DNA from: Acidimicrobiaceae bacterium
GTDB lineage: Bacteria; Actinomycetota; Acidimicrobiia; Acidimicrobiales; Acidimicrobiaceae
Reading direction: 5' to 3'
Assembly: GCA_013044385.1 (NCBI GenBank)
Contig: JABEUN010000078.1
Location: 1 to 64,000 of the forward strand
Length of the DNA: 64,000 bases
A program made the position numbers and the translations under genes. The notes beneath the pieces were generated by a model, which saw only the letters and a program-made list of their open reading frames with translations, had not been told where the DNA came from and did not search any database. This document shows positions 1 through 64,000 of this stretch, one piece after another; position 1 is the stretch's first letter; every line of letters starts with the position of its first letter.

Positions 1-1169
1 CAGCGCCAGCACCAGCACCAGCGCCCGCGCCCGCACCAGCGCCCGCACCAGCGCCCGCACCTGCACCCGCACCAGCACCAGCACCAGCGCCTGCACCCGC
101 ACCAGCACCAGCACCAGCGCCCGCGCCAGCACCTGCACCTGCGCCAATGAGTCAAGCGACCGTTGCATCAGGAGATCAGGAGTCGATGCTTCTGTCTCCG
201 GTGGTCAGAAAGTTGATCAACGAGAATGGTTTGGACGTTCACCAACTAGTTGGAACTGGGGCAGGCGGACGAATCACGAGAAGCGACGTTCTCAACTACC
301 TCGATCGAAATGCGCCAAAGCCGTCAGAGCCGGCGTCGGCGCCACGGGAGACCGTTATCACGGCAGATTCAAAGCCAGCCCAGACTGCCGTTCAGTCCGC
401 GCCTCAGCCAGTTCCAACCAAGCCGGTTATACAGACCGCAGTGGTTCAAGCCGGGGCAAGGGACGAGGTCATTCCATTCGACAACATTCGTCGTCGTACC
501 GCTGAACACATGGTTCGGTCCAAGGCGACCTCGGCTCACACCCTGGTAGCGATAGAGGTCGATTTCGAGGCAGTGGAGAGGGTTCGCCGCAGTTTTGGGG
601 ACGAATTTAAGGCGGAGGAGGGCTTCTCGCTCACCTACCTTCCCTTCGTCTCTAGGGCGACCGTAGAGGCACTCAGGTCATTCCCGAAGCTGAACGCCTC
701 AATCGGAGAAGAGACCCTGATTGTGCATAAGGATGTGAACCTCGCAATTGCGGTTGACTTGAATCTCGAAGGTTTGATCGCCCCTGTGATCCACAGTGCC
801 GATTCCAAGAGAATGAGGGGAATAGCTCGGGAGATAAGGGACTTGGCTCTGCGCGCACGGTCAAGGCAGTTGACAATGGATGACATCTCGGGAGGAACGT
901 TTACGATCACCAACCCCGGACCGTTCGGCACTTTTATCACGGCGCCCATAATCAATCAGCCACAGATTGCGATTCTCTCCACGGATGGGATCAAGAGAAA
1001 GCCGGTTGTGATTTCCAATCCGGATGGTACTGAGAGTATCGGGATTCACTCTGTCGGAATCATTGCTCTCTCGTTCGACCACCGGGCGGTGGATGGCGCT
1101 TATGCATCATCTTTCGTTGCAAAGGTTAAGGAGATCCTTGAGACCAGGAATTGGGTAGAGGAACTCTAA
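1..1169 (+). CDS. 2-oxoacid dehydrogenase E2 acyltransferase (5' end outside window)
   Basis: C-terminal part of a dihydrolipoamide acyltransferase, the core subunit of a 2-oxoacid dehydrogenase complex, which moves an acyl group from lipoyl-lysine to CoA. The frame is open from the left edge. Nucleotides 3-146 encode 24 Ala-Pro pairs, the flexible linker that follows a lipoyl domain; the lipoyl domain itself would lie upstream. A peripheral E1/E3-binding domain follows at about 195-302 (SPVVRKLINENGLDV, then GTGAGGRITRSDV). The catalytic domain ends with the active-site motif DHRAVDG near 1077-1097. The ATG at 147 lies inside the linker and is not the real start. The lipoate genes directly downstream fit its need for lipoylation. 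Whether it serves pyruvate, 2-oxoglutarate or branched-chain substrates cannot be told from this part. Confidence 0.93.
   Translation, partial: APAPAPAPAPAPAPAPAPAPAPAPAPAPAPAPAPAPAPAPAPAPAPAPMSQATVASGDQESMLLSPVVRKLINENGLDVHQLVGTGAGGRITRSDVLNYLDRNAPKPSEPASAPRETVITADSKPAQTAVQSAPQPVPTKPVIQTAVVQAGARDEVIPFDNIRRRTAEHMVRSKATSAHTLVAIEVDFEAVERVRRSFGDEFKAEEGFSLTYLPFVSRATVEALRSFPKLNASIGEETLIVHKDVNLAIAVDLNLEGLIAPVIHSADSKRMRGIAREIRDLALRARSRQLTMDDISGGTFTITNPGPFGTFITAPIINQPQIAILSTDGIKRKPVVISNPDGTESIGIHSVGIIALSFDHRAVDGAYASSFVAKVKEILETRNWVEEL
3..146 (+). repeat. Ala-Pro hexanucleotide repeat (E2 linker)
   Basis: Twenty-four consecutive units of the form GCN-CCN, all read as Ala-Pro in the E2 frame. The units differ only at third positions. 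It is a coding low-complexity repeat of the hinge type known between lipoyl and binding domains of E2 proteins. It continues beyond the left edge, so the total number of units is unknown. Confidence 0.95.
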
Positions 1170-1186
1170 CTATAGTTAGGCAAGTT

Positions 1187-1223
1187 GGGGGGCCGGCCGT
1201 TCATTCGTCCGGCCCCTTTGTTT
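1187..1223 (+). terminator. Rho-independent terminator after E2 gene
   Basis: GGGGCCGG (1189-1196) pairs perfectly with CCGGCCCC (1209-1216) around a 12-nt loop, followed by TTTGTTT. It lies 18 nt after the E2 stop codon and before the best start of the lipoate gene, so it probably ends the E2 transcript. It also argues that the longer upstream start of the next frame, which would run through the hairpin, is not used. Confidence 0.75.
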
Positions 1224-1246
1224 CAGAGGCGAAGGTGGGTAGGAAT

Positions 1247-2878
1247 ATGGTGCTCGAGGCTCGGTGGTTGGGCAGAGTCAGGTACGCAGATGGGTACGCG
1301 TTGCAGCACTCCCTTTTCTCGGGGAGCTCGTCGAACTACCTACTACTTCTTGAGCACCCTCACGTATTTACCCTTGGTGTCCGAGCGGATCGTTCCAATA
1401 TCCTCGTGGATCCGACCAAGGTTGCAGCCGAGCAAGTCGATGTCGATCGAGGCGGAGACGTCACCTATCACGGGCCAGGTCAGTTGGTCGGCTATCCAAT
1501 TATCAATCTTGAGTTCGGAAAGGACATGACGCCTCGCTATGTCCACACCCTCGAGGAGGCAGTAATCCAGACGCTTCTCCATTTTGGAATCGTGGCAGGT
1601 CGTCTCGAAGGCTATCCGGGTGTCTGGGTCGACCCATCGGGACGCGCTCCTAGGAAAATTGCTGCAATCGGAGTCAAGGTGAGTCGGAATAGATCCATGC
1701 ACGGATTCGCCCTGAATGTCGCTACCCAGATGGAGTACTTCGACTACATCGTCCCTTGTGGGCTGGCAGGAATGGCCGTCACCTCAATGGCCGAAGAAGG
1801 CGTGGTCGCCACGCCTAAAGACGTTGCAGCGGTGTTCGTCGAGCGATTTGCAGCACTTTTCGACTTTGCTGAGACGCGTTATGTTGGGCTCGATCAGTCG
1901 GCTGCCCTGTCCGATTTCAGCAGAGGAGTAGTTGCTGGCGGCGTCGACGCGAAGTTGTCCAGTCTCAACCGACGGCTGATGAAGGCGGGTGTGGACCCTG
2001 ATTCGGGTTTGAAGCTTTCTCAGCGCAAGCCCGAGTGGTTGCGACTGAGGGCAAACATGGGTGAAGAGTATCGAGAGCTCAAGTCGATGATGCGGAAGAT
2101 GTCATTGGTGACGGTCTGCGAGGAGGCCGGCTGTCCGAACATCTTTGAGTGCTGGCAGCAAGGAACTGCGACGTTCATGATTAACGGTGCCAGCTGTACC
2201 AGAGCGTGCGGGTTTTGCTTGGTAGACACCAACAAACCGCTTCCACTCGATCCGTTGGAGCCGGGGCGTGTTGCTGTGGCAGTGAAAGCTATGGGCTTGT
2301 CATTTGCGGTAGTGACTGCAGTTGCACGGGATGATCTCGAAGACGGTGGCGCTCGCGGGTTTGCCAACACGATTGATGCGATCCATCAGGAGAATCCAGG
2401 CGTCGGAGTTGAGGTACTCATTCCCGACTTCAAGGGTTCGGCCGATTCGCTGGAGTTGGTGTTCGCGGCCCGTCCTGAGGTGCTGAACCACAATGTTGAG
2501 ACCCCGCTCCGATTGCAGAGGGCGGTTCGTCCTTCGGCGAGTTACGCGAGATCACTTTCGGTTTTGGCACGGGCGAAGGCGGCCGGTCTAACCACCAAAT
2601 CCGGGATCATGGTTGGAATTGGCGAGGAGTTCGACGAGCTCCACGACACGTTGAGGGATCTTCGTGCTGTCGGTGTTGACATTGTGACCATCGGGCAGTA
2701 TCTCAGGCCAACTTCGAATCATCTCCCCATCTCGCGCTATTACGAGCCAGGGGAGTTCGGAGCACTTCGTACGTATGCCGAGGGCTTAGGCTTCTCCCAC
2801 GTGGAGTCTTCTCCTATGGCGAGGTCCTCCTACCATGCCAAAGCAGGCGCTGAGTCGGCCCTCGGCATGATGGTTTAG
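1247..2878 (+). CDS. lipB-lipA: LipB-LipA fusion: octanoyltransferase + lipoyl synthase
   Basis: One 543-residue frame holds two lipoate enzymes that are normally separate. Residues 1-215 are LipB, which moves octanoate from acyl carrier protein to a lipoyl domain: RGGDVTYHGPGQLVGYP at 68-84, the conserved Lys in KIAAIGVKV (137), and the acyl-accepting Cys in VPCG (171). Residues about 235-543 are LipA, the radical-SAM enzyme that inserts two sulfurs: auxiliary-cluster Cys 291, 296 and 302 (CX4CX5C), radical-SAM Cys 317, 321 and 324 (CX3CX2C), and the C-terminal RSSY (526-529). Both halves look complete, with no stop between them. ATG 1247 is chosen because it lies past the terminator; GTG 1235 is possible. 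The substrate E2 gene is immediately upstream. Confidence 0.95.
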   Translation: MVLEARWLGRVRYADGYALQHSLFSGSSSNYLLLLEHPHVFTLGVRADRSNILVDPTKVAAEQVDVDRGGDVTYHGPGQLVGYPIINLEFGKDMTPRYVHTLEEAVIQTLLHFGIVAGRLEGYPGVWVDPSGRAPRKIAAIGVKVSRNRSMHGFALNVATQMEYFDYIVPCGLAGMAVTSMAEEGVVATPKDVAAVFVERFAALFDFAETRYVGLDQSAALSDFSRGVVAGGVDAKLSSLNRRLMKAGVDPDSGLKLSQRKPEWLRLRANMGEEYRELKSMMRKMSLVTVCEEAGCPNIFECWQQGTATFMINGASCTRACGFCLVDTNKPLPLDPLEPGRVAVAVKAMGLSFAVVTAVARDDLEDGGARGFANTIDAIHQENPGVGVEVLIPDFKGSADSLELVFAARPEVLNHNVETPLRLQRAVRPSASYARSLSVLARAKAAGLTTKSGIMVGIGEEFDELHDTLRDLRAVGVDIVTIGQYLRPTSNHLPISRYYEPGEFGALRTYAEGLGFSHVESSPMARSSYHAKAGAESALGMMV

Positions 2879-2917
2879 AGCGGGTATGTCGAATTCGGAT
2901 CAGAGCTGAATGTACAG

Positions 2918-4096
2918 ATGTCGTTAGTCCCAGATTTGGAGCAGTATTCAAAGATGACACTTCCGTCGGAAGCAGATTTTACCGCGGCGAGACGTAGGCG
3001 AATAGAGCTGGTGCAGCAGCATATGGACCAAAGTTACGTCGACTCGCTCGTACTGACACTCGGTGCAGACATGCCGTGGTTGATCGGCTATGAGGCGATG
3101 CCGCTGGAACGGGTCACAGCACTTGTAATGCCCAGAGGCGGGCGGCCAACCCTCGTGGTGCCTAAGCTCGAGGCACCACGAGTGCGGCACTTCGACGACA
3201 TGTTTACAATCGAGCCATGGGCCGAGTCGGAGGACCCTTTTCGCTTGATTGCAGACCTCGTAGGGACCGGCGCTGGGCGGGTAGGAGTTTCGGAGCGTAC
3301 CTGGGCAAGCTGGCTCATTCGGCTTCAATCCGAGCTCCCAAATACCACCTATATCGACAGTTCTGAAGTTACGGGTGATATCCGATCGGTCAAGGATGAT
3401 CTTGAAATTATGATGCTCAGACTAGCTGCGGAAGCAGCCGACAGAGTAGCTGACACATTGATGGCGGGATTTGTAACCTTCAAGGGTCGATCAGAGCGCC
3501 AGATCTCCAAGCTCATCTCTGAGATGCTCGTTGACGAGGGGCATTCGAAGGTCAACTTCGCGATAGTTGGTTCGGGACCCAACTCTGCCTCGCCGCACCA
3601 TGAACCCGGTGACAGGGTGATTGAAATCGGTGACGCAGTCGTGTGTGACTTTGGCGGCACGTTCGGAATTCGTGAAGAGCCTGGATACTGCTCCGACACG
3701 ACGAGGACCTTCTGCATTGGCGAAGCTAACCAGGAGTTTCTGCGACTTTACGACGTCCTTCATAGGGCTCAGTTAAAGTCGACGGCTTCGGCGATTTCGG
3801 GGGTGGATCTAAGCGCGGTGGACGCTGCAGCCAGGGACGAGATCGATTCAGAGGGTCTTGGTGAGTACTTCGTTCACAGGGTCGGACACGGGATCGGTCT
3901 TGAGGAGCATGAGTTGCCTTATTTGGCGCCTCACAGCGTCGGGGTTCTAAAGTCCGGCCATGCATTTTCAGTTGAACCAGGGATATACCTACCTGGGCGG
4001 TTTGGTGCACGGATAGAAGATATTGTCGTCGCCACAAATGACGGTCCGCAATCTCTGAATGTGTCAAATAGGTCACTGGTCTGTTTAGACCGCTGA
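2918..4096 (+). CDS. M24-family metallopeptidase (Xaa-Pro aminopeptidase type)
   Basis: A 392-residue cytosolic peptidase of the pita-bread fold, expected to cleave Xaa-Pro peptides or dipeptides. The N-terminal creatinase-like domain (about 1-165) precedes the catalytic domain. The five metal ligands are visible: two Asp in VVCDFGG and CSDTTRT, His in HRVGHGIGLEEHE, and Glu in FSVEPGIY and ARIEDIV. The gene follows lipB-lipA by 39 nt on the same strand and may be co-transcribed. No strong ribosome-binding site precedes ATG 2918; ATG 2954 is a possible alternative. PepP and PepQ cannot be separated from sequence alone. Confidence 0.88.
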   Translation: MSLVPDLEQYSKMTLPSEADFTAARRRRIELVQQHMDQSYVDSLVLTLGADMPWLIGYEAMPLERVTALVMPRGGRPTLVVPKLEAPRVRHFDDMFTIEPWAESEDPFRLIADLVGTGAGRVGVSERTWASWLIRLQSELPNTTYIDSSEVTGDIRSVKDDLEIMMLRLAAEAADRVADTLMAGFVTFKGRSERQISKLISEMLVDEGHSKVNFAIVGSGPNSASPHHEPGDRVIEIGDAVVCDFGGTFGIREEPGYCSDTTRTFCIGEANQEFLRLYDVLHRAQLKSTASAISGVDLSAVDAAARDEIDSEGLGEYFVHRVGHGIGLEEHELPYLAPHSVGVLKSGHAFSVEPGIYLPGRFGARIEDIVVATNDGPQSLNVSNRSLVCLDR

Positions 4097-4214
4097 TAGA
4101 AGCGTCAGCTAGAACCGCAACATCTCCTTCATCTAGCGTTGAATTCTGCCGATACAACATTTGTTGAATATCGTGGCAGGCAGAACTGTGTGCCCAATCC
4201 TGTGGGAGAGCCCA

Positions 4215-5084
4215 ATGCAGATGAATCCGGGGAAGTCGGCACTGCTCGACTCGGTCGTCGGTGATTACCTTAAAGCAATGCCTGAGGGCGATGCAAAGGT
4301 ACTCCTCGGCTATAGCCACCTTCTTCATCAGGCCTGGAGGTCCACTCTGGCGTCACTTCCTATCTCTCCAACTTGGAGAACTCTCGACGTCGGTAGTGGT
4401 TTGGGATTGATACCTTTCGAGCTTGCGGGACATCTGCCGATCAAGGTTTGGGGCGTGGATATCGATCCGAGGTATGTCGACGTTTCAAGAGAGCTCGAGC
4501 AGCGTTTGCGGGCTGCGAACTACTTCCCGCCAGGTTCGTCTGTGACCTTCGGTGTGGGAGACATCAACGCACTGCCCTACGGCGATGAAAGCTTTGACTT
4601 CGTCATTGTTCGTGAAGTATTCCTCTACCTTCCTGATCCTGAAAAAGCGGCATCGGAACTCTCTAGAGTGTCTGCTCGAAAAGGACAGATACTGGTGGAG
4701 GAGACAGATGATGGGCTATATATCACTTGGCCCCCCTCACCACCGTCTCTTGCAAAGTTGCACGCATCGATAGGTGTACTCCAGAACCAGAACGGCGGCG
4801 ATCGCGTGGTGGGAAGGAAGATGAGCACCTACCTGAGATCGGCAAATCTGTCGATCACCGGCACGAAGTTGATATCCGAGGCCCATCACCTTGCAGGAGC
4901 TCAACTGGATCACGAGCGCAATGCGATACTCCTCCAACTCGCTTCGGCGCGCCATAGGCTCATGGACGCTGGGATTCTCACTGGTGATGAGTTCGATTCG
5001 GCAATGCAGGAGTATCGAACTGCGGAACTCGGGGAACAGTTCAGGATAGCAGCACGGGTACTAGTGAGTGCCCAGAAGGACTAA
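4215..5084 (+). CDS. Class I SAM-dependent methyltransferase
   Basis: A 289-residue protein with a Rossmann methyltransferase core: motif I LDVGSGLGLIPFELA near residues 57-71, the acidic end of beta-2 in WGVDIDPRYVD, and motif-IV-like DESFDFVIVREVF. It resembles small-molecule (UbiE/type-11) methyltransferases. The C-terminal third has no motif I recognise, so the substrate is unknown. ATG 4215 is supported by GGGAGAG six bases upstream; the frame is open further 5' without a comparable site. The gene stands alone between the peptidase and the oppositely oriented metH. Confidence 0.8.
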   Translation: MQMNPGKSALLDSVVGDYLKAMPEGDAKVLLGYSHLLHQAWRSTLASLPISPTWRTLDVGSGLGLIPFELAGHLPIKVWGVDIDPRYVDVSRELEQRLRAANYFPPGSSVTFGVGDINALPYGDESFDFVIVREVFLYLPDPEKAASELSRVSARKGQILVEETDDGLYITWPPSPPSLAKLHASIGVLQNQNGGDRVVGRKMSTYLRSANLSITGTKLISEAHHLAGAQLDHERNAILLQLASARHRLMDAGILTGDEFDSAMQEYRTAELGEQFRIAARVLVSAQKD

Positions 5085-5199
5085 TCCAGCGTCCTAACCA
5101 GCGGTATGTGTCTGATGAACTCGTCGATCCGGTCTAATGATTCTGAGCCGGTCACATTTGTCGGTCTTTACAGCCCATTCGAGTAGGCGGTAAATATCA

Positions 5200-8100
5200 T
5201 TAGGCGACGAAATACTTTGCCATCGGGTGGTGGCAGATGATTGCAGTAGTCGTCTGTTCTGGATGGAGTTGGAAACCCTCGCTGGTCACGACTCCGATGC
5301 GATCTGCCGCCAGTAGATTTACCACCCGCTCGTTGTCTTCAAGTTTCGGACAGGCCGGGTAACCCCATGAGTACCTTCCTCCCCTGTACTGCTGCCTGAA
5401 TAACCCGGTGAGAGTCGGTCCGTCTTCGTCGACAAATCCCATTTCGGTTCGTATCCGCTTGTGCCAGAACTCCGCCAACGCTTCAGCCATTTCGACCCCG
5501 AGGCCGTGCAGGTAAAGGTACTGCTGGTACTGGTGCTCCTCAAAGAGTTCGGCAGCGAATCTGGAGATCGTCGACCCCATCGTCACAACGTGGAAGGCCG
5601 CGTAGTCGATCTCGCCGGATTCGATCGGTCTGAAGAAGTCCGCGATGCATAAGAATGGCTCCTGCTTCTGCCTGGGGAATTCGAACCTCGTCAGCTCCGT
5701 GCTCCTACTCCGATCTGAATAGACGATTAGGTCGCCTCCATCGGAGTTGACCGGAAAATAGCCATAGGCGACTTGGGGGACCAGTAGCTGCTCCGACTTT
5801 GCTTTCTCGAGCTCTGCTCGAAGGTTCTGGCGTACCCGGGTCTTGAACTCTTGGTCCGACTCACCGTTTTCGGGTCGGAATCCCCACTGATTTCGGAAGA
5901 GGGCCGTCTCGTTGAGGAACTTCGATATCTCGTCTATCGAGATGCCCTTTACGACCTCGGTTCCGATGAAAGGTGGTTCGAACACCGGGTTGTCAAAGGG
6001 TACAGAAGGGGATCTTCTGAGATCGGTTCGTGGTTCGATCTCTCGCTGAAGCTCCGATCGCCTCTTGGGCATCTTGCGTTCGGAGAGCTTTGTACCGAAG
6101 TCGCTGTCTACTACTTCGCCGGACTTGATCTGCATCAGTCGGTCCATCACTCTTAGGCCTTCGAATGCGTCCTTTCCATAGAAGACGCGTCCGTTGTAGG
6201 TGTTACGCAGATCTCTTTCGACGAAAGTTCTTGTGAGGGCCGCTCCGCCGAGGATGACCGGAGTCTCGTGCAGTCCAAGGGAGTTGAGCTCCTCTAGGTT
6301 CTCCCGCATGATCAGCGTCGATTTGACTAGAAGCCCACTCATCCCTATGGCATCTGCGGCGACCTCTTTTGCTTTGGAGACCATCTCCGATAGCGGGACT
6401 TTGATACCGAGATTGTGGACCTGGTAGCCATTGTTGGTGAGGATGATGTCGACCAGATTTTTGCCGATGTCGTGGACGTCGCCTTTCACCGTCGCCAGCA
6501 CGATTACACCTTTGTTTGAACTGTCGGTCTTTTCCATATGTGGCTCGAGATAAGAGACGGCGCTTTTCATCGTCTCGGCGGAAGATAGGACAAAGGGAAG
6601 TTGCATCTTCCCCGAACCGAAAAGCTCGCCGACCTCAGCCATTGCGTCCAGCAGATTCCCGTTAATGATCTCGAGTGGGCTGATGCCCTCGTCCATAGCC
6701 AGATCAAGGTCAGATTCGAGTCCTGTGCGATTTCCGTCCAGGATCCTCCGGTACAGACGTTCTCCGACCGGTAGGGTCGAAAGGTCGATCTTCACCTTCG
6801 CTCGTGATTCAGCACCTTCGAATAGTTCGATCAGTTTTGAAAGTGGGTCGTAACCTTCCGAGCGGCGGTCGTATATCAGATCGAGACAGGTCTGGATCTG
6901 CTCCTCTGGGATGCTAGCGAGCGGGACGATCTTAGATGGGTGGACGATGGCTCCGTCCAAACCCGCGTCTATGCACTCCTTTAGAAAAACCGAGTTCAAA
7001 ACTTCGCGGGCTGCTGGGTTGAGGCCGAAGGAGATGTTTGATAGGCCAACTGCAGTGAATGACGGGAGGTTCTGTTTTATCAGTCGGATCCCCTCAATTG
7101 TCTCGAGACCGTCCCGTCTTGACTCTTCCATACCTGTCGATATTGGTAGGACCAGCGGGTCGAATATGAGGTCCTGTGGTCTAAGGCCATACTTGTTGAT
7201 CGCGATGTCGAAGATCGCCCTTGCTGCGTCGAGTTTCCACTGTGCGGTACGGGCTTGTCCGGTCTCGTCTATGCAGGTGCACACGACTGCCGCTCCGTAC
7301 TCCTTTGCGAGTTTTAGAAATTTGTCGAGCCGAGTCCCTTCGGCTGACCCTTCCTCAAGGTTCACCGAATTGATCACGGCTCGTCCACCAAGGAATGAGA
7401 GTCCTGCCTCGACTACCTCGGCCTCAGTGGAGTCAACCATGATGGGAAGGGTCGACTGAGTGGCGAGCCGGGAGATGATCTCGTGCATGTCTGAAACGCC
7501 GTCTGCGCCGGTGTAGTCGACGCATAGGTCTATCACATTCGCACCATCTCGCGTCTGTTCCTTCGCCATGTCTACGCAGGTCTCCCAATCTCCGGCGAGC
7601 ATGGCTTCTCGGAATCTGCGGGATCCGTTCGCGTTTGTCCTTTCGCCAATGGCCAAGTAGGAGAGGTCCTGGCCAATCGTGACAGGCGAATAGAGCGAGG
7701 ACAACGATGCTTCGAGAGAGTGCTCCCGTCGCCTGGGTTCGAGTTCGGCGCAGGTTTCGACTATCGCCTGGATGTGTGCCGGCGTAGTTCCGCAACACCC
7801 CCCGATGATCTGCACGCCTAAATCTGAGACGAACCTTTTGTGGTATGACGCGAGTTCTTCGGGGCCGACGTCGTAGTGCATCTTTCCGTCCACCACTGAC
7901 GGAAGGCCAGCATTGGGGAGGCACGAGATCGGGTAGGGGCTGTAAGCAGAGAGGTGACGTAGGTGCTCACCCATCTCCTTGGGGCCAGTGGCACAGTTGA
8001 TTCCGATCGCGACTGGCTCGAACGGCTCCAAGGCGACCAGGGCTGCGCCGATCTCTGTTCCAGGCAGCATTCGGCCGGTCAACTCCATCGTCACCTGGAG

Positions 8101-8667
8101 CTGGAGAGGGATGTCCTTCCCCATTCTCTTCATGGCGCGCCGAGCACCAGCGATCGCAGCCTTGGCTCCGAGTATGTCGAAGACGGTCTCGATCAGAATT
8201 AGATCTACTCCACCCTCAATCAATGCCTCCGCCTGGACTTCGTAGGCTCGACGGAGGCTAGCGAGGTCAATCTGGCCGAGTGAGACTAGCTTCGTTCCTG
8301 GACCCATCGAGCCAGCTACGAATCTGGGCTTGTCCTTAGTCGAAAAGGAGTTTGCCACCTCCCTAGCGATCTGGGCCGCCTTGAGATTGAGCTCATAGGC
8401 CCGATCCCCGATCTGGTACTCGGCCAGAACCGTCGAGATGGCACCGAAGGTATCGGTTTCGACGACGTCGGCACCTACCTCAAGGAAGGAAGAGTGTAGG
8501 TCGGCGACCACGTCAGGTCGGGTCGCAGGGAGGATCTCATTGCAACCCTCCAAGGCATCTCCGCCGAAATCGTCAGCTGTGAGGTTGCGAAGTTGGAGAT
8601 TTGATCCAGTTGCGCCGTCGAAGATTACCACTCGATTTGATGAAAGTAAGTCTCGGTAACTTGGCAT
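5200..8667 (-). CDS. metH: Cobalamin-dependent methionine synthase
   Basis: 1155 residues, close to the usual 1150-1230 of MetH, which transfers a methyl group from methyltetrahydrofolate to homocysteine through cob(I)alamin. All four modules are visible in order. The homocysteine domain has zinc Cys 225 (GINCATGP) and 291-292 (GGCCGTTP). The pterin domain has IGERTNANGSRRF near 342. The B12 cap and Rossmann domains carry the cobalt-ligand motif DVHDIGKN near 720. The C-terminal SAM activation domain has SWGYPACPKLEDNERV near 1095. It is divergent from a cobalamin adenosyltransferase with only about 65 nt between starts. That gap is too small for a cobalamin or SAM riboswitch, and none is seen. 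Confidence 0.97.
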   Translation of the reverse strand: MPSYRDLLSSNRVVIFDGATGSNLQLRNLTADDFGGDALEGCNEILPATRPDVVADLHSSFLEVGADVVETDTFGAISTVLAEYQIGDRAYELNLKAAQIAREVANSFSTKDKPRFVAGSMGPGTKLVSLGQIDLASLRRAYEVQAEALIEGGVDLILIETVFDILGAKAAIAGARRAMKRMGKDIPLQLQVTMELTGRMLPGTEIGAALVALEPFEPVAIGINCATGPKEMGEHLRHLSAYSPYPISCLPNAGLPSVVDGKMHYDVGPEELASYHKRFVSDLGVQIIGGCCGTTPAHIQAIVETCAELEPRRREHSLEASLSSLYSPVTIGQDLSYLAIGERTNANGSRRFREAMLAGDWETCVDMAKEQTRDGANVIDLCVDYTGADGVSDMHEIISRLATQSTLPIMVDSTEAEVVEAGLSFLGGRAVINSVNLEEGSAEGTRLDKFLKLAKEYGAAVVCTCIDETGQARTAQWKLDAARAIFDIAINKYGLRPQDLIFDPLVLPISTGMEESRRDGLETIEGIRLIKQNLPSFTAVGLSNISFGLNPAAREVLNSVFLKECIDAGLDGAIVHPSKIVPLASIPEEQIQTCLDLIYDRRSEGYDPLSKLIELFEGAESRAKVKIDLSTLPVGERLYRRILDGNRTGLESDLDLAMDEGISPLEIINGNLLDAMAEVGELFGSGKMQLPFVLSSAETMKSAVSYLEPHMEKTDSSNKGVIVLATVKGDVHDIGKNLVDIILTNNGYQVHNLGIKVPLSEMVSKAKEVAADAIGMSGLLVKSTLIMRENLEELNSLGLHETPVILGGAALTRTFVERDLRNTYNGRVFYGKDAFEGLRVMDRLMQIKSGEVVDSDFGTKLSERKMPKRRSELQREIEPRTDLRRSPSVPFDNPVFEPPFIGTEVVKGISIDEISKFLNETALFRNQWGFRPENGESDQEFKTRVRQNLRAELEKAKSEQLLVPQVAYGYFPVNSDGGDLIVYSDRSRSTELTRFEFPRQKQEPFLCIADFFRPIESGEIDYAAFHVVTMGSTISRFAAELFEEHQYQQYLYLHGLGVEMAEALAEFWHKRIRTEMGFVDEDGPTLTGLFRQQYRGGRYSWGYPACPKLEDNERVVNLLAADRIGVVTSEGFQLHPEQTTTAIICHHPMAKYFVA

Positions 8668-8732
8668 TCCATTCAGTGTAGTGAGGACGTATTTTGCGAT
8701 GTATGTGCCGCGGATCAGCTAGTTTTGCGTGG

Positions 8733-9275
8733 GTGAAGATCTACACGAGAAAAGGTGATGACGGCTCCACCGGACTGCTGTACGGAGGCAGGATTGGAAA
8801 GGACAGTCTCGCAATCGAACTCAATGGCGCGGTGGACGAGGCTCAGGCGGCGATCGGTCTCGCTCGTGCGGATTCTGCCGGAGAACTCAGTGACCTCTGC
8901 GTATCGCTCGAGCGCGATCTGTGGGTGTTGATGGCTGAAGTCGCCACTCTGCCCGAGAACAGAGGGAAGCTGAAGGCGGGAACTACATTGGTCACCCTTG
9001 ATATGATCTCCAGACTTGAGCAGGTGATAGACCAGTACGAGGGAAGGTTCGATATGCCGACCGAATTTGTCATCCCCGGACAAAACCGAATCTCGGCCCT
9101 GTTTGACGTCGCGAGAACTATAACAAGACGGGCCGAGAGGGTCTCGGTTCCTTTCGTTCACATGGTCGGAGAGTCGCAAGTGGGGGCATACCTCAATCGC
9201 CTCTCAGATCTTCTCTGGGTGCTCGCTCGATTCGCAGAGGGTGACCACTTGCTTAGCAGAGCAGTTCGGAACTGA
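8733..9275 (+). CDS. Cob(I)alamin adenosyltransferase, PduO type
   Basis: About 180 residues. The ATP-binding N-terminus TRKGDDGSTGLLYGGRIGKDS and the signature ARTITRRAERVSV mark the PduO/MMAB family, which makes adenosylcobalamin from ATP and cob(I)alamin. The GTG at 8733 puts the conserved KIYTRKGDDG at the N-terminus as in the family; the open frame from ATG 8694 would add 13 unlike residues. No clear ribosome-binding site is present, so a leaderless or weak start is possible. Its product is the cofactor of the mutase encoded at 13.8 kb, and its neighbour metH also uses cobalamin. Confidence 0.9.
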   Translation: MKIYTRKGDDGSTGLLYGGRIGKDSLAIELNGAVDEAQAAIGLARADSAGELSDLCVSLERDLWVLMAEVATLPENRGKLKAGTTLVTLDMISRLEQVIDQYEGRFDMPTEFVIPGQNRISALFDVARTITRRAERVSVPFVHMVGESQVGAYLNRLSDLLWVLARFAEGDHLLSRAVRN

Positions 9276-9381
9276 TGACGACCGAGGGACCGGTGGTCAT
9301 CAGTTCGGCTGAATCCGAAAGTAGAATCCCATTCTGTTGGTTTATGCGGGCCCGAGCGGTGCCGCCAGATATGGAGTGAGA

Positions 9382-10821
9382 ATGAGAGACCTTAAGATAT
9401 CCGTGGTAGTGACCCCGGAAATCTCTGGATTGCCGAACTTCGTAGCAGTTGGCAGACCGATCCCAGATGGTATCGGGGCATCTGATGTCTGGAATTTTAG
9501 AGGTGACGCCTCCGAAATCGCTCCTGGTCGACTGGGAGATCGGGAGGTGGTCTTCCTTGGAGCCGGAGCTATTTCGGACCTCGATTCAAGCGCTGTGAGA
9601 TCTCTTGGCGCTTCATTCGCCAGACGGTTGCCGAAGTTTGGGAATTCGGTTCTCGACATCCGTTACCTTGCTGACCAATTTGACGAAGTGTCCAGTTCGT
9701 TGGTTGCACTGTTTGAGGGCATCTTGCTAGGAAACTACCGCTATGACGCTCTCCGCTCAAAGGCCTCACTGCCGGAGAACGAGGCCGACTTCTCGTCGGT
9801 AACGGTGGTGGTTCCCAGTGAGTGGCTCGACGCTGCCTCAAACTCGGCAAATGTCGCAAAGTTGCATGCAAGTGCAACGGCGCTGGCCCGGGATCTGATT
9901 AACGAGCCGGCCAAGACGATGACTCCGACTCGATTTGCAGATGTGGCAACCGAGGTCGCCGAGACTGCTGGTCTAGCGATCCGAGTTTGGGACGAGGAGG
10001 ACGCAAAGAGAGAACGCCTAGGGGGCCTGCTCGGAGTAGCGGCCGGTTCGGAGCAGCCACCGAGGATGATTCGACTCACGTATCGGCCGAGTGGGACTCC
10101 CCTCGGCAAGGTCGCATTAGTGGGCAAGGGCATCACCTTCGATTCAGGTGGTCTCTCATTGAAGCCTCCGGGGGGAATGGAGGCCATGAAGACCGACATG
10201 TCAGGTGCCGCCGCCGTCCTTGCTACAATGAGTGTGCTTGGCGCACTCGACTGTCAGTTCGAGGTCAACGGTTACATGGCTCTCACGGAGAATCTCCCAT
10301 CTGGCACCGCCACAAAGCCGGGTGATGTTTTGACTACGCGATCGGGTAAGACAATCGAGGTCCTGAATACTGATGCTGAGGGCCGACTGGTGCTATCTGA
10401 TGCGCTGACACTAGCGGTTGAGGACGGGGCCGAGCAGGTGGTTGACCTGGCGACACTGACAGGCGCCTGTGTAGTGGCGCTCGGTGGAGAGATTGCAGGC
10501 ATATTCAGCAATGATGAAACGCTCGTGGCCGACATAGTGGCCGCCGGAGAGATTGCCGGTGAGCCGTACTGGCAGCTCCCGCTTCCGAAGCGGTATCGGA
10601 AGCATATCGATTCTGAGATCGCCGATATGAAGAACATGGGTGAACCCGGTGCTGCCGGAGCAATTGCGGCGGCACTACTGCTCCAGGAGTTCGTCGGAGA
10701 TGCAAAGTGGGCCCATCTGGATATAGCTGGACCGTCGCGATCTAACAAGGACGTGGATATATTCGCAAAAGGTGGAACGGGATTCGGAACCAGAACCCTT
10801 CTTGCTTGGTTAACCGACTGA
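9382..10821 (+). CDS. pepA: Leucyl aminopeptidase (M17)
   Basis: 479 residues from ATG 9382, which has GGAG five bases upstream; an in-frame start at 9337 is less likely. The C-terminal catalytic domain carries the two metal-binding motifs of cytosol aminopeptidases: VGKGITFDSGGLSLKP (Lys and Asp ligands) and NTDAEGRLVLSDAL (Asp, Glu and the catalytic Arg). The variable N-terminal domain spans about residues 1-165. It removes N-terminal amino acids, preferably leucine, and normally forms a hexamer in the cytosol. It faces the downstream unknown gene convergently. Confidence 0.95.
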   Translation: MRDLKISVVVTPEISGLPNFVAVGRPIPDGIGASDVWNFRGDASEIAPGRLGDREVVFLGAGAISDLDSSAVRSLGASFARRLPKFGNSVLDIRYLADQFDEVSSSLVALFEGILLGNYRYDALRSKASLPENEADFSSVTVVVPSEWLDAASNSANVAKLHASATALARDLINEPAKTMTPTRFADVATEVAETAGLAIRVWDEEDAKRERLGGLLGVAAGSEQPPRMIRLTYRPSGTPLGKVALVGKGITFDSGGLSLKPPGGMEAMKTDMSGAAAVLATMSVLGALDCQFEVNGYMALTENLPSGTATKPGDVLTTRSGKTIEVLNTDAEGRLVLSDALTLAVEDGAEQVVDLATLTGACVVALGGEIAGIFSNDETLVADIVAAGEIAGEPYWQLPLPKRYRKHIDSEIADMKNMGEPGAAGAIAAALLLQEFVGDAKWAHLDIAGPSRSNKDVDIFAKGGTGFGTRTLLAWLTD

Positions 10822-10935
10822 GCTTCCCGGGCTCAGTTCGAAAATCGTGGGGCTAGACGGATGGGGCGGTGCAAAACGGTAGCTTGCTCCATCCGCTCGA
10901 CCATTTAGCTGTGCATCCTTCCTGCATGTGCTCGC

Positions 10936-11613
10936 TTAGGAGCCACTGCTTCCGATTATGAGGCTGACTGCATGCGCTGCAATGTTGGGATCGAAGTTCC
11001 ACTTGCAGAGCTGCAGCTCGATCTCACTACGACCCTCGCCAAGATCAAAGAGGGTTCGCGCCAACTGGTAAGCCCTCTTACGCTCCTTGTCCAACTCTTC
11101 CGTTCCAGAGTGGCTAAGGGTTGGGTGAGAGTCTGCCAGGGCCTTCGGGAGCCTCGAAAGTTGACGCACAGTGAGTGGCGCCAGCTTGCGTCTGAAGGCG
11201 AATGTGCCTTCATTGGTCTGTCTAGCGACTTCGAAATCGACGCATCTTTGCAAGGTTTTCAGTAGCAGGGAGTTCGTACCTTTTGCGTCGCCGAGTCCAA
11301 GGGAGGACGCAAGGAAGGTTGCTGGGATCTCGATTCCCCCAGGATACATCTCGAGCAGGAATCCAGCCCGACGCAGGAGCCAGATCGATGATGGTCCAAG
11401 CACGGGCAACCAGAAGTGCTCCACATAGTTCGACCGCGGATCGTACCCAATCTGGTCGATCAGTGGATCGGCCCATGAGACCAACCTCAGATCCGCCTGG
11501 AAACTCACTTGTGCGTTACGCCTGTACGGTGAGGAGCTACCAGTCTGTGTTGTAGCGAGTTCCGTCCCAGTTGACTTGTTCTGCATTGGGTTACTTCCAA
11601 GTGCGAGATCCAT
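10936..11613 (-). CDS. Conserved-looking hypothetical protein
   Basis: 225 residues that I do not recognise. The start has a good ribosome-binding region (AAGGAG nine bases before ATG, then GGAAGAG). Residues about 60-125 look folded (SNYVEHFWLPVLGPSSIWLLRRAGF) and the C-terminal half is helical and charged, with the stretch ELDKERKRAYQLARTLFDLGEG. There is no signal peptide or membrane segment. The N-terminal 30 residues are Ser/Thr/Asn-rich and probably disordered. It is convergent with pepA and upstream, by 126 nt, of nothing on its own strand, so it appears to be monocistronic. Confidence 0.7.
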   Translation of the reverse strand: MDLALGSNPMQNKSTGTELATTQTGSSSPYRRNAQVSFQADLRLVSWADPLIDQIGYDPRSNYVEHFWLPVLGPSSIWLLRRAGFLLEMYPGGIEIPATFLASSLGLGDAKGTNSLLLKTLQRCVDFEVARQTNEGTFAFRRKLAPLTVRQLSRLPKALADSHPTLSHSGTEELDKERKRAYQLARTLFDLGEGRSEIELQLCKWNFDPNIAAHAVSLIIGSSGS

Positions 11614-11739
11614 CTCTTCCTGCTCCTTCGATTGGTCCTCGTTGTAGAATACTATGAAAAGTGATGAAATACAATCAAAGCAACAAAATCTGGCCGGAGT
11701 ACAGTGCCTTTGTCTCCATGCATATAACTAGTCGACTGA

Positions 11740-12363
11740 TCACCTGGACTTCGATCCTTTTCCATACTCTCCGGCGTGCAGCTGCGTAGCTGGATCTCGA
11801 CGGGGGATAGCCTTCGCGGATCCCAGACGATTGTCACTTTTGGCGTGGCCAACTGCGATAACGCCAACTGGGATCAGCTCTGCTGGTATGTTGAATTTCA
11901 CCGCCAGATCACCCTGGTTGCGGAAGATGCCGAAGAAGCCAGCTGCAAGTCCGAGATCAACCGCTTTGAGTAGTACTGCCATCGCCGAAGCTCCGGCATC
12001 GAATATCCAGAACGGTACCGGCCAGTTCTCGATCGAGTGAAGGCCAGAGCTGCCCTTGTCAGGCATTGCATAGCGTGTCAGGTAGGCGGTCGGCCCGGAG
12101 AGTACCACCATGAGGAGCGGTGCTGCCTGGGTGTCGCGGTGTGACGGATTCCTGCTGAGCCAATCCACGTCGACCTGATTCTCCCAGAAACGTCTGCGGT
12201 CTTGTTCCGTCGTGAGGATTAGGTATTCGATTCCCTGACTGAAGCCTGCCGATGGCCCCCGTAGGGCCGCCCTAGCAAGACTGGTGATCTCGGCATCGGT
12301 AAGGGCGTCGTCCCTGAAAGACCTGCACATCTTTCGCTTCTGTAGTACTAGATCAAACTCCAT
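11740..12363 (-). CDS. Nitroreductase-family flavoprotein
   Basis: 207 residues with the FMN-binding nitroreductase layout: an N-terminal KRKMCRSFRDDALTDAEI (the R-S-x-R motif that contacts FMN phosphate), SLARAALRGPSAGFSQGIEYLIL, and the glycine-bearing AVDLGLAAGFFGIF in the second half. Members reduce quinones, nitro groups or other electrophiles with NAD(P)H or F420H2; the substrate here is unknown. It stands alone between unrelated genes. One idea, not shown by context, is that it supplies the FMN activity missing from the short CofE encoded at 29 kb. Confidence 0.8.
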   Translation of the reverse strand: MEFDLVLQKRKMCRSFRDDALTDAEITSLARAALRGPSAGFSQGIEYLILTTEQDRRRFWENQVDVDWLSRNPSHRDTQAAPLLMVVLSGPTAYLTRYAMPDKGSSGLHSIENWPVPFWIFDAGASAMAVLLKAVDLGLAAGFFGIFRNQGDLAVKFNIPAELIPVGVIAVGHAKSDNRLGSAKAIPRRDPATQLHAGEYGKGSKSR

Positions 12364-12473
12364 TTCGTCAAACTAGCAACCGAAGATGCAAGACTCTGGC
12401 TACTTTTCACGGTTCGGGAATCCTGAGTGAACTGGTAGGGTTTACAGGAACAGTCGTGCTAAGAGGTGTATGG

Positions 12474-13649
12474 ATGGCGAGTTTCAGGGACCTTCTGTTC
12501 CAGACGAAGCGAGAGGTCGAGGAGATATCGACCGAGGAGGCGGAGGCGCTCTTCGGTGACTGGACTTTCTTGGATGTTAGAGAAGCGGACGAGTTTCAGC
12601 AAGGCTCCATTCCGACCTCAGTCTTCATACCGCGCGGGAATCTTGAGATACAGATCGAAGCCAAAATTCCGGACAGGAAGACTCCGATAGTCATTTACTG
12701 TGCTGGAGGGGTGAGGTCGGCTTTCGCCGCAAGGACCCTCGCCGAACTCGGTTATGAAAAAGTCGTATCGATGTTGGGGGGCTTCAACCGATGGAAGGAC
12801 GAGGGTAGAAGCTGGGCAGTTCCGAAGACGCTCGACCAAGAGCAACGAAACCGATACCAGCGACATCTACTGCTCCCTGAGGTTGGCGATGCGGGACAGC
12901 AGAAGCTCCTCGAATCCAAGGTGCTACTCCTAGGTGCTGGAGGTCTTGGCTCTCCCGCTGCGCTTTATCTTGCGGCCGCCGGGGTGGGAAACCTTGGCAT
13001 AATCGATATGGACGTGGTCGACGCCTCCAATCTGCAACGTCAGATTCTCCACAATATGGATCGCATAGGCGATCGCAAGGTCGACTCGGCCAAGAAGACT
13101 TTAACCCTGCTGAATCCCGATGTAGTTGTCACGACTTACGACCAGCGCCTCGGCGCCGACAATATTCTCGATATCATCGACGGATACGATGTGATTGTGG
13201 ACGGAACGGACAACTTTCCCACGCGATACCTGCTGAATGATGCAGCACTCAAGAAGAAAATCCCGGTCGTCCACGGATCGATATTCAGGTTCGAGGGCCA
13301 GGCAACGGTTTTCGACCCCTACGTTGGTCCCTGTTATCGGTGCTTTGTCCCCGAACCTCCCCCCGCCGAGTTGGCGCCATCGTGTGCAGAGGCTGGAGTG
13401 CTTGGAGTGCTTCCAGGAATAATAGGTTCCATCCAGGCAATGGAGGCGATCAAGATTCTGCTCGGTCTCGGCACATCGCTGTCCGGCAGGCTTCTAGCAT
13501 ACGATGCGCTTGAAGAGACGTTCAGAACCTTCAAGATGAGAAGAGATCCGAGCTGCTCAACGTGCAGCATAGATCCTGCGGACATAGTCATCGCTGAATA
13601 TGATGACCTCTGCATGCCACACGCAACCCAACCACCGGTTCTTGGCTGA
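12474..13649 (+). CDS. Rhodanese-MoeB adenylyltransferase/sulfurtransferase (reversed domain order)
   Basis: 391 residues combining a rhodanese and an E1-like adenylyltransferase, the pair that activates and thiolates ubiquitin-like sulfur carriers for molybdopterin, thiamine or cysteine synthesis. The rhodanese comes first (about 15-115), with the persulfide Cys 76 in YCAGGVRS. The MoeB/ThiF domain follows (about 125-390): ATP loop LLGAGGLGSPAALYL, DGTDNFPTRYLLND, CAEAGVLG, and zinc cysteines in CYRC and CSTC. MoeZ and MOCS3 have the opposite order. ATG 12474 is preferred over GTG 12456 since AAGAGG lies upstream of it. No sulfur-carrier gene is adjacent, so the pathway served is open. Confidence 0.9.
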   Translation: MASFRDLLFQTKREVEEISTEEAEALFGDWTFLDVREADEFQQGSIPTSVFIPRGNLEIQIEAKIPDRKTPIVIYCAGGVRSAFAARTLAELGYEKVVSMLGGFNRWKDEGRSWAVPKTLDQEQRNRYQRHLLLPEVGDAGQQKLLESKVLLLGAGGLGSPAALYLAAAGVGNLGIIDMDVVDASNLQRQILHNMDRIGDRKVDSAKKTLTLLNPDVVVTTYDQRLGADNILDIIDGYDVIVDGTDNFPTRYLLNDAALKKKIPVVHGSIFRFEGQATVFDPYVGPCYRCFVPEPPPAELAPSCAEAGVLGVLPGIIGSIQAMEAIKILLGLGTSLSGRLLAYDALEETFRTFKMRRDPSCSTCSIDPADIVIAEYDDLCMPHATQPPVLG

Positions 13650-13790
13650 TCGGCCTCTCGGCTCGGACAGCAAACTTCGAATTGGCTTTGCCCCACCGCT
13701 TTAGAGCGTTCGTGGTCTGGATATGACTTATGTGTCGAAAGCTACAGTAGCGGTTTTCAGTTTGTCCTTTTTGACGATTAGTCTTTGGCT

Positions 13791-15386
13791 ATGAAAGAGG
13801 AGATTCAAGGACATCCGAGGGTTACCGATTCAGGGATAGAGATCGATCCCGTCTATGACAGTTCTGACCTGGCTGGATGGGACTCCGGTGCCAAGTTGGG
13901 TAGACCGGGCTCGTACCCATTCACTAGGGGAATCTATCCTGACATGTACCGTGGTCGCCCTTGGACCATGCGCCAGTATGCCGGGTTTGGAACTGCCGAG
14001 GCGACAAATGAGAGGTTCAAATTCCTGCTCGATGCGGGACAGACCGGCCTCAGCTGTGCTTTTGACCTTCCGACCCAGATGGGATTTGACTCGGATCACC
14101 CACGCGCTGAAGGCGAGGTGGGTAAGGTCGGGGTGGCGATCTCCTCTATCGAGGACATGAAGCTGCTTCTGTACGATCTCCCATTAGATCGTGTTACTAC
14201 ATCTATGACCATCAACGCGACTGCGTCCACTTTGCTTCTTTTGTACCAGCTGGTCGCCGAGGAGGCGGGGATAGATCCAGTCAAGCTCGGTGGAACCATC
14301 CAGAATGACATTTTGAAAGAGTATGTGGCCAGGGGAACCTATATCTACCCGCCCCGTCCGTCCATGAGGATAATTACTGACGTCTTCTCGTACTGTAACG
14401 ACAACCTTCCATCCTGGAACACTATCTCCATATCTGGCTACCACATTAGGGAGGCGGGCTCCACTGCGGTCCAGGAGATCGCGTTTACGATAGCCAATGG
14501 AATAGCCTACGTCCAGGCTGCGGTCGATGCTGGACTAGACGTGGACGCTTTCGCTCCGAGGCTCAGCTTCTTCTGGAACGCCCACAACAACCTCTTCGAG
14601 GAGGTTGCCAAGTACAGGGCGGCCAGAAGAATGTGGGCCAGGATTATGACAGAGCGCTTTGGCGCCAAAGATGACAGATCCAAGGTTCTCAGATTCCACA
14701 CTCAGACCGGTGGATCCACCCTTGCGGCCCAACAGCCAGAGGTGAACTTGATCAGGGTTGCTGTGCAGGCTTTGGCCGCAGTCATGGGGGGAACCCAGAG
14801 CCTTCATACGAACGGTTTCGATGAGGCCCTTGGCCTTCCGACGGAACGGGCGGCCAAGCTCGCACTTAGGACACAGCAGGTCATAGCCTATGAGTCTGGT
14901 GTCACCGATTCGGTAGATCCTCTTGGCGGATCATATTTCGTTGAGTCGTTGACTGACGAGGTAGAGGAGTTGGCTCTCAAGTATCTTGACCGCATCGACG
15001 AGATGGGAGGGGCAGTTTCGGCGATAGAGGCGGGTTACATGCAGGATGAAATCGATCAGGCTGCGTATGAATACACAAAGGCGATCGATTCCAAGCAGAA
15101 GATTGTTGTCGGAGTGAATCAGTTTGTGGAGACTGCGCCCGACACGACAGATGTATTCCCAGTCGACCCGGCCCAACAGCGGTTACAGGCTCAAAGGGTG
15201 GCGAAGCTCAAGGTCGACAGAGCCTCTGAACCCGTCGAGACCGCCCTTGCCGAGATTCGTAGGGTGGCCCGAGATGGCGGGAACCTCCTCTATCCCATGA
15301 AGGAGGCGCTCAGAAGTCGAGCCACTCTAGGCGAGGTCTCCGACGCTCTGCGTTCAGAATTTGGGGTCTACCAGCCTTCGCGCTAA
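13791..15386 (+). CDS. Methylmalonyl-CoA mutase, large (catalytic) subunit
   Basis: 531 residues covering only the substrate-binding TIM barrel of the acyl-CoA mutase family: [20 protein letters not shown] at the N-terminus, [15 protein letters not shown], and [20 protein letters not shown], in which the Arg matches the carboxylate-binding residue of methylmalonyl mutases rather than the Gln of isobutyryl mutases. There is no B12-binding domain (no DxHxxG at the C-terminus), so a separate small subunit is needed; none lies in this window. It rearranges (R)-methylmalonyl-CoA and succinyl-CoA using adenosylcobalamin. A related substrate such as ethylmalonyl-CoA is not excluded. The next gene follows after six bases. 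Confidence 0.88.
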
Positions 15387-15392
15387 ATTGTC

Positions 15393-16754
15393 GTGGTGAG
15401 ATTCGTAATCATTGGCGGCGGTCCCGCCGGAGTTCAAGCCGCAACCCACGCTGCAAGGCTTGGAGCGCACGTCACGTTGGTGGAAAAAGATATCCTCGGA
15501 GGTGCAGCCAATCTTTGGGACTGTGTTCCCTCGAAAGCGATGATCGCTACTGGAGACCTGATTACCCAGCAGGCCAGGTCGAGGGGAATGGGACTTCGGT
15601 CGGAAGGTGTCGTACCGGACCTGGGTGAGATTCGGGAGCGTATCGAGTCGATAACCAACAGGCTTGCAAGGTCCAACACCGGTCTGTTGGACTCCCAGGG
15701 TGTCAGGGTGTTGCGAGGTGTTGGACATCTCACCGGGCCCAACAGTGTGAGGGTTGAGACCGACGAGGGCGAAACGGTCGACCTTGAGGCAGACTCAATA
15801 CTCTTGGCGACCGGGTCGAGACCGAGGATCCCAGATTGGGCCGAAGTCGATGGTGACAGGATACTAATCACCAGGCAGGCCTATCCTCCAAAGGTTGTTC
15901 CAGAACATTTGATCGTCATCGGCTCTGGCGTGACTGGGGTCGAATTTGTCCACATGTTCAGGTGCTTCGGCTCGAAGGTATCCCTAGTGGTATCGCGACA
16001 GCAGGTTCTGCCGCTGAAGGACCCAGAAGTGGCCGCTGCGTTGGAGACGGACTTCCTATCTAGCGGAGTGAAACTGTATAAAGGGGCCAAGGCCGTCTCG
16101 TTGGAACGCACCGACGATGGCGTTGTAGTCACGTGTGATGATGGTCGTACCATAAATGGTTCACACGTTTTACTCGCCATTGGCTCGATTCCTAATTCGG
16201 ACTTCCTCAATCTGAGTGCTGCTGGGGTCAGGACGGACAAAGGAGGCTATATACCGGTCAACCACCACTGTGTTTCCAATGTCCAACATATATACGCAGC
16301 TGGTGACCTGTCGGGCAAATTACCACTCGCTTCAGTTGCATCTACCCAGGGCCGCAAGATAGCGGAGCATGCGATGGGCCTGGACTCTCTTGAACATCGA
16401 CACCTCGATTATGACAAGGCCGCGTCTGCGATTTTTACGGAACCTGAAATTGCTGACGTTGGCCTCGCCGAAGCTGACGCCTTTGCCATGGGAAGGAAGA
16501 TCAGAGTGACCAAGGTCCCATTTGCTGCAAATCCGAGAGCTCTAATAAGCGGGGATCCGCGGGGCTTCGTAAAGGTAGTCTCGGATCCAGCGACGGGTGT
16601 CGTACTTGGTGGCTCGATAGTTGGACGCAACGCATCGGAGCTTATTTCGGTTATAGCCCTAGCCGTGACGGCGAACCTGAAGGTGACGGACATCTACGAG
16701 TCTCTTCTGGTGCACCCAGCCCTGGCTGAGGCTCTAGCCGATGCTGCCGATTGA
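15393..16754 (+). CDS. lpdA: LpdA-like NAD(P)H flavoprotein (lipoamide dehydrogenase homologue lacking a redox Cys)
   Basis: 453 residues with the fold of pyridine-nucleotide disulfide reductases: FAD site FVIIGGGPAGVQA at the N-terminus, NAD(P) site LIVIGSGVTGVEF near 175, second FAD motif HIYAAGDLSGKLPLASVA, and the C-terminal interface His-Glu in LLVHPALAE. The active-site stretch GGAANLWDCVPSK has Cys 44 but Ala 39 in place of the first cysteine of the usual GTCxxxxC pair, so a normal disulfide cannot form. Mycobacterial LpdA has the same loss and acts as a quinone reductase rather than a lipoamide dehydrogenase. The gene begins 6 nt after the mutase gene, so they are likely co-transcribed. 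Confidence 0.88.
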   Translation: MVRFVIIGGGPAGVQAATHAARLGAHVTLVEKDILGGAANLWDCVPSKAMIATGDLITQQARSRGMGLRSEGVVPDLGEIRERIESITNRLARSNTGLLDSQGVRVLRGVGHLTGPNSVRVETDEGETVDLEADSILLATGSRPRIPDWAEVDGDRILITRQAYPPKVVPEHLIVIGSGVTGVEFVHMFRCFGSKVSLVVSRQQVLPLKDPEVAAALETDFLSSGVKLYKGAKAVSLERTDDGVVVTCDDGRTINGSHVLLAIGSIPNSDFLNLSAAGVRTDKGGYIPVNHHCVSNVQHIYAAGDLSGKLPLASVASTQGRKIAEHAMGLDSLEHRHLDYDKAASAIFTEPEIADVGLAEADAFAMGRKIRVTKVPFAANPRALISGDPRGFVKVVSDPATGVVLGGSIVGRNASELISVIALAVTANLKVTDIYESLLVHPALAEALADAAD

Positions 16755-16765
16755 GTCGCTGAGAC

Positions 16766-17923
16766 TCATCTACAGGAGTGCGACAGGAGTCTGCTCCTAA
16801 TGGGCAGCGATTGAGCCGCATCCATGATGGTCCACGCCATAGCTAGTGCACTGTCAACCACGGCCCGGTCGGCCGCTGGGGAGGCGGCAGCGCTAGTGAA
16901 TTCGGGCTGGTGGTTGACCGCAGGTAACGAGTCGATTGAAACCATCGGGTGGATAGATGGAACCTCCAACGAGATATTTGCCATATCAGTTGAGGCCCGG
17001 AGACCGCCTGATGAGACGAAGGTTCTACCTATCTCGGTCGCGTTCGACACGTATAGGTCTACGATCTGCTCGTCATGGATGAACTCGGAGTAGGTGGGCG
17101 ATGGGGAGTGCACCAAGAGCGTGGAACCCGTTGCCACCGCACCGGCTTCGAAGCATCGCATAATCTTCGGTTCGAGTTCGGCCAGCTTCACCAGCGTCTC
17201 CGACCGGATTATATAGGTTGCCTCGACCAGAGCCGGAATGATGTTAGGTGCATCCCCTCCATGGGTCACTATGCCGTGCACCTTGTCGAAGGGCATTAGC
17301 TGCTGTCGTGCCAGAGCTATGGCCACTTGGGCTACGGTCATGGCGTCCTGGGCGTTTACTCCAAGAAATGGGAAACCGGCGGCGTGGGCAGCCTTACCTT
17401 CATATGTGATCTCTAAGTGCTTGGCGGCGACTGTATCCATCCTGTCGATGTCGTTTGGTCCCGGGTGTACCATGAGGGCCAAGTTCAACCCCGTGAAGCA
17501 GCCCCTCTCGAGCATCAGGATCTTTCCCCCGCCACCCTCTTCTGCTGGCGTCCCCAAGACCTTAAGAGTAATTCCCAGGTCGTCTGCGAATGGTGCGAGT
17601 GCGGTTGCCGCCAGATATGCGGCCGCAGCAATTACATTATGGCCGCAGGCGTGGCCGATCCCGGGAAGGGCGTCGTACTCAGCAAAAATACCGACAGTCA
17701 GGTCTCCGATTCCTGTCTGTCCGACGAATGCCGTTGGTATGTCTCCAGCACCCATCTCGACCTCAAGTCCGGCAGCTTTTAGCTTGGAGGCGAGAAGAGA
17801 CGATGCGAAAACTTCCTCGAACCCCACCTCGGGGTGGGAATGGATCTCGTGGCTAATCTCGATGGCGCTGCTTGCGGCGCTCTCTAGCCTCGCCTTCACC
17901 CTATCCTTGACAAGATCTGACAA
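16766..17923 (-). CDS. M20-family amidohydrolase/aminoacylase
   Basis: 385 residues of the M20D group (hippurate hydrolase, AbgB and N-acyl-amino-acid hydrolase relatives). Metal and catalytic motifs are visible: HSHPEVGFEE, EYDALPGIGHACGHNVI, and TPAEEGGGGK with the catalytic Glu pair. The dimerisation lid (LEITYEGKAAHAAGFPFLGVNA) sits in the middle. It should hydrolyse an amide bond on a small N-acyl compound in the cytosol; the substrate cannot be told. It is convergent with lpdA and follows the carboxylase gene on the same strand by 83 nt. Confidence 0.88.
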   Translation of the reverse strand: MSDLVKDRVKARLESAASSAIEISHEIHSHPEVGFEEVFASSLLASKLKAAGLEVEMGAGDIPTAFVGQTGIGDLTVGIFAEYDALPGIGHACGHNVIAAAAYLAATALAPFADDLGITLKVLGTPAEEGGGGKILMLERGCFTGLNLALMVHPGPNDIDRMDTVAAKHLEITYEGKAAHAAGFPFLGVNAQDAMTVAQVAIALARQQLMPFDKVHGIVTHGGDAPNIIPALVEATYIIRSETLVKLAELEPKIMRCFEAGAVATGSTLLVHSPSPTYSEFIHDEQIVDLYVSNATEIGRTFVSSGGLRASTDMANISLEVPSIHPMVSIDSLPAVNHQPEFTSAAASPAADRAVVDSALAMAWTIMDAAQSLPIRSRLLSHSCR

Positions 17924-18006
17924 TGCTTTGGTTCCCCCCTTGGACTTCCTGAATAGCGAATTCGTCTTCGGAGTTACCCGTCCGACCTCACTGAATTTCA
18001 GTACCC

Positions 18007-19770
18007 TTATTCGATGATCGCTACTACGTCTCCAGATCCGACGGTGTCACCGGCGGCAACCTTGATCTCCTTGACGATGCCGGCCTTCTCCGCGAGTATC
18101 GAGTTCTCCATCTTCATCGCTTCAAGTACGATAACAGGCTGTCCGACCTCGACTGACTGACCCACTTCTACTACCACTTTGACTACAGTCCCCTGCATCG
18201 GGACAGTGACCTTGCCGGAGCCAGCGCCAGGAGATCCCCGGCCGGCCGAGCTGGAAGAGCGAGTCCTCGTTCCCGCTTCTTGCTTTGGCTTTAAGGATGT
18301 GGCGGTCATATGCGGGAGCCTCAGTTTTACCGAAAAGCGCTTTCCGTTCACTTCGGCTACTACGGTCTGTTCGCTGATCTCAGCCTTTGTTCCATCGGGG
18401 GCATCTGGAACTGGGAGTTGGAGGGATTTGATTGAATCGAGCCCCTCGACCCACTTGGTCGAGTGCTTAGAATTCTTGAAATCTGGGTCGGCTAGGATCA
18501 GGAGTTGGGCTGGAATGGTCGTCTTTATGCCTTCGATCTCAGTCTCGCGGAGAGCGCGAATCATCTTATTTATGGCACTAGGACGATCCTCGCCCCAGAC
18601 GATCAGCTTCGCCACGAGGTTGTCGTAGAATTGCGAGACGGTGTCTCCGGCATCGTATCCTGAGTCGGTCCGTACGCCGAAACCGTCGGGCCTAGTGAAT
18701 TTGGTAATGGTTCCCGGAGCGGGGAGGAACTTCCCACCCGAAGGGTCCTCGGCATTGATTCGGCATTCAATCGCCGCTCCACGCCGAACAATCTCGTCCT
18801 GTGTGAAAGGCAATTGATGTCCTGCGGCGATGGCGATCTGGAGCGCTACTAGATCCTTGCCAACAACCAGCTCGGTTACGGGATGTTCAACCTGAAGTCG
18901 AGTGTTCATCTCCAAGAAGTAGAACTCGCCTTCTTGGTATAGAAATTCGACGGTACCGGCGTTTCGATACCCGCAAGCTAGAGCGACCTTGACCGCCGCT
19001 TCGCCCATTGCCTGTCGAACGTCGTCCGGAAAATCGGGTGCTGGGGACTCTTCAATTAGTTTCTGATGGCGCCTTTGGCAGCTGCAGTCGCGCTCGCCCA
19101 GCCAGACGCCGTTCCCTTGAGAGTCGCAGAATATCTGCATCTCGATATGGCGAGGCCAAGTCAAATAACGTTCGATGTAGCACTCTGATCTGCCGAACGC
19201 CTTCTCGGCTTCCCTCTGGGCGGATTCGAGTGCTGCCTCGGCCTCAGACCCGGAGTTGACTACCCTCATACCTCGGCCGCCGCCTCCATACGCCGCCTTG
19301 ATCGCTACTGGCCAGCCGAACTCCTCGCCGAAGGCGATTATCTCTGTGTGGTCAGATAGTGGTTTGGTCGTACCCGGAACACCGCGCACCCCGGCAGCCT
19401 GTGCCGCGATGCGGGACGAGATCTTATCCCCCATGACTTCGATTGCCTCGGGCGGGGGTCCGATGAATGTGACACCCGAGTCGGTAATTGCTCGAGCAAA
19501 GTCGGCGTTCTCCGAGAAGAATCCGTAGCCAGGATGGAGTGCGTCGGCGCCTGACTTCGCGAGAACTTCGAGAATCTTCTCTGTGTTCAGGTAGCTCTCT
19601 GCTGCGGTCTGACCGCCAAGTGCAAACGCTTCGTCTGCATAGCGGACGTGGAGGGCATCTCTGTCGAGGTCTGAATAAACCGCAACCGTGGGTATGCCGA
19701 GTTCCTTGGCAGTTCTGATGATCCTGACCGCTATCTCGCCTCGGTTCGCCACCAGCAGTTTCTTGAACAA
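18007..19770 (-). CDS. Acetyl/propionyl-CoA carboxylase alpha chain (biotin carboxylase + BCCP)
   Basis: About 587 residues. The biotin carboxylase part begins with FKKLLVANRGEIAVRI, has the ATP-grasp loop AAYGGGGRGMRVV and EMNTRLQVEHPVTE. A linker of about 70 residues leads to the biotinyl domain with EAMKMENS, where Lys carries biotin. This is the AccA3-type chain of actinobacterial acyl-CoA carboxylases; it needs a separate carboxyltransferase beta chain, not present here. TTG 19770 is chosen because AGGAAGG lies six bases upstream; an upstream start at 19818 would overlap birA. Propionyl-CoA carboxylation would feed the mutase at 13.8 kb. The biotin ligase gene is head-to-head with it. 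Confidence 0.93.
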   Translation of the reverse strand: MFKKLLVANRGEIAVRIIRTAKELGIPTVAVYSDLDRDALHVRYADEAFALGGQTAAESYLNTEKILEVLAKSGADALHPGYGFFSENADFARAITDSGVTFIGPPPEAIEVMGDKISSRIAAQAAGVRGVPGTTKPLSDHTEIIAFGEEFGWPVAIKAAYGGGGRGMRVVNSGSEAEAALESAQREAEKAFGRSECYIERYLTWPRHIEMQIFCDSQGNGVWLGERDCSCQRRHQKLIEESPAPDFPDDVRQAMGEAAVKVALACGYRNAGTVEFLYQEGEFYFLEMNTRLQVEHPVTELVVGKDLVALQIAIAAGHQLPFTQDEIVRRGAAIECRINAEDPSGGKFLPAPGTITKFTRPDGFGVRTDSGYDAGDTVSQFYDNLVAKLIVWGEDRPSAINKMIRALRETEIEGIKTTIPAQLLILADPDFKNSKHSTKWVEGLDSIKSLQLPVPDAPDGTKAEISEQTVVAEVNGKRFSVKLRLPHMTATSLKPKQEAGTRTRSSSSAGRGSPGAGSGKVTVPMQGTVVKVVVEVGQSVEVGQPVIVLEAMKMENSILAEKAGIVKEIKVAAGDTVGSGDVVAIIE

Positions 19771-19806
19771 CTTGAACCTTCCTAGCTCCGGATTAACCTT
19801 GTCTGT

Positions 19807-20607
19807 GTGAATGACCACTTCGATACAGCAGACCAGACGCCATCGCCAAGTCTGAAGCTTCTTCGATTCGAGGTTGAACGTCTCGAATCGGTGGACTCCA
19901 CCAATCGCTATATCCTAGACCGCGCGAGCTCGGGTGCTAGTGAGGGCCTAGTTATAGTTGCCGACCACCAGTCGAGTGGGAGGGGCCGTCTGGAGAGGAC
20001 GTGGGATGCTCCCGTGGGTGCGTCCCTCTTAATGTCTGTTCTCCTGAGGCCAACGCTAAAGATCGAGGAACTCCATGTGCTCAACATGGCCGCAGGTGTA
20101 GCGATGGCCAAGGCAGTCATGAGTTTGCATCCACAGTTATCTATCGGACTCAAGTGGCCGAACGATCTCTACTCAGAGAACCGAAAGTTGGGGGGGATCC
20201 TTACTGAGTCCATTATCTCTAACGAGCAGGTAACCGTGGCCGTGGGAATCGGCGTCAATCTCGACTGGACACCTGAGCAACTTGGTGCTCTTGGAAGGCC
20301 AGCAGCGTCTGTCTCCTCGTTAGTGGGCGCACCTTCAGCGGGTCGGGAGGCAGTTCTGAAGGCGTTTCTTGATGAGTACGGGAGCATCTACCGCTCACTA
20401 TCCAGCTTCGAAGGCAGGGCGACGATCTCATCGGAATACCGTAAGTACTGTGTGACAATCGGCCAGATGGTAAGTGTGGAGATGGCCGATGACTCCTTTG
20501 TTGGCGTAGCTCTCGACGTTGCGCCGGGCGGCGAGCTCATGGTGGCCATCGACAGCTGTGTCAGGATGGTGTCGACCGGGGATGTTGTCCATTTAAACAT
20601 GCTCTGA
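19807..20607 (+). CDS. birA: Biotin--[acyl-CoA-carboxylase] ligase, catalytic-only
   Basis: 266 residues with the biotinyl-AMP signature SSGRGRLERTW, followed by the lysine loop KWPNDLYSENRKLGG and a small C-terminal SH3-like domain. It attaches biotin to the Lys of the BCCP domain. There is no N-terminal winged-helix domain, so it is not a repressor of the E. coli BirA kind. The start taken is GTG 19807. The gene lies back to back with the carboxylase alpha chain, its main substrate, with about 36 nt between starts, so the two may share a promoter region. Confidence 0.93.
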   Translation: MNDHFDTADQTPSPSLKLLRFEVERLESVDSTNRYILDRASSGASEGLVIVADHQSSGRGRLERTWDAPVGASLLMSVLLRPTLKIEELHVLNMAAGVAMAKAVMSLHPQLSIGLKWPNDLYSENRKLGGILTESIISNEQVTVAVGIGVNLDWTPEQLGALGRPAASVSSLVGAPSAGREAVLKAFLDEYGSIYRSLSSFEGRATISSEYRKYCVTIGQMVSVEMADDSFVGVALDVAPGGELMVAIDSCVRMVSTGDVVHLNML

Positions 20608-20734
20608 TTCTGCGTCTTGTCACAATTCCGGCGATCCAGAACGAGGCTGTCAACTGGGTGCGGATAGGTCCTACAACTCAAATCGACCGCCGAAGGTATT
20701 TGTTTGACGTGCCGTAGATTGACTCTTGGCTGGC

Positions 20735-20750
20735 CGGTTTTCGAAAACCG
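20735..20750. promoter_or_regulatory. Perfect 16-bp palindrome upstream of rmlA
   Basis: CGGTTTTCGAAAACCG is identical to its reverse complement. It lies in the 294-nt gene-free stretch between birA and rmlA (20608-20901), 150 nt before the rmlA start. A self-complementary 16-mer of this kind is typical of a dimeric repressor operator, but no regulator gene is adjacent. The rest of the stretch holds the iron-box-like site at 20861 and nothing else I can name. Confidence 0.4.
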
Positions 20751-20860
20751 CCGAACCTCCTCCGAAAAGAAGGTCGACAGAGGTATGAACCTCTAGGAAG
20801 CTGAGATTTGGGGTCCGCCGAATCTTTACACTCACAGTGCCCGACATCTGAAACCGAAGG

Positions 20861-20879
20861 TGGGCTTAGGCTAACCTGA
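20861..20879. promoter_or_regulatory. Candidate IdeR/DtxR iron box before rmlA
   Basis: The 19-mer TGGGCTTAGGCTAACCTGA matches the published mycobacterial IdeR consensus TTAGGTTAGGCTAACCTAA at 15 of 19 positions by my own alignment, including an unbroken central TTAGGCTAACCT. It ends 22 nt before the rmlA start codon, where a bound repressor would block transcription or initiation. Binding is inferred only; a chance match in a window of this size is not excluded. Confidence 0.4.
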
Positions 20880-20901
20880 GCTGCAGCCACTCAAGGGGAA
20901 T

Positions 20902-22005
20902 ATGGACGTGTCGACCGAAGGTTCAAAGATTAAGGCGCTTGTGCTTGCCGGGGGAACAGGATCCCGACTGAGGCCTATTACCTACACGTCGGCGAAACAG
21001 CTGGTGCCCATCGCAAACAAACCGATCCTCTTCTATGGTCTGGAATCGATAGCGAATTCAGGCGTCACAGAGGTCGGGGTGATTGTCGGAGATACCAGAG
21101 CCGAGGTGATGGAGGCACTCGGCGATGGGTCGAGGTTCGGGCTAAAGATTACATACATCCCGCAGGACAAGCCGCTCGGTCTGGCTCACTGTGTCGTCAT
21201 TGCGCAGGACTTTCTTGGCGATGATGACTTCGTCATGTACCTAGGTGACAACTTCATCCTGTCAGGTATAGACGACTTCGTCCAGGCATTCAGGGATAGG
21301 ACCGACGGGACCTGTGCACAGATTCTGCTGGCTAGGGTTCCAGACCCACAACGATTTGGGGTAGCCGAACTCGACGAGTTCGGGCGTGTGTTGAGGCTCG
21401 TCGAGAAGCCGCCGGTTCCGCCATCAGACCTGGCCCTGGTCGGTGTCTACCTATTTGATAAATCCATCCATGACGCAGTCAGATCTATCTACCCGTCCGC
21501 TCGAAATGAGCTAGAGATTACCGACGCCATCGACTACCTGATCACCCAGGGTCGGAGGGTGGAGAGCCGGATCGTAGAGGGTTACTGGAAGGATCTTGGA
21601 GAGCCGGAGGCGCTCCTCGAAGGAAACAGGTTGGCCCTCGAGATGATAGCGCCGATGATTTCGGGAACGGTCGACTCTTCCTCTCGTATAGAGGGGAGGG
21701 TGGTGATCGAACTAGGAGCCCAAGTGCGCTCGTCACTTGTGAGGGGACCGGCGATCATCGGTGCCGGCGCCGTGATAGAAGAGAGCTTCGTCGGGCCCTA
21801 TACGGCGATTGGTCAGGGCTGCGTGATAACGCGGAGCGAGGTGGAGAACTCCATCATTTTGAACGAGAGTCGGGTTTCCGACATAGTCAGAATGGAGGGG
21901 TCGATCATAGGTAAGCGTGCAGTTGTGGGGCAGAGAAGGTCTCTTCCGTCGGCCTCGCGTCTTGTCATTGGGGACAATTCAACCGTGGAGTTCCACCGGG
22001 GATAG
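20902..22005 (+). CDS. rmlA: Glucose-1-phosphate thymidylyltransferase, long form
   Basis: 367 residues. The nucleotidyltransferase domain begins with LVLAGGTGSRLRPITYTSAK and includes QDKPLGLAHCVVIAQ and YLGDNF, as in RmlA. After EGYWKDLGEPEALLEGN, a C-terminal left-handed beta-helix of hexapeptide repeats (about 250-350) distinguishes it from the 290-residue short RmlA and resembles StrD-type enzymes. It makes dTDP-glucose, the first step towards dTDP-deoxysugars. ATG 20902 has AAGGGGAA upstream. It starts the deoxysugar region that continues with rmlB and rmlD, interrupted only by the oppositely oriented diguanylate cyclase. Confidence 0.9.
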   Translation: MDVSTEGSKIKALVLAGGTGSRLRPITYTSAKQLVPIANKPILFYGLESIANSGVTEVGVIVGDTRAEVMEALGDGSRFGLKITYIPQDKPLGLAHCVVIAQDFLGDDDFVMYLGDNFILSGIDDFVQAFRDRTDGTCAQILLARVPDPQRFGVAELDEFGRVLRLVEKPPVPPSDLALVGVYLFDKSIHDAVRSIYPSARNELEITDAIDYLITQGRRVESRIVEGYWKDLGEPEALLEGNRLALEMIAPMISGTVDSSSRIEGRVVIELGAQVRSSLVRGPAIIGAGAVIEESFVGPYTAIGQGCVITRSEVENSIILNESRVSDIVRMEGSIIGKRAVVGQRRSLPSASRLVIGDNSTVEFHRG

Positions 22006-22009
22006 CTGA

Positions 22010-22768
22010 TTAAGGTCGACTCTCTGCCCAAACAATCTGTCCGCCACCCCTCCGTTTGGCTTCGTATAAAGCCTCGTCTGCCAGCCTCAATATGGTGTTG
22101 ATATCATCTCCTTGCCTCGATGGAGAGATGCCGACGGAGAACTTCCATGGCGTCTTAGACATGATTCGGTCCGCCAAAAGCGAACTCGTCGGCCGATTTG
22201 TGTTGTCGAAGAGAAAGACGAACTCGTCTCCGCCAATTCGAAAAAGGTAGTCGGTAGCGCGCATGTTCTCCAGCCAGACCTTTGCAACTTCCTTCAACAG
22301 AGCGTCACCAGCTAGGTGACCCTTCGAGTCATTCAGGTCCTTGAAGTGGTCTAGGTCGACTATCGCAAGGGTGAATCCGGGCCCTCCCCGAGAAGCCCTG
22401 GCCAGTTCTTTGTCTGCCACCGCCATGAAACCTCTCCGGTTCATCAGACCGGTCAGATGGTCCGTCTCGATCAATCGATCAGTGGCCAGACGGAGACGTG
22501 ACATCTCGAAGTAGATGGCGAAAGAGGTCACAGTTACCAGTATCCAGGGAGCCATCGGTTGGCGCACATGGGAGCTGATAAGTCCTAGCAGGTATGAGAC
22601 GGACGACAGACCTTCTAGGGCCAGGCCCACCCGCCTTTGTACTGCGAAGGATAGGTATGCAGCCAGCCAGACGTAGAAGAAGCCTGTTGCCAAAGCGTCG
22701 ACGCGGGCGTCTGTGACGGAGGAGGAGATTCCAAACAGGAAAATAAGCAAAGTTGAGCAGATTATCAA
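22010..22768 (-). CDS. GGDEF diguanylate cyclase (3' part of a split gene)
   Basis: 252 residues from a TTG at 22768. Several hydrophobic segments (LIICSTLLIFLFGI, FFYVWLAAYLSFAV, APWILVTVTSFAIYF) precede a complete GGDEF domain: DHLTGLMNRRGF, IVDLDHFKDLND, then RIGGDEFVFLF, the active-site loop of cyclases that make cyclic di-GMP. RATD sits five residues before GGDEF and fits the inhibitory RxxD site. The frame continues upstream in the same phase through a single TGA (22799-22801) into a further membrane region (22802-23044). The TTG start is therefore doubtful and this is probably the rear part of one broken gene. It is convergent with rmlA, four bases apart. Confidence 0.8.
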   Translation of the reverse strand: MIICSTLLIFLFGISSSVTDARVDALATGFFYVWLAAYLSFAVQRRVGLALEGLSSVSYLLGLISSHVRQPMAPWILVTVTSFAIYFEMSRLRLATDRLIETDHLTGLMNRRGFMAVADKELARASRGGPGFTLAIVDLDHFKDLNDSKGHLAGDALLKEVAKVWLENMRATDYLFRIGGDEFVFLFDNTNRPTSSLLADRIMSKTPWKFSVGISPSRQGDDINTILRLADEALYEAKRRGGGQIVWAESRP

Positions 22769-22798
22769 GGTGGTCGGAGAACGGTTGGCCCGAAGGAA

Positions 22799-23044
22799 TC
22801 AGATGACGAGTGCGAATAAAAGGATCGCGATGGCCACGCCGGTCTGGAAGTGTTCGTCAGTCGGTCCAAGGTTCCATAAGTAGGCGAAGGTGAGGCGTAG
22901 ACCAGCCGCAACGGCCGCAAGAACCGAGAGCCCAATGAGTCCCACCGGACTCTGGGTGCCGTGCAAATGCTGTGCTTTGCTTGGGGCGCGATCCCCACCA
23001 GCCCTGCCCAATCGGGCCTGCACTAGTTTGGACGTCGTCGGCAT
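22799..23044 (-). pseudogene. N-terminal fragment of the GGDEF protein, ended by in-frame TGA
   Basis: 81 residues ending in TGA at 22799-22801. A charged N-terminus is followed by two hydrophobic segments (GLIGLSVLAAVAAGLRLTFAY and VAIAILLFALVI). The frame is the same as that of the GGDEF gene downstream (23044 and 22768 differ by 276, a multiple of 3), and only ten sense codons separate the TGA from the annotated TTG. Reading through would give a 344-residue membrane-sensor GGDEF protein with a continuous helix across the stop. A nonsense mutation, or a sequence error at this base, explains it best. Confidence 0.6.
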
Positions 23045-23198
23045 AAACCCCAGGGCAACTCCGTTCTTGGTGAGGCTCCTTTGAGTATTTCAAATATATC
23101 AACCTGAGATTTGGCTGGGTTGGGGATCCGAGGCATTTGTTTGCCGGACTGCGCCTGTTGTGGGTGCGATCGAAAGGTTAATCGTTCTGGTGTCCAGC

Positions 23199-23226
23199 TA
23201 GTGCGGCGCCTCACGCGCTCGCACTA
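23199..23226. other. Stem-loop upstream of rmlB
   Basis: TAGTGCG (23199-23205) pairs with CGCACTA (23220-23226) around 14 bases. It lies 65 nt before the rmlB start, in the leader between the split GGDEF gene and rmlB. There is no T-run, so it is not a typical terminator; an operator or leader structure is possible. The remaining bases 23045-23290 show nothing I can name. Confidence 0.3.
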
Positions 23227-23290
23227 CATCTAAGACTAGGATATCTCGCCGTTGGCTCGATTCTCGGCTGAATCAACTGGAGGTGGATGG

Positions 23291-24292
23291 GTGAACATTC
23301 TGATAACTGGTGGAGCGGGATTCATAGGATCAAACTTCGCCAGGTACTGGGTGGACGAGCATCCTTCCGATCGGGTTGTGGTGCTGGATGTGCTCACCTA
23401 CGCCGGTTGCCGCGAGTCGCTGGAAGATATTGCAGACAGAATCCATTTCGTTCGGGCGGACATTGGTGATCTCTCCGCTGTCGAGAAAACACTGAGGGAA
23501 TACTCAGTGGATGTAATTGTGAACTTCGCTGCAGAGTCACACAACTCGCTTGCGATCATCGATCCGACCAGATTCTTTCAGACGAATGTGATTGGGACAC
23601 AGCAGATACTCGAGGCAGCACGGCGGGTTGGCGTAGGTAGGTTCCACCACGTATCGACCTGCGAAGTCTATGGCGACCTGGATCTTGATGCTACAGACGC
23701 GTTCACCGAGGAGTCGCCCTATTTGCCAAGGACGCCGTATAACGCATCCAAGGCAGGCGCAGATCACGCTGTGAGGGCTTACTACTACACCTACGATCTG
23801 CCAATTACCATTACAAACTGCGCGAACAACTACGGTCCTTTCCAGTTTCCCGAGAAGGTAATTCCGCTTTTTGTCACCAACGCACTCGACGACAAACCGC
23901 TACCGCTCTACCAGTCCACTGGTAATCGTAGAGAGTGGCTGTACGTAAGGGACCACGCAACTGCTATCGATGCAGTCATAGATCGAGGTAGAGTTGGCGA
24001 GACCTACCATGTCGGTTCCGGCGTTGAAAAGAGCATTCTCGACATTGCCGACCTTGTCTTGAAGCACCTTGGCAAAGGTGACGATCTGAAGATGATCGTT
24101 CCTGACAGACCCTCCCACGACAGGCGCTATCTACTCGATGCCTCAAAGATCCAGCGGGAGCTCGGATGGGTTCCCTCAGTCGATTTCGAGACGGGCATAT
24201 CTGACACCATCGATTGGTACGTTGAAAACAGGTCATGGTGGGAGCCATTGAAGGGTCGGGCTCCTGTGAATGAGGACTCCTGGAAGGGCTGA
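23291..24292 (+). CDS. rmlB: dTDP-glucose 4,6-dehydratase-like protein with altered triad
   Basis: 333 residues from GTG 23291, which has GGAGG seven bases upstream. It is an extended SDR with NAD loop ILITGGAGFIGSN, active-site YNASK, and NNYGPFQFPEKVIP, all as in RmlB, which converts dTDP-glucose to the 4-keto-6-deoxy sugar. The catalytic STDEVYG of RmlB reads STCEVYG here: Cys 124 replaces the Asp that protonates the leaving hydroxyl, while Glu 125 is kept. The usual AESHVDRS is AESHNSLA. The rmlA and rmlD neighbours support the dTDP-rhamnose assignment, but the substitution leaves room for another sugar nucleotide. Confidence 0.82.
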   Translation: MNILITGGAGFIGSNFARYWVDEHPSDRVVVLDVLTYAGCRESLEDIADRIHFVRADIGDLSAVEKTLREYSVDVIVNFAAESHNSLAIIDPTRFFQTNVIGTQQILEAARRVGVGRFHHVSTCEVYGDLDLDATDAFTEESPYLPRTPYNASKAGADHAVRAYYYTYDLPITITNCANNYGPFQFPEKVIPLFVTNALDDKPLPLYQSTGNRREWLYVRDHATAIDAVIDRGRVGETYHVGSGVEKSILDIADLVLKHLGKGDDLKMIVPDRPSHDRRYLLDASKIQRELGWVPSVDFETGISDTIDWYVENRSWWEPLKGRAPVNEDSWKG

Positions 24293-24295
24293 GAC

Positions 24296-25168
24296 GTGCC
24301 AAATGTACTGATTACTGGTGGAAAGGGACAGCTCGGATTAGAGCTGGCTCAGCGATTCGCTGAGAAGGTTGTTGTCGAGACAACAACCTCCATCGATGTC
24401 GATGAAGTGGACGTCACGAACCGCGATCAGGTCGATGAACTGTTTAGGTTTTTGAGACCCGACATAGTGGTTCATGCCGCAGCCATGACGCAGGTCGACG
24501 CATGCGAGGAGAACGCTGAGACTGCGTTCAAAGTGAACGCACTCGGCACGCGATGGGTGTACGAAGCGTCCCGGTCCATAGGCGCACACATGTGTTACGT
24601 ATCCACCGACTACATATTCGATGGCCAGGCCGACACTGCTTACACGGAGTGGGACACCCCTAACCCAGCGTCTGTCTACGGTAAGTCGAAGCTGGCGGGT
24701 GAGAGGGAGTTGGGTAAGGATGCCCTGATTGTACGGACGTCATGGGTAGTTGGACGTTTTGGGCACAACATGGTGAAAACCATTCTGAAACTAGCCGACT
24801 CTCCTGGCGATCTTAGATTCGTTAATGATCAAGTTGGCTCGCCGACTGTGGCTGGCGACTTGGCCGACAAGATCGTGCAGCTGACGCTGGAGAAACGGAT
24901 TGGCGTCTACAACGTGACTAATTCCGGCCAGACGAGTTGGTACGAGTTGGCGAGGTTCGTGCTCCAATCCGCCGGCCATGACCCTGAGAGAGTCAAGGCG
25001 ATCTCCAGTTCGGAACTACCCAGCGAGCGGAAGGCGCCTAGGCCGAACTACTCGGTGCTTGCACCTACCGCCCTTCGGCTTTCTGATGCCGGCGTTCTTC
25101 CGCATTGGCAGGATTCAATACGCGACCTCGTCCAATACCTGACTATCCAGAAGGGACAGTCTGGGTGA
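24296..25168 (+). CDS. rmlD: dTDP-4-dehydrorhamnose reductase
   Basis: 290 residues from GTG 24296, four bases after rmlB. NADPH loop LITGGKGQLGLEL, VHAAAMTQVDACEEN, YVSTDYIFDG and the catalytic YGKSKLAGE identify RmlD, which reduces dTDP-4-keto-rhamnose to dTDP-L-rhamnose. The C-terminal end GVLPHWQDSIRDLVQYL is typical. Its stop overlaps the GTG of the next gene (GTGA), so rmlB, rmlD and the glycosyltransferase form one operon and are translationally coupled. Confidence 0.92.
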   Translation: MPNVLITGGKGQLGLELAQRFAEKVVVETTTSIDVDEVDVTNRDQVDELFRFLRPDIVVHAAAMTQVDACEENAETAFKVNALGTRWVYEASRSIGAHMCYVSTDYIFDGQADTAYTEWDTPNPASVYGKSKLAGERELGKDALIVRTSWVVGRFGHNMVKTILKLADSPGDLRFVNDQVGSPTVAGDLADKIVQLTLEKRIGVYNVTNSGQTSWYELARFVLQSAGHDPERVKAISSSELPSERKAPRPNYSVLAPTALRLSDAGVLPHWQDSIRDLVQYLTIQKGQSG

Positions 25169-26085
25169 GTATTGATGTAGACCAGGCAGCTGATTCCCCC
25201 GCGGTGAAGGACGGGGCCGGAGTGACCGCTGTCGTGGTCGACTACCGCAGCGGACAGGAGTTGCTAGGAGCCGTCAACTCGATTCTGGACGGTGGAGCGG
25301 AGAAAGTGATTGTGGTCGACAACACTCCAGAGGGCGCCACCGACTCCGTGCTAACTGGTGAGGACCCTCGGGTGTCGGTGGTCCACGCGGGTCGAAATCT
25401 TGGCTACGGTGCGGCCGTCAACCTGGTCTTGCCTTCAATTGATACGCGCTTTGTGCTCATCTCGAACCCCGACATAGTCGTCGAACCCGGAGTCATAGAG
25501 AAGTTGGTGCACCTTCTTAGCGATCGAAGGGTCGGGGTAGTTGGTCCGAAGATATTGAATCCGGACGGGTCGACGTATCCTTCCTTCCGTAATTTCCCCA
25601 CCCTCTTGGAATCAATTGGACACGGGCTCTTGGGGATGATCGCTCCAGGAAACAGATTTTCCGTCAGGTACCGAATGACAGGTGCACGGCCGATTTCCCC
25701 AACGGTTGTACCGTGGATCTCCGGTGCCTTTCTCATGGCCCCAACCGCTTTCCTGAAGAGTATTGGTGGGTTCGATAGCAGCTACTTCATGTACTGCGAG
25801 GACATGGATCTGTGCTTTAGGGCTGAAGCCCGTGGTTACCAAGTGGTCTACGACCCCACGGTATCGGTTACCCATCGACAGGGCCATTCAAGTCGCCAGA
25901 GGGCAGTCAGGTCACTTTATCAACACCACCGCTCGATGTGGATCTTTGCCACCACCCACGAGAAGAGCATTTTTGCACAGTGGTTGGGTTTTTTTGGACT
26001 GGCGAGCCGCTTCGGAGTGCTGGCGAGTGTCTCATTGGTTAAGGGGTACATGAATAATGCTAGGGGGAACGATGATTCCAACTAG
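25165..26085 (+). CDS. Family 2 glycosyltransferase, WbbL/rhamnosyltransferase-like
   Basis: 306 residues; GTG 25165 overlaps the rmlD stop. GT-A fold features: AVVVDYRSGQELLGAVNS, nucleotide-binding NLGYGAAVN, SNPDIVV in the DxD position, and the acceptor-side GGFDSSYFMYCEDMDLCF. Its place after rmlD matches wbbL1 next to rmlD in Mycobacterium, which adds rhamnose to the cell-wall linker, so transfer of dTDP-rhamnose to a lipid-linked acceptor at the inner membrane face is likely. The acceptor in this organism is unknown. No membrane helix is evident. Confidence 0.85.
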   Translation: MSIDVDQAADSPAVKDGAGVTAVVVDYRSGQELLGAVNSILDGGAEKVIVVDNTPEGATDSVLTGEDPRVSVVHAGRNLGYGAAVNLVLPSIDTRFVLISNPDIVVEPGVIEKLVHLLSDRRVGVVGPKILNPDGSTYPSFRNFPTLLESIGHGLLGMIAPGNRFSVRYRMTGARPISPTVVPWISGAFLMAPTAFLKSIGGFDSSYFMYCEDMDLCFRAEARGYQVVYDPTVSVTHRQGHSSRQRAVRSLYQHHRSMWIFATTHEKSIFAQWLGFFGLASRFGVLASVSLVKGYMNNARGNDDSN

Positions 26086-26097
26086 GGTGATGCCGTC

Positions 26098-26892
26098 ATG
26101 ACTAGGGGTAGTGCTGCTAAAAAGGTTGCGAGGGCTGCTGCGGCAGGTAGGACGTCGAAAGTACGTGGGGAGATCCCTGTCGGCTTCTATCTGTCTGTGT
26201 TTCTCATCGCCGTCATCGGAATCGGACTGATCGGCTACTCGCGCTATCAGCGTCAACACCCAGTGGTCGTCGCTGCGATCCAACCGACAGTCGGAACTAC
26301 CTGGAGTACGGCAATCGGGTTCGACGTCTGCGGAAAGCAACTCCCGAACCTCCCGGCCCAGCCAGTCGCGACGAACCTTGGACTTTACACACAGGGCAAT
26401 GGAGTAATTACGGTCGCTCCAAAGACGAGTGCACAGGCAGGCAATGCGGCCACTTTGGGAGCGTTTGTAAAGGGCTACAAGGGCCTCTCGATCGGGACTA
26501 AGGGCTTTACCTACCCAGGCAAGGGCAGCTATTCCACGGGTTACAGTTGTGGCGGGAAGTCGGCTACTTACGCCGTGTATAGCTGGCCGACTCTGCTTTC
26601 GAACACACCTGTGCTGATCTCGAATCCGACCGCGCACAAGTTGGCCAACGATGAGCTAATCATGGTCTCGGTTTTGCCGAGTGGGACTAAAGTCCAGAAG
26701 CCTGCGTCAGAAGTTGCGCTGATCAATTCGGCAGTCAACAACACGACCACTACGACTTCGCCGGCTGGCATTGGAACTACAGTGCCGTCCTTGGCCACCA
26801 CAACCACTGTGGCGAAGAGCTCAACTGGTTCAACGTCCACGACTGCTGCGGGCAACTCGGCAAGTTCGACGTCCACCACTACTGCCGGTTGA
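26098..26892 (+). CDS. Unknown membrane-anchored protein with Thr/Ser-rich tail
   Basis: 264 residues that I do not recognise. A basic cytoplasmic N-terminus (1-27) is followed by one membrane helix (about 29-48, FYLSVFLIAVIGIGLIGY), an outer domain of about 160 residues with two cysteines (FDVCGK and YSCGGK, candidates for a disulfide), and a low-complexity tail from about 215 rich in Thr, Ser, Ala and Gly. The topology is type II, outside the cell. It sits 12 nt after the rhamnosyltransferase gene and before the NDP-sugar pyrophosphorylase, all on one strand, so a role in envelope glycan assembly or presentation is inferred from position only. Confidence 0.75.
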   Translation: MTRGSAAKKVARAAAAGRTSKVRGEIPVGFYLSVFLIAVIGIGLIGYSRYQRQHPVVVAAIQPTVGTTWSTAIGFDVCGKQLPNLPAQPVATNLGLYTQGNGVITVAPKTSAQAGNAATLGAFVKGYKGLSIGTKGFTYPGKGSYSTGYSCGGKSATYAVYSWPTLLSNTPVLISNPTAHKLANDELIMVSVLPSGTKVQKPASEVALINSAVNNTTTTTSPAGIGTTVPSLATTTTVAKSSTGSTSTTAAGNSASSTSTTTAG

Positions 26893-26980
26893 AAGGCTCC
26901 CAAGAAACTGATCGGCTAGAATCTGTGGCTTGTCGATCTCTGCACCCGATGCGGTGTGATATCGCATTTTCGGAGGTTTG

Positions 26981-28042
26981 ATGAAGGCAGTAATCCTGGT
27001 AGGTGGAGAGGGTTCACGACTTCGGCCTCTCACAATTGAAACGCCTAAGCAGATGCTGAGCGTCGTCGGCAAGACGATGTTGGAGCGGGTGCTGATTCAC
27101 CTATCAGAGCACGGTATCGACGAAGCCGTTCTCTCCCTCGGCTACAGACCAGATGTCTTCATTGACGCCTATCCTTCCGGCTTCGCCTGTGGTGTCAAAC
27201 TGAGTTATGCCGTCGAATCAACTCCTCTCGATACAGCTGGAGCGATCAGATTTGCGGTCGCTCATGCTGGATTCGAAGAGACTCTGGTGGTTGTGAACGG
27301 CGATGTACTGGCTGATACGGATATAACCTCGCTCATCGGCTTTCATCGGAGCGTGGGAGCAGAGGCCACCATATCGCTTGTGCCTGTCGAGGATCCAAGT
27401 CGCTTCGGTGTGGTACCGACCGATCAGGACGGAAGGGTTACGGCCTTCATTGAGAAGCCAACTCGGGAGGAAGCACCAACCAACTACATCAATGCAGGTA
27501 TCTACGTTCTCGAATTGGCGGCGATAAACCGCATTGAGCTCGGTGCTCAGGTATCCATGGAGCGCTCACTCTTTCCTGAGCTGGTCAAAGACGGTGCTCT
27601 GTTCGCTCTACCGTCGGATGCCTACTGGATCGATGCGGGTACGCCAGCGAGCCTACATCAGGCTTCGATGGACATACTCAATGGTGTCCGGATGTATGGG
27701 TCAAAGACGGCCGGTGAGGTTTGGACCGACCCGACTACCGAGATACAAGGGCAGATCTTCGGCAACTGCTTCTTCGGCGAGAACTCCAGAATCGGAGCAG
27801 ACTCTAATGTACACTCTTCGATTATCGAGCGGAATGTTTCAGTTGGTCCTAACACGCTGATCAGGTCATCTGTGATAATGCGGGGGGCCATCATTGGTAG
27901 GGACTGTGTTATCGAGGAGTCCATCATCGGCGAGGGTGCTTCAGTGCCAGACGGATCGTTCGTCTTGGCCGGTTCAGTGATTGCGCGGATGGCGGACCTT
28001 GAACCAGGTTGCCGTATTGTTGCAACCCGGGTACCGGCATGA
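26981..28042 (+). CDS. NDP-sugar pyrophosphorylase (mannose-1-phosphate guanylyltransferase-like)
   Basis: 353 residues from ATG 26981 with CGGAGG upstream. The nucleotidyltransferase domain starts MKAVILVGGEGSRLRPLTIETPK and has VVNGDVL and FIEKPTREEAP; about residues 245-345 form a left-handed beta-helix. The position next to a WbbL-like gene and the F420 genes matches Mycobacterium manB (Rv3264c), which makes GDP-mannose. The nucleotide and sugar are inferred from that synteny; the fold alone also fits glucose or other hexose phosphates. Its stop overlaps the ATG of the next gene (ATGA). Confidence 0.83.
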   Translation: MKAVILVGGEGSRLRPLTIETPKQMLSVVGKTMLERVLIHLSEHGIDEAVLSLGYRPDVFIDAYPSGFACGVKLSYAVESTPLDTAGAIRFAVAHAGFEETLVVVNGDVLADTDITSLIGFHRSVGAEATISLVPVEDPSRFGVVPTDQDGRVTAFIEKPTREEAPTNYINAGIYVLELAAINRIELGAQVSMERSLFPELVKDGALFALPSDAYWIDAGTPASLHQASMDILNGVRMYGSKTAGEVWTDPTTEIQGQIFGNCFFGENSRIGADSNVHSSIIERNVSVGPNTLIRSSVIMRGAIIGRDCVIEESIIGEGASVPDGSFVLAGSVIARMADLEPGCRIVATRVPA

Positions 28043-29007
28043 CCTTAGTGGATCGCGTCATGGTGACTGGGGGCGCTGGGTTCATTGGATCCAACCTTGT
28101 CGATAGATTGTTAGCCGAAGGCGTCTCTGTCGATGTGGTCGATGACCTCTCAACCGGCTCGTTGGCAAACTTGGCGGAGGCACGTGGGCATGCATCCAGA
28201 GGACTTTCCTTTTTCCAAGTTTCGGTATGCGATTCTTCGCTAACAGAACTAATGCAAAGACGCAAGCCCAGAATCCTCTACCATCTCGCAGCACAAGCTG
28301 ACGTTCGAAGGTCTATGACCGATCCTGTCTATGACGCCGAGGTAAACCTGATCGGCTCCATCAGGGTCCTTGATGCCGCGAGGCGTTCAGGCGTCCAGAA
28401 GGTGGTCTACGCCGCCTCGGGGGGAACGCTGTATGGTGAACTCGGCTCGCCAGACATCGCTGCGTCGGAGAAATTTCCGAGGGCGCAGAGCTCCTTTTAC
28501 GGTACCTCTAAGGCCGCAGTTCTCGACTATCTAGAGGGGTTCCGCTCTGGTTATGACCTCGAGTTCACGGCACTTGCGCTTGGAAACGTATACGGACCGA
28601 GGCAGGATCCGAAAGGCGAAGCGGGAGTGGTGTCGATCTTCGGTTCGTACATGCTGGCAGGAAAGGCGACGACCATCTTTGGTGATGGTGGCCAGACACG
28701 CGATTTCGTATTCGTTGACGACGTTGTGGACGCTTTCTTCAGAGCCTCGGACCAAGGTGGCGGCCTGGTCATCAACGTGGGAAGCGGAAGTGGAACGACG
28801 GTGATCCAACTACATGATGCCGTCTCCCGAGTTGTTGGCTACTCCAAGCAACCTGAATTCGCACCGATGAGACCCGGTGAGATTCGGTACTCGAGGCTAG
28901 ACAACTCGGCGGCTTTGTTGCACCTCGGCTGGAAGCCGTGGACCTCGATCGAGCAGGGGATATCTCGCACGGTTGCTTGGTTGGATAAGCCCGGTTCACC
29001 TGAATAA
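28039..29007 (+). CDS. UDP-glucose 4-epimerase-like SDR
   Basis: 322 residues from ATG 28039, overlapping the previous stop. Extended SDR motifs: MVTGGAGFIGSNL, HLAAQADVRRSM, ASGGTLYGE and the catalytic YGTSKAAVLDYL. These are typical of actinobacterial GalE proteins, which interconvert UDP-glucose and UDP-galactose through a bound NAD. Coupling to the pyrophosphorylase suggests it works on a sugar nucleotide of this pathway. A related 4-epimerase or dehydratase activity is not excluded. Its end overlaps the convergent cofE by 12 nt. Confidence 0.83.
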   Translation: MTLVDRVMVTGGAGFIGSNLVDRLLAEGVSVDVVDDLSTGSLANLAEARGHASRGLSFFQVSVCDSSLTELMQRRKPRILYHLAAQADVRRSMTDPVYDAEVNLIGSIRVLDAARRSGVQKVVYAASGGTLYGELGSPDIAASEKFPRAQSSFYGTSKAAVLDYLEGFRSGYDLEFTALALGNVYGPRQDPKGEAGVVSIFGSYMLAGKATTIFGDGGQTRDFVFVDDVVDAFFRASDQGGGLVINVGSGSGTTVIQLHDAVSRVVGYSKQPEFAPMRPGEIRYSRLDNSAALLHLGWKPWTSIEQGISRTVAWLDKPGSPE

Positions 29008-29688
29008 GTCGCCTGAGGGGTCCCTAACTATCTCGGCAGAGGCAGAACTTTCGCGCAACCATGATGAGTCGATTCCTCTAACCACGGCTACTGGTACATT
29101 TGTGGCTTTCTTCTTCACAAGGTCAGCTGCTGCAGCAATCTCGTCTGCGATGCAGACCTCGGTAGCTCTAAGTACCCTGCCGTTGGCGTCGGCCGTTCCC
29201 TTCAAATTCACGACCCCAGCTACCCCAGCGATGCCGAGTGCGATATCGGTCACCCCATTCCGCCAGGTTCTGCCGAAGGTGTCCGAAACTATTACGGCGA
29301 TTGTCCTGCCAGTCAGTGCGTATATGCGGGCTCTGATCCATCTTGCGGATCGGTCTGGGTCTATTGGAAGGAGGGTTATCTCGCCGCTTGCGTTGTTGGA
29401 TCGGTCGATACCTGCGTTGGCGCACACGATCCCCTGATTAGTCTCGGTGATCAGGAGGTCCCCGCGTCGTCTGAGGATTCGCCTCGACTCCTTCAGCACG
29501 GCCTGACCGAATCCGTCTGTGTCGTCTTCTGCTACGTTAAGGATTCTTCCCTCGGCTTTGGAGACGATCTTTTGGGTGACTACCGCAACGTCACCGTCGG
29601 AAAAATCGAAATTGCTGACCATCTCTGCACCAATATCGTCTCCGGGTCTTATCTGGCCCATTCCTGTTATAGGTAATATCTGCAGCAC
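28996..29688 (-). CDS. cofE: Coenzyme F420-0:L-glutamate ligase, single-domain
   Basis: 230 residues. LPITGMGQIRPGDDI, VVTQKIVSKAEGR, TETNQGIVCANAGIDRSN and VSDTFGRTWRNGVTDIALG are the conserved blocks of CofE, which adds gamma-linked glutamates to F420-0 with GTP. It ends where archaeal CofE ends and lacks the C-terminal FMN/nitroreductase domain of mycobacterial FbiB (about 450 residues). cofD lies 47 nt upstream on the same strand, so the two are likely co-transcribed. Downstream it runs into the convergent epimerase gene. Confidence 0.94.
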   Translation of the reverse strand: MLQILPITGMGQIRPGDDIGAEMVSNFDFSDGDVAVVTQKIVSKAEGRILNVAEDDTDGFGQAVLKESRRILRRRGDLLITETNQGIVCANAGIDRSNNASGEITLLPIDPDRSARWIRARIYALTGRTIAVIVSDTFGRTWRNGVTDIALGIAGVAGVVNLKGTADANGRVLRATEVCIADEIAAAADLVKKKATNVPVAVVRGIDSSWLRESSASAEIVRDPSGDLFR

Positions 29689-29735
29689 TCGTGTTCACCT
29701 TCGTAATCTGGTGTTGGTGGTATTTCTAAGTCTGC

Positions 29736-30677
29736 TCAAGACGCTCTCGCAAAGTTGATAACCCTTCGAGCGAACGATGTCTCGAGTTCGGGATTCGCCA
29801 TAATCGAATCGGTTACAAGTGCCTCCATGGAGAGACCCTCCACTTCCGCTTTGAGTCCAAGATCTGCTTGGTCGAGGACGAATCGGCTGCAGTATGGGCG
29901 GTAGAGGAGGGCGACGGTGGCCGCCGATGCGTCGCCGTGTAGCGATCGGAGGTTGGACTCAGCTGGGCCCTTTATCGCCCTGCCTCCGACGATCGGCGAG
30001 ACCGCCGTGGTCTTGTGACGGGCGGCCCTGATAGCCATTTCGATCTCAGGAATAGCAAGAATCGGACCTATCGAAAGGACGGGATTCGACGGCGCAATGA
30101 TTACGGTATCGGCGCTTTCGATGGCCTCAACGACGCCGGCGGCCGGCGAAGCACTGGCTGCTCCTTCGTAGCTGATCGATACCACGTCCGGCTTATGTGC
30201 CAGCTTTACGAAATACTCTTGAAAACCTACTACCCGGTCGACTCCGTTCTCGTGGATCGTAAGGGTGGTTTTGACCCGGTCGTCGGACATTGGAAGAAGC
30301 CTCACTCCAACGTGTCGGGCCAATGCAATCTCTTTTGTGACCTCAGTCAGGCTGAACCCAGCCGCTATCCTGTCGGTGCGATATAGGTGGGTACCGAGGT
30401 CTCGGTCGCCTAGGCTGAACCAGCTCTCACCTCCAAGTTGGGACAGTACGTCCATAGCTTGAAACGACTCGTCCTTTACACCCCAGCCAAGGGTGTCATT
30501 CGATAGCCCGGCGAGTGTGTAGGTCACTGTGTCGAGGTCTGGAGACACCCAGAGTCCATGGAAGGTTTCATCATCGCCTGTATTGACAATGGCTACGATC
30601 TCCTTCGACGGAACAACGTTACTTAGGCCCCGAAGGAACTTTGCCGCTCCCACACCGCCAGCGAGTACGACATGCAT
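29736..30677 (-). CDS. cofD: 2-phospho-L-lactate transferase (F420 biosynthesis)
   Basis: 313 residues with the CofD/FbiA signatures VVLAGGVGAAKFLRGL at the N-terminus, NTGDDETFHGLWVSPDLDT, and the later APSNPVLSIGPIL. It joins the deazaflavin Fo to the phospholactate or phosphoenolpyruvate moiety of a guanylylated precursor to give F420-0 or its dehydro form. It forms a pair with cofE. F420 is used by LLM-type oxidoreductases such as the one encoded at 40.1 kb. The Fo synthase and CofC genes are not in this window. Confidence 0.94.
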   Translation of the reverse strand: MHVVLAGGVGAAKFLRGLSNVVPSKEIVAIVNTGDDETFHGLWVSPDLDTVTYTLAGLSNDTLGWGVKDESFQAMDVLSQLGGESWFSLGDRDLGTHLYRTDRIAAGFSLTEVTKEIALARHVGVRLLPMSDDRVKTTLTIHENGVDRVVGFQEYFVKLAHKPDVVSISYEGAASASPAAGVVEAIESADTVIIAPSNPVLSIGPILAIPEIEMAIRAARHKTTAVSPIVGGRAIKGPAESNLRSLHGDASAATVALLYRPYCSRFVLDQADLGLKAEVEGLSMEALVTDSIMANPELETSFARRVINFARAS

Positions 30678-30783
30678 GCATAGAGGTTATAGTGGCGCCA
30701 GTCTTTGGTCATTGCGGATACCTCAGGAGTTGAGGTTCTGGACTCATTGGTGATGCTTGGTTGTTCGAACGGATCTGGAGTGA

Positions 30784-31911
30784 ATGAGAGCAGTGATAAG
30801 GGTAGCTGTCGAGGCGACGGCCCTACTCGGAGCTAAAAGTGGGGTGGGTCAGTTCGTGGCTGGTGCCCTGAGCGGTTTGGCCAAACGGGGTGATGTCGAG
30901 GCCTCGGCGTTTGCTGTCTCTTGGCGCAGGCGGGGGATGTTGCAACCGATGCTGCCAGAAGGAGTCCGATCTGGTGGTAGGCCAATGCCTGCGAGACCCC
31001 TCTCATTGATCTGGTCTAGGGTCGATTTTCCGCCCATCGAGGCGTTCGTCGGACGCTGTGACGTGGTTCACGGCACCAATTTTGTGGTTCCACCGGCCCT
31101 GTTTGCCAAGCGGGTCGTGACCGTGCACGACCTGACACCAATGAGGTTTCCCGAGATGTGCCACGGTTCTGTTCTTGCATATCCCCGTCTGGTAGAGCGA
31201 GCGATAAATGCAGGGGCGTACGTTCACACGCCTTCCGAGTTCGTCAGGTCAGAGGTGATAAATCTGTTGGGGGCAGATCCATCACGTGTCTTTGCCATAC
31301 CTCACGGAGTGCCAACCCGGCTGCACGATACCGACGAACCTCTGCTTAGATCGATACCGTCGGATGATAACGATCGATATATCCTCGCCATTGGTACCAT
31401 CGAGCCAAGGAAGGATTATCCGACGCTGTTACGGGCATTCGACATATTGGCAAAGAGGGACAGTCGGATCAATCTCGTTATAGCTGGATCGGCTGGATGG
31501 GGATTTGAAGAGTTCAAGTCGACGCTCGGGTCGATTTCTAGTTCGGACCGGGTTCGACACGTAGGATACGTCGACGATGAGGAGCGGGCGGCTCTGCTGT
31601 TGGGGGCCAGTGCATTCGTCTATCCATCGATCTATGAGGGGTTTGGCTTGCCGCCGCTTGAGGCGATGGACTTCGGTGTTCCGGTAGTTGCAACTCGGGC
31701 AGGGGCAATTCCCGAAGTGGTATCCGATGCGGCCCTTCTAGTCGATGTCGGGGACGCCGGTGCACTGTCCTCAGCCATTTCGACCGTCCTAGAGGATCAG
31801 GTCGCGCGGGCCGGACTGATTGCAGCGGGTGCAAAGCGGGTCTCCGAGTTCACCTGGACTCGGACGGCGGAACTGCTGGCGAACTTGTATCAGACGGCGT
31901 TGCATGGCTAG
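30784..31911 (+). CDS. Family 4 glycosyltransferase (first of three)
   Basis: 375 residues with a GT-B fold: N-terminal SGVGQFVAGALSGL, donor-side AIGTIEPRKDYPTLLRAF, and the E-x7-E motif in YPSIYEGFGLPPLEAM near 280. It transfers a sugar from a nucleotide donor, probably mannose or a related hexose, with retention. It is divergent from cofD and starts a run of three GT4 genes with short gaps. It has no membrane helix and should act at the inner membrane face on a lipid-linked acceptor. Donor and acceptor are unknown. Confidence 0.85.
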   Translation: MRAVIRVAVEATALLGAKSGVGQFVAGALSGLAKRGDVEASAFAVSWRRRGMLQPMLPEGVRSGGRPMPARPLSLIWSRVDFPPIEAFVGRCDVVHGTNFVVPPALFAKRVVTVHDLTPMRFPEMCHGSVLAYPRLVERAINAGAYVHTPSEFVRSEVINLLGADPSRVFAIPHGVPTRLHDTDEPLLRSIPSDDNDRYILAIGTIEPRKDYPTLLRAFDILAKRDSRINLVIAGSAGWGFEEFKSTLGSISSSDRVRHVGYVDDEERAALLLGASAFVYPSIYEGFGLPPLEAMDFGVPVVATRAGAIPEVVSDAALLVDVGDAGALSSAISTVLEDQVARAGLIAAGAKRVSEFTWTRTAELLANLYQTALHG

Positions 31912-31932
31912 CTCGCGCTGCCAGGGGCAGAG

Positions 31933-33072
31933 ATGGGTTCGAGTTTGTTGAAAGTTTTACTGTCGGTCGAGCAGTTGCGAAGGCGCGTTCCCGGAGGCAT
32001 AGGCACCTATGCGGAGTCGTGTTTAAGAGCTCTTTCCCAGATGCGCGAGGCTGACTCGATCAGATCGACGGGAGCTAATAGCGATGCCTTGGCGGTCTCA
32101 CTCTTCGCCTCGGCCCCAAAAAGAGGAGGGGCGGACCCGTTGGACCAGTACGGGTTTCCCATCCTTGCTGGGAGACTTCCACAGCGACTATCCCAAGCAC
32201 TTTGGGATCTGAGCCTTTTCGGCCCGGACTTGACCGACTTCGACGTCTATCACTCCTTCTCTATGGGTGGTCCGCGTTCGTTGAGGCCGGGAACCAAGGC
32301 GGTATTCGCTCTCTATGATCTTGCATGGATCAAACACCCAGAGGCGTTCCCCAAAAGGGGTAGGCGTTGGCATGATCGAGCACTGCGGGATATCTCCAAC
32401 CGGGCGGACGCAGTGGTTACTCTGTCCGAGTTCTCAAGTACCGAACTGTCCAACTTCGGCATCGCGAAAGAGAAGATACATGTGATTCCTCCCGGAGCCG
32501 ATCACCTGGCCGTCTCCGACAGGCAAGCCGCATCGAAGTTGCTCGAGAGTCTTGGGGTAAAGGGACCTTTCCTACTGTCGGTTTCGACAATTGAGCCGCG
32601 TAAGAACCTTGCCAGGCTGGTGGAAGCTTACGGGATGTTCAAAATGGATGGTGTCGGACCGATCGATCTAGTGATAGTCGGTCCCGACGGGTGGATGACA
32701 TCTGATACCGGGCGTCCCCCCGGAGTGAAGTTGGCGGGGCTGGTGGAAGCTAGCGTCCTGTCGGCTCTGTATGGAATGGCGGAGGCCCTAGCCTATGTCC
32801 CGCTTTACGAGGGATTCGGAATGCCGGTACTCGAAGCTAATGCGTCCTGTGTCCCCGTAGTAGCTTCAAACGTTCCGGCCGCTCACGGTAGTGCTCTGGT
32901 GGTCGATCCACTCTCGGTTGACTCCATAGCAGCGGGTCTTTCTAGGATCGTCTCCGACAGTAGGTTGAGGTCTGAGCTCGTATCGGCAGGACTGCTAAAG
33001 GCGACGGAGTCGACCTGGAATAGGGCGGCGCAGGCCCATGTCGACCTTTGGTCCGCCCTCGGGAGGCCGTAG
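31933..33072 (+). CDS. Family 4 glycosyltransferase (second of three)
   Basis: 379 residues with N-terminal VPGGIGTYAESCLRAL, central VSTIEPRKNLARLVEAY, and EGFGMPVLEANA as the E-x7-E region. It starts 22 nt after the preceding glycosyltransferase. The sequence is clearly of the same family as its neighbours but not a recent duplicate, since the three differ in most positions by eye. Likely one step in assembling the same oligosaccharide. Confidence 0.85.
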   Translation: MGSSLLKVLLSVEQLRRRVPGGIGTYAESCLRALSQMREADSIRSTGANSDALAVSLFASAPKRGGADPLDQYGFPILAGRLPQRLSQALWDLSLFGPDLTDFDVYHSFSMGGPRSLRPGTKAVFALYDLAWIKHPEAFPKRGRRWHDRALRDISNRADAVVTLSEFSSTELSNFGIAKEKIHVIPPGADHLAVSDRQAASKLLESLGVKGPFLLSVSTIEPRKNLARLVEAYGMFKMDGVGPIDLVIVGPDGWMTSDTGRPPGVKLAGLVEASVLSALYGMAEALAYVPLYEGFGMPVLEANASCVPVVASNVPAAHGSALVVDPLSVDSIAAGLSRIVSDSRLRSELVSAGLLKATESTWNRAAQAHVDLWSALGRP

Positions 33073-33077
33073 CAACC

Positions 33078-34196
33078 GTGAAAAGCAGTGAACTTCTCAA
33101 GGTGAGCATAGATGTGTCGTCGGTCCCTATGAGACCAGCAGGGGCAGGCCGGTACGCAATCGAGCTTGCATCTGGACTTGTCGAAAGAGCGGTCAACGAG
33201 GAGATCTATCTAGTTACAACTCGCGCTTCAAAGCGATACTGGCAGGACATTGCCCCGGGATCTCACCTGATACCAACGGTTCCTTCCCAAAGGCCACTCA
33301 GGTTGCTCTATGAGCAGATAGGAATGGGTCGAGACCTGCGCCGCTCAGGTATCGGACTCCACCACGGTATCCATTACACAATGCCGAGGCGCTTTGCTGG
33401 CCCGAGGGTGGTCACGATCCATGACACGACCCTCATTGAACACCCAGAATGGCACGAGAGGTCGAAGGTAGTCTTTTTCGGCGAAGCGATTCGGGCTGCC
33501 GCAAAGTACGCAGATGCCCTGATCTGCCCGTCGCATGCAACAGCTGCGAGAGTAACGGAGTTGTTGGAGCCAAGAGCGGACGTGTTCGTCGTGTATCACG
33601 GCGTGGACACCGATTGGCTGTCAGTTCCAGAGGTGCCGTTGCCGCCCGGCGTGGGTCCAAGGTACCTGCTGTTCGTCGGTACGTTGGAGCCACGTAAGGA
33701 CCTTCCGACTCTCGTCGAGGCGTTTTCGCAGATCGGCCGGGAGGATCCGGACCTGAGACTGGTCATCGCGGGACAGGTCGGATGGATGGCCGAAGAGTCA
33801 CTTTCGGCGATCCAGAGATCGCCATTTTCGGAAAGGATTGTCAGACTCGACTATGTCGATGACAGTACGCTTTCGACACTGTATCGAAACGCGACAGCAT
33901 TCGTATACCCCTCCCTTTACGAGGGGTTCGGACTACCTGTGATCGAGGCCATGGCCGCAGGTATCCCCGTGGTGACTACTCGAGATTCTGTCATGGTTGA
34001 AGTGTCCAGGGGAAATGTGGTGCAGGCTGAACCTTCTGATCCGACATCGTTATCACAGGGGATACGGAGAGTCTTGGCAGGTGGTCCGGAGATTGGCCGA
34101 AAAGTTCAACTTGCACGTGCCACAGCGGCATCGTACACGTGGGAAGCATCCATCGAGGCACACTTGGCCATATATCGGAATGTGGCTTCTGGGTAG
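33078..34196 (+). CDS. Family 4 glycosyltransferase (third of three)
   Basis: 372 residues from GTG 33078, five bases after the previous stop; an earlier start at 33048 would overlap it. Features are RPAGAGRYAIELASGL, HDTTLIEHPEWH, FVGTLEPRKDLPTLVEAF and the E-x7-E region YPSLYEGFGLPVIEAM. It is the closest of the three to mannosyltransferases of the WbaZ type in overall layout, but no donor can be assigned. It is followed by a sugar-nucleotide reductase/epimerase 23 nt downstream. Confidence 0.85.
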   Translation: MKSSELLKVSIDVSSVPMRPAGAGRYAIELASGLVERAVNEEIYLVTTRASKRYWQDIAPGSHLIPTVPSQRPLRLLYEQIGMGRDLRRSGIGLHHGIHYTMPRRFAGPRVVTIHDTTLIEHPEWHERSKVVFFGEAIRAAAKYADALICPSHATAARVTELLEPRADVFVVYHGVDTDWLSVPEVPLPPGVGPRYLLFVGTLEPRKDLPTLVEAFSQIGREDPDLRLVIAGQVGWMAEESLSAIQRSPFSERIVRLDYVDDSTLSTLYRNATAFVYPSLYEGFGLPVIEAMAAGIPVVTTRDSVMVEVSRGNVVQAEPSDPTSLSQGIRRVLAGGPEIGRKVQLARATAASYTWEASIEAHLAIYRNVASG

Positions 34197-34219
34197 TTCC
34201 GGCTAGAGTCGCTAGGAGT

Positions 34220-35131
34220 ATGGAAGTCTTAATCACAGGTGCCAATGGATTCGTAGGGTCCTGGCTAGCCGAGCACCTCAAATCGAGTGGAGACTCTGTC
34301 GTGATGACGCCGAGCGACCTCGATATAAGGGATAGGCATGCAGTTGACCGATTCATTGCCGGCCAAAAGGTGGATGTGACCTATCATTTGGCTGCACTGA
34401 CCCACGTGGGTCAGTCCTGGGAGGACCCGACAGATTTCTACCAGGTCAACGTTATCGGCACTCAGAACCTTTGTGAGGCGCTCGGAAAGCACCAGAGCGG
34501 ATCGAGGTTGGTCCTCATCTCCTCATCTGAGGTATATGGACCAGGTGACGAGTCACCGGTCCCCGCGGCGGAGCGAAGGTTTACCGAGGAATCCCCTTTG
34601 AGGCCGGTGAATCCCTATGCAGCTAGCAAGGCGGCCGCCGAGATGGTCGCTATCCAAGCCCAGAACGGGCGTGGGATAGATGTTGTGATCGCTAGACCGT
34701 TCAACCATGTTGGTCCCGGCCAGGGCGACCAGTTCGTGGTGGCAGGTTTGGCGAGGCGTATTGTCGAGGCGAGTCTGTCCGGGAAGGATTGGATTCCGGT
34801 TGGAAATCTCGGGGCCAAGAGAGACTTTACCGATGTGAGGGACGTCGTGAGGGCATACCGACTGCTGGCGGTGGATGGCGTACCGGGTAATGCCTACAAC
34901 GTGAGCTCGGGTAGGGCCCTGTCCATCAGAGAAGTTGCTGAGCTACTCATCGAATACTCGGAGAGCGGCGTCGAACTCAGGCCGGACAAATCTCTGATGA
35001 GACCCGTTGACGTCTTTGCTATGGTCGGGGACCATTCGAAGATATCGGAAGCGACCGGTTGGTGTCCGGTTACCCCTTTGGATTCCACTTTGCGGGACAC
35101 CCTAGAGTATTGGCGAGCCCGGCTAACTTGA
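34220..35131 (+). CDS. GDP-sugar reductase/epimerase SDR (Rmd/GMD-like)
   Basis: 303 residues of the extended SDR family: MEVLITGANGFVGSWLAEHL, YHLAALTHVGQSWEDP, SSSEVYGPGD and the catalytic NPYAASKAAAEM, with RPFNHVGPGQ and RDFTDVRDVVRAY. These match GDP-4-keto-6-deoxy-D-mannose reductases and GDP-mannose dehydratases, pointing to a GDP-deoxyhexose such as GDP-rhamnose. That would use GDP-mannose from the pyrophosphorylase at 27 kb. ATG 34220 is only one base from AGGAG, so a start a few codons upstream (frame open from 34139) is possible. Confidence 0.8.
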   Translation: MEVLITGANGFVGSWLAEHLKSSGDSVVMTPSDLDIRDRHAVDRFIAGQKVDVTYHLAALTHVGQSWEDPTDFYQVNVIGTQNLCEALGKHQSGSRLVLISSSEVYGPGDESPVPAAERRFTEESPLRPVNPYAASKAAAEMVAIQAQNGRGIDVVIARPFNHVGPGQGDQFVVAGLARRIVEASLSGKDWIPVGNLGAKRDFTDVRDVVRAYRLLAVDGVPGNAYNVSSGRALSIREVAELLIEYSESGVELRPDKSLMRPVDVFAMVGDHSKISEATGWCPVTPLDSTLRDTLEYWRARLT

Positions 35132-35246
35132 CGTCGAGGTCTTTTGTGGCACGCCTCACTGCTGCGTAGCCAAGGATTGCACCCCCGACTGCCATGTGGA
35201 GAAACTTCTCGAATTCAATCTCATGGTCTGTCCGCGACGAAGTCAT
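35070..35246 (-). CDS. Possible small protein (58 aa), antisense to the end of the SDR gene
   Basis: ATG at 35246 opens a 58-codon frame ending TAA at 35070-35072. The first 40 residues (about EFEKFLHMAVGGAILGYAAV onward, then RRATKDLDVKL) show the codon bias of the region and one hydrophobic stretch. The last 20 codons overlap the 3' end of the gene on the other strand. Only a weak AAGG precedes the ATG. It could be a small membrane protein or chance. The rest of 35132-35421 contains nothing else I can name. Confidence 0.3.
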   Translation of the reverse strand: MTSSRTDHEIEFEKFLHMAVGGAILGYAAVRRATKDLDVKLAGLANTLGCPAKWNPKG

Positions 35247-35421
35247 GCCTTAAATCTACTTTAAATCGTGCATCGGTTGAATTGCTGCTCTATCTGAGCA
35301 GGATTCATCTTCACCGGAGGGCTCTAATTTGCTGTCCTTGTGACTGGAAAACCGCAGCAAGTGGCCGATTCTTGTACTGGGAACGTCGACTCAACATCTA
35401 GGTGGTAGCCTGAACAACCTG

Positions 35422-38400
35422 ATGTCTCAGGTTCCATTGGTTGTAGCTGTGCTCGTCGCACACGATCCGGGCGGTTGGTTCGAAGAGGCCCTGGTGTCGA
35501 TTGCGCACTCCAACTACCCGAATCTCGAAGTTGCCATTGTGGATAATGCCAGCACGAGTTCGATTGAGTCGAGAATTGGTCGCATACTTCCTCTGGCTCG
35601 AGTGATTCGTCTCGAGACCGACCTCGGTTATTCCAAAGCCTGCAACGAGGGCGCGCAGGTGATAGAGGGTGGTAGCCACTTCGTGTTCTGCCACGATGAC
35701 GTGGCGCTAGCTCCCGATGCCATAACCGAGATGATGGAGGTAGCGTTTGCTGAGAACGCTGGAATAGTCACTCCGAAGGTGATGGTGTGGGATTCCCCGA
35801 GGCAGATTCTACAGCTTGGACTGGATCTCGATAAGACTGGTGCGGTGGCGTCGAGAGTTGATGTAGGCGACCTGGACCAGAGCCAGTACGACCAGGTTGA
35901 AGAGGTCTTCGTCGCTCCAGGTGGATGTACCTTGATCAGGGCCGACCTTTTCAAAGCGCTCGGTGGTTTCGATGAGTACATGGACCTTTACTACGAGGAT
36001 GTCGACCTTTCCTGGAGGGCGCACCTCCTGGGAGCCAGGGTAGTGACAGCTCCTTCGGCAAAGGTACGACACCTCATGGTGTCTACGGACCTTCCGGTGA
36101 TACCGAGGCGCAGGAGAGGTGGGTATGAGGCGACAGGCAGGACAGGGGTAGGTCACCTCCGCAGGTTGCAAGCGTCGCGGCGAAACCAGTTGCGGATCTT
36201 ACTGAAGGATTCCGATCGGCGCCAGCGTCGGGGACTCATCTCCCGATTCCTTCTACTTTCCTTCATCGAGATGATCTTTTACATGGTCACTGGACGACCT
36301 CGTCTATCCGGAGCCATCTATGGAGCCATCAAGTCAAATTTTGCTAATCGCAAGAGCATCGCTTCCCTAAGGAAGGATCTGATAGCCCAGAGTTTCACAG
36401 GTGGCAAGTACCAGGTCAAGTTCATCTCGGGCAGCGCCAAGATTTCTGCATATTTGGCCAGCAGGCGTGGCATGACGAAGTTGAACAGGTCGCGCGCCAG
36501 GTCGGGCCAGATTCCACTGGGATTCAGGTATGTTGCCGAAGGGCATACGTCCTCAGAGGTCGAGCATCGAGCTGAAAGCAAGCTGCTAGGTCGAATCGCA
36601 ACACTTGTCATCTGGATAACAGGCATTGGCTTCTTCGTCGCGACGCGATCACTTATATCGGGACACCTGCCACTTTTGGGATCGATGGCTCCATTTCCGT
36701 CGCCTGGCTATCTTCTGTCGCACTACTTCACTGCTACCTATTCGACTCCGCTACTTGGGCACCAGCCAGCCCCGACATTGTGGCTGCTATTCGGGATCCT
36801 TGAGCTGATATTCGTCGGATCGTCTTCGATCATGATGCACTTCGTCATCCTTGCTTCGCCTGCTATCGGAGCCATCGGTGTCTACCGTTTGGTTGCAACG
36901 AGGCGTGGCCGGGAAGCCGGAAAAATATCTGCTGCCCTCTACCTCGCAATGCCGATCTTCCACCAGGCGATGCTCCTGTCATCTTTTGAGAGCGTGCTGA
37001 GCTTTGCGGTGGTTCCCTGGACTATCCACCTGTTGATCAGGGCTCGGATGATGGCCAACGGTTCCCGCCGACAGTCGCGACGCGCACACATCGCAGCGGG
37101 CTTGGTGCTCGGACTTGCGGGCGCCGTTTCACCGGCGCTATGGATAGTGATCATTATTTCCGCAGTGGCGGTCGCCATTCCGCTATCGCTTAGTGGGCAA
37201 TCCGAAGTGGCTAAGGGTGGACTCAAGACCGTCGGGATCGCGTCAATCTTCTCGGTCCTAGTGAACCTGCCATGGGCGCTTGCACTGGCTTGGCCCGGAC
37301 ACCCTGTAGCGGCGCTTTTCGGAGTAAGACCGCCGGTGAACCTCGACTTCTACAATTTACTCAGAATGGGTGACTCGGTGAGCAGCGGCTCGCTTTTGCC
37401 GGTAGTCCTTTGGATCGTGGCGATTGTCACTCCCTTCATATCGAGATCGGTCAGAGCTAGAGAATCTGCGGTGCTGCTATTCGAGGCGTCCTTCCTACTT
37501 GTGCTGGGCGCGGCCTCCTCGGGTGGGCTATTGGGGATCACTCCAGTCTCGATAGATCTGCTGAACATCGTTCTCGCTGTAGTCCTAGTGGATATCGCTG
37601 GAATTGCGGTCCGGGCTGTGGCTAAAGATCTTTCCGGTTTTTCCCTCGGTTGGCGACAGCCAGTGATCATGTTTTTGTCGTTGGCGCTCTTGATTTCTAT
37701 GGCAGTTGAACTACCGGCAATAGTTTCCGGTCGCCTTGGACTGCCGAACCAGGGTTATGAGTCCGCGCTTTCATTTATGAGTCCAGCGCCGCAGCATGCA
37801 GGGGTGCTTTGGATGGGCTCACCGGCCGATCTCCCGGTTGGGGCTTGGAGGGTTGCAAACGGACTGTCCATATCTGTCACTCCGGCGGGTTCTGTTGACC
37901 AGACGGAGGTTCAGCTCCCTCCCAGACTCGAGGCAGTGCAGAGCGTTGTCACGGACCTTAAGGCAGCTGTTTCTGGTCAGGTGGTCAATCTGGGATCTCA
38001 GCTTGCCGCCCTTGGTATTGGCTACGTAGTTATCCCCCAACAGATCGGGGCGGGTGAATACTTTCTCGGAAGCGATCTCGACCTAATTATGGAGCGGCAG
38101 CTGGATTTGAAGCAGCTTCTCGTGGACCCCTCTCTGATCGCCTTCCAGGTGGTGCAGCCGGTTAATTCCAAGCCGACGGTGAGTCCTGCTCCGATCGCTT
38201 CGCTGCTTACGTTTCTCGGAATTGTGGGCCAGCTCCTAGCTGTCCTGCTTGTGATACTGGCGTTGGTGAGGAAGCGATCGTTCCTCCTTGACGCCGATGG
38301 TGAGGCGCTTCTTCGGAACATAAGACGGGAGCTCGCGTTGCCAATCAAAGGCAGTGAATCGAAAGATGAGTCCAAGGAGCCAGAGGATGGGGCCAGCGAG

Positions 38401-38514
38401 CCGATCGGTGTGAGCGAGGGTCTTCTTCCGCCGGACTCTCCTGTATTTGCCGACGAGTTAGGATCTCGGATTGGTCGACATTCCGAAGCCAAGAATCAGG
38501 AGTCCCGGAAGTGA
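35422..38514 (+). CDS. Large GT2 glycosyltransferase fused to a polytopic membrane domain
   Basis: 1030 residues. A GT2 domain (1-270) has VLVAHDPGGWFEEAL, TDLGYSKACNEG, FCHDDVAL in the DxD position and GGFDEYMDLYYEDVDLSW. A hydrophobic segment follows near 275-295, then from about 390 some ten membrane helices and an outer loop region to about 920, a last helix (LLTFLGIVGQLLAVLLVILALV) and a charged cytoplasmic tail rich in Glu, Ser and Pro. The layout resembles actinobacterial proteins that join a GT2 to a GT-C-like membrane enzyme or exporter. Inferred role: polymerising or exporting an envelope glycan. It is followed by a DUF5719-like gene 30 nt on, as in other actinobacteria. Confidence 0.85.
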   Translation: MSQVPLVVAVLVAHDPGGWFEEALVSIAHSNYPNLEVAIVDNASTSSIESRIGRILPLARVIRLETDLGYSKACNEGAQVIEGGSHFVFCHDDVALAPDAITEMMEVAFAENAGIVTPKVMVWDSPRQILQLGLDLDKTGAVASRVDVGDLDQSQYDQVEEVFVAPGGCTLIRADLFKALGGFDEYMDLYYEDVDLSWRAHLLGARVVTAPSAKVRHLMVSTDLPVIPRRRRGGYEATGRTGVGHLRRLQASRRNQLRILLKDSDRRQRRGLISRFLLLSFIEMIFYMVTGRPRLSGAIYGAIKSNFANRKSIASLRKDLIAQSFTGGKYQVKFISGSAKISAYLASRRGMTKLNRSRARSGQIPLGFRYVAEGHTSSEVEHRAESKLLGRIATLVIWITGIGFFVATRSLISGHLPLLGSMAPFPSPGYLLSHYFTATYSTPLLGHQPAPTLWLLFGILELIFVGSSSIMMHFVILASPAIGAIGVYRLVATRRGREAGKISAALYLAMPIFHQAMLLSSFESVLSFAVVPWTIHLLIRARMMANGSRRQSRRAHIAAGLVLGLAGAVSPALWIVIIISAVAVAIPLSLSGQSEVAKGGLKTVGIASIFSVLVNLPWALALAWPGHPVAALFGVRPPVNLDFYNLLRMGDSVSSGSLLPVVLWIVAIVTPFISRSVRARESAVLLFEASFLLVLGAASSGGLLGITPVSIDLLNIVLAVVLVDIAGIAVRAVAKDLSGFSLGWRQPVIMFLSLALLISMAVELPAIVSGRLGLPNQGYESALSFMSPAPQHAGVLWMGSPADLPVGAWRVANGLSISVTPAGSVDQTEVQLPPRLEAVQSVVTDLKAAVSGQVVNLGSQLAALGIGYVVIPQQIGAGEYFLGSDLDLIMERQLDLKQLLVDPSLIAFQVVQPVNSKPTVSPAPIASLLTFLGIVGQLLAVLLVILALVRKRSFLLDADGEALLRNIRRELALPIKGSESKDESKEPEDGASEPIGVSEGLLPPDSPVFADELGSRIGRHSEAKNQESRK

Positions 38515-38544
38515 TTGCAGAGTTGGGTCTGCTGATGGTGCCGC

Positions 38545-40065
38545 ATGGCTCGTAGGTCTAAAGCGCAGACGTCAGGAGGTTCTGACACAACCAGGCCCGT
38601 GCTGCCCGTGATCGCAGCGGCGATTCTGATACTCCTGAGCCTGTTAATCCTTGCGACATCGGGGTCAAGGACCGCAAGTCAGGACACCTTCTCGCTGCAG
38701 GGCTCTCCGCTCGGCCCGGCAGGACTGTCAGTCCCTGCTGTGAATGCAGTTGGCGGGAGTTCGAGCTGGTATTGCGTCTGGCCCGAGTCCGCCAAATTCT
38801 CTGGTGCTTCGGGCGAGATCGTAATTGCCAATGTGACGGCCACAAAGTCTGTAGTTCGACTGTTCAAGTCCGAGGGTGTCGCCGGAGCGCACCGTGCAAT
38901 CCGTATCCCGGCAAGCTCTGTTGTAAGGGTACCCATGTCGGAATTTTCGACGTCGTCAGGCGGTGGTGGCGTGAGCATACTGAGTTCTGGGGGACAGATC
39001 GCCGTCGGCATGAGTTTGACTACCGCAGAGGGAGGTGTGCTGTCCCCGTGTCAGTCTTCCCCTGGCTTCTACTGGGTCATCCAGGGTGGATCTACGCTGG
39101 CTGGGTCCACGCTCAAGGTAGCAATATTCAATCCATTCCCAAATCCGTCGGTGCTTGACGTTAGACTGCTCGCTCCGTCGGGATCGACCGACCTTGGGAG
39201 TCTTCAGGGCGTTATCGTTCCATCCGGGCAGACGAGCGTGCTCGACATTGGAAAGCTCTATGCGGGCCATCGCTTCGTAATCGTCGAGATAAGAGCGAGG
39301 GCAGGCAGGGTCGTCGCATCGGGACTCGTCGAGACCTCTACCTCGACATTGGTAGGGGCAAATCTGTTGGTGGGGGTGAATCGACCCAGTCCGGACTGGT
39401 ACTTCCCCCAGCTGTTCAACTCGATCGGCATCACGTCGCAGCTTCTCATCTTCAATCCGTCCTCGTCTCCTGTGCGGGCTAATGTCAAGGTCTTGCCCGC
39501 TCAGGGGAGGATGTCTGGCATTGTGGGAATCGGAGTCGGGGGTTCTAAGTTCAGTCAGGTGGTAGAGCCGGAGTCGATGAGCGTGATCGATCTGACCTCT
39601 TTTACGTCACTTCCATCCTCATCGGGATATGGGATCTCGGTAACTGACAGTGGCAATGGGTTAGTGGTGTCCTCTCAGCTGACAGAAGCGGTCACCGGTA
39701 AAGTAGGTCGGGAGATATCTGAACTGGGGACCTCAGTGCCCGCGGCCGACTGGCTGGTTGTCCATCTGGCTCCCAGCGAGCCTGTCGGGTTCAGCGTGAT
39801 GAACGCGACCAACCAGAACCTCCAAGGAACGTTCCAGAGCGGAAGTATTTCGGACCTGACAGTTAAGCCTGCCCCAGCTGGCATAGCGTCCAAAGCCGAC
39901 CTCCCCATCACAGTGCTGCGCGACGAGGTGCTGCTGCAGAGTATCGGTTCTCTCGGGCCAAGTGCTGTGAGAATCTCGCTAGAGGGCAAGGCTGTAGTTG
40001 TACCGGTTGCAGGCGCCGGTCTCGAGTTTCTCCAAAACGTCATGAGTTTCCCGTTTAGGGGCTGA
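38545..40065 (+). CDS. DUF5719-like exported protein
   Basis: 506 residues. A basic N-terminus and one membrane helix (about 22-42, LPVIAAAILILLSLLILATSG) anchor a long outer domain rich in Ser, Gly and Val. WYCVWP near 73 and the repeated pattern of beta-sandwich-like units (IANVTATKSVVRLF, VAIFNPFPNPSVLDV, LLIFNPSSSPVRANV) match what I recall of DUF5719, an actinobacterial family of unknown function found next to large GT2 genes. Two cysteines (WYC and SPCQSS) may form a disulfide. It is likely co-transcribed with the glycosyltransferase and may act with it outside the membrane. Confidence 0.75.
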   Translation: MARRSKAQTSGGSDTTRPVLPVIAAAILILLSLLILATSGSRTASQDTFSLQGSPLGPAGLSVPAVNAVGGSSSWYCVWPESAKFSGASGEIVIANVTATKSVVRLFKSEGVAGAHRAIRIPASSVVRVPMSEFSTSSGGGGVSILSSGGQIAVGMSLTTAEGGVLSPCQSSPGFYWVIQGGSTLAGSTLKVAIFNPFPNPSVLDVRLLAPSGSTDLGSLQGVIVPSGQTSVLDIGKLYAGHRFVIVEIRARAGRVVASGLVETSTSTLVGANLLVGVNRPSPDWYFPQLFNSIGITSQLLIFNPSSSPVRANVKVLPAQGRMSGIVGIGVGGSKFSQVVEPESMSVIDLTSFTSLPSSSGYGISVTDSGNGLVVSSQLTEAVTGKVGREISELGTSVPAADWLVVHLAPSEPVGFSVMNATNQNLQGTFQSGSISDLTVKPAPAGIASKADLPITVLRDEVLLQSIGSLGPSAVRISLEGKAVVVPVAGAGLEFLQNVMSFPFRG

Positions 40066-40102
40066 CGGTTCTAGCAACTACCGCTGGGTTATGATCTCTG
40101 GC

Positions 40103-41068
40103 ATGGCAAGCTATGGACTCACGATACCTCTGGGCGGCGTACCGCTCACAGATCATCAGGCCGTATATCGAGAGGCGGCTGCACTCGGATACAAAGAACT
40201 CTGGTCGGCCGAGGTGAGCGGCACCGATGCGTTCACACCACTGGCTCTCGGAGCGGTTTGGCAGCCTGAGATGAACCTTGGAACAGCGATTGTCCCCGCT
40301 TTCACACGGGGGCCTGCTCTGGTAGCGATGCAAGCAGCAACGATCGCTAATCTCGCTCCCGGGCGTTTCACGCTCGGAATCGGAGCCTCATCGAACGTGA
40401 TTGTCCAGCAGTGGAATGCGATCGACTTCGACCTACCATTCAAGAAGACTAGAGATGTAGTTCGATTCGTCAAAGATGCCATGACGGGTGAGAAGGTGTC
40501 CAAGGAGTACGACACTTTCGGAATTGACGGGTTCAAGCTCGCAAACCCGCCGGAGACTCCGCCGAAGATTTTGGTTGCCGCCCTTAGAGAGCAGATGCTC
40601 CGAATGGCGGGGCGGGAGGCAGATGGTGCGATAATCAATTGGCTCTCGGCCGGTGATGCAAGCCGTGTAGTTCCGGAAGTTGGAGCGGGCAAGACCGTAG
40701 TTGCAAGGATATTTGTGGCTCCGAGCGAGGATGTGAAGACCGTGAGATCGATGGCTCGATATGCAATCGCAGCGTATCTTAATGTCCCGGTCTATGCGGA
40801 GTTCCACAAGTGGCTCGGACGGGGTAACCAACTATCGGGGATGTGGGAGGCCTGGGCCGCAGGTGATAGAAAGGCCGCACTCTCGGAGATCCCTGACGAG
40901 GTGGTAGACGATCTGGTCGTACATGGCAGTCCGGCAGAGTGTCGCGAGAAGATAGAGGCATTCTTTGCCGCCGGCGTAGACATCGCAGCGGTAGCGATTA
41001 TGCCCTTCGGAATCTCAGAGCTAGATGGAATGAGGGCGTTGGCTCCCAATCGAGGCAGTTCGATCTGA
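40103..41068 (+). CDS. LLM-class oxidoreductase, probably F420-dependent
   Basis: 321 residues from ATG 40103 (ATG 40091 also in frame). A luciferase-like TIM barrel: YGLTIPLGGVPLTDHQAVYREAAALGY, ELWSAEVSGTDAFTPLALGA, GTAIVPAFTRGPALVAMQAATI, and GRFTLGIGASSNVIVQQW. Actinobacterial members of this group use F420 rather than FMN, and cofD and cofE are 10 kb away, so F420H2 is the likely cofactor. The substrate is unknown. It is convergent with the next gene. Confidence 0.87.
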   Translation: MASYGLTIPLGGVPLTDHQAVYREAAALGYKELWSAEVSGTDAFTPLALGAVWQPEMNLGTAIVPAFTRGPALVAMQAATIANLAPGRFTLGIGASSNVIVQQWNAIDFDLPFKKTRDVVRFVKDAMTGEKVSKEYDTFGIDGFKLANPPETPPKILVAALREQMLRMAGREADGAIINWLSAGDASRVVPEVGAGKTVVARIFVAPSEDVKTVRSMARYAIAAYLNVPVYAEFHKWLGRGNQLSGMWEAWAAGDRKAALSEIPDEVVDDLVVHGSPAECREKIEAFFAAGVDIAAVAIMPFGISELDGMRALAPNRGSSI

Positions 41069-41081
41069 GATCGGGGAAAGA

Positions 41082-41660
41082 TCATTGGATGTTGCGATAA
41101 GCCTTCGCCCATAGGGACTCATATCCAACGTTTGCGAGATGCTCGTTGAGATCTGCCAGCCACGTAGAAAGAATCTCCGGGTCCAACGAGTACTCCTCGG
41201 GATCTTCCGATTCGGCCACTAGTTCGGACCCGATGAGATTGGATAACGAGTAGCGACCTCCTACGAGATCGTCCGAGTCCAAGATGTCGAGCATGAGACG
41301 TCTCGACCTGTCTGAGGTGTCGTAGGGACGAGATGCGGTGGCGTGGAAGCGAGCAAGTCCGTTCGCAAGTGCCCGTCTACTGAAGCCCCTTGTTACATTC
41401 AAGACGTTGGTAGAGTTCAGGTCGCCCTGAGCGTTGGGATTTAGAATACAATTTTTGAGGTCGATCCTCCACCCAACTGGCGGACCAAGCAGGTTTAAGA
41501 ACGTGGAAATGCCGATGCCATCGTTCCAGCACACAGCGCCAGATGGATCATCTGGAAAGATAGAGTGCGGCATTGCCTGATCTGTGGAGAGCCTTTCAAG
41601 CGCCTCCTTCACAGAACTCCAGTCGGCTGGCTGTCTGCGGCGGAGAAAATTCACTACCAT
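41082..41660 (-). CDS. Hypothetical protein next to ribD-like gene
   Basis: About 192 residues, not recognised. It is soluble, with no signal peptide or helices of membrane type. Notable stretches are SIFPDDPSGAVCWNDGIGIS near 45 and an acidic C-terminal half (ELVAESEDPEEYSLDPEIL) with a predicted helical end (TWLADLNEHLANVGYESLWAKAY). An upstream start at 41696 would overlap the previous gene; ATG 41660 begins 11 nt after it. It follows the pyrimidine-reductase gene closely, so it is probably in the same transcript. Confidence 0.6.
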   Translation of the reverse strand: MVVNFLRRRQPADWSSVKEALERLSTDQAMPHSIFPDDPSGAVCWNDGIGISTFLNLLGPPVGWRIDLKNCILNPNAQGDLNSTNVLNVTRGFSRRALANGLARFHATASRPYDTSDRSRRLMLDILDSDDLVGGRYSLSNLIGSELVAESEDPEEYSLDPEILSTWLADLNEHLANVGYESLWAKAYRNIQ

Positions 41661-41670
41661 ACCGTAAGTC

Positions 41671-42420
41671 TTACCTGAACTCCACATCAACGGCAAACTG
41701 GTCGCCGTCAGAAGTTAGACGGACAAACTCGGAACCATCCATCTGACGGTTAAGTCTTGTCTGAAATCTGGATCCGAATTCAGCCACGAGGTTGAGACGT
41801 AGGTTGCACTCGATGTCTGGATTTGGCTTCGTGATGGTCATGCAGAACTCGTCGAGCCAATCTATGTCTCTAAGTGATCGGAGGAGCGTTGGGCCTCCCT
41901 CGCAGAGCCAGGAGCCAGTTCGAATCGACTGAAGGTATTCCTTGAGCTGACTCAAACCCTTGGGTCCTGCCCCGGTGGAGATTACATCAGCTATTGTCGT
42001 GCACTCGTCGGATAGAAGTACAACCTGGACCTGGTCTGATGAATAGCCTATCGAGCGATAATTGCTGGCTAATTCTTTTGCGCGTGAAGCGTGAGTAGTT
42101 ACTACAACAAGTAAAGGTATCATTGCTAGGCCAATCTGCTCTCTGATGCCTAAATATTCTGGACGAGTCCGGATGGCACGGTACGACTCAGATATGGCAG
42201 TGCTGGCGCTGACGATCACTCCTTCGGCTATCTGTCTCAGGTGGCCCAGTACCATTCGATCGGTCGGATTCGATAGGGGGCGAGAGCTTCCGCCGGCGGC
42301 TATGCAGAAGTCTGTGGTCATCAGCATGTTTGCTCGCAAAGTTCGATCCGCAAGTGGAGGATAGAGTTTCAAGAGTTGTTTCTGGTCAAGGTTCAATGAC
42401 TTCTCCCACGTCATGGTCAT
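41671..42420 (-). CDS. Pyrimidine reductase-like protein (RibD C-terminal domain)
   Basis: About 249 residues of the dihydrofolate-reductase-like RibD_C fold: RANMLMTTDFCIAAGGSSRPL, DRMVLGHLRQIAEGVIVSA and WLCEGGPTLLRSL. It lacks the deaminase domain of bifunctional RibD. Mycobacterial Rv2671 is of this type and reduces the riboflavin intermediate and can also act on folate precursors. ATG 42420 is chosen since the longer frame to 42528 would overlap zapE. The divergent pair with zapE reproduces the Rv2670c-Rv2671 arrangement. Confidence 0.82.
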   Translation of the reverse strand: MTMTWEKSLNLDQKQLLKLYPPLADRTLRANMLMTTDFCIAAGGSSRPLSNPTDRMVLGHLRQIAEGVIVSASTAISESYRAIRTRPEYLGIREQIGLAMIPLLVVVTTHASRAKELASNYRSIGYSSDQVQVVLLSDECTTIADVISTGAGPKGLSQLKEYLQSIRTGSWLCEGGPTLLRSLRDIDWLDEFCMTITKPNPDIECNLRLNLVAEFGSRFQTRLNRQMDGSEFVRLTSDGDQFAVDVEFR

Positions 42421-42452
42421 AGACTTCGAATCCGGGCTAGCCTTTTTGCTAG

Positions 42453-43481
42453 ATGCCAGTTTCCTCACTGACAGGTCGACAACCGAGTTTCGATCCCGAC
42501 CTTCTCCTAACCGCGATGGTACCGCCAAGGAGGTTCGAGAAAGTCTCTTTGGAGAATTACCTTCCCGCTGTTGGATTCCAGAGTCAGGCCGACGCGAAAG
42601 AGGCGGTAAGGGAGTTTGCCTCGTCTGAATCCTTGGACGGAGTTCAGCCTGGAGGCATCATGCGGAGATTTCAAAGGTACAGACCTTCCCGAGAAACAGC
42701 GGCCGGGATATATCTGGATGGCGGATTCGGAGTTGGCAAGTCGCACCTTCTTGCTTCGTTGTTCCATCTGAGTACTGGTTCGAAGGCTTACTCGAGCTTC
42801 TCCGACCTAACCTATTTTGTTGGCGCTCTAGGTTTCGAGCGCAGCGTTTCCCAGTTGTCTAGCTTGAATCTTTTGTGTATTGACGAATTCGAGCTAGATG
42901 ATCCTGGGGATACGGTTCTGATATCGAACCTGTGTAATAGGCTCGTTGACTGTGGAGTTCGCATCGCTGCAACCTCCAATACCCTCCCCGAAAAGCTTGG
43001 ATACGGGAGGTTTGCTTCGGAGGATTTCATGCGAGAGATCCAAGGACTCGCGAGACATTTCGTTGCCTATCGGATCGACGGTCCCGACTATCGCCATAGA
43101 AGTTTTGATCTCGTGCACTCGAGCTACAGCGCGGACGAGGTGGTCAGGCGTGTTGAAGAAGCAGGTAACGCTACTCTCGACGATTTCAGTTCGATAGTCT
43201 CGGTACTGTCACGATTCCACCCGACGAGATACAGGTCGTTGGTTGATGGCCTGGTTATGGTTGGTGCCCTGGACCTGGTTCCCTTCGTCGATCAGGCTGC
43301 GGCACTAAGGTTCGTTGCATTCGTCGACCGACTCTATGAACTTGAGATAGCGTTTGTATTCTCCGGATCCCCGCTCAGTGAACTCTTCCCAGAGAGCTTT
43401 CTCCGCGGCGGGTTCAGAAGCAAGTACGGCCGAGCATTAAGCAGGCTTGCATCGTTGTCGGGCCTCGAGATCGGAGATTAG
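42453..43481 (+). CDS. zapE: AFG1/ZapE-family ATPase
   Basis: 342 residues. SLTGRQPSFDPDLLLTAMVP at the N-terminus matches the actinobacterial subfamily and supports the ATG at 42453 over 42516. Walker A is GGFGVGKSHLLASLFH near 90, Walker B is LLCIDEFELDD near 140, with a sensor-like AATSNTLPEKLG. Family members act in cell division and membrane-protein or mitochondrial quality control; the precise job in actinobacteria is not known. Its stop overlaps the convergent kinase gene by four bases. Confidence 0.88.
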   Translation: MPVSSLTGRQPSFDPDLLLTAMVPPRRFEKVSLENYLPAVGFQSQADAKEAVREFASSESLDGVQPGGIMRRFQRYRPSRETAAGIYLDGGFGVGKSHLLASLFHLSTGSKAYSSFSDLTYFVGALGFERSVSQLSSLNLLCIDEFELDDPGDTVLISNLCNRLVDCGVRIAATSNTLPEKLGYGRFASEDFMREIQGLARHFVAYRIDGPDYRHRSFDLVHSSYSADEVVRRVEEAGNATLDDFSSIVSVLSRFHPTRYRSLVDGLVMVGALDLVPFVDQAAALRFVAFVDRLYELEIAFVFSGSPLSELFPESFLRGGFRSKYGRALSRLASLSGLEIGD

Positions 43482-44611
43482 AGCTCGGCCGTCCATGTGA
43501 GCTTCGTGCCACCTGTTTCTGGTGTAGAGAAGGTTAGTTCTCCACCGAGTTGGCGACCCCTCTCGCGCATGTTCAGGATTCCGAGCCCAAGTGTACTGCC
43601 TGGTTCAAGGCCGTTGCCATTGTCTTCGACCACCAGAATGAGGCGCTCTCCTGCGGATATCGTGGCCCTTACCACCGAGGCGTCTGCGTGTCTCGCAACG
43701 TTTGAAAGTGCCTCCCTCAAAACTGCCAGCAGATTCGACAGAACTGGCTCCTCGACAATTGCGTCTATCGGACCGGAGAATGTGGCGTGGGGCTCGAATC
43801 CGAGGGAGGCCGTCGCATCGGAGATTACCGTCAAGATCTTGGCTCTGGCGCTTGAACGTTGACCGTTCGACGCCATAGATAGGGCGAAGATCGTGGTCCT
43901 TATCTGCTTGATTGTCTCATCTAACTCGTCGATCGCGTCCTGCATTCGGCCTCTGAGCTGGTCCGAATCGATCTGTCGAACCATCGACTGCATGGAGAGT
44001 CCGACTGCGAATATCCTCTGAATTACCTCGTCGTGGAGGTCTCTGGCAATCCGCGAACGATCCTCTGTCAAGGTGAGCTCCCTGACCCGGGCGTGCAGGC
44101 GGGCATTTTCAATCGCGATGCCTGCCGCAGAGGCGAGCGCGATGACGACCTGCTCGTCATCGTCTGTGAACTCAGCTTCGGACAGCTTCTCAGTTAGGTA
44201 GATATTGCCGAAGACCACACCGGCAACCGTTATCGGTACTCCGAGGAAGCTGCTCATTGAAGGGTGGTTTGGCGGGAAGCCCGCACTGCCTTCATACTGG
44301 CCGATGTCACTTACCCGAAGGGGCTTGGCATCATTGATCAGCTTTCCGAGCAGACCCTTACCTGTTGGAGCGGGCCCGATCTCGTCAATCTGAGCTTCTG
44401 TGAGTCCTTCGGTGATGAACTCGGCAAGTGACTCTCCGGACGCATCGAGTACTCCGAGAGCGCCGTACCTTGCGTCAGCTAGCGTACAACCGGCCTTTAC
44501 GACTCGCTTCAACACCACTGGAAGCGATAGATCTGACTCGATCAGCAACACAGCTGTGAGGAGCTCCTTCAGCTTCTCGGGGTCTCGGATACCTATTGTG
44601 TCCATCAACAT
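43478..44611 (-). CDS. GAF-domain sensor histidine kinase (DevS/NarL-partner type)
   Basis: 377 residues. A GAF domain (about 25-170, with ARYGALGVLD and FLGVPITVAGVVFGNIYL) precedes a HisKA_3 dimerisation helix with the phosphate-accepting His in RIARDLHDEVIQRIFAVGL and an HATPase domain (LREALSNVARHADAS, LVVEDNGNGL, GLGILNMRERGRQLGGELTF). It is cytosolic. The GAF resembles that of DevS, which binds heme, but the heme ligand cannot be confirmed. No response regulator is adjacent, so the partner is elsewhere. Confidence 0.88.
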   Translation of the reverse strand: MLMDTIGIRDPEKLKELLTAVLLIESDLSLPVVLKRVVKAGCTLADARYGALGVLDASGESLAEFITEGLTEAQIDEIGPAPTGKGLLGKLINDAKPLRVSDIGQYEGSAGFPPNHPSMSSFLGVPITVAGVVFGNIYLTEKLSEAEFTDDDEQVVIALASAAGIAIENARLHARVRELTLTEDRSRIARDLHDEVIQRIFAVGLSMQSMVRQIDSDQLRGRMQDAIDELDETIKQIRTTIFALSMASNGQRSSARAKILTVISDATASLGFEPHATFSGPIDAIVEEPVLSNLLAVLREALSNVARHADASVVRATISAGERLILVVEDNGNGLEPGSTLGLGILNMRERGRQLGGELTFSTPETGGTKLTWTAEL

Positions 44612-44738
44612 ATTCTAAGGAGGTCGACCCTGCTTACCCCCTAAATCGTGCCGTGAGGCGCGAGGCCCTTCCACTTGCACCTGAGCCTTGTATAGAGTGT
44701 GCCTTGAGCGGAACCGATGGTAAAAAGGGGAATGGTAG

Positions 44739-45767
44739 ATGATCAAGTTTCAGGAGATCGACCTTAAGGCCCTTGCGCCAAATCCAGCCAATGGTGGCCG
44801 CTTCGAACCCATGGGATTGCTGCAACGTATCGATCCGCTATTTGGGGAGTCCTGCCGGATCGTATCTGGGGCCAAATTGCAACCCGACCAGACGCCCGAT
44901 CTGGAAGATTTCGTTCTCAAGAGGGGATTCTGTCCTTTCTGTGCTGATGTGATCGAGAAGTTGACCTTTCCCTTTCCATCTGAGATTGTTCCAGCCGGAA
45001 GGATTGTCAATGGATTGAGTTGGGTTGTGCCGAACATCCTTGCATACTCGACCTATTCGGCTGTGGGTGTCTATGACACCTCTCGTCACTTCCTGCACCT
45101 CGGGGATTTCACCGAAGAGATTCTCTTCAATGCATTTAGTGGCATGCTCGAGCATGGAAGGGCCGTACGCCGCCACGATAATGCTGTGCGCTACTCATCT
45201 ATCAACGCAAACTATCTTCCGTCTTCCGGTTCGTCGTTGCCGCATCCGCACCTTCAGTCGAGTCACGATTTTGTTCCCCTCTCGTCTCAGCGGCGGGTGG
45301 AGAGCCTTCTCAGAAGTTATGCGGGTGCGTACGGAAGTACCTACTTCGGCGACCTGATATCACTGGAGCGCGGTGGAGCCCGGTGGGTAGGCAAAGTTGG
45401 GAGTTACTCGTTCCTTGTTCCCTTCGCGCCGTCGGGTTTCCATGAGGTGTGGGCGGTCCATGATTCGAAAACCGACCTAGTTGAAATGAACGATGAAGAT
45501 ACGACCTTCCTTGCATCTGGACTGGCCAAAGTGCTGGGGGTATATGAGAAGAAGAATCTGTCGGCATTCAACTTCTCGCTCCAAGGTCTGCCAGTAGAGT
45601 CAGCGGAATTTGGATCGAGGATCCTGTTCCGGATCACCACCCGGTCGGCGATAGAGCCGTACTACAGAAGTGACGTCACCTACTTCGAACGACTATGTGG
45701 AGAGGCGATGATCGACTACTTGCCAGAAGCTTGGGCTGAAGAACTGCGAAGTGAGTTTGGCACCTGA
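44739..45767 (+). CDS. GalT-like nucleotidyltransferase (HIT superfamily)
   Basis: 342 residues. GFCPFCADVIE near 62-72 has the Cys pair that binds zinc in GalT proteins, and LPHPHLQSSHD near 166 has the HPHxQ active-site motif whose second His is the nucleotidylated residue. WVVPNILAYS and the second domain FAPSGFHEVWAVHD also fit. The usual GalT reaction swaps UMP between UDP-glucose and galactose-1-phosphate; the substrate here may differ. ATG 44739 lies after GGGGAATGGTAG. It is isolated from the sugar cluster at 21-40 kb. Confidence 0.75.
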   Translation: MIKFQEIDLKALAPNPANGGRFEPMGLLQRIDPLFGESCRIVSGAKLQPDQTPDLEDFVLKRGFCPFCADVIEKLTFPFPSEIVPAGRIVNGLSWVVPNILAYSTYSAVGVYDTSRHFLHLGDFTEEILFNAFSGMLEHGRAVRRHDNAVRYSSINANYLPSSGSSLPHPHLQSSHDFVPLSSQRRVESLLRSYAGAYGSTYFGDLISLERGGARWVGKVGSYSFLVPFAPSGFHEVWAVHDSKTDLVEMNDEDTTFLASGLAKVLGVYEKKNLSAFNFSLQGLPVESAEFGSRILFRITTRSAIEPYYRSDVTYFERLCGEAMIDYLPEAWAEELRSEFGT

Positions 45768-45792
45768 GGCGCCGAACTTTGCCACCTTCTGA

Positions 45793-45841
45793 GATTCTCG
45801 GTCAAGTACTTTGCCGGATGCTCCGATTGACCTAGAGAATC
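45793..45841. repeat. Inverted repeat between GalT-like gene and chemoreceptor
   Basis: GATTCTCGGTCAA (45793-45805) is complementary to TTGACC-TA-GAGAATC (45827-45841) at all 13 positions, with a two-base bulge, around a 21-nt spacer. It lies 26 nt after the GalT-like stop and 33 nt before the chemoreceptor start. There is no T-run after it, so it may be an operator or an RNA hairpin at the 5' end of the chemoreceptor transcript. Confidence 0.5.
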
Positions 45842-45874
45842 GGCATCTTTCTGCATTAAGTCCTAGGAGTACCC

Positions 45875-47599
45875 ATGAAGTTGTTCAAGAAGGCGGCCAT
45901 CGGTTTCGCGGTGGTCATCTTGGTTGCATTGTTGAGTACTGGCCTAGTCATACAGCATGCATCGTCGGCTTCATCTCAGATGACACAGTACAAAGTGAAT
46001 ACCGGACGTCTGGTGGCTTTTTCCAAACAACTCGAGATCGACTTCTATAACTACGACGATCAGATGAACATGTATCCGCTGGTTGCCATCTCGTCGCCGA
46101 CTTCAACCAGCCTCATCAGTTCTACCTATGACAACGCTGTTCGAGCCAGGGATCAGCTGATGAACGATGTCCAGTCGGTCCAAGCCCTAGCCAAGGGCAA
46201 TCCAGCAGTTCTATCTGTACTCTCGTACATTGCCCGTGACGTCAAGGCTTACAATTCATTTGCTGCTCAGGTGCGACAGGCCACCTTGGCGGGAGACATG
46301 TCCAAGGCGTCGTACATCCAGACGGTCGGCAACCTCGCCACTTCAAACGACCTGATGTCCAGACTGTCCAAACTCGGCGCTTTAGTGGACGCAAGTGGGA
46401 TAGCCCAACTGAGTCAGATTGCATCCGAGCAGACAACAGTCAAGAGCCTTGCGGTCGTTGAAACACTTCTAGTCTTAGTCCTTTTGGCAGTGTTGGCGTT
46501 CGGATTCAATTCGATGGTCCTCAAGCCAATTTCTGAGCTTCAGGGTGAACTAGACGGAATCAACTCCGACAGGGGTGAATTCTCGAGCAAACTGAAAGAC
46601 TCCCGCAAGGACGAACTTGGCGACCTTGCAAAGGGCTTCAACACCTTCCGGGGCAAAATTGTAAGTATCCTTGTTCAATTTGCCGATTATGCCGAGGAGA
46701 TCGGAACTGCCGGGAAGAACGTAGGCCGCAGCTCCCAGGTACTTTCTGAGGCAATGGGTACTACTTCGGATCGGGTGAAGAAGGTCGCCGCCTCTTCCGA
46801 GCAGATCGTATCCAGCGTTTCATCGGTGTCTACTGCGACCGATGAGATGCGGATTTCGATCGGCGAGATCGCAAACTCAGCTGCCTCTGCAGCGGGCGTA
46901 GCGAATTCGGCCGTCGAACTTGCGAGTCGGACCACCGAGTTGGTTGACAGATTGGGTGTCTCATCAGGAGAGGTCGGCGACGTCGTTACGACGATCAAGG
47001 CCATAGCAGAGCAGACTAATCTACTGGCACTGAACGCTGCAATCGAGGCGGCCAGGGCTGGCGAGGCCGGTAAGGGATTCCAGGTCGTCGCATCGGAGGT
47101 GAAGGAGCTGGCGAAGGACACATCAAAAGCCACCGAGGAGATCGCCGAGAAGATGCGCACGATCCAGCGGGATGTATCGGATACGGTGGCGGCGATTTCG
47201 GAGATAGAGCGAGTTATCAGGGAGATCAACGATACTCAGGCGACGATAGCCTCCGCCGTAGAGGAGCAGTCGGTTACTACGAACGAGATCGGACGGGTGG
47301 CGTCGGAGGCCTACAGCGGATCGTCGCAGATCGGTTCGCACATCTCCGAGGTGGCCGAGGCCGCCGAGGGTTCGCTAGCGTCTCTTTCCGAGATGAGTCA
47401 GTCATCGGAACAGTTAGCCAATGTGGCACATACGTTGACGGCTCTGGTGGAGAAGTTCAACATCACACCCTCCCGGCAAGGCGGAGGCGATGGATCCCCA
47501 AAGGATCAGTCAAACCTTCGTAAGGGTGCCGACCGTGCCGCTAAGGAGCGGAGGTCGCGATTTGGCGATGTAGGTGACAGGGAGTGGGTCGCGAAATAG
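45875..47599 (+). CDS. Methyl-accepting chemotaxis protein
   Basis: 574 residues. Membrane helix 1 (about 7-29), an outer four-helix-type sensor region (30-195), membrane helix 2 (about 196-217, [19 protein letters not shown]), a HAMP domain, then the long signalling coiled coil with the hairpin tip [30 protein letters not shown]. It should bind a signal outside and regulate a CheA kinase. No che or motility genes are in this window. A C-terminal basic tail ([18 protein letters not shown]) lacks a clear CheR pentapeptide. Confidence 0.93.
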
Positions 47600-47622
47600 A
47601 AAGTGGGCTCAACACCGTAGGG

Positions 47623-48456
47623 TCAAGTGGAAGAGATACGCTCGCTGAGCCTGGACATCCGAGATATCCAGCCGTCCACGTCGTTTGACATTCCCTTTAG
47701 GTAGTCAGATACCTCCGGATGTGGGAGTATCAGAAATCGACCCTCTTTGACCGCTGAGATGGTGACCCTCGCGACGTCTTCCGGCTCGCGCACATCGCCG
47801 GCCACTGTAACTGCACTCTGGGCAAGTACATCCTCGGCGATCGTCCCTTGCTGTTCAGCGCCCCTTTTTAGCTCAGGGAACAGCATTGGCGTTCTGACGC
47901 CTTGTGGACATAGACAGGAGACCTCGATCCCCCGTGGCCGGTAGGTGATAGCCATCCACTCCGAAAGAGCAACAGCCGCGTGTTTGCTAACGGCGTAAGG
48001 CGCTGCACCAAGCACCGTCAGAAGGCCGGCGGCAGAGGCGGTCTGGATTAGGTGCCCCCCGCCCCTCGCCTCCATGAGCGGAACCAATTTCCGGGCCGCC
48101 CATACGTGAGGCATCAGATTCACATTCCAGGAGTCGAGCCAAAACTCATCCGGCGCCTCGACGCCGCCCGAGCGGGAGATTCCGGCGTTGGAGAAGAATA
48201 TCGAAATGGCGCCGACCGTGGACTCTATTTCATCTATGGCTCCAACCAGTTCAGATTCGATGCGAACATCAGTGGGATGAAGTGAGGTCGACTTCGATTC
48301 CGGGTCGACTTCCGCCCTCGTAAGCCGCAGGCCATCATCGTCTAGATCGATCATCGCAACGTGCGATGCACCAACCCGCAACAGTTCCGACACCAAGGCT
48401 TTGCCGATTCCCGACGCAGCGCCGGTGACGGCACATACCTTCCCATTTGGATCCAT
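47623..48456 (-). CDS. Short-chain dehydrogenase/reductase
   Basis: 277 residues with the classical SDR motifs: VTGAASGIGKALVSELL (TGxxxGIG), FSNAGIS (NAG), and YAVSKHAAVAL (YxxxK). IDLDDDGL after beta-2 suggests NAD rather than NADP, since an Asp follows the second strand. The C-terminal part carries the GVRTPML loop of alcohol and hydroxysteroid dehydrogenase relatives. The substrate is unknown. It stands alone between the chemoreceptor (convergent) and a DsbA-like gene. Confidence 0.88.
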   Translation of the reverse strand: MDPNGKVCAVTGAASGIGKALVSELLRVGASHVAMIDLDDDGLRLTRAEVDPESKSTSLHPTDVRIESELVGAIDEIESTVGAISIFFSNAGISRSGGVEAPDEFWLDSWNVNLMPHVWAARKLVPLMEARGGGHLIQTASAAGLLTVLGAAPYAVSKHAAVALSEWMAITYRPRGIEVSCLCPQGVRTPMLFPELKRGAEQQGTIAEDVLAQSAVTVAGDVREPEDVARVTISAVKEGRFLILPHPEVSDYLKGMSNDVDGWISRMSRLSERISST

Positions 48457-48524
48457 GTCCGGATCCTATCGCCATCTCGCTGCTGAAGCTCGTCGGTCCC
48501 AGATGGGTCAAGTCGATGTCTAAG

Positions 48525-49127
48525 CTATCGGGCGATCTGGGTCTGTTTCACCTCATTGAGTTCAGGGAAGTCCAGAATCGACTCGAGGACCCTTCCGAGC
48601 AGCCTTGTGGAGTAAGCAGCGTCATCGCTCGGCCTGGTCATAACCCTGACGAATGTAGCGGTTCCAGCGGCAAATATGGTGGGAACACCGAAGACCTGAT
48701 AGGTCTCGACGCTTTCCATGTGGCCCTCCCGATACCGATCCCTTGGCCATCCGGCGTCGATCTGCTCCATGACCTTGGTCGAATCTATGTCGAACTCGGA
48801 AAGGACGGAGGAGATCACGTTCCAGTTGGAGATGTCGTTCCCCTTGTCATGCCTAGTGGCAAACATCGATACGTGGAAGTCGAGGAAAAGTTCTGGATAC
48901 AGCTCCTTTACGACCAATCCGGTCGAGACGGCGAGAAGATCATCCGATCTTTCCGGATCTTCGAAGACAGACGGATGGTCCTCCGGGATGTGTGTCTGGG
49001 TCAATGAGAAGGGGATGAAATCTACATTCCAGTCGGCTCCGGCCTTGAGGGCAGTTACGAGGTGCTCGTGCGCGTTTCTGGCGAAAGGGCACTTGTAGTC
49101 CCAGTTGATTGCAAAGGTAGTACTCAC
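48525..49127 (-). CDS. DsbA-family thioredoxin-fold protein
   Basis: 200 residues from GTG 49127; the longer frame to 49262 would overlap the Nudix gene and adds unlike sequence. It has the DsbA fold (DYKCPFARNAHEHLV at the N-terminus, cis-Pro region VFGVPTIFAAG near 165) with a helical insert between. The active site is CPFA: Cys 13 is present but the second cysteine of CxxC is missing, so it is unlikely to be a dithiol oxidase and may use glutathione- or mycothiol-type chemistry. No signal peptide is present, so it is cytosolic. Confidence 0.75.
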   Translation of the reverse strand: MSTTFAINWDYKCPFARNAHEHLVTALKAGADWNVDFIPFSLTQTHIPEDHPSVFEDPERSDDLLAVSTGLVVKELYPELFLDFHVSMFATRHDKGNDISNWNVISSVLSEFDIDSTKVMEQIDAGWPRDRYREGHMESVETYQVFGVPTIFAAGTATFVRVMTRPSDDAAYSTRLLGRVLESILDFPELNEVKQTQIAR

Positions 49128-49162
49128 GCTCAGGTAAACACCTAGGTCGTTCCCGATAATCC

Positions 49163-49606
49163 CTATAGTTGGAGCGTTTCGGCCATCTCTTGGACCTCTT
49201 TGATGACCGACCTGTCCGAGCCGTAGGTGACCAGCGCCATTGCCCTTCGTATCGGTGCCCACTTGACTACCGATACCTCTTTTGGATCCTGGGTGACGAG
49301 GTCGGTAAGCGGTTTCACCTCGGGCGCCATCGCCCAGAAGTGGACAATCTTGCTCTGGCCGCCGGGAAGGCCATACTCAACCGAGGACAGTTGATCAAGT
49401 GCTACCGGCGTTATCCCTGTCTCCTCGGTCACCTCGCGAAGTGCGCAGTCCAACGGGGACTCACCGGGGTCAAGCTTGCCCTTAGGAAGACTCCAATCCC
49501 CGTGTCCGGGCCTGAAGACCAGCACAACACCCAGTGCGTTGGATGCATCTCTCCAGATTAAAGCACCACCGCATGCGACTATCCGTCCTGCCGCTTCAGC
49601 TGCCAT
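49163..49606 (-). CDS. Nudix hydrolase
   Basis: 147 residues with a complete Nudix box, GKLDPGESPLDCALREVTEETGI (G-x5-E-x7-REVTEETGI), near 45-67. It hydrolyses a nucleoside diphosphate linked to another group; the protein is of MutT1-like length without the histidine-phosphatase extension of mycobacterial MutT1. Its start overlaps the end of the PAP2 gene upstream by 11 nt, suggesting co-transcription with it. Confidence 0.85.
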   Translation of the reverse strand: MAAEAAGRIVACGGALIWRDASNALGVVLVFRPGHGDWSLPKGKLDPGESPLDCALREVTEETGITPVALDQLSSVEYGLPGGQSKIVHFWAMAPEVKPLTDLVTQDPKEVSVVKWAPIRRAMALVTYGSDRSVIKEVQEMAETLQL

Positions 49607-50165
49607 GTTGACTCCGGAGAAAGATCATTTTGGTGACCTTTCCCACCGCCGTACCTAAAATTGCTCCGCCAACCACATCTGATGCGTGGTGGATCTGCAC
49701 GTGGACACGTGAGTATGAGACGATCGACGCGATCGCCAAGTACATCGGATCTATCCACTCCGACTCACTCATTATTGTTGCCCACATGAATGCAGCGCTG
49801 GCGTGACCAGAAGGGAAACTCGAAGTCAGCGGTTGCCTCAGCGGAAGGGGACGCTTGCCTTGGAATGCGGGCCGATCGCGGTTGAACGCCGTCTTGACCA
49901 CGATGTTGACCATCCCAGAATCGGCGATCAGTGCTGCTGCGAGTACCTTGGCCTTGTGCCCGGATCTCGGGTTCAGTCCCATCGCTGCGGCAGTTATGAA
50001 CCAGGCCAGAGAGTGATCAGCTAGTGCGGAGGCCGAGTAGAAGAGCCTGTTGGCTGCTGCACTTCGGCGAAGTGGCCCAGCTCCCTTCTCGGCGAGTTCA
50101 TCGAATTTATCCACGATGGACCAAAAGCCTGTTTCATCATGTTTGGGTTGGTCCTGCTCAGTCAC
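49596..50165 (-). CDS. PAP2-family membrane phosphatase
   Basis: 189 residues with the three PAP2 motifs: KTAFNRDRP (KxxxxxxRP), FPSGHASAA (PSGH) and SRVHVQIHHASDVVGG (SRxxxxxHxxxD). Four or so hydrophobic segments suggest an integral membrane enzyme that removes phosphate from lipid phosphates such as undecaprenyl pyrophosphate or phosphatidate; which one is unknown. It belongs to a close run (RecB-like nuclease, PAP2, Nudix) with gaps of ten bases or overlaps. Confidence 0.85.
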   Translation of the reverse strand: MTEQDQPKHDETGFWSIVDKFDELAEKGAGPLRRSAAANRLFYSASALADHSLAWFITAAAMGLNPRSGHKAKVLAAALIADSGMVNIVVKTAFNRDRPAFQGKRPLPLRQPLTSSFPSGHASAAFMWATIMSESEWIDPMYLAIASIVSYSRVHVQIHHASDVVGGAILGTAVGKVTKMIFLRSQHGS

Positions 50166-50174
50166 GCTTTAAAC

Positions 50175-50996
50175 CTAGTCACGCGCTGAGTTCTTCGCCA
50201 GATTGGTCTCAAGTGCGGTGGTCGTCCGGGCCGGGCACATCTGCTGGTAACTGCAGTAGGTACATAACCGCGACACTCTCGGCCTGAAGTCGTCCCTCTC
50301 GCAAGCGGTTACGACGGCCCTCCAGATGGCTTGGGTCTGATTCCTCAAGGCGGACACGGTCTGGGCTGTCGGGTGTGCAGTGATTGTGATGGCATCACGG
50401 AGGTAGATCAATTGGACTGAGACGGGTCTGACGCCGAGCACCTTCTCGCAGAGAAAAGCGTAGAACTGGACACCAACCAGTTTGTCCTTTTCGTGAGCGG
50501 CACCGGGGACTTTCCCCGTTTTGTAGTCGGTGATCGTCAAGGAGCCGTCGTCGTTTAGGTCCAACCTGTCAATGATTCCCCGAAGCCTCATGTCCCCTTC
50601 GGAGAACTCGAGAAGTATCTCCGTGCCAATTGCGGTGATCTCGTTCGGGTCTTCGACCTCGAAGTCGTTACTGACCATTTGGAGAGATGACGCCCTGAAC
50701 TCCTCTAGCCAATCGGTATGGGATGAGTGCCCATTCAACCCATCTAGTTCTCCGTTGTCGGCCGCCTCCTGCCACACTTTCTCGAAAATCCCCTTTGCCA
50801 CCGCTTTGGAACGTTGCCCCTTGGGAACCTCGAAGTACAACCTATCGAGGGTTCTGTGGGCGAGGGTACCTCTGACGGCCCACTGGTTCTGTGGCTGGGG
50901 GACCTTGTCGATGACAGAGAGTTTGAAGGAGTATCCGCACTCCTTGAAGGAGTTTACTTTTGACGGTGTGAGTGAGCTTGGTATCTCAAGGGCCAT
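50175..50996 (-). CDS. RecB/Cas4-like nuclease with Fe-S cysteines
   Basis: 273 residues of the PD-(D/E)XK superfamily: SLTPSKVNSFKECGYSFKL at the N-terminus, catalytic GIIDRLDLNDDGSLTITDYK (Asp and DYK) in the middle, and CTYCSYQQMCPA at the C-terminus. One N-terminal Cys plus three C-terminal ones is the iron-sulfur arrangement of Cas4 and AddB-type nucleases. No helicase domain and no cas genes are near, so it is a stand-alone nuclease, probably in DNA repair. It begins a three-gene run with PAP2 and Nudix. Confidence 0.82.
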   Translation of the reverse strand: MALEIPSSLTPSKVNSFKECGYSFKLSVIDKVPQPQNQWAVRGTLAHRTLDRLYFEVPKGQRSKAVAKGIFEKVWQEAADNGELDGLNGHSSHTDWLEEFRASSLQMVSNDFEVEDPNEITAIGTEILLEFSEGDMRLRGIIDRLDLNDDGSLTITDYKTGKVPGAAHEKDKLVGVQFYAFLCEKVLGVRPVSVQLIYLRDAITITAHPTAQTVSALRNQTQAIWRAVVTACERDDFRPRVSRLCTYCSYQQMCPARTTTALETNLAKNSARD

Positions 50997-51111
50997 TTGC
51001 TAAAAGCCTAGGCGACGGTCAGGGTCGAAGGAGTGATCAACGGAACTCTGATTCAGTCGAGCCTGGGGGCCTACTATGACATGGTCATCCGAATGGTGGG
51101 TTGATCTAGCC

Positions 51112-51957
51112 TTAGGAGAACTCCGAAAGGATTAGCTCTGCAAAGAGTTCGGGCGTGACCATAGGCCCGAAGTGGTCCGCGCCCTCGATCATCTGGTATT
51201 CACACTCACCCATGCGCGACGCCAACTCCTTCATATAATCCGGTGAAAAGGTTTGTGAAACTTCTCCGGAAGCGATCAAAGACATCGTACTTATCTCTGG
51301 AAGGCGGTCGTATGTGTCGACATCTGCCATCGACGAGTAGATGTTCGCCTCATCCTCGCGTAGACACTTAAGGACGACCTTGCCATTGCCGGAATCCCTC
51401 ATGCAGGATTCGACATACGCGACTATCGATGCGTCCGTGAATGTGGCGATCGGCGGCTTGGATCGAAAGTTGGCCAGCGCCTCCTCTTTGGATTCGAATT
51501 CCGATCTCCTTCGGAGCGTGAGGTCCACCAAGGGAGAGCTGACTTCTTTGCTTCCAGCGATGTTAGGAGGTGCGACGATCGGCTCATAGAGGTATAGCTG
51601 TGTAAATCCTCCCGGCAATATGAGTTCGGACCGTAGAAGTGATTGGGCCCCGCAAGAGTGCCCGAATCCAAATATTGGTGTGTCTGGTGGAGAGACTGAA
51701 GAAATGTACTGCTGTGCCGCAAGGACGTCTAGTCCAAACTGCGCCCAATCGTACGTTCCGCTTGAAGGTCGGTCGGAATCTCCCTGGCCTCGTAGATCTA
51801 TGCCGTAGACGGAGTGACGTTGCACCAGAAGGTCGGCAAGTGGCTGATAGACGGGAGCTGAAAATCCTGTAGCGTGCACTATTAGCAGCGGGTCGCCTTC
51901 GCCGCCCATATGGTGAAGCGCGAGTCGGATCCCGTCTCCAGAAGTGATTTGGATCAT
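51112..51957 (-). CDS. Alpha/beta hydrolase
   Basis: 281 residues with the alpha/beta-hydrolase core: oxyanion region LIVHATGFSAPVY, YGIDLRGQGDSDRP, nucleophile elbow GFGHSCGAQ (GxSxG), acidic residue region after LIASGEVSQTF, and catalytic His in EGADHFGPM. The substrate cannot be assigned. It is cytosolic and stands alone, divergent from a small NTF2-like gene about 60 nt away. Confidence 0.85.
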   Translation of the reverse strand: MIQITSGDGIRLALHHMGGEGDPLLIVHATGFSAPVYQPLADLLVQRHSVYGIDLRGQGDSDRPSSGTYDWAQFGLDVLAAQQYISSVSPPDTPIFGFGHSCGAQSLLRSELILPGGFTQLYLYEPIVAPPNIAGSKEVSSPLVDLTLRRRSEFESKEEALANFRSKPPIATFTDASIVAYVESCMRDSGNGKVVLKCLREDEANIYSSMADVDTYDRLPEISTMSLIASGEVSQTFSPDYMKELASRMGECEYQMIEGADHFGPMVTPELFAELILSEFS

Positions 51958-52015
51958 CTGAGAGAAACTAGTTGAGTGTTTGTAATCAGAGGGCAGGTCG
52001 ATTATCTACTCCAGC

Positions 52016-52387
52016 GTGATTGATGTGAATCTTGCTTTCTATAGGGCGCTCGAGTCCAATGACCTGGTGTTGATGTCCGAGGTCTGGGAGAACTCTGACA
52101 GAGTCGCATGTACCCATCCCGGTAGGACCCGTCTGGACGGAATAGACGGAGTAATCGAATCCTTTCGGAGAATCTTCGAATTTGCCCCGGCACCCCAGAT
52201 CTTGATTTCGGAAGTGTCCGTAGTCGTTGAGAGGCGGGTGGCGTGGGTGAGTCTGGTCGAGAATTTTCTTTTTCCAGTGACCGGTGCGGCTTCTGCTCTC
52301 AACATCTTCACCTTCGATTCGAAGCGCGGTTGGCAGATGGTACTTCATCAGGCGGCGCCGATTCTCGTATCAAGTCGGAGTGAGTAG
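52016..52387 (+). CDS. NTF2-like (SnoaL/DUF4440) small protein
   Basis: 123 residues beginning with GTG. The pattern of helices then a curved sheet (NLAFYRALESNDLVLMSEVW, THPGRTRLDGIDGVIESFR, FDSKRGWQMVLHQAAP) is that of SnoaL_3 and DUF4440 domains. These are enzyme-like or ligand-binding folds with no single function. Its length is typical. It is divergent from the hydrolase and upstream of dedA by 72 nt. Confidence 0.78.
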   Translation: MIDVNLAFYRALESNDLVLMSEVWENSDRVACTHPGRTRLDGIDGVIESFRRIFEFAPAPQILISEVSVVVERRVAWVSLVENFLFPVTGAASALNIFTFDSKRGWQMVLHQAAPILVSSRSE

Positions 52388-52459
52388 GGCGGCTTACGGT
52401 TTCTGAATCGCACGTGAGACTAGGTGACATGCTGGTTTTGAGCGAGTAGCTTCTATTGC

Positions 52460-53044
52460 GTGCAACACCTAGTTTCGAGTTACGGGATCTTGGCGATATT
52501 CCTTCTCATGACCGCCGAATCCGCATGTATTCCGATACCATCCGAGTTGATAATGACGTTTGCCGGAGCGCTCGCCGCCACCGGGAAGCTGAGTTTCGCT
52601 GGAGCGGTAGTAGCAGGCTCTTTGGGGAACGTAGTTGGCAGCTACGTCGCGTGGATCGTCGGGCGGACCGGCGGTAGGGCTGCCGTCATCAGATTTGGAC
52701 GTTACGTGTGGCTCAAGGAGGAGGACCTACACAGGGCTGAGCGGTGGTTTGCCACGAAGGGAGACAGGGCAGTTCTGATAGGCCGCCTGCTTCCCGTGGT
52801 GCGTACATTCATTTCGCTTCCGGCGGGAATCGGTGAGATGCCCCCGACCCGGTTCGGCGTGTACACAGCTTTGGGCAGCGTGCCTTTTGTGCTCGCTCTT
52901 ACGGCAATCGGCTATGCGCTGGGTTCAAACTTCAACACAGCGGCAAAGGTAGTCCAGTATGCCGGTTACCTTATCGCAGTGATAATCGTGGCACTCGTGG
53001 TCGCCTTTTATGTCAGGAGATCGAAGCAACGCGAGGCAAGCTAG
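52460..53044 (+). CDS. DedA-family membrane protein
   Basis: 194 residues with several hydrophobic segments and the family motifs: ESACIPIPSELIMTFAGALA near the N-terminus, the Gly-rich GSLGNVVGSYVAWIVGRTGG, and GRLLPVVRTFISLPAGIGEM. DedA proteins act in lipid-carrier (undecaprenyl phosphate) or phospholipid translocation and in proton-motive-force maintenance. The GTG start at 52460 lacks a visible ribosome-binding site. Directly downstream are two tRNA genes. Confidence 0.88.
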   Translation: MQHLVSSYGILAIFLLMTAESACIPIPSELIMTFAGALAATGKLSFAGAVVAGSLGNVVGSYVAWIVGRTGGRAAVIRFGRYVWLKEEDLHRAERWFATKGDRAVLIGRLLPVVRTFISLPAGIGEMPPTRFGVYTALGSVPFVLALTAIGYALGSNFNTAAKVVQYAGYLIAVIIVALVVAFYVRRSKQREAS

Positions 53045-53101
53045 TGAATTGATCGCTTGACGACCAGTTCCTGGTTCAGAGCGGCTAAATTCTATCGGGC
53101 A

Positions 53102-53178
53102 CGGGGAGTGGCGCAGCTTGGAAGCGTACCTGCTTTGGGAGCAGGGGGCCGCGGGTTCAAATCCCGCCTCCCCGACCA
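53102..53178 (+). tRNA. tRNA-Pro (anticodon TGG)
   Basis: Seven-pair acceptor stem CGGGGAG with CTCCCCG, D arm GCGC...GCGT, anticodon stem CCTGC/GCAGG around TTTGGGA (anticodon TGG, reads CCA), T arm GCGGG-TTCAAAT-CCCGC, discriminator A and encoded CCA. It precedes tRNA-Gly by 15 nt. Confidence 0.95.
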
Positions 53179-53193
53179 GGCGCGGTCCTGAAT

Positions 53194-53267
<74 letters not shown>

Positions 53268-53544
53268 AGGGGATCTGATTTGGGATCCTCTACGAATTAC
53301 TCGAGTCTTAGCGGTCTGCTGCTTGATAGTTGGCCTCACACACACCGTGGTCGTTGTCATCGAGGTGGAGTGAGTGACAACTCGCCCCTATGTGATGGAA
53401 CTCGGGTATCCGGATCTTGAATCTAAGACTGCGCAGCAGTGCAGCTCCAGCCACGCGGGCAATGAGGTCACGACTTGAGACAGATCTCCCGTTCATTCAT
53501 TGTCCGCTGTTTGGGTGATCGGTGAGGATTTCCGGTATTCTAGA
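53268..53544. other. Gene-free stretch between tRNA-Gly and the CsoR-family gene
   Basis: I see no credible gene, RNA or terminator in this stretch. It ends with the promoter and operator region of the CsoR-family gene. Confidence 0.5.
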
Positions 53545-53558
53545 TACGTAGGCGGGTA
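53545..53558. promoter_or_regulatory. Candidate operator before the CsoR/CstR-family gene
   Basis: TACGTAGGCGGGTA has the TAC-N8-GTA dyad and G-rich centre typical of CsoR-family operators, and shares 10 of 14 positions with the perfect palindrome upstream of the rhodanese gene (54373). It lies 20 nt before the ATG at 53579, a place suited to autoregulation. Confidence 0.5.
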
Positions 53559-53578
53559 TAGGTTTGGGGTTTGTAAAG

Positions 53579-53935
53579 ATGACGAGTGGGCAGATAGGTT
53601 CGGAAATTCCCGAGTTGGGAAGTGTGGAACTCGGCGAAATGCCAGTGGTGGATAGCACGAAGTTCGCTTCATTCCAAGGCACCGATGTTGAGGCGGTCCA
53701 GAAGCGGCTCTCTCGGATCGAGGGCCAGATCCGTGGAATTAAGAAGATGATCGACGACGGCAGGAACTGCAAAGACGTAGTGACCCAGTTTGCCGCGGTC
53801 TCGAGAGCGCTAGAGCAGGCGGCGTTCGGCCTGGTTGCGTCCCAGTTGACGTACTGCATTGAATTTCCGGATGAGGCCAAGCAGGCGGGTTACAGCGTCG
53901 ATGAGGTAAAGCGCCTGCTCAGCCGACTACGGTGA
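53579..53935 (+). CDS. CsoR-family repressor, CstR-like (persulfide sensing)
   Basis: 118 residues. The DUF156 helical core runs from about 38 (DVEAVQKRLSRIEGQIRGI) to the end. Copper-sensing CsoR proteins have Cys-His-Cys ligands spaced x24 and x3; here Cys 64, Gln 89 and Cys 93 keep both cysteines but lose the His. That pattern is known from CstR, which senses sulfane sulfur (persulfides) with its two cysteines. A 38-residue N-terminal extension is unusual. The facing gene is a rhodanese, a typical CstR target, and both genes have related palindromes upstream. ATG 53579 is chosen; TTG 53564 is also in frame. Confidence 0.85.
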   Translation: MTSGQIGSEIPELGSVELGEMPVVDSTKFASFQGTDVEAVQKRLSRIEGQIRGIKKMIDDGRNCKDVVTQFAAVSRALEQAAFGLVASQLTYCIEFPDEAKQAGYSVDEVKRLLSRLR

Positions 53936-53954
53936 CGGTCTGGAATCGGTAGAT

Positions 53955-54305
53955 TTATGCCAGTCGACCTATGAATCCGGCCCTGTTCCGGACCGTTCCG
54001 TCAGTACGGAGGAACTCAGTAAGGCCCCCCGTTACGTTGTGAGCCTTGATTCCACGCTCCGCGAGCTGCTTGGCCGCCTGTGTAGACCGAGCGCCACTTC
54101 GACAGACCACGAGGTAGGAAGATTTGGAATCTAACCTGTGCAATAGGTGCTGCAGGCCAGACAGTGGAATATGTATCGAGCCTGGTATGTGTCCCGCTTC
54201 GAACTCATCGACCTCGCGCACGTCGATCAGGCCGTAACCCTGGTCGACTAGGTGGGGAAGGGAAGAGGCTGTAACTTCAGGAAAGTTCAACTGGCCGATG
54301 GACAT
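53955..54305 (-). CDS. Single-domain rhodanese
   Basis: 116 residues with DVREVDEFEAGHIPGSIHIP and active-site loop VVCRSGARST, where Cys 68 takes the persulfide. It moves sulfane sulfur between small thiols or proteins. GAGGAG lies eight bases before ATG 54305. A promoter-like TTACCC-N17-TATAGA with a CsoR-type palindrome across its -35 end lies upstream (54353-54386). Gene order rhodanese, CstR-like regulator (convergent) suggests control of sulfur stress. Confidence 0.92.
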   Translation of the reverse strand: MSIGQLNFPEVTASSLPHLVDQGYGLIDVREVDEFEAGHIPGSIHIPLSGLQHLLHRLDSKSSYLVVCRSGARSTQAAKQLAERGIKAHNVTGGLTEFLRTDGTVRNRAGFIGRLA

Positions 54306-54372
54306 CTATAATCTCCTCAATAAGAATAGTGATATAAGTGCTATTTGGTATCGACTATTCTATACGGAATGA

Positions 54373-54386
54373 TACCCAGTGGGGTA
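54373..54386. promoter_or_regulatory. Candidate CstR-type operator upstream of the rhodanese gene
   Basis: TACCCAGTGGGGTA is a perfect dyad of two TACCC/GGGTA arms with a four-base centre, the general form of CsoR/CstR operators. On the minus strand it overlaps the -35 end of a promoter-like TTACCC-N17-TATAGA, 68 nt before the rhodanese start. Repressor binding here would block the promoter. Confidence 0.55.
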
Positions 54387-54393
54387 AGGCTGC

Positions 54394-54927
54394 CTAAATT
54401 CTCGGAGTTCTGTAACGGAGCCAAGTAAGCCTCGCCGACTCGGCAATCAGATCGGTCTCGCCGTTGCGTACCCTCGTGGAGGAGACTTCTCGGTAGCTTG
54501 GATCGATCGACAACGCCCTAAATGGGAGGTCTGACGCTACTCTGCTCCTCTCGACCACCACCAACTCTGGCAGAGAGGCGAGCTTCACCGCCATCTCCGC
54601 GGGATCTCTATAAAACTGCAGGTCCGTCAGTTGTGCAAGCTTGTCATCGCCAATTATGAGGTAGTTGTAGCCGGCTGAAATGTCTGAAAGGAACTTCAGG
54701 TCCGTTCCATGAACCGTGATCCTGTCGTCGAAGGAGAAGGCCATTTTCGCGATCTGAAGCCGCTGATCAAAGTTTGGCGGTCCGGCATCGGATTTGCCAA
54801 AGGGGGTTCGCGAGAGCGGAATGTCGAGCTGTGTGATGTCCAGCTCCTCGAGGGCAGCCCGAGCAATCGCCAGATGGGCAACCGTGGGTGGGTTGAAGGT
54901 GCCGGGATATACAGCTTTAGACGCCAC
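54394..54927 (-). CDS. NadD/NMNAT-like nucleotidyltransferase
   Basis: About 177 residues from GTG 54927; longer frames to 55053 would run into the trigger factor gene. YPGTFNPPTVAHLAIARAAL is the (H/T)xGH nucleotidyltransferase motif, YNYLIIGDDKLAQL resembles the GxD region of NadD, and VSSTRVRNGE the ISSTxIR motif. NadD makes NaAD from NaMN for NAD synthesis. It is shorter than usual and lacks the rsfS/obg neighbours of the main actinobacterial nadD, so it may be a paralogue with another nucleotide substrate. Confidence 0.75.
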   Translation of the reverse strand: MASKAVYPGTFNPPTVAHLAIARAALEELDITQLDIPLSRTPFGKSDAGPPNFDQRLQIAKMAFSFDDRITVHGTDLKFLSDISAGYNYLIIGDDKLAQLTDLQFYRDPAEMAVKLASLPELVVVERSRVASDLPFRALSIDPSYREVSSTRVRNGETDLIAESARLTWLRYRTPRI

Positions 54928-55003
54928 TGCGACGAGGCTACTGGGCGGGTTTGACGCCTTCCGGCAGTTTGCACCAACCACCTCTATAAGCTTGTTCTTC
55001 GCT

Positions 55004-56422
55004 ATGCGCTCAACTGCTGAAAAGTCTGAAGGAAATAGGGTCGTTCTCCACATAGAGTTCGAGGAGGAGGAGCTCGCTCCGTTTCTCGAGTCCTCTGTAC
55101 GGAAACTGTCCAGTCAGGTACGGATCCCGGGCTTTAGGCCCGGCAAGGCCCCGCGAAGGGTGGTAGAGAACAGGGTAGGCATGAAGGCCATCCGTCTCGA
55201 GGCCATCGAGGAGGCTCTGGGCTCTTTGTATCCACAGGCTGTGAACGAGAATGACCTTGATGTCATCGACTCACCATCTGTAAAGATCCTTACCGGTGAG
55301 GACGGTGGTGAAGTGAGCGTCGATGCGACTGTGGATGTTCGGCCCACGGTGACCGTGTCCGGTTGCGAAAATCTTGTCGTGACCCTGCCCACCCACATCT
55401 CGGCTACTGATGAAGACCTTTCTTCAACTCTTGAGAGAATGAGGGAGCAGCAGGCGGAGGTGAACGAGGTTGATCGCCCCGCAGCGGCTGGAGATCAGGT
55501 CACAGCCGACATAGAGGTGTCCGTTGATGGCGAGGCCAAAGCCGATGGGTCTGCTGTGGATCTCAGCTTCCGCATCGGAAAAGCGGAAGTCGGTAGCGAC
55601 GTAGACGATGCGGTACTGGGTCTGGCAGTCGGGCAGTCGGCATCCTTCGTCCGGGAGCCGTCAGAAGAGGGTGGAAAAGCAGAGCAAGTAAAGGTGACCA
55701 TCAAAGCAGTTCGAGAGGTTGTCCTTCCTGCGCTCGATGACGCTTTTGCATCCGAAGTCTCTGAGTTCGAGACCCTGGAAGAGCTCAAGGCAGACGTACG
55801 CAAGAGTTTCGACTCAATGAGGAAGAACCAGGCCCGTCAGGCCTACAACGACATGGTTCTCGCCGCTCTGGTGGATCTGGTAGAGCCGAAGGAGATTCAT
55901 CCGACGCTACTTCGCGAAGAGGTGAATACGCAGATCCACAACTTCGGACACCGTCTTGAGTCTCAGGGTCTCAATTTGGGTACCTATCTCGATCTGACCG
56001 GAATGAGTCAAGATCAGCTGTTGGCGCAGTTCTATCGGTCAGCGGAGGGTTCAGTACTCCTGGATCTGGCACTTAGGGCCATCGCCGATGCCCGAGAGGT
56101 GGAAATCTCAATTTCTGACATTGACGAGGAGATCGTGCGGATTGCTGAACTGTCCGGCGAAGATGTCTTGGATGTTAGGAAGCGTTACTCTACGCCCGAA
56201 GCTGAACGTGCTTTGAAGGCTGATCTTCGCAAATCGAAGGCAATGACTTGGTACATGGAGAATGTCATTGTCCATGATCCTGATGGAATGCCCGTAACCT
56301 GGGATGACCTCAAGGACGAAGTCGCAGAGGACGAAGTCGCAGCGGACGAGTCATCAGAGGTGACTGATGTCGAGGTTACCGACATTTCCCCATCCAACCT
56401 AGAATCAGGCGCAGACGAGTAG
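55004..56422 (+). CDS. tig: Trigger factor
   Basis: 472 residues from ATG 55004. The ribosome-binding N-domain has the signature IPGFRPGKAPRRVV; the FKBP-like middle domain runs about 150-245, and the C-terminal chaperone arms follow, ending in an acidic tail (VAEDEVAADESSEVTDVE). It binds nascent chains at the ribosome exit and has prolyl isomerase activity. Gene order tig-clpP-clpX is that of most actinobacteria. ClpP starts 21 nt after its stop, indicating one operon. Confidence 0.96.
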   Translation: MRSTAEKSEGNRVVLHIEFEEEELAPFLESSVRKLSSQVRIPGFRPGKAPRRVVENRVGMKAIRLEAIEEALGSLYPQAVNENDLDVIDSPSVKILTGEDGGEVSVDATVDVRPTVTVSGCENLVVTLPTHISATDEDLSSTLERMREQQAEVNEVDRPAAAGDQVTADIEVSVDGEAKADGSAVDLSFRIGKAEVGSDVDDAVLGLAVGQSASFVREPSEEGGKAEQVKVTIKAVREVVLPALDDAFASEVSEFETLEELKADVRKSFDSMRKNQARQAYNDMVLAALVDLVEPKEIHPTLLREEVNTQIHNFGHRLESQGLNLGTYLDLTGMSQDQLLAQFYRSAEGSVLLDLALRAIADAREVEISISDIDEEIVRIAELSGEDVLDVRKRYSTPEAERALKADLRKSKAMTWYMENVIVHDPDGMPVTWDDLKDEVAEDEVAADESSEVTDVEVTDISPSNLESGADE

Positions 56423-56443
56423 ATCATCGAGGAGAGCGACAAG

Positions 56444-57067
56444 ATGCAGGCATACAACTACCTAGTTCCTACCGTTGTCGAGTCGAGTTCTCGGGGCGAG
56501 CGAGCCTATGACCTTTACTCCAGACTCCTCAGGGAACGATTGATAATACTTGGCACGCCCGTTGACGATGCTGTCGCGAATTTGGTCTGTTCGCAGCTGC
56601 TGTTTCTCGAATATGAAGATCCAGATAAGGACGTCAGCCTTTATATCAATTCGCCCGGCGGAGACATAACCGGTCTGTTCGCAATCTATGACACGATGAA
56701 GTATGTGAAGCCAGACATCTCCACATTCTGTTACGGCCAGGCGGCCTCAGCTGCGGCTGTGCTACTTGCGGCCGGTACCAAGGGCAAGCGGTTTGCGCTT
56801 CCTCACTCGAGGATTCTGCTGCACCAGCCCTACGGAGGTGTTGGTGGCCAGGCGACGGATATTGAGATTCAGGCCCGTGAGATTATGAGGATGAGAGACC
56901 TTCTTAATACGATGCTCTCCGAGGATACAGGTCAGCCCGTGGAGAAGATCGCAAAGGATACTGATCGCGATTTCATCCTCGAAGCCGATGAGGCCGTAGC
57001 CTACGGAATCATCGATGAAGTGCTCACCACGAGGGACGCTGTTGTTCCAGAGATCTCGGTCAGATAG
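56444..57067 (+). CDS. clpP: ATP-dependent Clp protease proteolytic subunit
   Basis: 207 residues; AGGAGAG precedes ATG 56444. The catalytic triad is Ser in [10 protein letters not shown], His in [11 protein letters not shown] and Asp in [13 protein letters not shown]. The [10 protein letters not shown] stretch is of the ClpP2 type by comparison with mycobacteria. It forms a double heptamer that degrades proteins fed by ClpX. Actinobacteria usually carry two clpP genes in tandem here; only one is present. Confidence 0.96.
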
Positions 57068-57276
57068 GCGAACTCCTGTGAGTTGAAAGATCACAAGGTT
57101 GTGGTTTGCGTCGACAGGACTTGCATTGCTTTACACTCTGGATATGGCCGACTTCGACGAAGTGGCAACTGCCATGGGGGTGTTTTTTGGATTTGGGCGC
57201 ATGGATCGCTTAAGTGTTGGATACGAAGTTGCCGAAATAGCCGAGTACAGGCTGGCTCCGGGAGCAAGGGGACGTG

Positions 57277-58551
57277 ATGGCCAAGTTCGGTGAGGGCCAG
57301 GAGGTGGTCAAGTGCAGTTTCTGTGGAATGTCCCAGAAGCAAGTGAAGAAGTTGATCGCCGGTCCTGGTGTGTACATTTGCGACAAGTGCATAGAGCTTT
57401 GCAATGACATCATTGAAGATGAACTCGTCGAAAATAATGAGGTCAAGTTCGACAAACTCCCTAAGCCGAGGGAGATTTTCGACTTCCTGACGGGCTATGT
57501 CGTCGGTCAGGACGAAGCCAAGAAGCGCCTTTCGGTCGCCGTTTATAACCACTACAAGAGGGTTCAGGCGAATCCCAAGCGCGCAACTGAGATCGAGCTT
57601 CAGAAGTCTAACATACTCCTTCTTGGCCCAACCGGATGCGGTAAGACGCTCCTAGCCCAAACGCTCGCCCGAATGCTCAATGTGCCATTTGCAATTGCAG
57701 ATGCCACGGCTCTAACTGAGGCCGGATATGTCGGTGAAGACGTTGAGAACATCCTTCTGAAGCTCATCCAGGCGGCTGATTATGACGTCAAAAAGGCCGA
57801 GACTGGCATCATTTATATCGACGAGATTGACAAGATTGCCCGCAAGTCCGAGAATCCGTCTATCACCAGGGACGTCTCAGGCGAAGGAGTGCAGCAGGCG
57901 CTACTCAAGATTCTCGAGGGGACGACGGCCTCTGTCCCCCCGCAAGGTGGCAGAAAGCACCCACATCAGGAATTCATACAGATCGATACCACCAACATCC
58001 TTTTCATCTGCGGAGGCGCCTTCGCTGGACTGGATCGGATCATTGAGTCCCGTGTGGGACGGAAGTCGATGGGTTTTCGGGCGGAGTTGAAGTCTGGCAC
58101 TTACGACGAGGGTGAGATTTTGAAGAAGGTCCTCCCCGAAGATCTACTCAAGTTCGGCTTGATTCCAGAGTTTGTCGGTCGCCTACCAGTCATTGGCGCG
58201 GTCTCAAATCTCGACAAAGAAGCTCTCATCAAGATTCTGGTCGAGCCAAAGAATGCCCTGATTAAGCAGTACCAACGTGTCTTCGAACTAGATGGTGTAG
58301 ACCTAGAGTTCAGCGAGGATGCGTTGAGCGCCATCTCGGATCAGGCACTTCTGAGAGGAACAGGCGCCAGAGGCCTTCGGGCAATCCTCGAAGAGGTTCT
58401 ATTGGAGGTTATGTACGACATCCCGTCGCGATCTGACGTGGGAAGGTGCGTGATCAATAGGGAGACAGTGATGGATAAGGTTGCTCCGACCCTCCAGCCC
58501 AAGATCCCTGGGTCAAACAGGCCTGATAGGTCGAGGAGAGCTGCTTCTTAG
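57277..58551 (+). CDS. clpX: Clp protease ATP-binding unfoldase
   Basis: 424 residues from ATG 57277, with AAGGGGAC upstream. The N-terminal zinc domain has Cys pairs in CSFCGMSQ and CDKCIELC. The AAA+ core has Walker [15 protein letters not shown], Walker [13 protein letters not shown], the IGF-type ClpP loop region (KYGLIPEF-like [12 protein letters not shown]) and [13 protein letters not shown]. It unfolds substrates for ClpP. The 209 nt between clpP and clpX contain a possible internal promoter but no gene. Confidence 0.97.
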
Positions 58552-58582
58552 TGGCGGTGTATCGGGGTGGAGCCCCTTTCCG

Positions 58583-59872
58583 GTGACGGGCTTCGACTGG
58601 CTTGAGGGCCTCGTCGACACTGAGACCAATGCTTCTGGTCGTGCATTGCACAAGCGGTCGGCGGCACCTGTCCGAGAGATGCTCGAGTTGCTGGACAATC
58701 CTCAGTACAACTATCCTGCTATCCACGTGACAGGCACTAATGGCAAGGGTTCGGTTGTGAGCTTCGCTAGCGCCATGCTCGACGCTATGAATGTACGGTC
58801 CGGTTCCTTCACTTCACCTGATCTTGGCGATCTGCTTTCGAGAATCAAGGTCTGTGGAGTTCCTATCTCCGAGACGGATTTCGAACTCGAACTCGCTCTG
58901 ATCGCTTCCTTGGTGGAGTCGTTCGGTTTGACCGTCCCGTCTCGATTCGAGGCGGTGACCGCAGCAACTCTTGCCGCCTTCTCATCCGCCGGTGTTGAAG
59001 CAGCCGTAGTTGAGGTTGGCATGGGTGGTTCATCTGATGCGACAAATGTTCTGAATGCCGCGGTTGCGGTCGTTACTTTGGTGGGCCACGATCACCTTGC
59101 AGCCTTTGGAGGTGACCTGGCATCTGTTGCCACAGAGAAGGCCGGGATCGTAACAATGGAGTCCGAGTTGATAATCGGGTCGGTGCCAGCTGATCTAGTG
59201 GATACCTTCACTAGTAGGACTACGAGGACCGCCCAGGTCCTGGGTCGCGACATCGCAGTGACAGAGGACCTAGCGGCAGTTGGAGGCCGGAGAATCGGCT
59301 TCAGTACACGCTATGGCTCCCATGAGGAGATATTCCTGCCCATGATCGGTACATTCCAACCCACCAACTTTGCTTTGGCGACAGCGGCAGCGGAGACTTT
59401 GTTGGATAAAAGGATCTCCGAGGAGGTGCTCTTGGAAGCGGCATCGTCAGCCTCACTTCCCGGCCGGAGCGAATTGATCAGCAGGAGCCCTACAGTTGTG
59501 CTCGACGTAGCGCATAATCTCGAGGCAGCCTCTGAGCTTGGCCGCACACTTCGTGAAACGTTCGGATACGAAGTTGGTTGGGTCATATTGATGGGTCTGA
59601 CCCATAGCCGAAGGGCAGACGAGTTCCTCGATGCACTCGGCGACGGGAGTCTCGATCAGCTTATCGCCGTTGACATGGACGTAGAGGTACAAGTCGACCC
59701 GCATGTGATCGCTGAGATCGCAAACAGTAGGGGAGTGCCGTCCATCGTCTCCCCTTCTGTGACTGACGCCCTTGCTTACGCCAAGTTGATCCTGCAAGAG
59801 GGTCAGATACTTGTTGTGACGGGTAGCCACTACTTGGTCGGACAGGCGAGGTCGATACTGGTAAGTAGCTGA
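58583..59872 (+). CDS. folC: Folylpolyglutamate/dihydrofolate synthase
   Basis: About 429 residues from GTG 58583; the clpX stop is 31 nt upstream. IHVTGTNGKGSVVSF is the ATP loop of the Mur-ligase fold, with SFTSPDLGDLLSRIKV, EVGMGGSSDATNV and VTLVGHDHLAAFG as the metal and folate sites. It adds glutamate to dihydropteroate or tetrahydrofolate. In Streptomyces folC stands in this same tig-clpPX-folC-ndk-mreB order. The exact start is uncertain. Confidence 0.92.
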   Translation: MTGFDWLEGLVDTETNASGRALHKRSAAPVREMLELLDNPQYNYPAIHVTGTNGKGSVVSFASAMLDAMNVRSGSFTSPDLGDLLSRIKVCGVPISETDFELELALIASLVESFGLTVPSRFEAVTAATLAAFSSAGVEAAVVEVGMGGSSDATNVLNAAVAVVTLVGHDHLAAFGGDLASVATEKAGIVTMESELIIGSVPADLVDTFTSRTTRTAQVLGRDIAVTEDLAAVGGRRIGFSTRYGSHEEIFLPMIGTFQPTNFALATAAAETLLDKRISEEVLLEAASSASLPGRSELISRSPTVVLDVAHNLEAASELGRTLRETFGYEVGWVILMGLTHSRRADEFLDALGDGSLDQLIAVDMDVEVQVDPHVIAEIANSRGVPSIVSPSVTDALAYAKLILQEGQILVVTGSHYLVGQARSILVSS

Positions 59873-59920
59873 GTCATCAGCCCGTCGGGCAGGACCATCC
59901 GACTAGAGTGTCTTTTCTAT

Positions 59921-60328
59921 ATGGGAAGAACCCTGCTCATTTGCAAGCCGGACGCAGTCGAGAGGGGTCTCGTTGGAGAGATCCTCTCAAGAATAGAGCG
60001 TAAAGGCCTTAAGATCGAAAGACTCGAGTTGCGACAGCTGGATGCTGAAGTGGCGAAGGCGCACTACCAAGAACACGATGGCAAGCCGTTTTTCGGTGAG
60101 CTGGTGGAGTTCATAACGCGTTCGCCCTCGGTTTTAGCCGTGGTTACCGGGCCAAAGAGTACCTATTCGATGGTTAGAAACATCATGGGCTCTACGGATC
60201 CTGGATCTGCGGCGCCGGGTACAATTCGCGGCGATTTGGCGACGGAGATGGGCGAGAATCTGGTTCATGGCTCAGACTCCGAGGAGTCTGCCGCTCGTGA
60301 GCTCGAACTCTTCTTCCCGGGGATTTAG
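59921..60328 (+). CDS. ndk: Nucleoside diphosphate kinase
   Basis: 135 residues from ATG 59921. [37 protein letters not shown] and the phosphate-accepting His in ENLVHGSDS identify NDK, which equilibrates nucleoside triphosphates. It lies between folC and mreB as in Streptomyces. The length is typical (about 135-140). Confidence 0.97.
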
Positions 60329-60377
60329 TAGTAACCCTGGCGGGTTTGGTTTTCAGTTAGGACCGGGAGGTTCATTT

Positions 60378-61412
60378 ATGGCGTTCTCATCCCTTTTCGG
60401 TAGGGGCAGGGATATGGCGGTCGATTTGGGTACCGCGAACACTCTGGTCTATGTGCGAGGCAAAGGGATCGTACTAGACGAGCCCTCTGTGGTTGCCATC
60501 AATACCAAGGACGGTCGGCCCTTAGCAGTTGGCGTTGAGGCCAAGAGGATGATCGGACGTACTCCGTCCAATATCCAGGCGATTCGTCCATTGAAGGACG
60601 GCGTCATCGCCGACTTCGAGATCTGCGAGAAGATGCTCAGATACTTCATCCACAAGGTGCATCAGAGCAAGTTTTCCAAACCCCGCATGATCATCTGTGT
60701 TCCGAGCGGAATTACCGGTGTTGAGCAGAGGGCAGTTCAAGAGGCCGCTGAATATGCAGGGGCTAGGAAGCCGGCATACATCATTGAGGAACCGATGGCA
60801 GCAGCCATTGGAGCGGGTCTGCCCATCCATGAGCCGACCGGCAACATGGTCGTCGATATAGGCGGCGGCACGACCGAAGTGGCAGTCATATCTCTTGGGG
60901 GGATCGTAACATCCAAGTCAATTCGCATTGGTGGAGATGAGCTCGATGAGGCCATTATCTCCTTTGTGAAGAAGGAGTTCAACCTGGCACTTGGGGAGCG
61001 GACAGCTGAAGAGATCAAGATGGCACTGGGATCGGCATTTCCCCTCGAAGAGGAGATGCAGGCCGAGATCAGAGGACGCGACCTGATCACCGGACTTCCG
61101 AAGACGATAGTGATCTCGACCCAGGAGATTCGCCGTGCTATCGAGGAGCCGATCTCTGCAATCGTTGACGCAGTGAAGGTTACTCTCGACGCGACTCCAC
61201 CAGAGTTGTCCGCCGACATTATGGAGCAGGGCATCGTGCTCACGGGTGGCGGTGCGATGCTGACTGGTCTCGATAAGCGGATCCAAGCTGAAACGGGCAT
61301 GCCGATAGTCATAGCGAACAACCCCCTTCAGTGCGTGGCGATTGGTTCTGGTCAGTGTCTCGAGGAGTTCGAAGCACTGAAGCAGGTCCTTATTTCGGCA
61401 TCTGGCCGCTAA
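60378..61412 (+). CDS. mreB: Rod-shape determining protein MreB
   Basis: 344 residues from ATG 60378, with GGGAGG seven bases upstream; the open frame to 60267 overlaps ndk. Actin-fold motifs are [17 protein letters not shown] (phosphate 1), [18 protein letters not shown] (phosphate 2) and VLTGGGAML (adenosine). It forms filaments at the inner membrane that guide lateral cell-wall synthesis. Mycobacteria lack it, so its presence suggests a rod or a spore-wall role as in Streptomyces. First gene of mreBCD-PBP2. Confidence 0.97.
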
Positions 61413-61428
61413 TTACTCGGGGGGATAG

Positions 61429-62259
61429 TTGCTAAAACTGTTTGCGCGCCCCCGAATCACCCTCCTCCTGCTGGTACTAGCGTCGATGTCTTTGGTGACG
61501 TTGAACTATCGTGGGGGTGCGAAGTTCTCTTTTGTGTCGATCAAGGCGGCCGTCCGAGACGTTGTCTCGCCGGTCCGTTCCACGGCAAATGGGATTTTCA
61601 GGCCGGTCGGAAACTTCTTTACTGGAGCGTTCGAATACGGCTCGACAAAGGCCAAGCTTGCCCAAGTTCAGAATGAACTGGATCAACTGAAGCTTGTACA
61701 GTATTCTCAGCTGGACGCGCAAAGGCAGCTGGACCAGCTGTTGACTCTGTCGAAAATACAGTTCGCCCAGGGTATTCCATCCATCGAAGCCCAAGTGGTG
61801 GGTCAGACACCCACCAATATTCAGCTCAGTTTCGAACTGAACAAGGGCTCATCGCAAGGGGTCAAACTGGGCATGGTGGTAGTAGGTGGATCCGGTCTAG
61901 CAGGTCGAGTGGTGGCGGTCTCGTCCGGAACGTCGACCGTCTTGATGCTTTCGGACCCAAACTTCGTCGCAGGGGTAAGGTATGGCAAAGGCGGCAACAT
62001 TGCGCTGGCAACCGGTCAAGGTGTCAACCTGCCACTGAAGCTAGGACTCATTGATCCTGGTTCGAACATAAGGGTCGGTCAGGTCCTAGTCACTTCGGGC
62101 CTCCAAGGAGAGATATATCCAGCTGGCATACCCGTTGGAGTTGTCTCATCAGTTTCCAATCCGATAGGTGGGCTTCAGGAGCAGGTGCTGGTCAAACCGC
62201 TCGTAAATTATTCAAATCTTCAATTCGTGAAGATCCTTGAATGGGCGCCCCCAGCATGA
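61429..62259 (+). CDS. mreC: Rod-shape determining protein MreC
   Basis: 276 residues from TTG 61429, with GGGGGAT upstream. One N-terminal membrane helix (about 9-27), a coiled coil near 75-100 (KAKLAQVQNELDQLKLVQ), then the double beta-barrel outside domain (SSQGVKLGMVVVGGSGLAGRVV). It bridges MreB-MreD to penicillin-binding proteins in the periplasmic space. The stop overlaps the ATG of mreD. Confidence 0.95.
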   Translation: MLKLFARPRITLLLLVLASMSLVTLNYRGGAKFSFVSIKAAVRDVVSPVRSTANGIFRPVGNFFTGAFEYGSTKAKLAQVQNELDQLKLVQYSQLDAQRQLDQLLTLSKIQFAQGIPSIEAQVVGQTPTNIQLSFELNKGSSQGVKLGMVVVGGSGLAGRVVAVSSGTSTVLMLSDPNFVAGVRYGKGGNIALATGQGVNLPLKLGLIDPGSNIRVGQVLVTSGLQGEIYPAGIPVGVVSSVSNPIGGLQEQVLVKPLVNYSNLQFVKILEWAPPA

Positions 62260-62777
62260 CGTCGCGACTATTTCTGATCAGGTTGCCGCTACTGCTCATT
62301 ACGGTTCTGGTAGTTCAGCACAGTGGAATCGGCGATATTTCCATCCAGTCAGTCCGTCCAGATTTCATGCTCGCACTGGTGTGTGCTTCGGGTGTGGTCG
62401 GTGGTCGAGAGAAAGGTGCGTTGATAGGGTTCTTGGCCGGAATTCTGACCGACTCTTTCCTCGTAACGCCTTTCGGTTTTACAGCGCTCGTCTATACGAT
62501 CGTTGGTTATCTGGCCGGTGAGATGGAGAGACTTGACCAGGAGCAGAACAGGATTCTTGACTACCTCGTTGTGGGTGCGGCATCGGCGCTGGGAGTATCC
62601 CTTGAGTCGGGGCTTGGTTTCCTGCTCGGTGTACACGATCCGCTCAGGAGAATTTTTGTAACCGAGTTGGCGGTGGTCAGCTTGATCAATCTCGCCATCT
62701 CGCCGCTTTTGGTGTTCGGCGCCCGTTTCTCGTTGGTGCCGCAGGGATCCGAGAGACGGATATCTTCAAGGAGGTGA
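62256..62777 (+). CDS. mreD: Rod-shape determining protein MreD
   Basis: About 173 residues from ATG 62256 (ATGA overlap with mreC). Five or so hydrophobic segments, including RLPLLLITVLVVQHSGI and LLVFGARFSLV, and the Gly-rich GVVGGREKGALIGFLAGILTD typical of MreD. It is a polytopic membrane partner of MreC. Confidence 0.9.
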   Translation: MTSRLFLIRLPLLLITVLVVQHSGIGDISIQSVRPDFMLALVCASGVVGGREKGALIGFLAGILTDSFLVTPFGFTALVYTIVGYLAGEMERLDQEQNRILDYLVVGAASALGVSLESGLGFLLGVHDPLRRIFVTELAVVSLINLAISPLLVFGARFSLVPQGSERRISSRR

Positions 62778-62780
62778 CGT

Positions 62781-64000
62781 ATGGAACACCTTTCTCTGGC
62801 TGAGTCTGAAGAGGCGAAGCGAAAGGCGACCCGTCGCAGGTCACGAGTTCTGGGTGTGGCCGCAATCGCATTATTTGTTGCGATGATCGCCCGTCTCTAC
62901 GCTCTCCAGATCCTGCAGGCGCCAACATACCAAGCCCAAGCAGTTGCCAACCAGGTCAGAACGGTGTCCGTGGAACCTCCGCGGGGGTTGATCCTCGATA
63001 GAAATGGTCAGGTACTTGTCGGTAACCAGGTGGTCGAGGTTCTGGCGCTATCGCAGCACGCTGCCGCAGTGAATCAAAACGTCGTGTCAAACCTCGCGAA
63101 GCTCCTATCAGTGCCGGTAGCGCAGATCAACCAGGCTCTAGCTAGTACACAGTTCAGTCCCTATGAACCGACCCCTGTGGCGTATGGGATATCCAAGCAG
63201 GTGGTTATTGATGTGGAGGAGCATCCCAATATCTACCCAGGTGTGGTAGCTGAGCAGACGACACAGAGGTTCTACCCACAGGGCGATACTGCCGCCCAGG
63301 TCTTGGGTTACGTTGGCCAAATAACGCAGAGCCAGTTGACAAAACTCTCCTCTAAGGGATACACCGCAAACTCACAGATCGGTCTGGCTGGCGTTGAGGC
63401 CACTTACGAGTCCTACCTACGAGGCAAGCCCGGAGTGACAAAGCTCGAAGTGACCGCTGGCGGAAATGTTGTAGGAACTTTGGGGCAGACCCCACCAGTT
63501 CCTGGAGGCAACCTTCAACTGACTATAGATACCAGCCTGCAGAAGGTCGTGGAAACTGATCTGGCGAATGAGATCAAGGCGCTCTCGCACACATATGTGC
63601 CGCATCTACACGCCTATCTCCCAGAGCTGACGGGAGCCGCGGTGGTGGAGAACCCCAATAACGGTCAGGTCCTGGCGATGGCGTCCTTCCCCACCTACAA
63701 TCCTTCCATCTGGGTCGGGGGTATTTCAACCAAGGCTTACGCGCAGTTGAACGCCCCGTCTAGCAATTACCCGCTTCTGAACCGTGCGATACAGGGAGAG
63801 TACACACCGGGTTCCACTTTCAAGCTTGCAACTGCATCGGCGGCGTTGAATACCGGCCTGATCTCACCCTACAGTCTCATACACGACCCGGGCAGTTTCA
63901 CCATTCCGGGCTGCCATATTGGCAAGTGCTCGTTCCACAACTCGGGTAACGAGTCACTGGGCACCATCAACATAGTGACCGCCCTGACGGCGTCTGACGA
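62781..64000 (+). CDS. mrdA: Penicillin-binding protein 2 (3' end outside window)
   Basis: At least 406 residues from ATG 62781 with AAGGAGGTGA upstream; it continues past the right edge. A membrane helix near 25-45 is followed by the dimerisation domain (EPPRGLILDRNG at about 70) and the transpeptidase domain with active-site PGSTFK, Ser 345. It is the class B PBP that cross-links peptidoglycan in lateral growth with MreBCD. The gene is last of the mre run here; rodA would be expected next. The KTG motif lies outside. Confidence 0.94.
   Translation, partial: MEHLSLAESEEAKRKATRRRSRVLGVAAIALFVAMIARLYALQILQAPTYQAQAVANQVRTVSVEPPRGLILDRNGQVLVGNQVVEVLALSQHAAAVNQNVVSNLAKLLSVPVAQINQALASTQFSPYEPTPVAYGISKQVVIDVEEHPNIYPGVVAEQTTQRFYPQGDTAAQVLGYVGQITQSQLTKLSSKGYTANSQIGLAGVEATYESYLRGKPGVTKLEVTAGGNVVGTLGQTPPVPGGNLQLTIDTSLQKVVETDLANEIKALSHTYVPHLHAYLPELTGAAVVENPNNGQVLAMASFPTYNPSIWVGGISTKAYAQLNAPSSNYPLLNRAIQGEYTPGSTFKLATASAALNTGLISPYSLIHDPGSFTIPGCHIGKCSFHNSGNESLGTINIVTALTASD

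Follow-up and report, generated by a model that had tools for sequence, protein, structure and literature searches.

The gene at positions 1247 to 2878 of the window (the whole stretch of 64,000 nucleotides that was analysed) carries LipB and LipA in a single open reading frame, and this fusion is the normal arrangement throughout the host's class, probably Acidimicrobiia, not a quirk of one genome. The explanation that best accounts for the evidence taken together, and that we consider very probable, is that the gene encodes one bifunctional protein that would act first as LipB and then as LipA on the lipoyl domain of E2, with a single origin at the level of the class and with the linker as a tether. 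The features that bear on this reading are as follows.

3 to 1169, + strand: 3' part of a gene for a 2-oxoacid dehydrogenase E2 (dihydrolipoamide acyltransferase; PF00198, PF02817); the contig starts inside the gene, past the lipoyl domain
1247 to 2878, + strand: LipB-LipA fusion gene, one open frame of 543 amino acids, with LipB and LipA equivalogs above their cut-offs
1247 to 1864, + strand: LipB octanoyltransferase domain, residues 1-206, with K137 and C171 (PF21948, NF010925, TIGR00214; dyad aligned with 1W66)
1865 to 2017, + strand: weakly conserved linker, residues 207-257 (alignment of 74 fused proteins; phmmer alignment to 5exi_A from residue 225)
2018 to 2854, + strand: LipA lipoyl synthase domain, residues 258-536, with two Cys triads and RSSY (TIGR00510, NF004019, PF16881, PF04055; motifs)
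2918 to 4096, + strand: M24 family peptidase, the next gene downstream (PF00557, PF01321)

Translation of the + strand from 1247 to 2878 gives 543 residues with no stop. The frame is already open 5' of 1247 and includes a TTG codon at position 1151, so the start codon of the gene is uncertain. Against Pfam, the protein matches LplA-B_cat at residues 15-201 (130.8 bits, cut-off 27), LIAS_N at 258-296 and Radical_SAM at 316-472. It also passes the NCBIfam equivalog models for lipB (NF010925 at 186.8 bits, cut-off 155; TIGR00214 at 152.8, cut-off 83.55) and for lipA (TIGR00510 at 342 bits, cut-off 310.25). In the LipB half, K137 and C171 correspond in alignment to K142/C176, the catalytic dyad of Mycobacterium tuberculosis LipB (1W66; PMC9307952). 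The LipA half holds a first Cys triad at C291/C296/C302 (CX4CX5C), a second at C317/C321/C324 (CX3CX2C), and an RSSY motif beginning at residue 526. Both halves look, from their sequences, like ordinary working enzymes. An earlier note on this DNA had read LipB and LipA in one frame with all catalytic residues intact; the 543 codons without a stop, the two complete domains above curated cut-offs, and the presence of each residue at its expected place bear this out, and frame, equivalog profiles and conserved residues together support its description of the fusion as bifunctional.

Comparison with the nearest solved relatives gives the same picture of two complete enzymes end to end. The match to the lipoyltransferase 1W66 runs over residues 3-204 and includes the full LipB domain with its Lys/Cys dyad and RGG loop; unlike a stand-alone LipB, the window protein then runs on in frame into LipA. 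The match to the M. tuberculosis lipoyl synthase 5EXI (5exi_A) runs over residues 225-533 and includes the full LipA domain with both Cys triads and RSSY, but here LipA lacks a free N-terminus and is preceded by LipB and the linker. A structure prediction made from two sequences had a mean pLDDT of 41, a confidence too low to place the domains relative to each other.

A search for the domain pair within the phylum, a check that the earlier note had proposed, found both domains in one frame at 74 non-redundant loci of the host's class among the loci analysed, which come from separate assemblies, and full-length one-frame matches occur at every level from the family through the order to the class. 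None of the 74 departs from K137, C171, the six cysteines of LipA or the RSS of RSSY; the final Tyr is present in 69. This conservation suggests that selection acts on both halves of the fusion. Identity among the 74 proteins is 46-65% in the domains and 17-28% in the linker, which varies from 21 to 88 residues and whose end is similar to the extension at the N-terminus of stand-alone actinobacterial LipA in the phmmer alignment to 5exi_A. The earlier note had implied that such a fusion is rare, a view that finds no support within the class, where almost all intact loci carry the fusion. It had also named, as grounds for doubt, the prospect of many genomes carrying a fusion already described; many genomes do carry it, but we found no description.

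Conservation on this scale also bears on whether the single frame is an artifact. A sequencing or assembly error could in principle have deleted a stop between adjacent genes, since lipB and lipA adjoin in other classes of the phylum, in some cases sharing a frame and separated by one or two stops, so that one error would suffice to fuse them. However, the 74 loci come from separate assemblies and all are fused, including those in single-contig genomes (for example, G001, G047 and G187). The class-wide conservation refutes this reading in practice, and we regard an error as extremely unlikely.

Three loci, L090, L091 and L092, appeared unfused at first look, and in each of them the contig ends 4-61 bases past the match. 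The frames of L090 and L092 are open up to the contig end, and we rejected both as split loci. In L091 (G041:C131), the final 61 bases of the contig include a TGA in the linker, 21 codons short of the end. This locus is ambiguous and may be either an assembly fault or a true exception; no other locus of the class hints that LipA might be split. We also considered a triple fusion of E2, LipB and LipA in some relatives, where frames run up to 1375 codons from stop to stop, and rejected it, as the E2 match was never in the same frame. One genome of the same order (G107) contains two full-length fused copies (G107:C3:2082-3710 and G107:C85:9919-11538), which represent either a duplication or a mixed assembly.

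The two genes are separate in every locus compared from outside the class. All 11 such loci, which belong to other classes of the phylum, have lipB and lipA in separate frames; in nine of these they are adjacent on one strand in the order lipB-lipA with 146-268 bases between the domains, and six of the nine have an E2 match upstream. We built trees for the LipB and LipA domains separately, and each requires one change between fused and split states, a number as low as which was reached in none of 500 shuffles; SH-aLRT support is 81 and 87, which is moderate, and the outgroup is small. Because each tree needs only one change, the simplest and most likely reading is that a single fusion occurred near the base of the class (probably Acidimicrobiia), through loss of the lipB stop codon from an operon of the order E2-lipB-lipA, and has been retained since. 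Among plasmid records, 8 of 214 cover at least 80% of the query; the two of these eight that were listed, from Nonomuraea and Proteus, are joined from two pieces.

The gene also keeps a constant neighbourhood with E2. In the window, 77 bases separate the end of the E2 gene at 1169 from position 1247. Of the 74 fused loci, 72 have an E2 directly ahead of the fusion, and lpd precedes that E2 in 35 of the 38 loci for which at least 2.9 kb of DNA is available. The suggestion of the earlier note that the fusion lies beside the E2 it would modify is supported by this context. An M24 peptidase gene follows the fusion in many relatives as well. The lipoyl-domain half of the E2 falls outside the window, whose contig (C43) opens in the Ala-Pro repeat of E2, while the lipoyl-domain half of an E2, with lpd, is found at the end of another contig of the same genome (L109, G000:C46, 3-359). 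The contig break seemingly falls inside the Ala-Pro-rich linker of the E2 gene (window 1-146; L109 3-359). By analogy with relatives such as L037, an Acidimicrobiales MAG whose fusion is 58% identical and whose E2 is whole and directly before it, the ends of C43 and C46 seem to be one E2 gene split between contigs.

We next consider how such a protein would work. In the known pathway, LipB binds octanoyl as a thioester and hands it on to the lysine of the lipoyl domain, and the two sulfur atoms are added by LipA (PMC9307952). In the fusion, the N-terminal LipB domain would load C171 with octanoyl from octanoyl-ACP and then deliver it to the lysine in the E2 lipoyl domain; other proteins with lipoyl domains are probably substrates too. 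The C-terminal LipA domain, a predicted radical SAM enzyme with two [4Fe-4S] clusters, would then add two sulfurs at C6 and C8. The main role of the flexible linker would be to hold the two enzymes equal in amount and close together, so that an octanoylated domain might reach LipA soon after its release from LipB.

A stricter arrangement, which the earlier note had raised as a possibility, is a true channel, in which the octanoylated lipoyl domain would pass from LipB to LipA without release. Retention of the fusion in nearly all sampled members of the class and the constant E2 neighbourhood speak for a channel. However, a linker of 21-88 residues with no conserved sequence implies no fixed geometry, though it is still compatible with a tether, and the intermediate rides on a whole lipoyl domain that must quit one site and reach another. 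We therefore consider a channel improbable, and the lack of linker conservation makes a flexible tether the likelier role. Whether the tether of this class-wide enzyme, with both de novo steps on one polypeptide, would give processive lipoylation of the adjacent E2 is a further, tentative matter, and we think it unlikely.

The linker matters in another respect, because a continuous frame could still yield LipB and LipA largely as two proteins, if translation also started within the linker or a protease cut there, in which case the fusion would matter little. The weak conservation of the linker is consistent with this, as is a strong Shine-Dalgarno sequence with an ATG or GTG in the linker at 10 of the 74 loci; such sequences precede 4.6% of linker starts compared with 2.3% in the domain bodies. 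By comparison, 30 of the 74 loci have a strong Shine-Dalgarno sequence near the gene start. The window gene itself has no such start in its linker, and no signal for an internal LipA start is conserved across the linkers of the 74 loci. We judge separate products to be very improbable, and translation as one polypeptide remains our preferred reading.

There is precedent for an attachment enzyme joined to LipA: the NCBIfam model NF053790 describes a bifunctional lipoate--protein ligase/lipoyl synthase in which LplA, an enzyme of the same superfamily as LipB, stands ahead of LipA in one protein. The window protein does not belong to that family: it scores 352.5 bits against a cut-off of 800, only its LipA part matches (positions 330-604 of 606), and its N-terminal half is LipB rather than an ATP-dependent ligase. 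LipB-LipA fusions are listed in public protein databases by automatic annotation. The fusion goes unmentioned in passages of three papers on lipoate assembly (PMC10332631, PMC6067878 and PMC3917532), and our search found no paper on it, which is weak evidence of novelty as the search was incomplete, with most subscription journals outside it. The chemistry of both steps is already known. With the two steps joined in nature, one could readily ask whether proximity benefits octanoyl transfer and sulfur insertion. The fusion is also a candidate marker for its class, and as a single gene it could be used to bring de novo lipoylation to a heterologous host.

In the host genome (2.8 Mb in 95 contigs, estimated to be 95% complete), the fusion is the only LipA-family match above the cut-off. 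Ten matches to biotinyl/lipoyl domains were found, so the fusion may serve further lipoyl-domain proteins besides the adjacent E2. Three other matches to the LplA/LipB superfamily all score lower, and two of them, on contig C48, fit ligase models and not LipB models. That contig also holds an apparent second lipoate route within an sHdr-type sulfur-oxidation cluster (L096, G000:C48:28000-46000; example genes at 747-1250, 1207-1686, 5913-7046, 7016-8170, 8104-9204, 9078-9521 and 9518-10543). The cluster includes three GcvH-like proteins, two Lpl-like ligases, HdrA/B/C-like proteins and, by eye, EtfAB-like proteins, together with LipS1-like and LipS2-like radical SAM proteins that score 228.2 and 186.2 bits, under the cut-offs of 230 and 270. 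Its content fits the group III arrangement reported for Actinobacteria and Firmicutes (PMC6067878).
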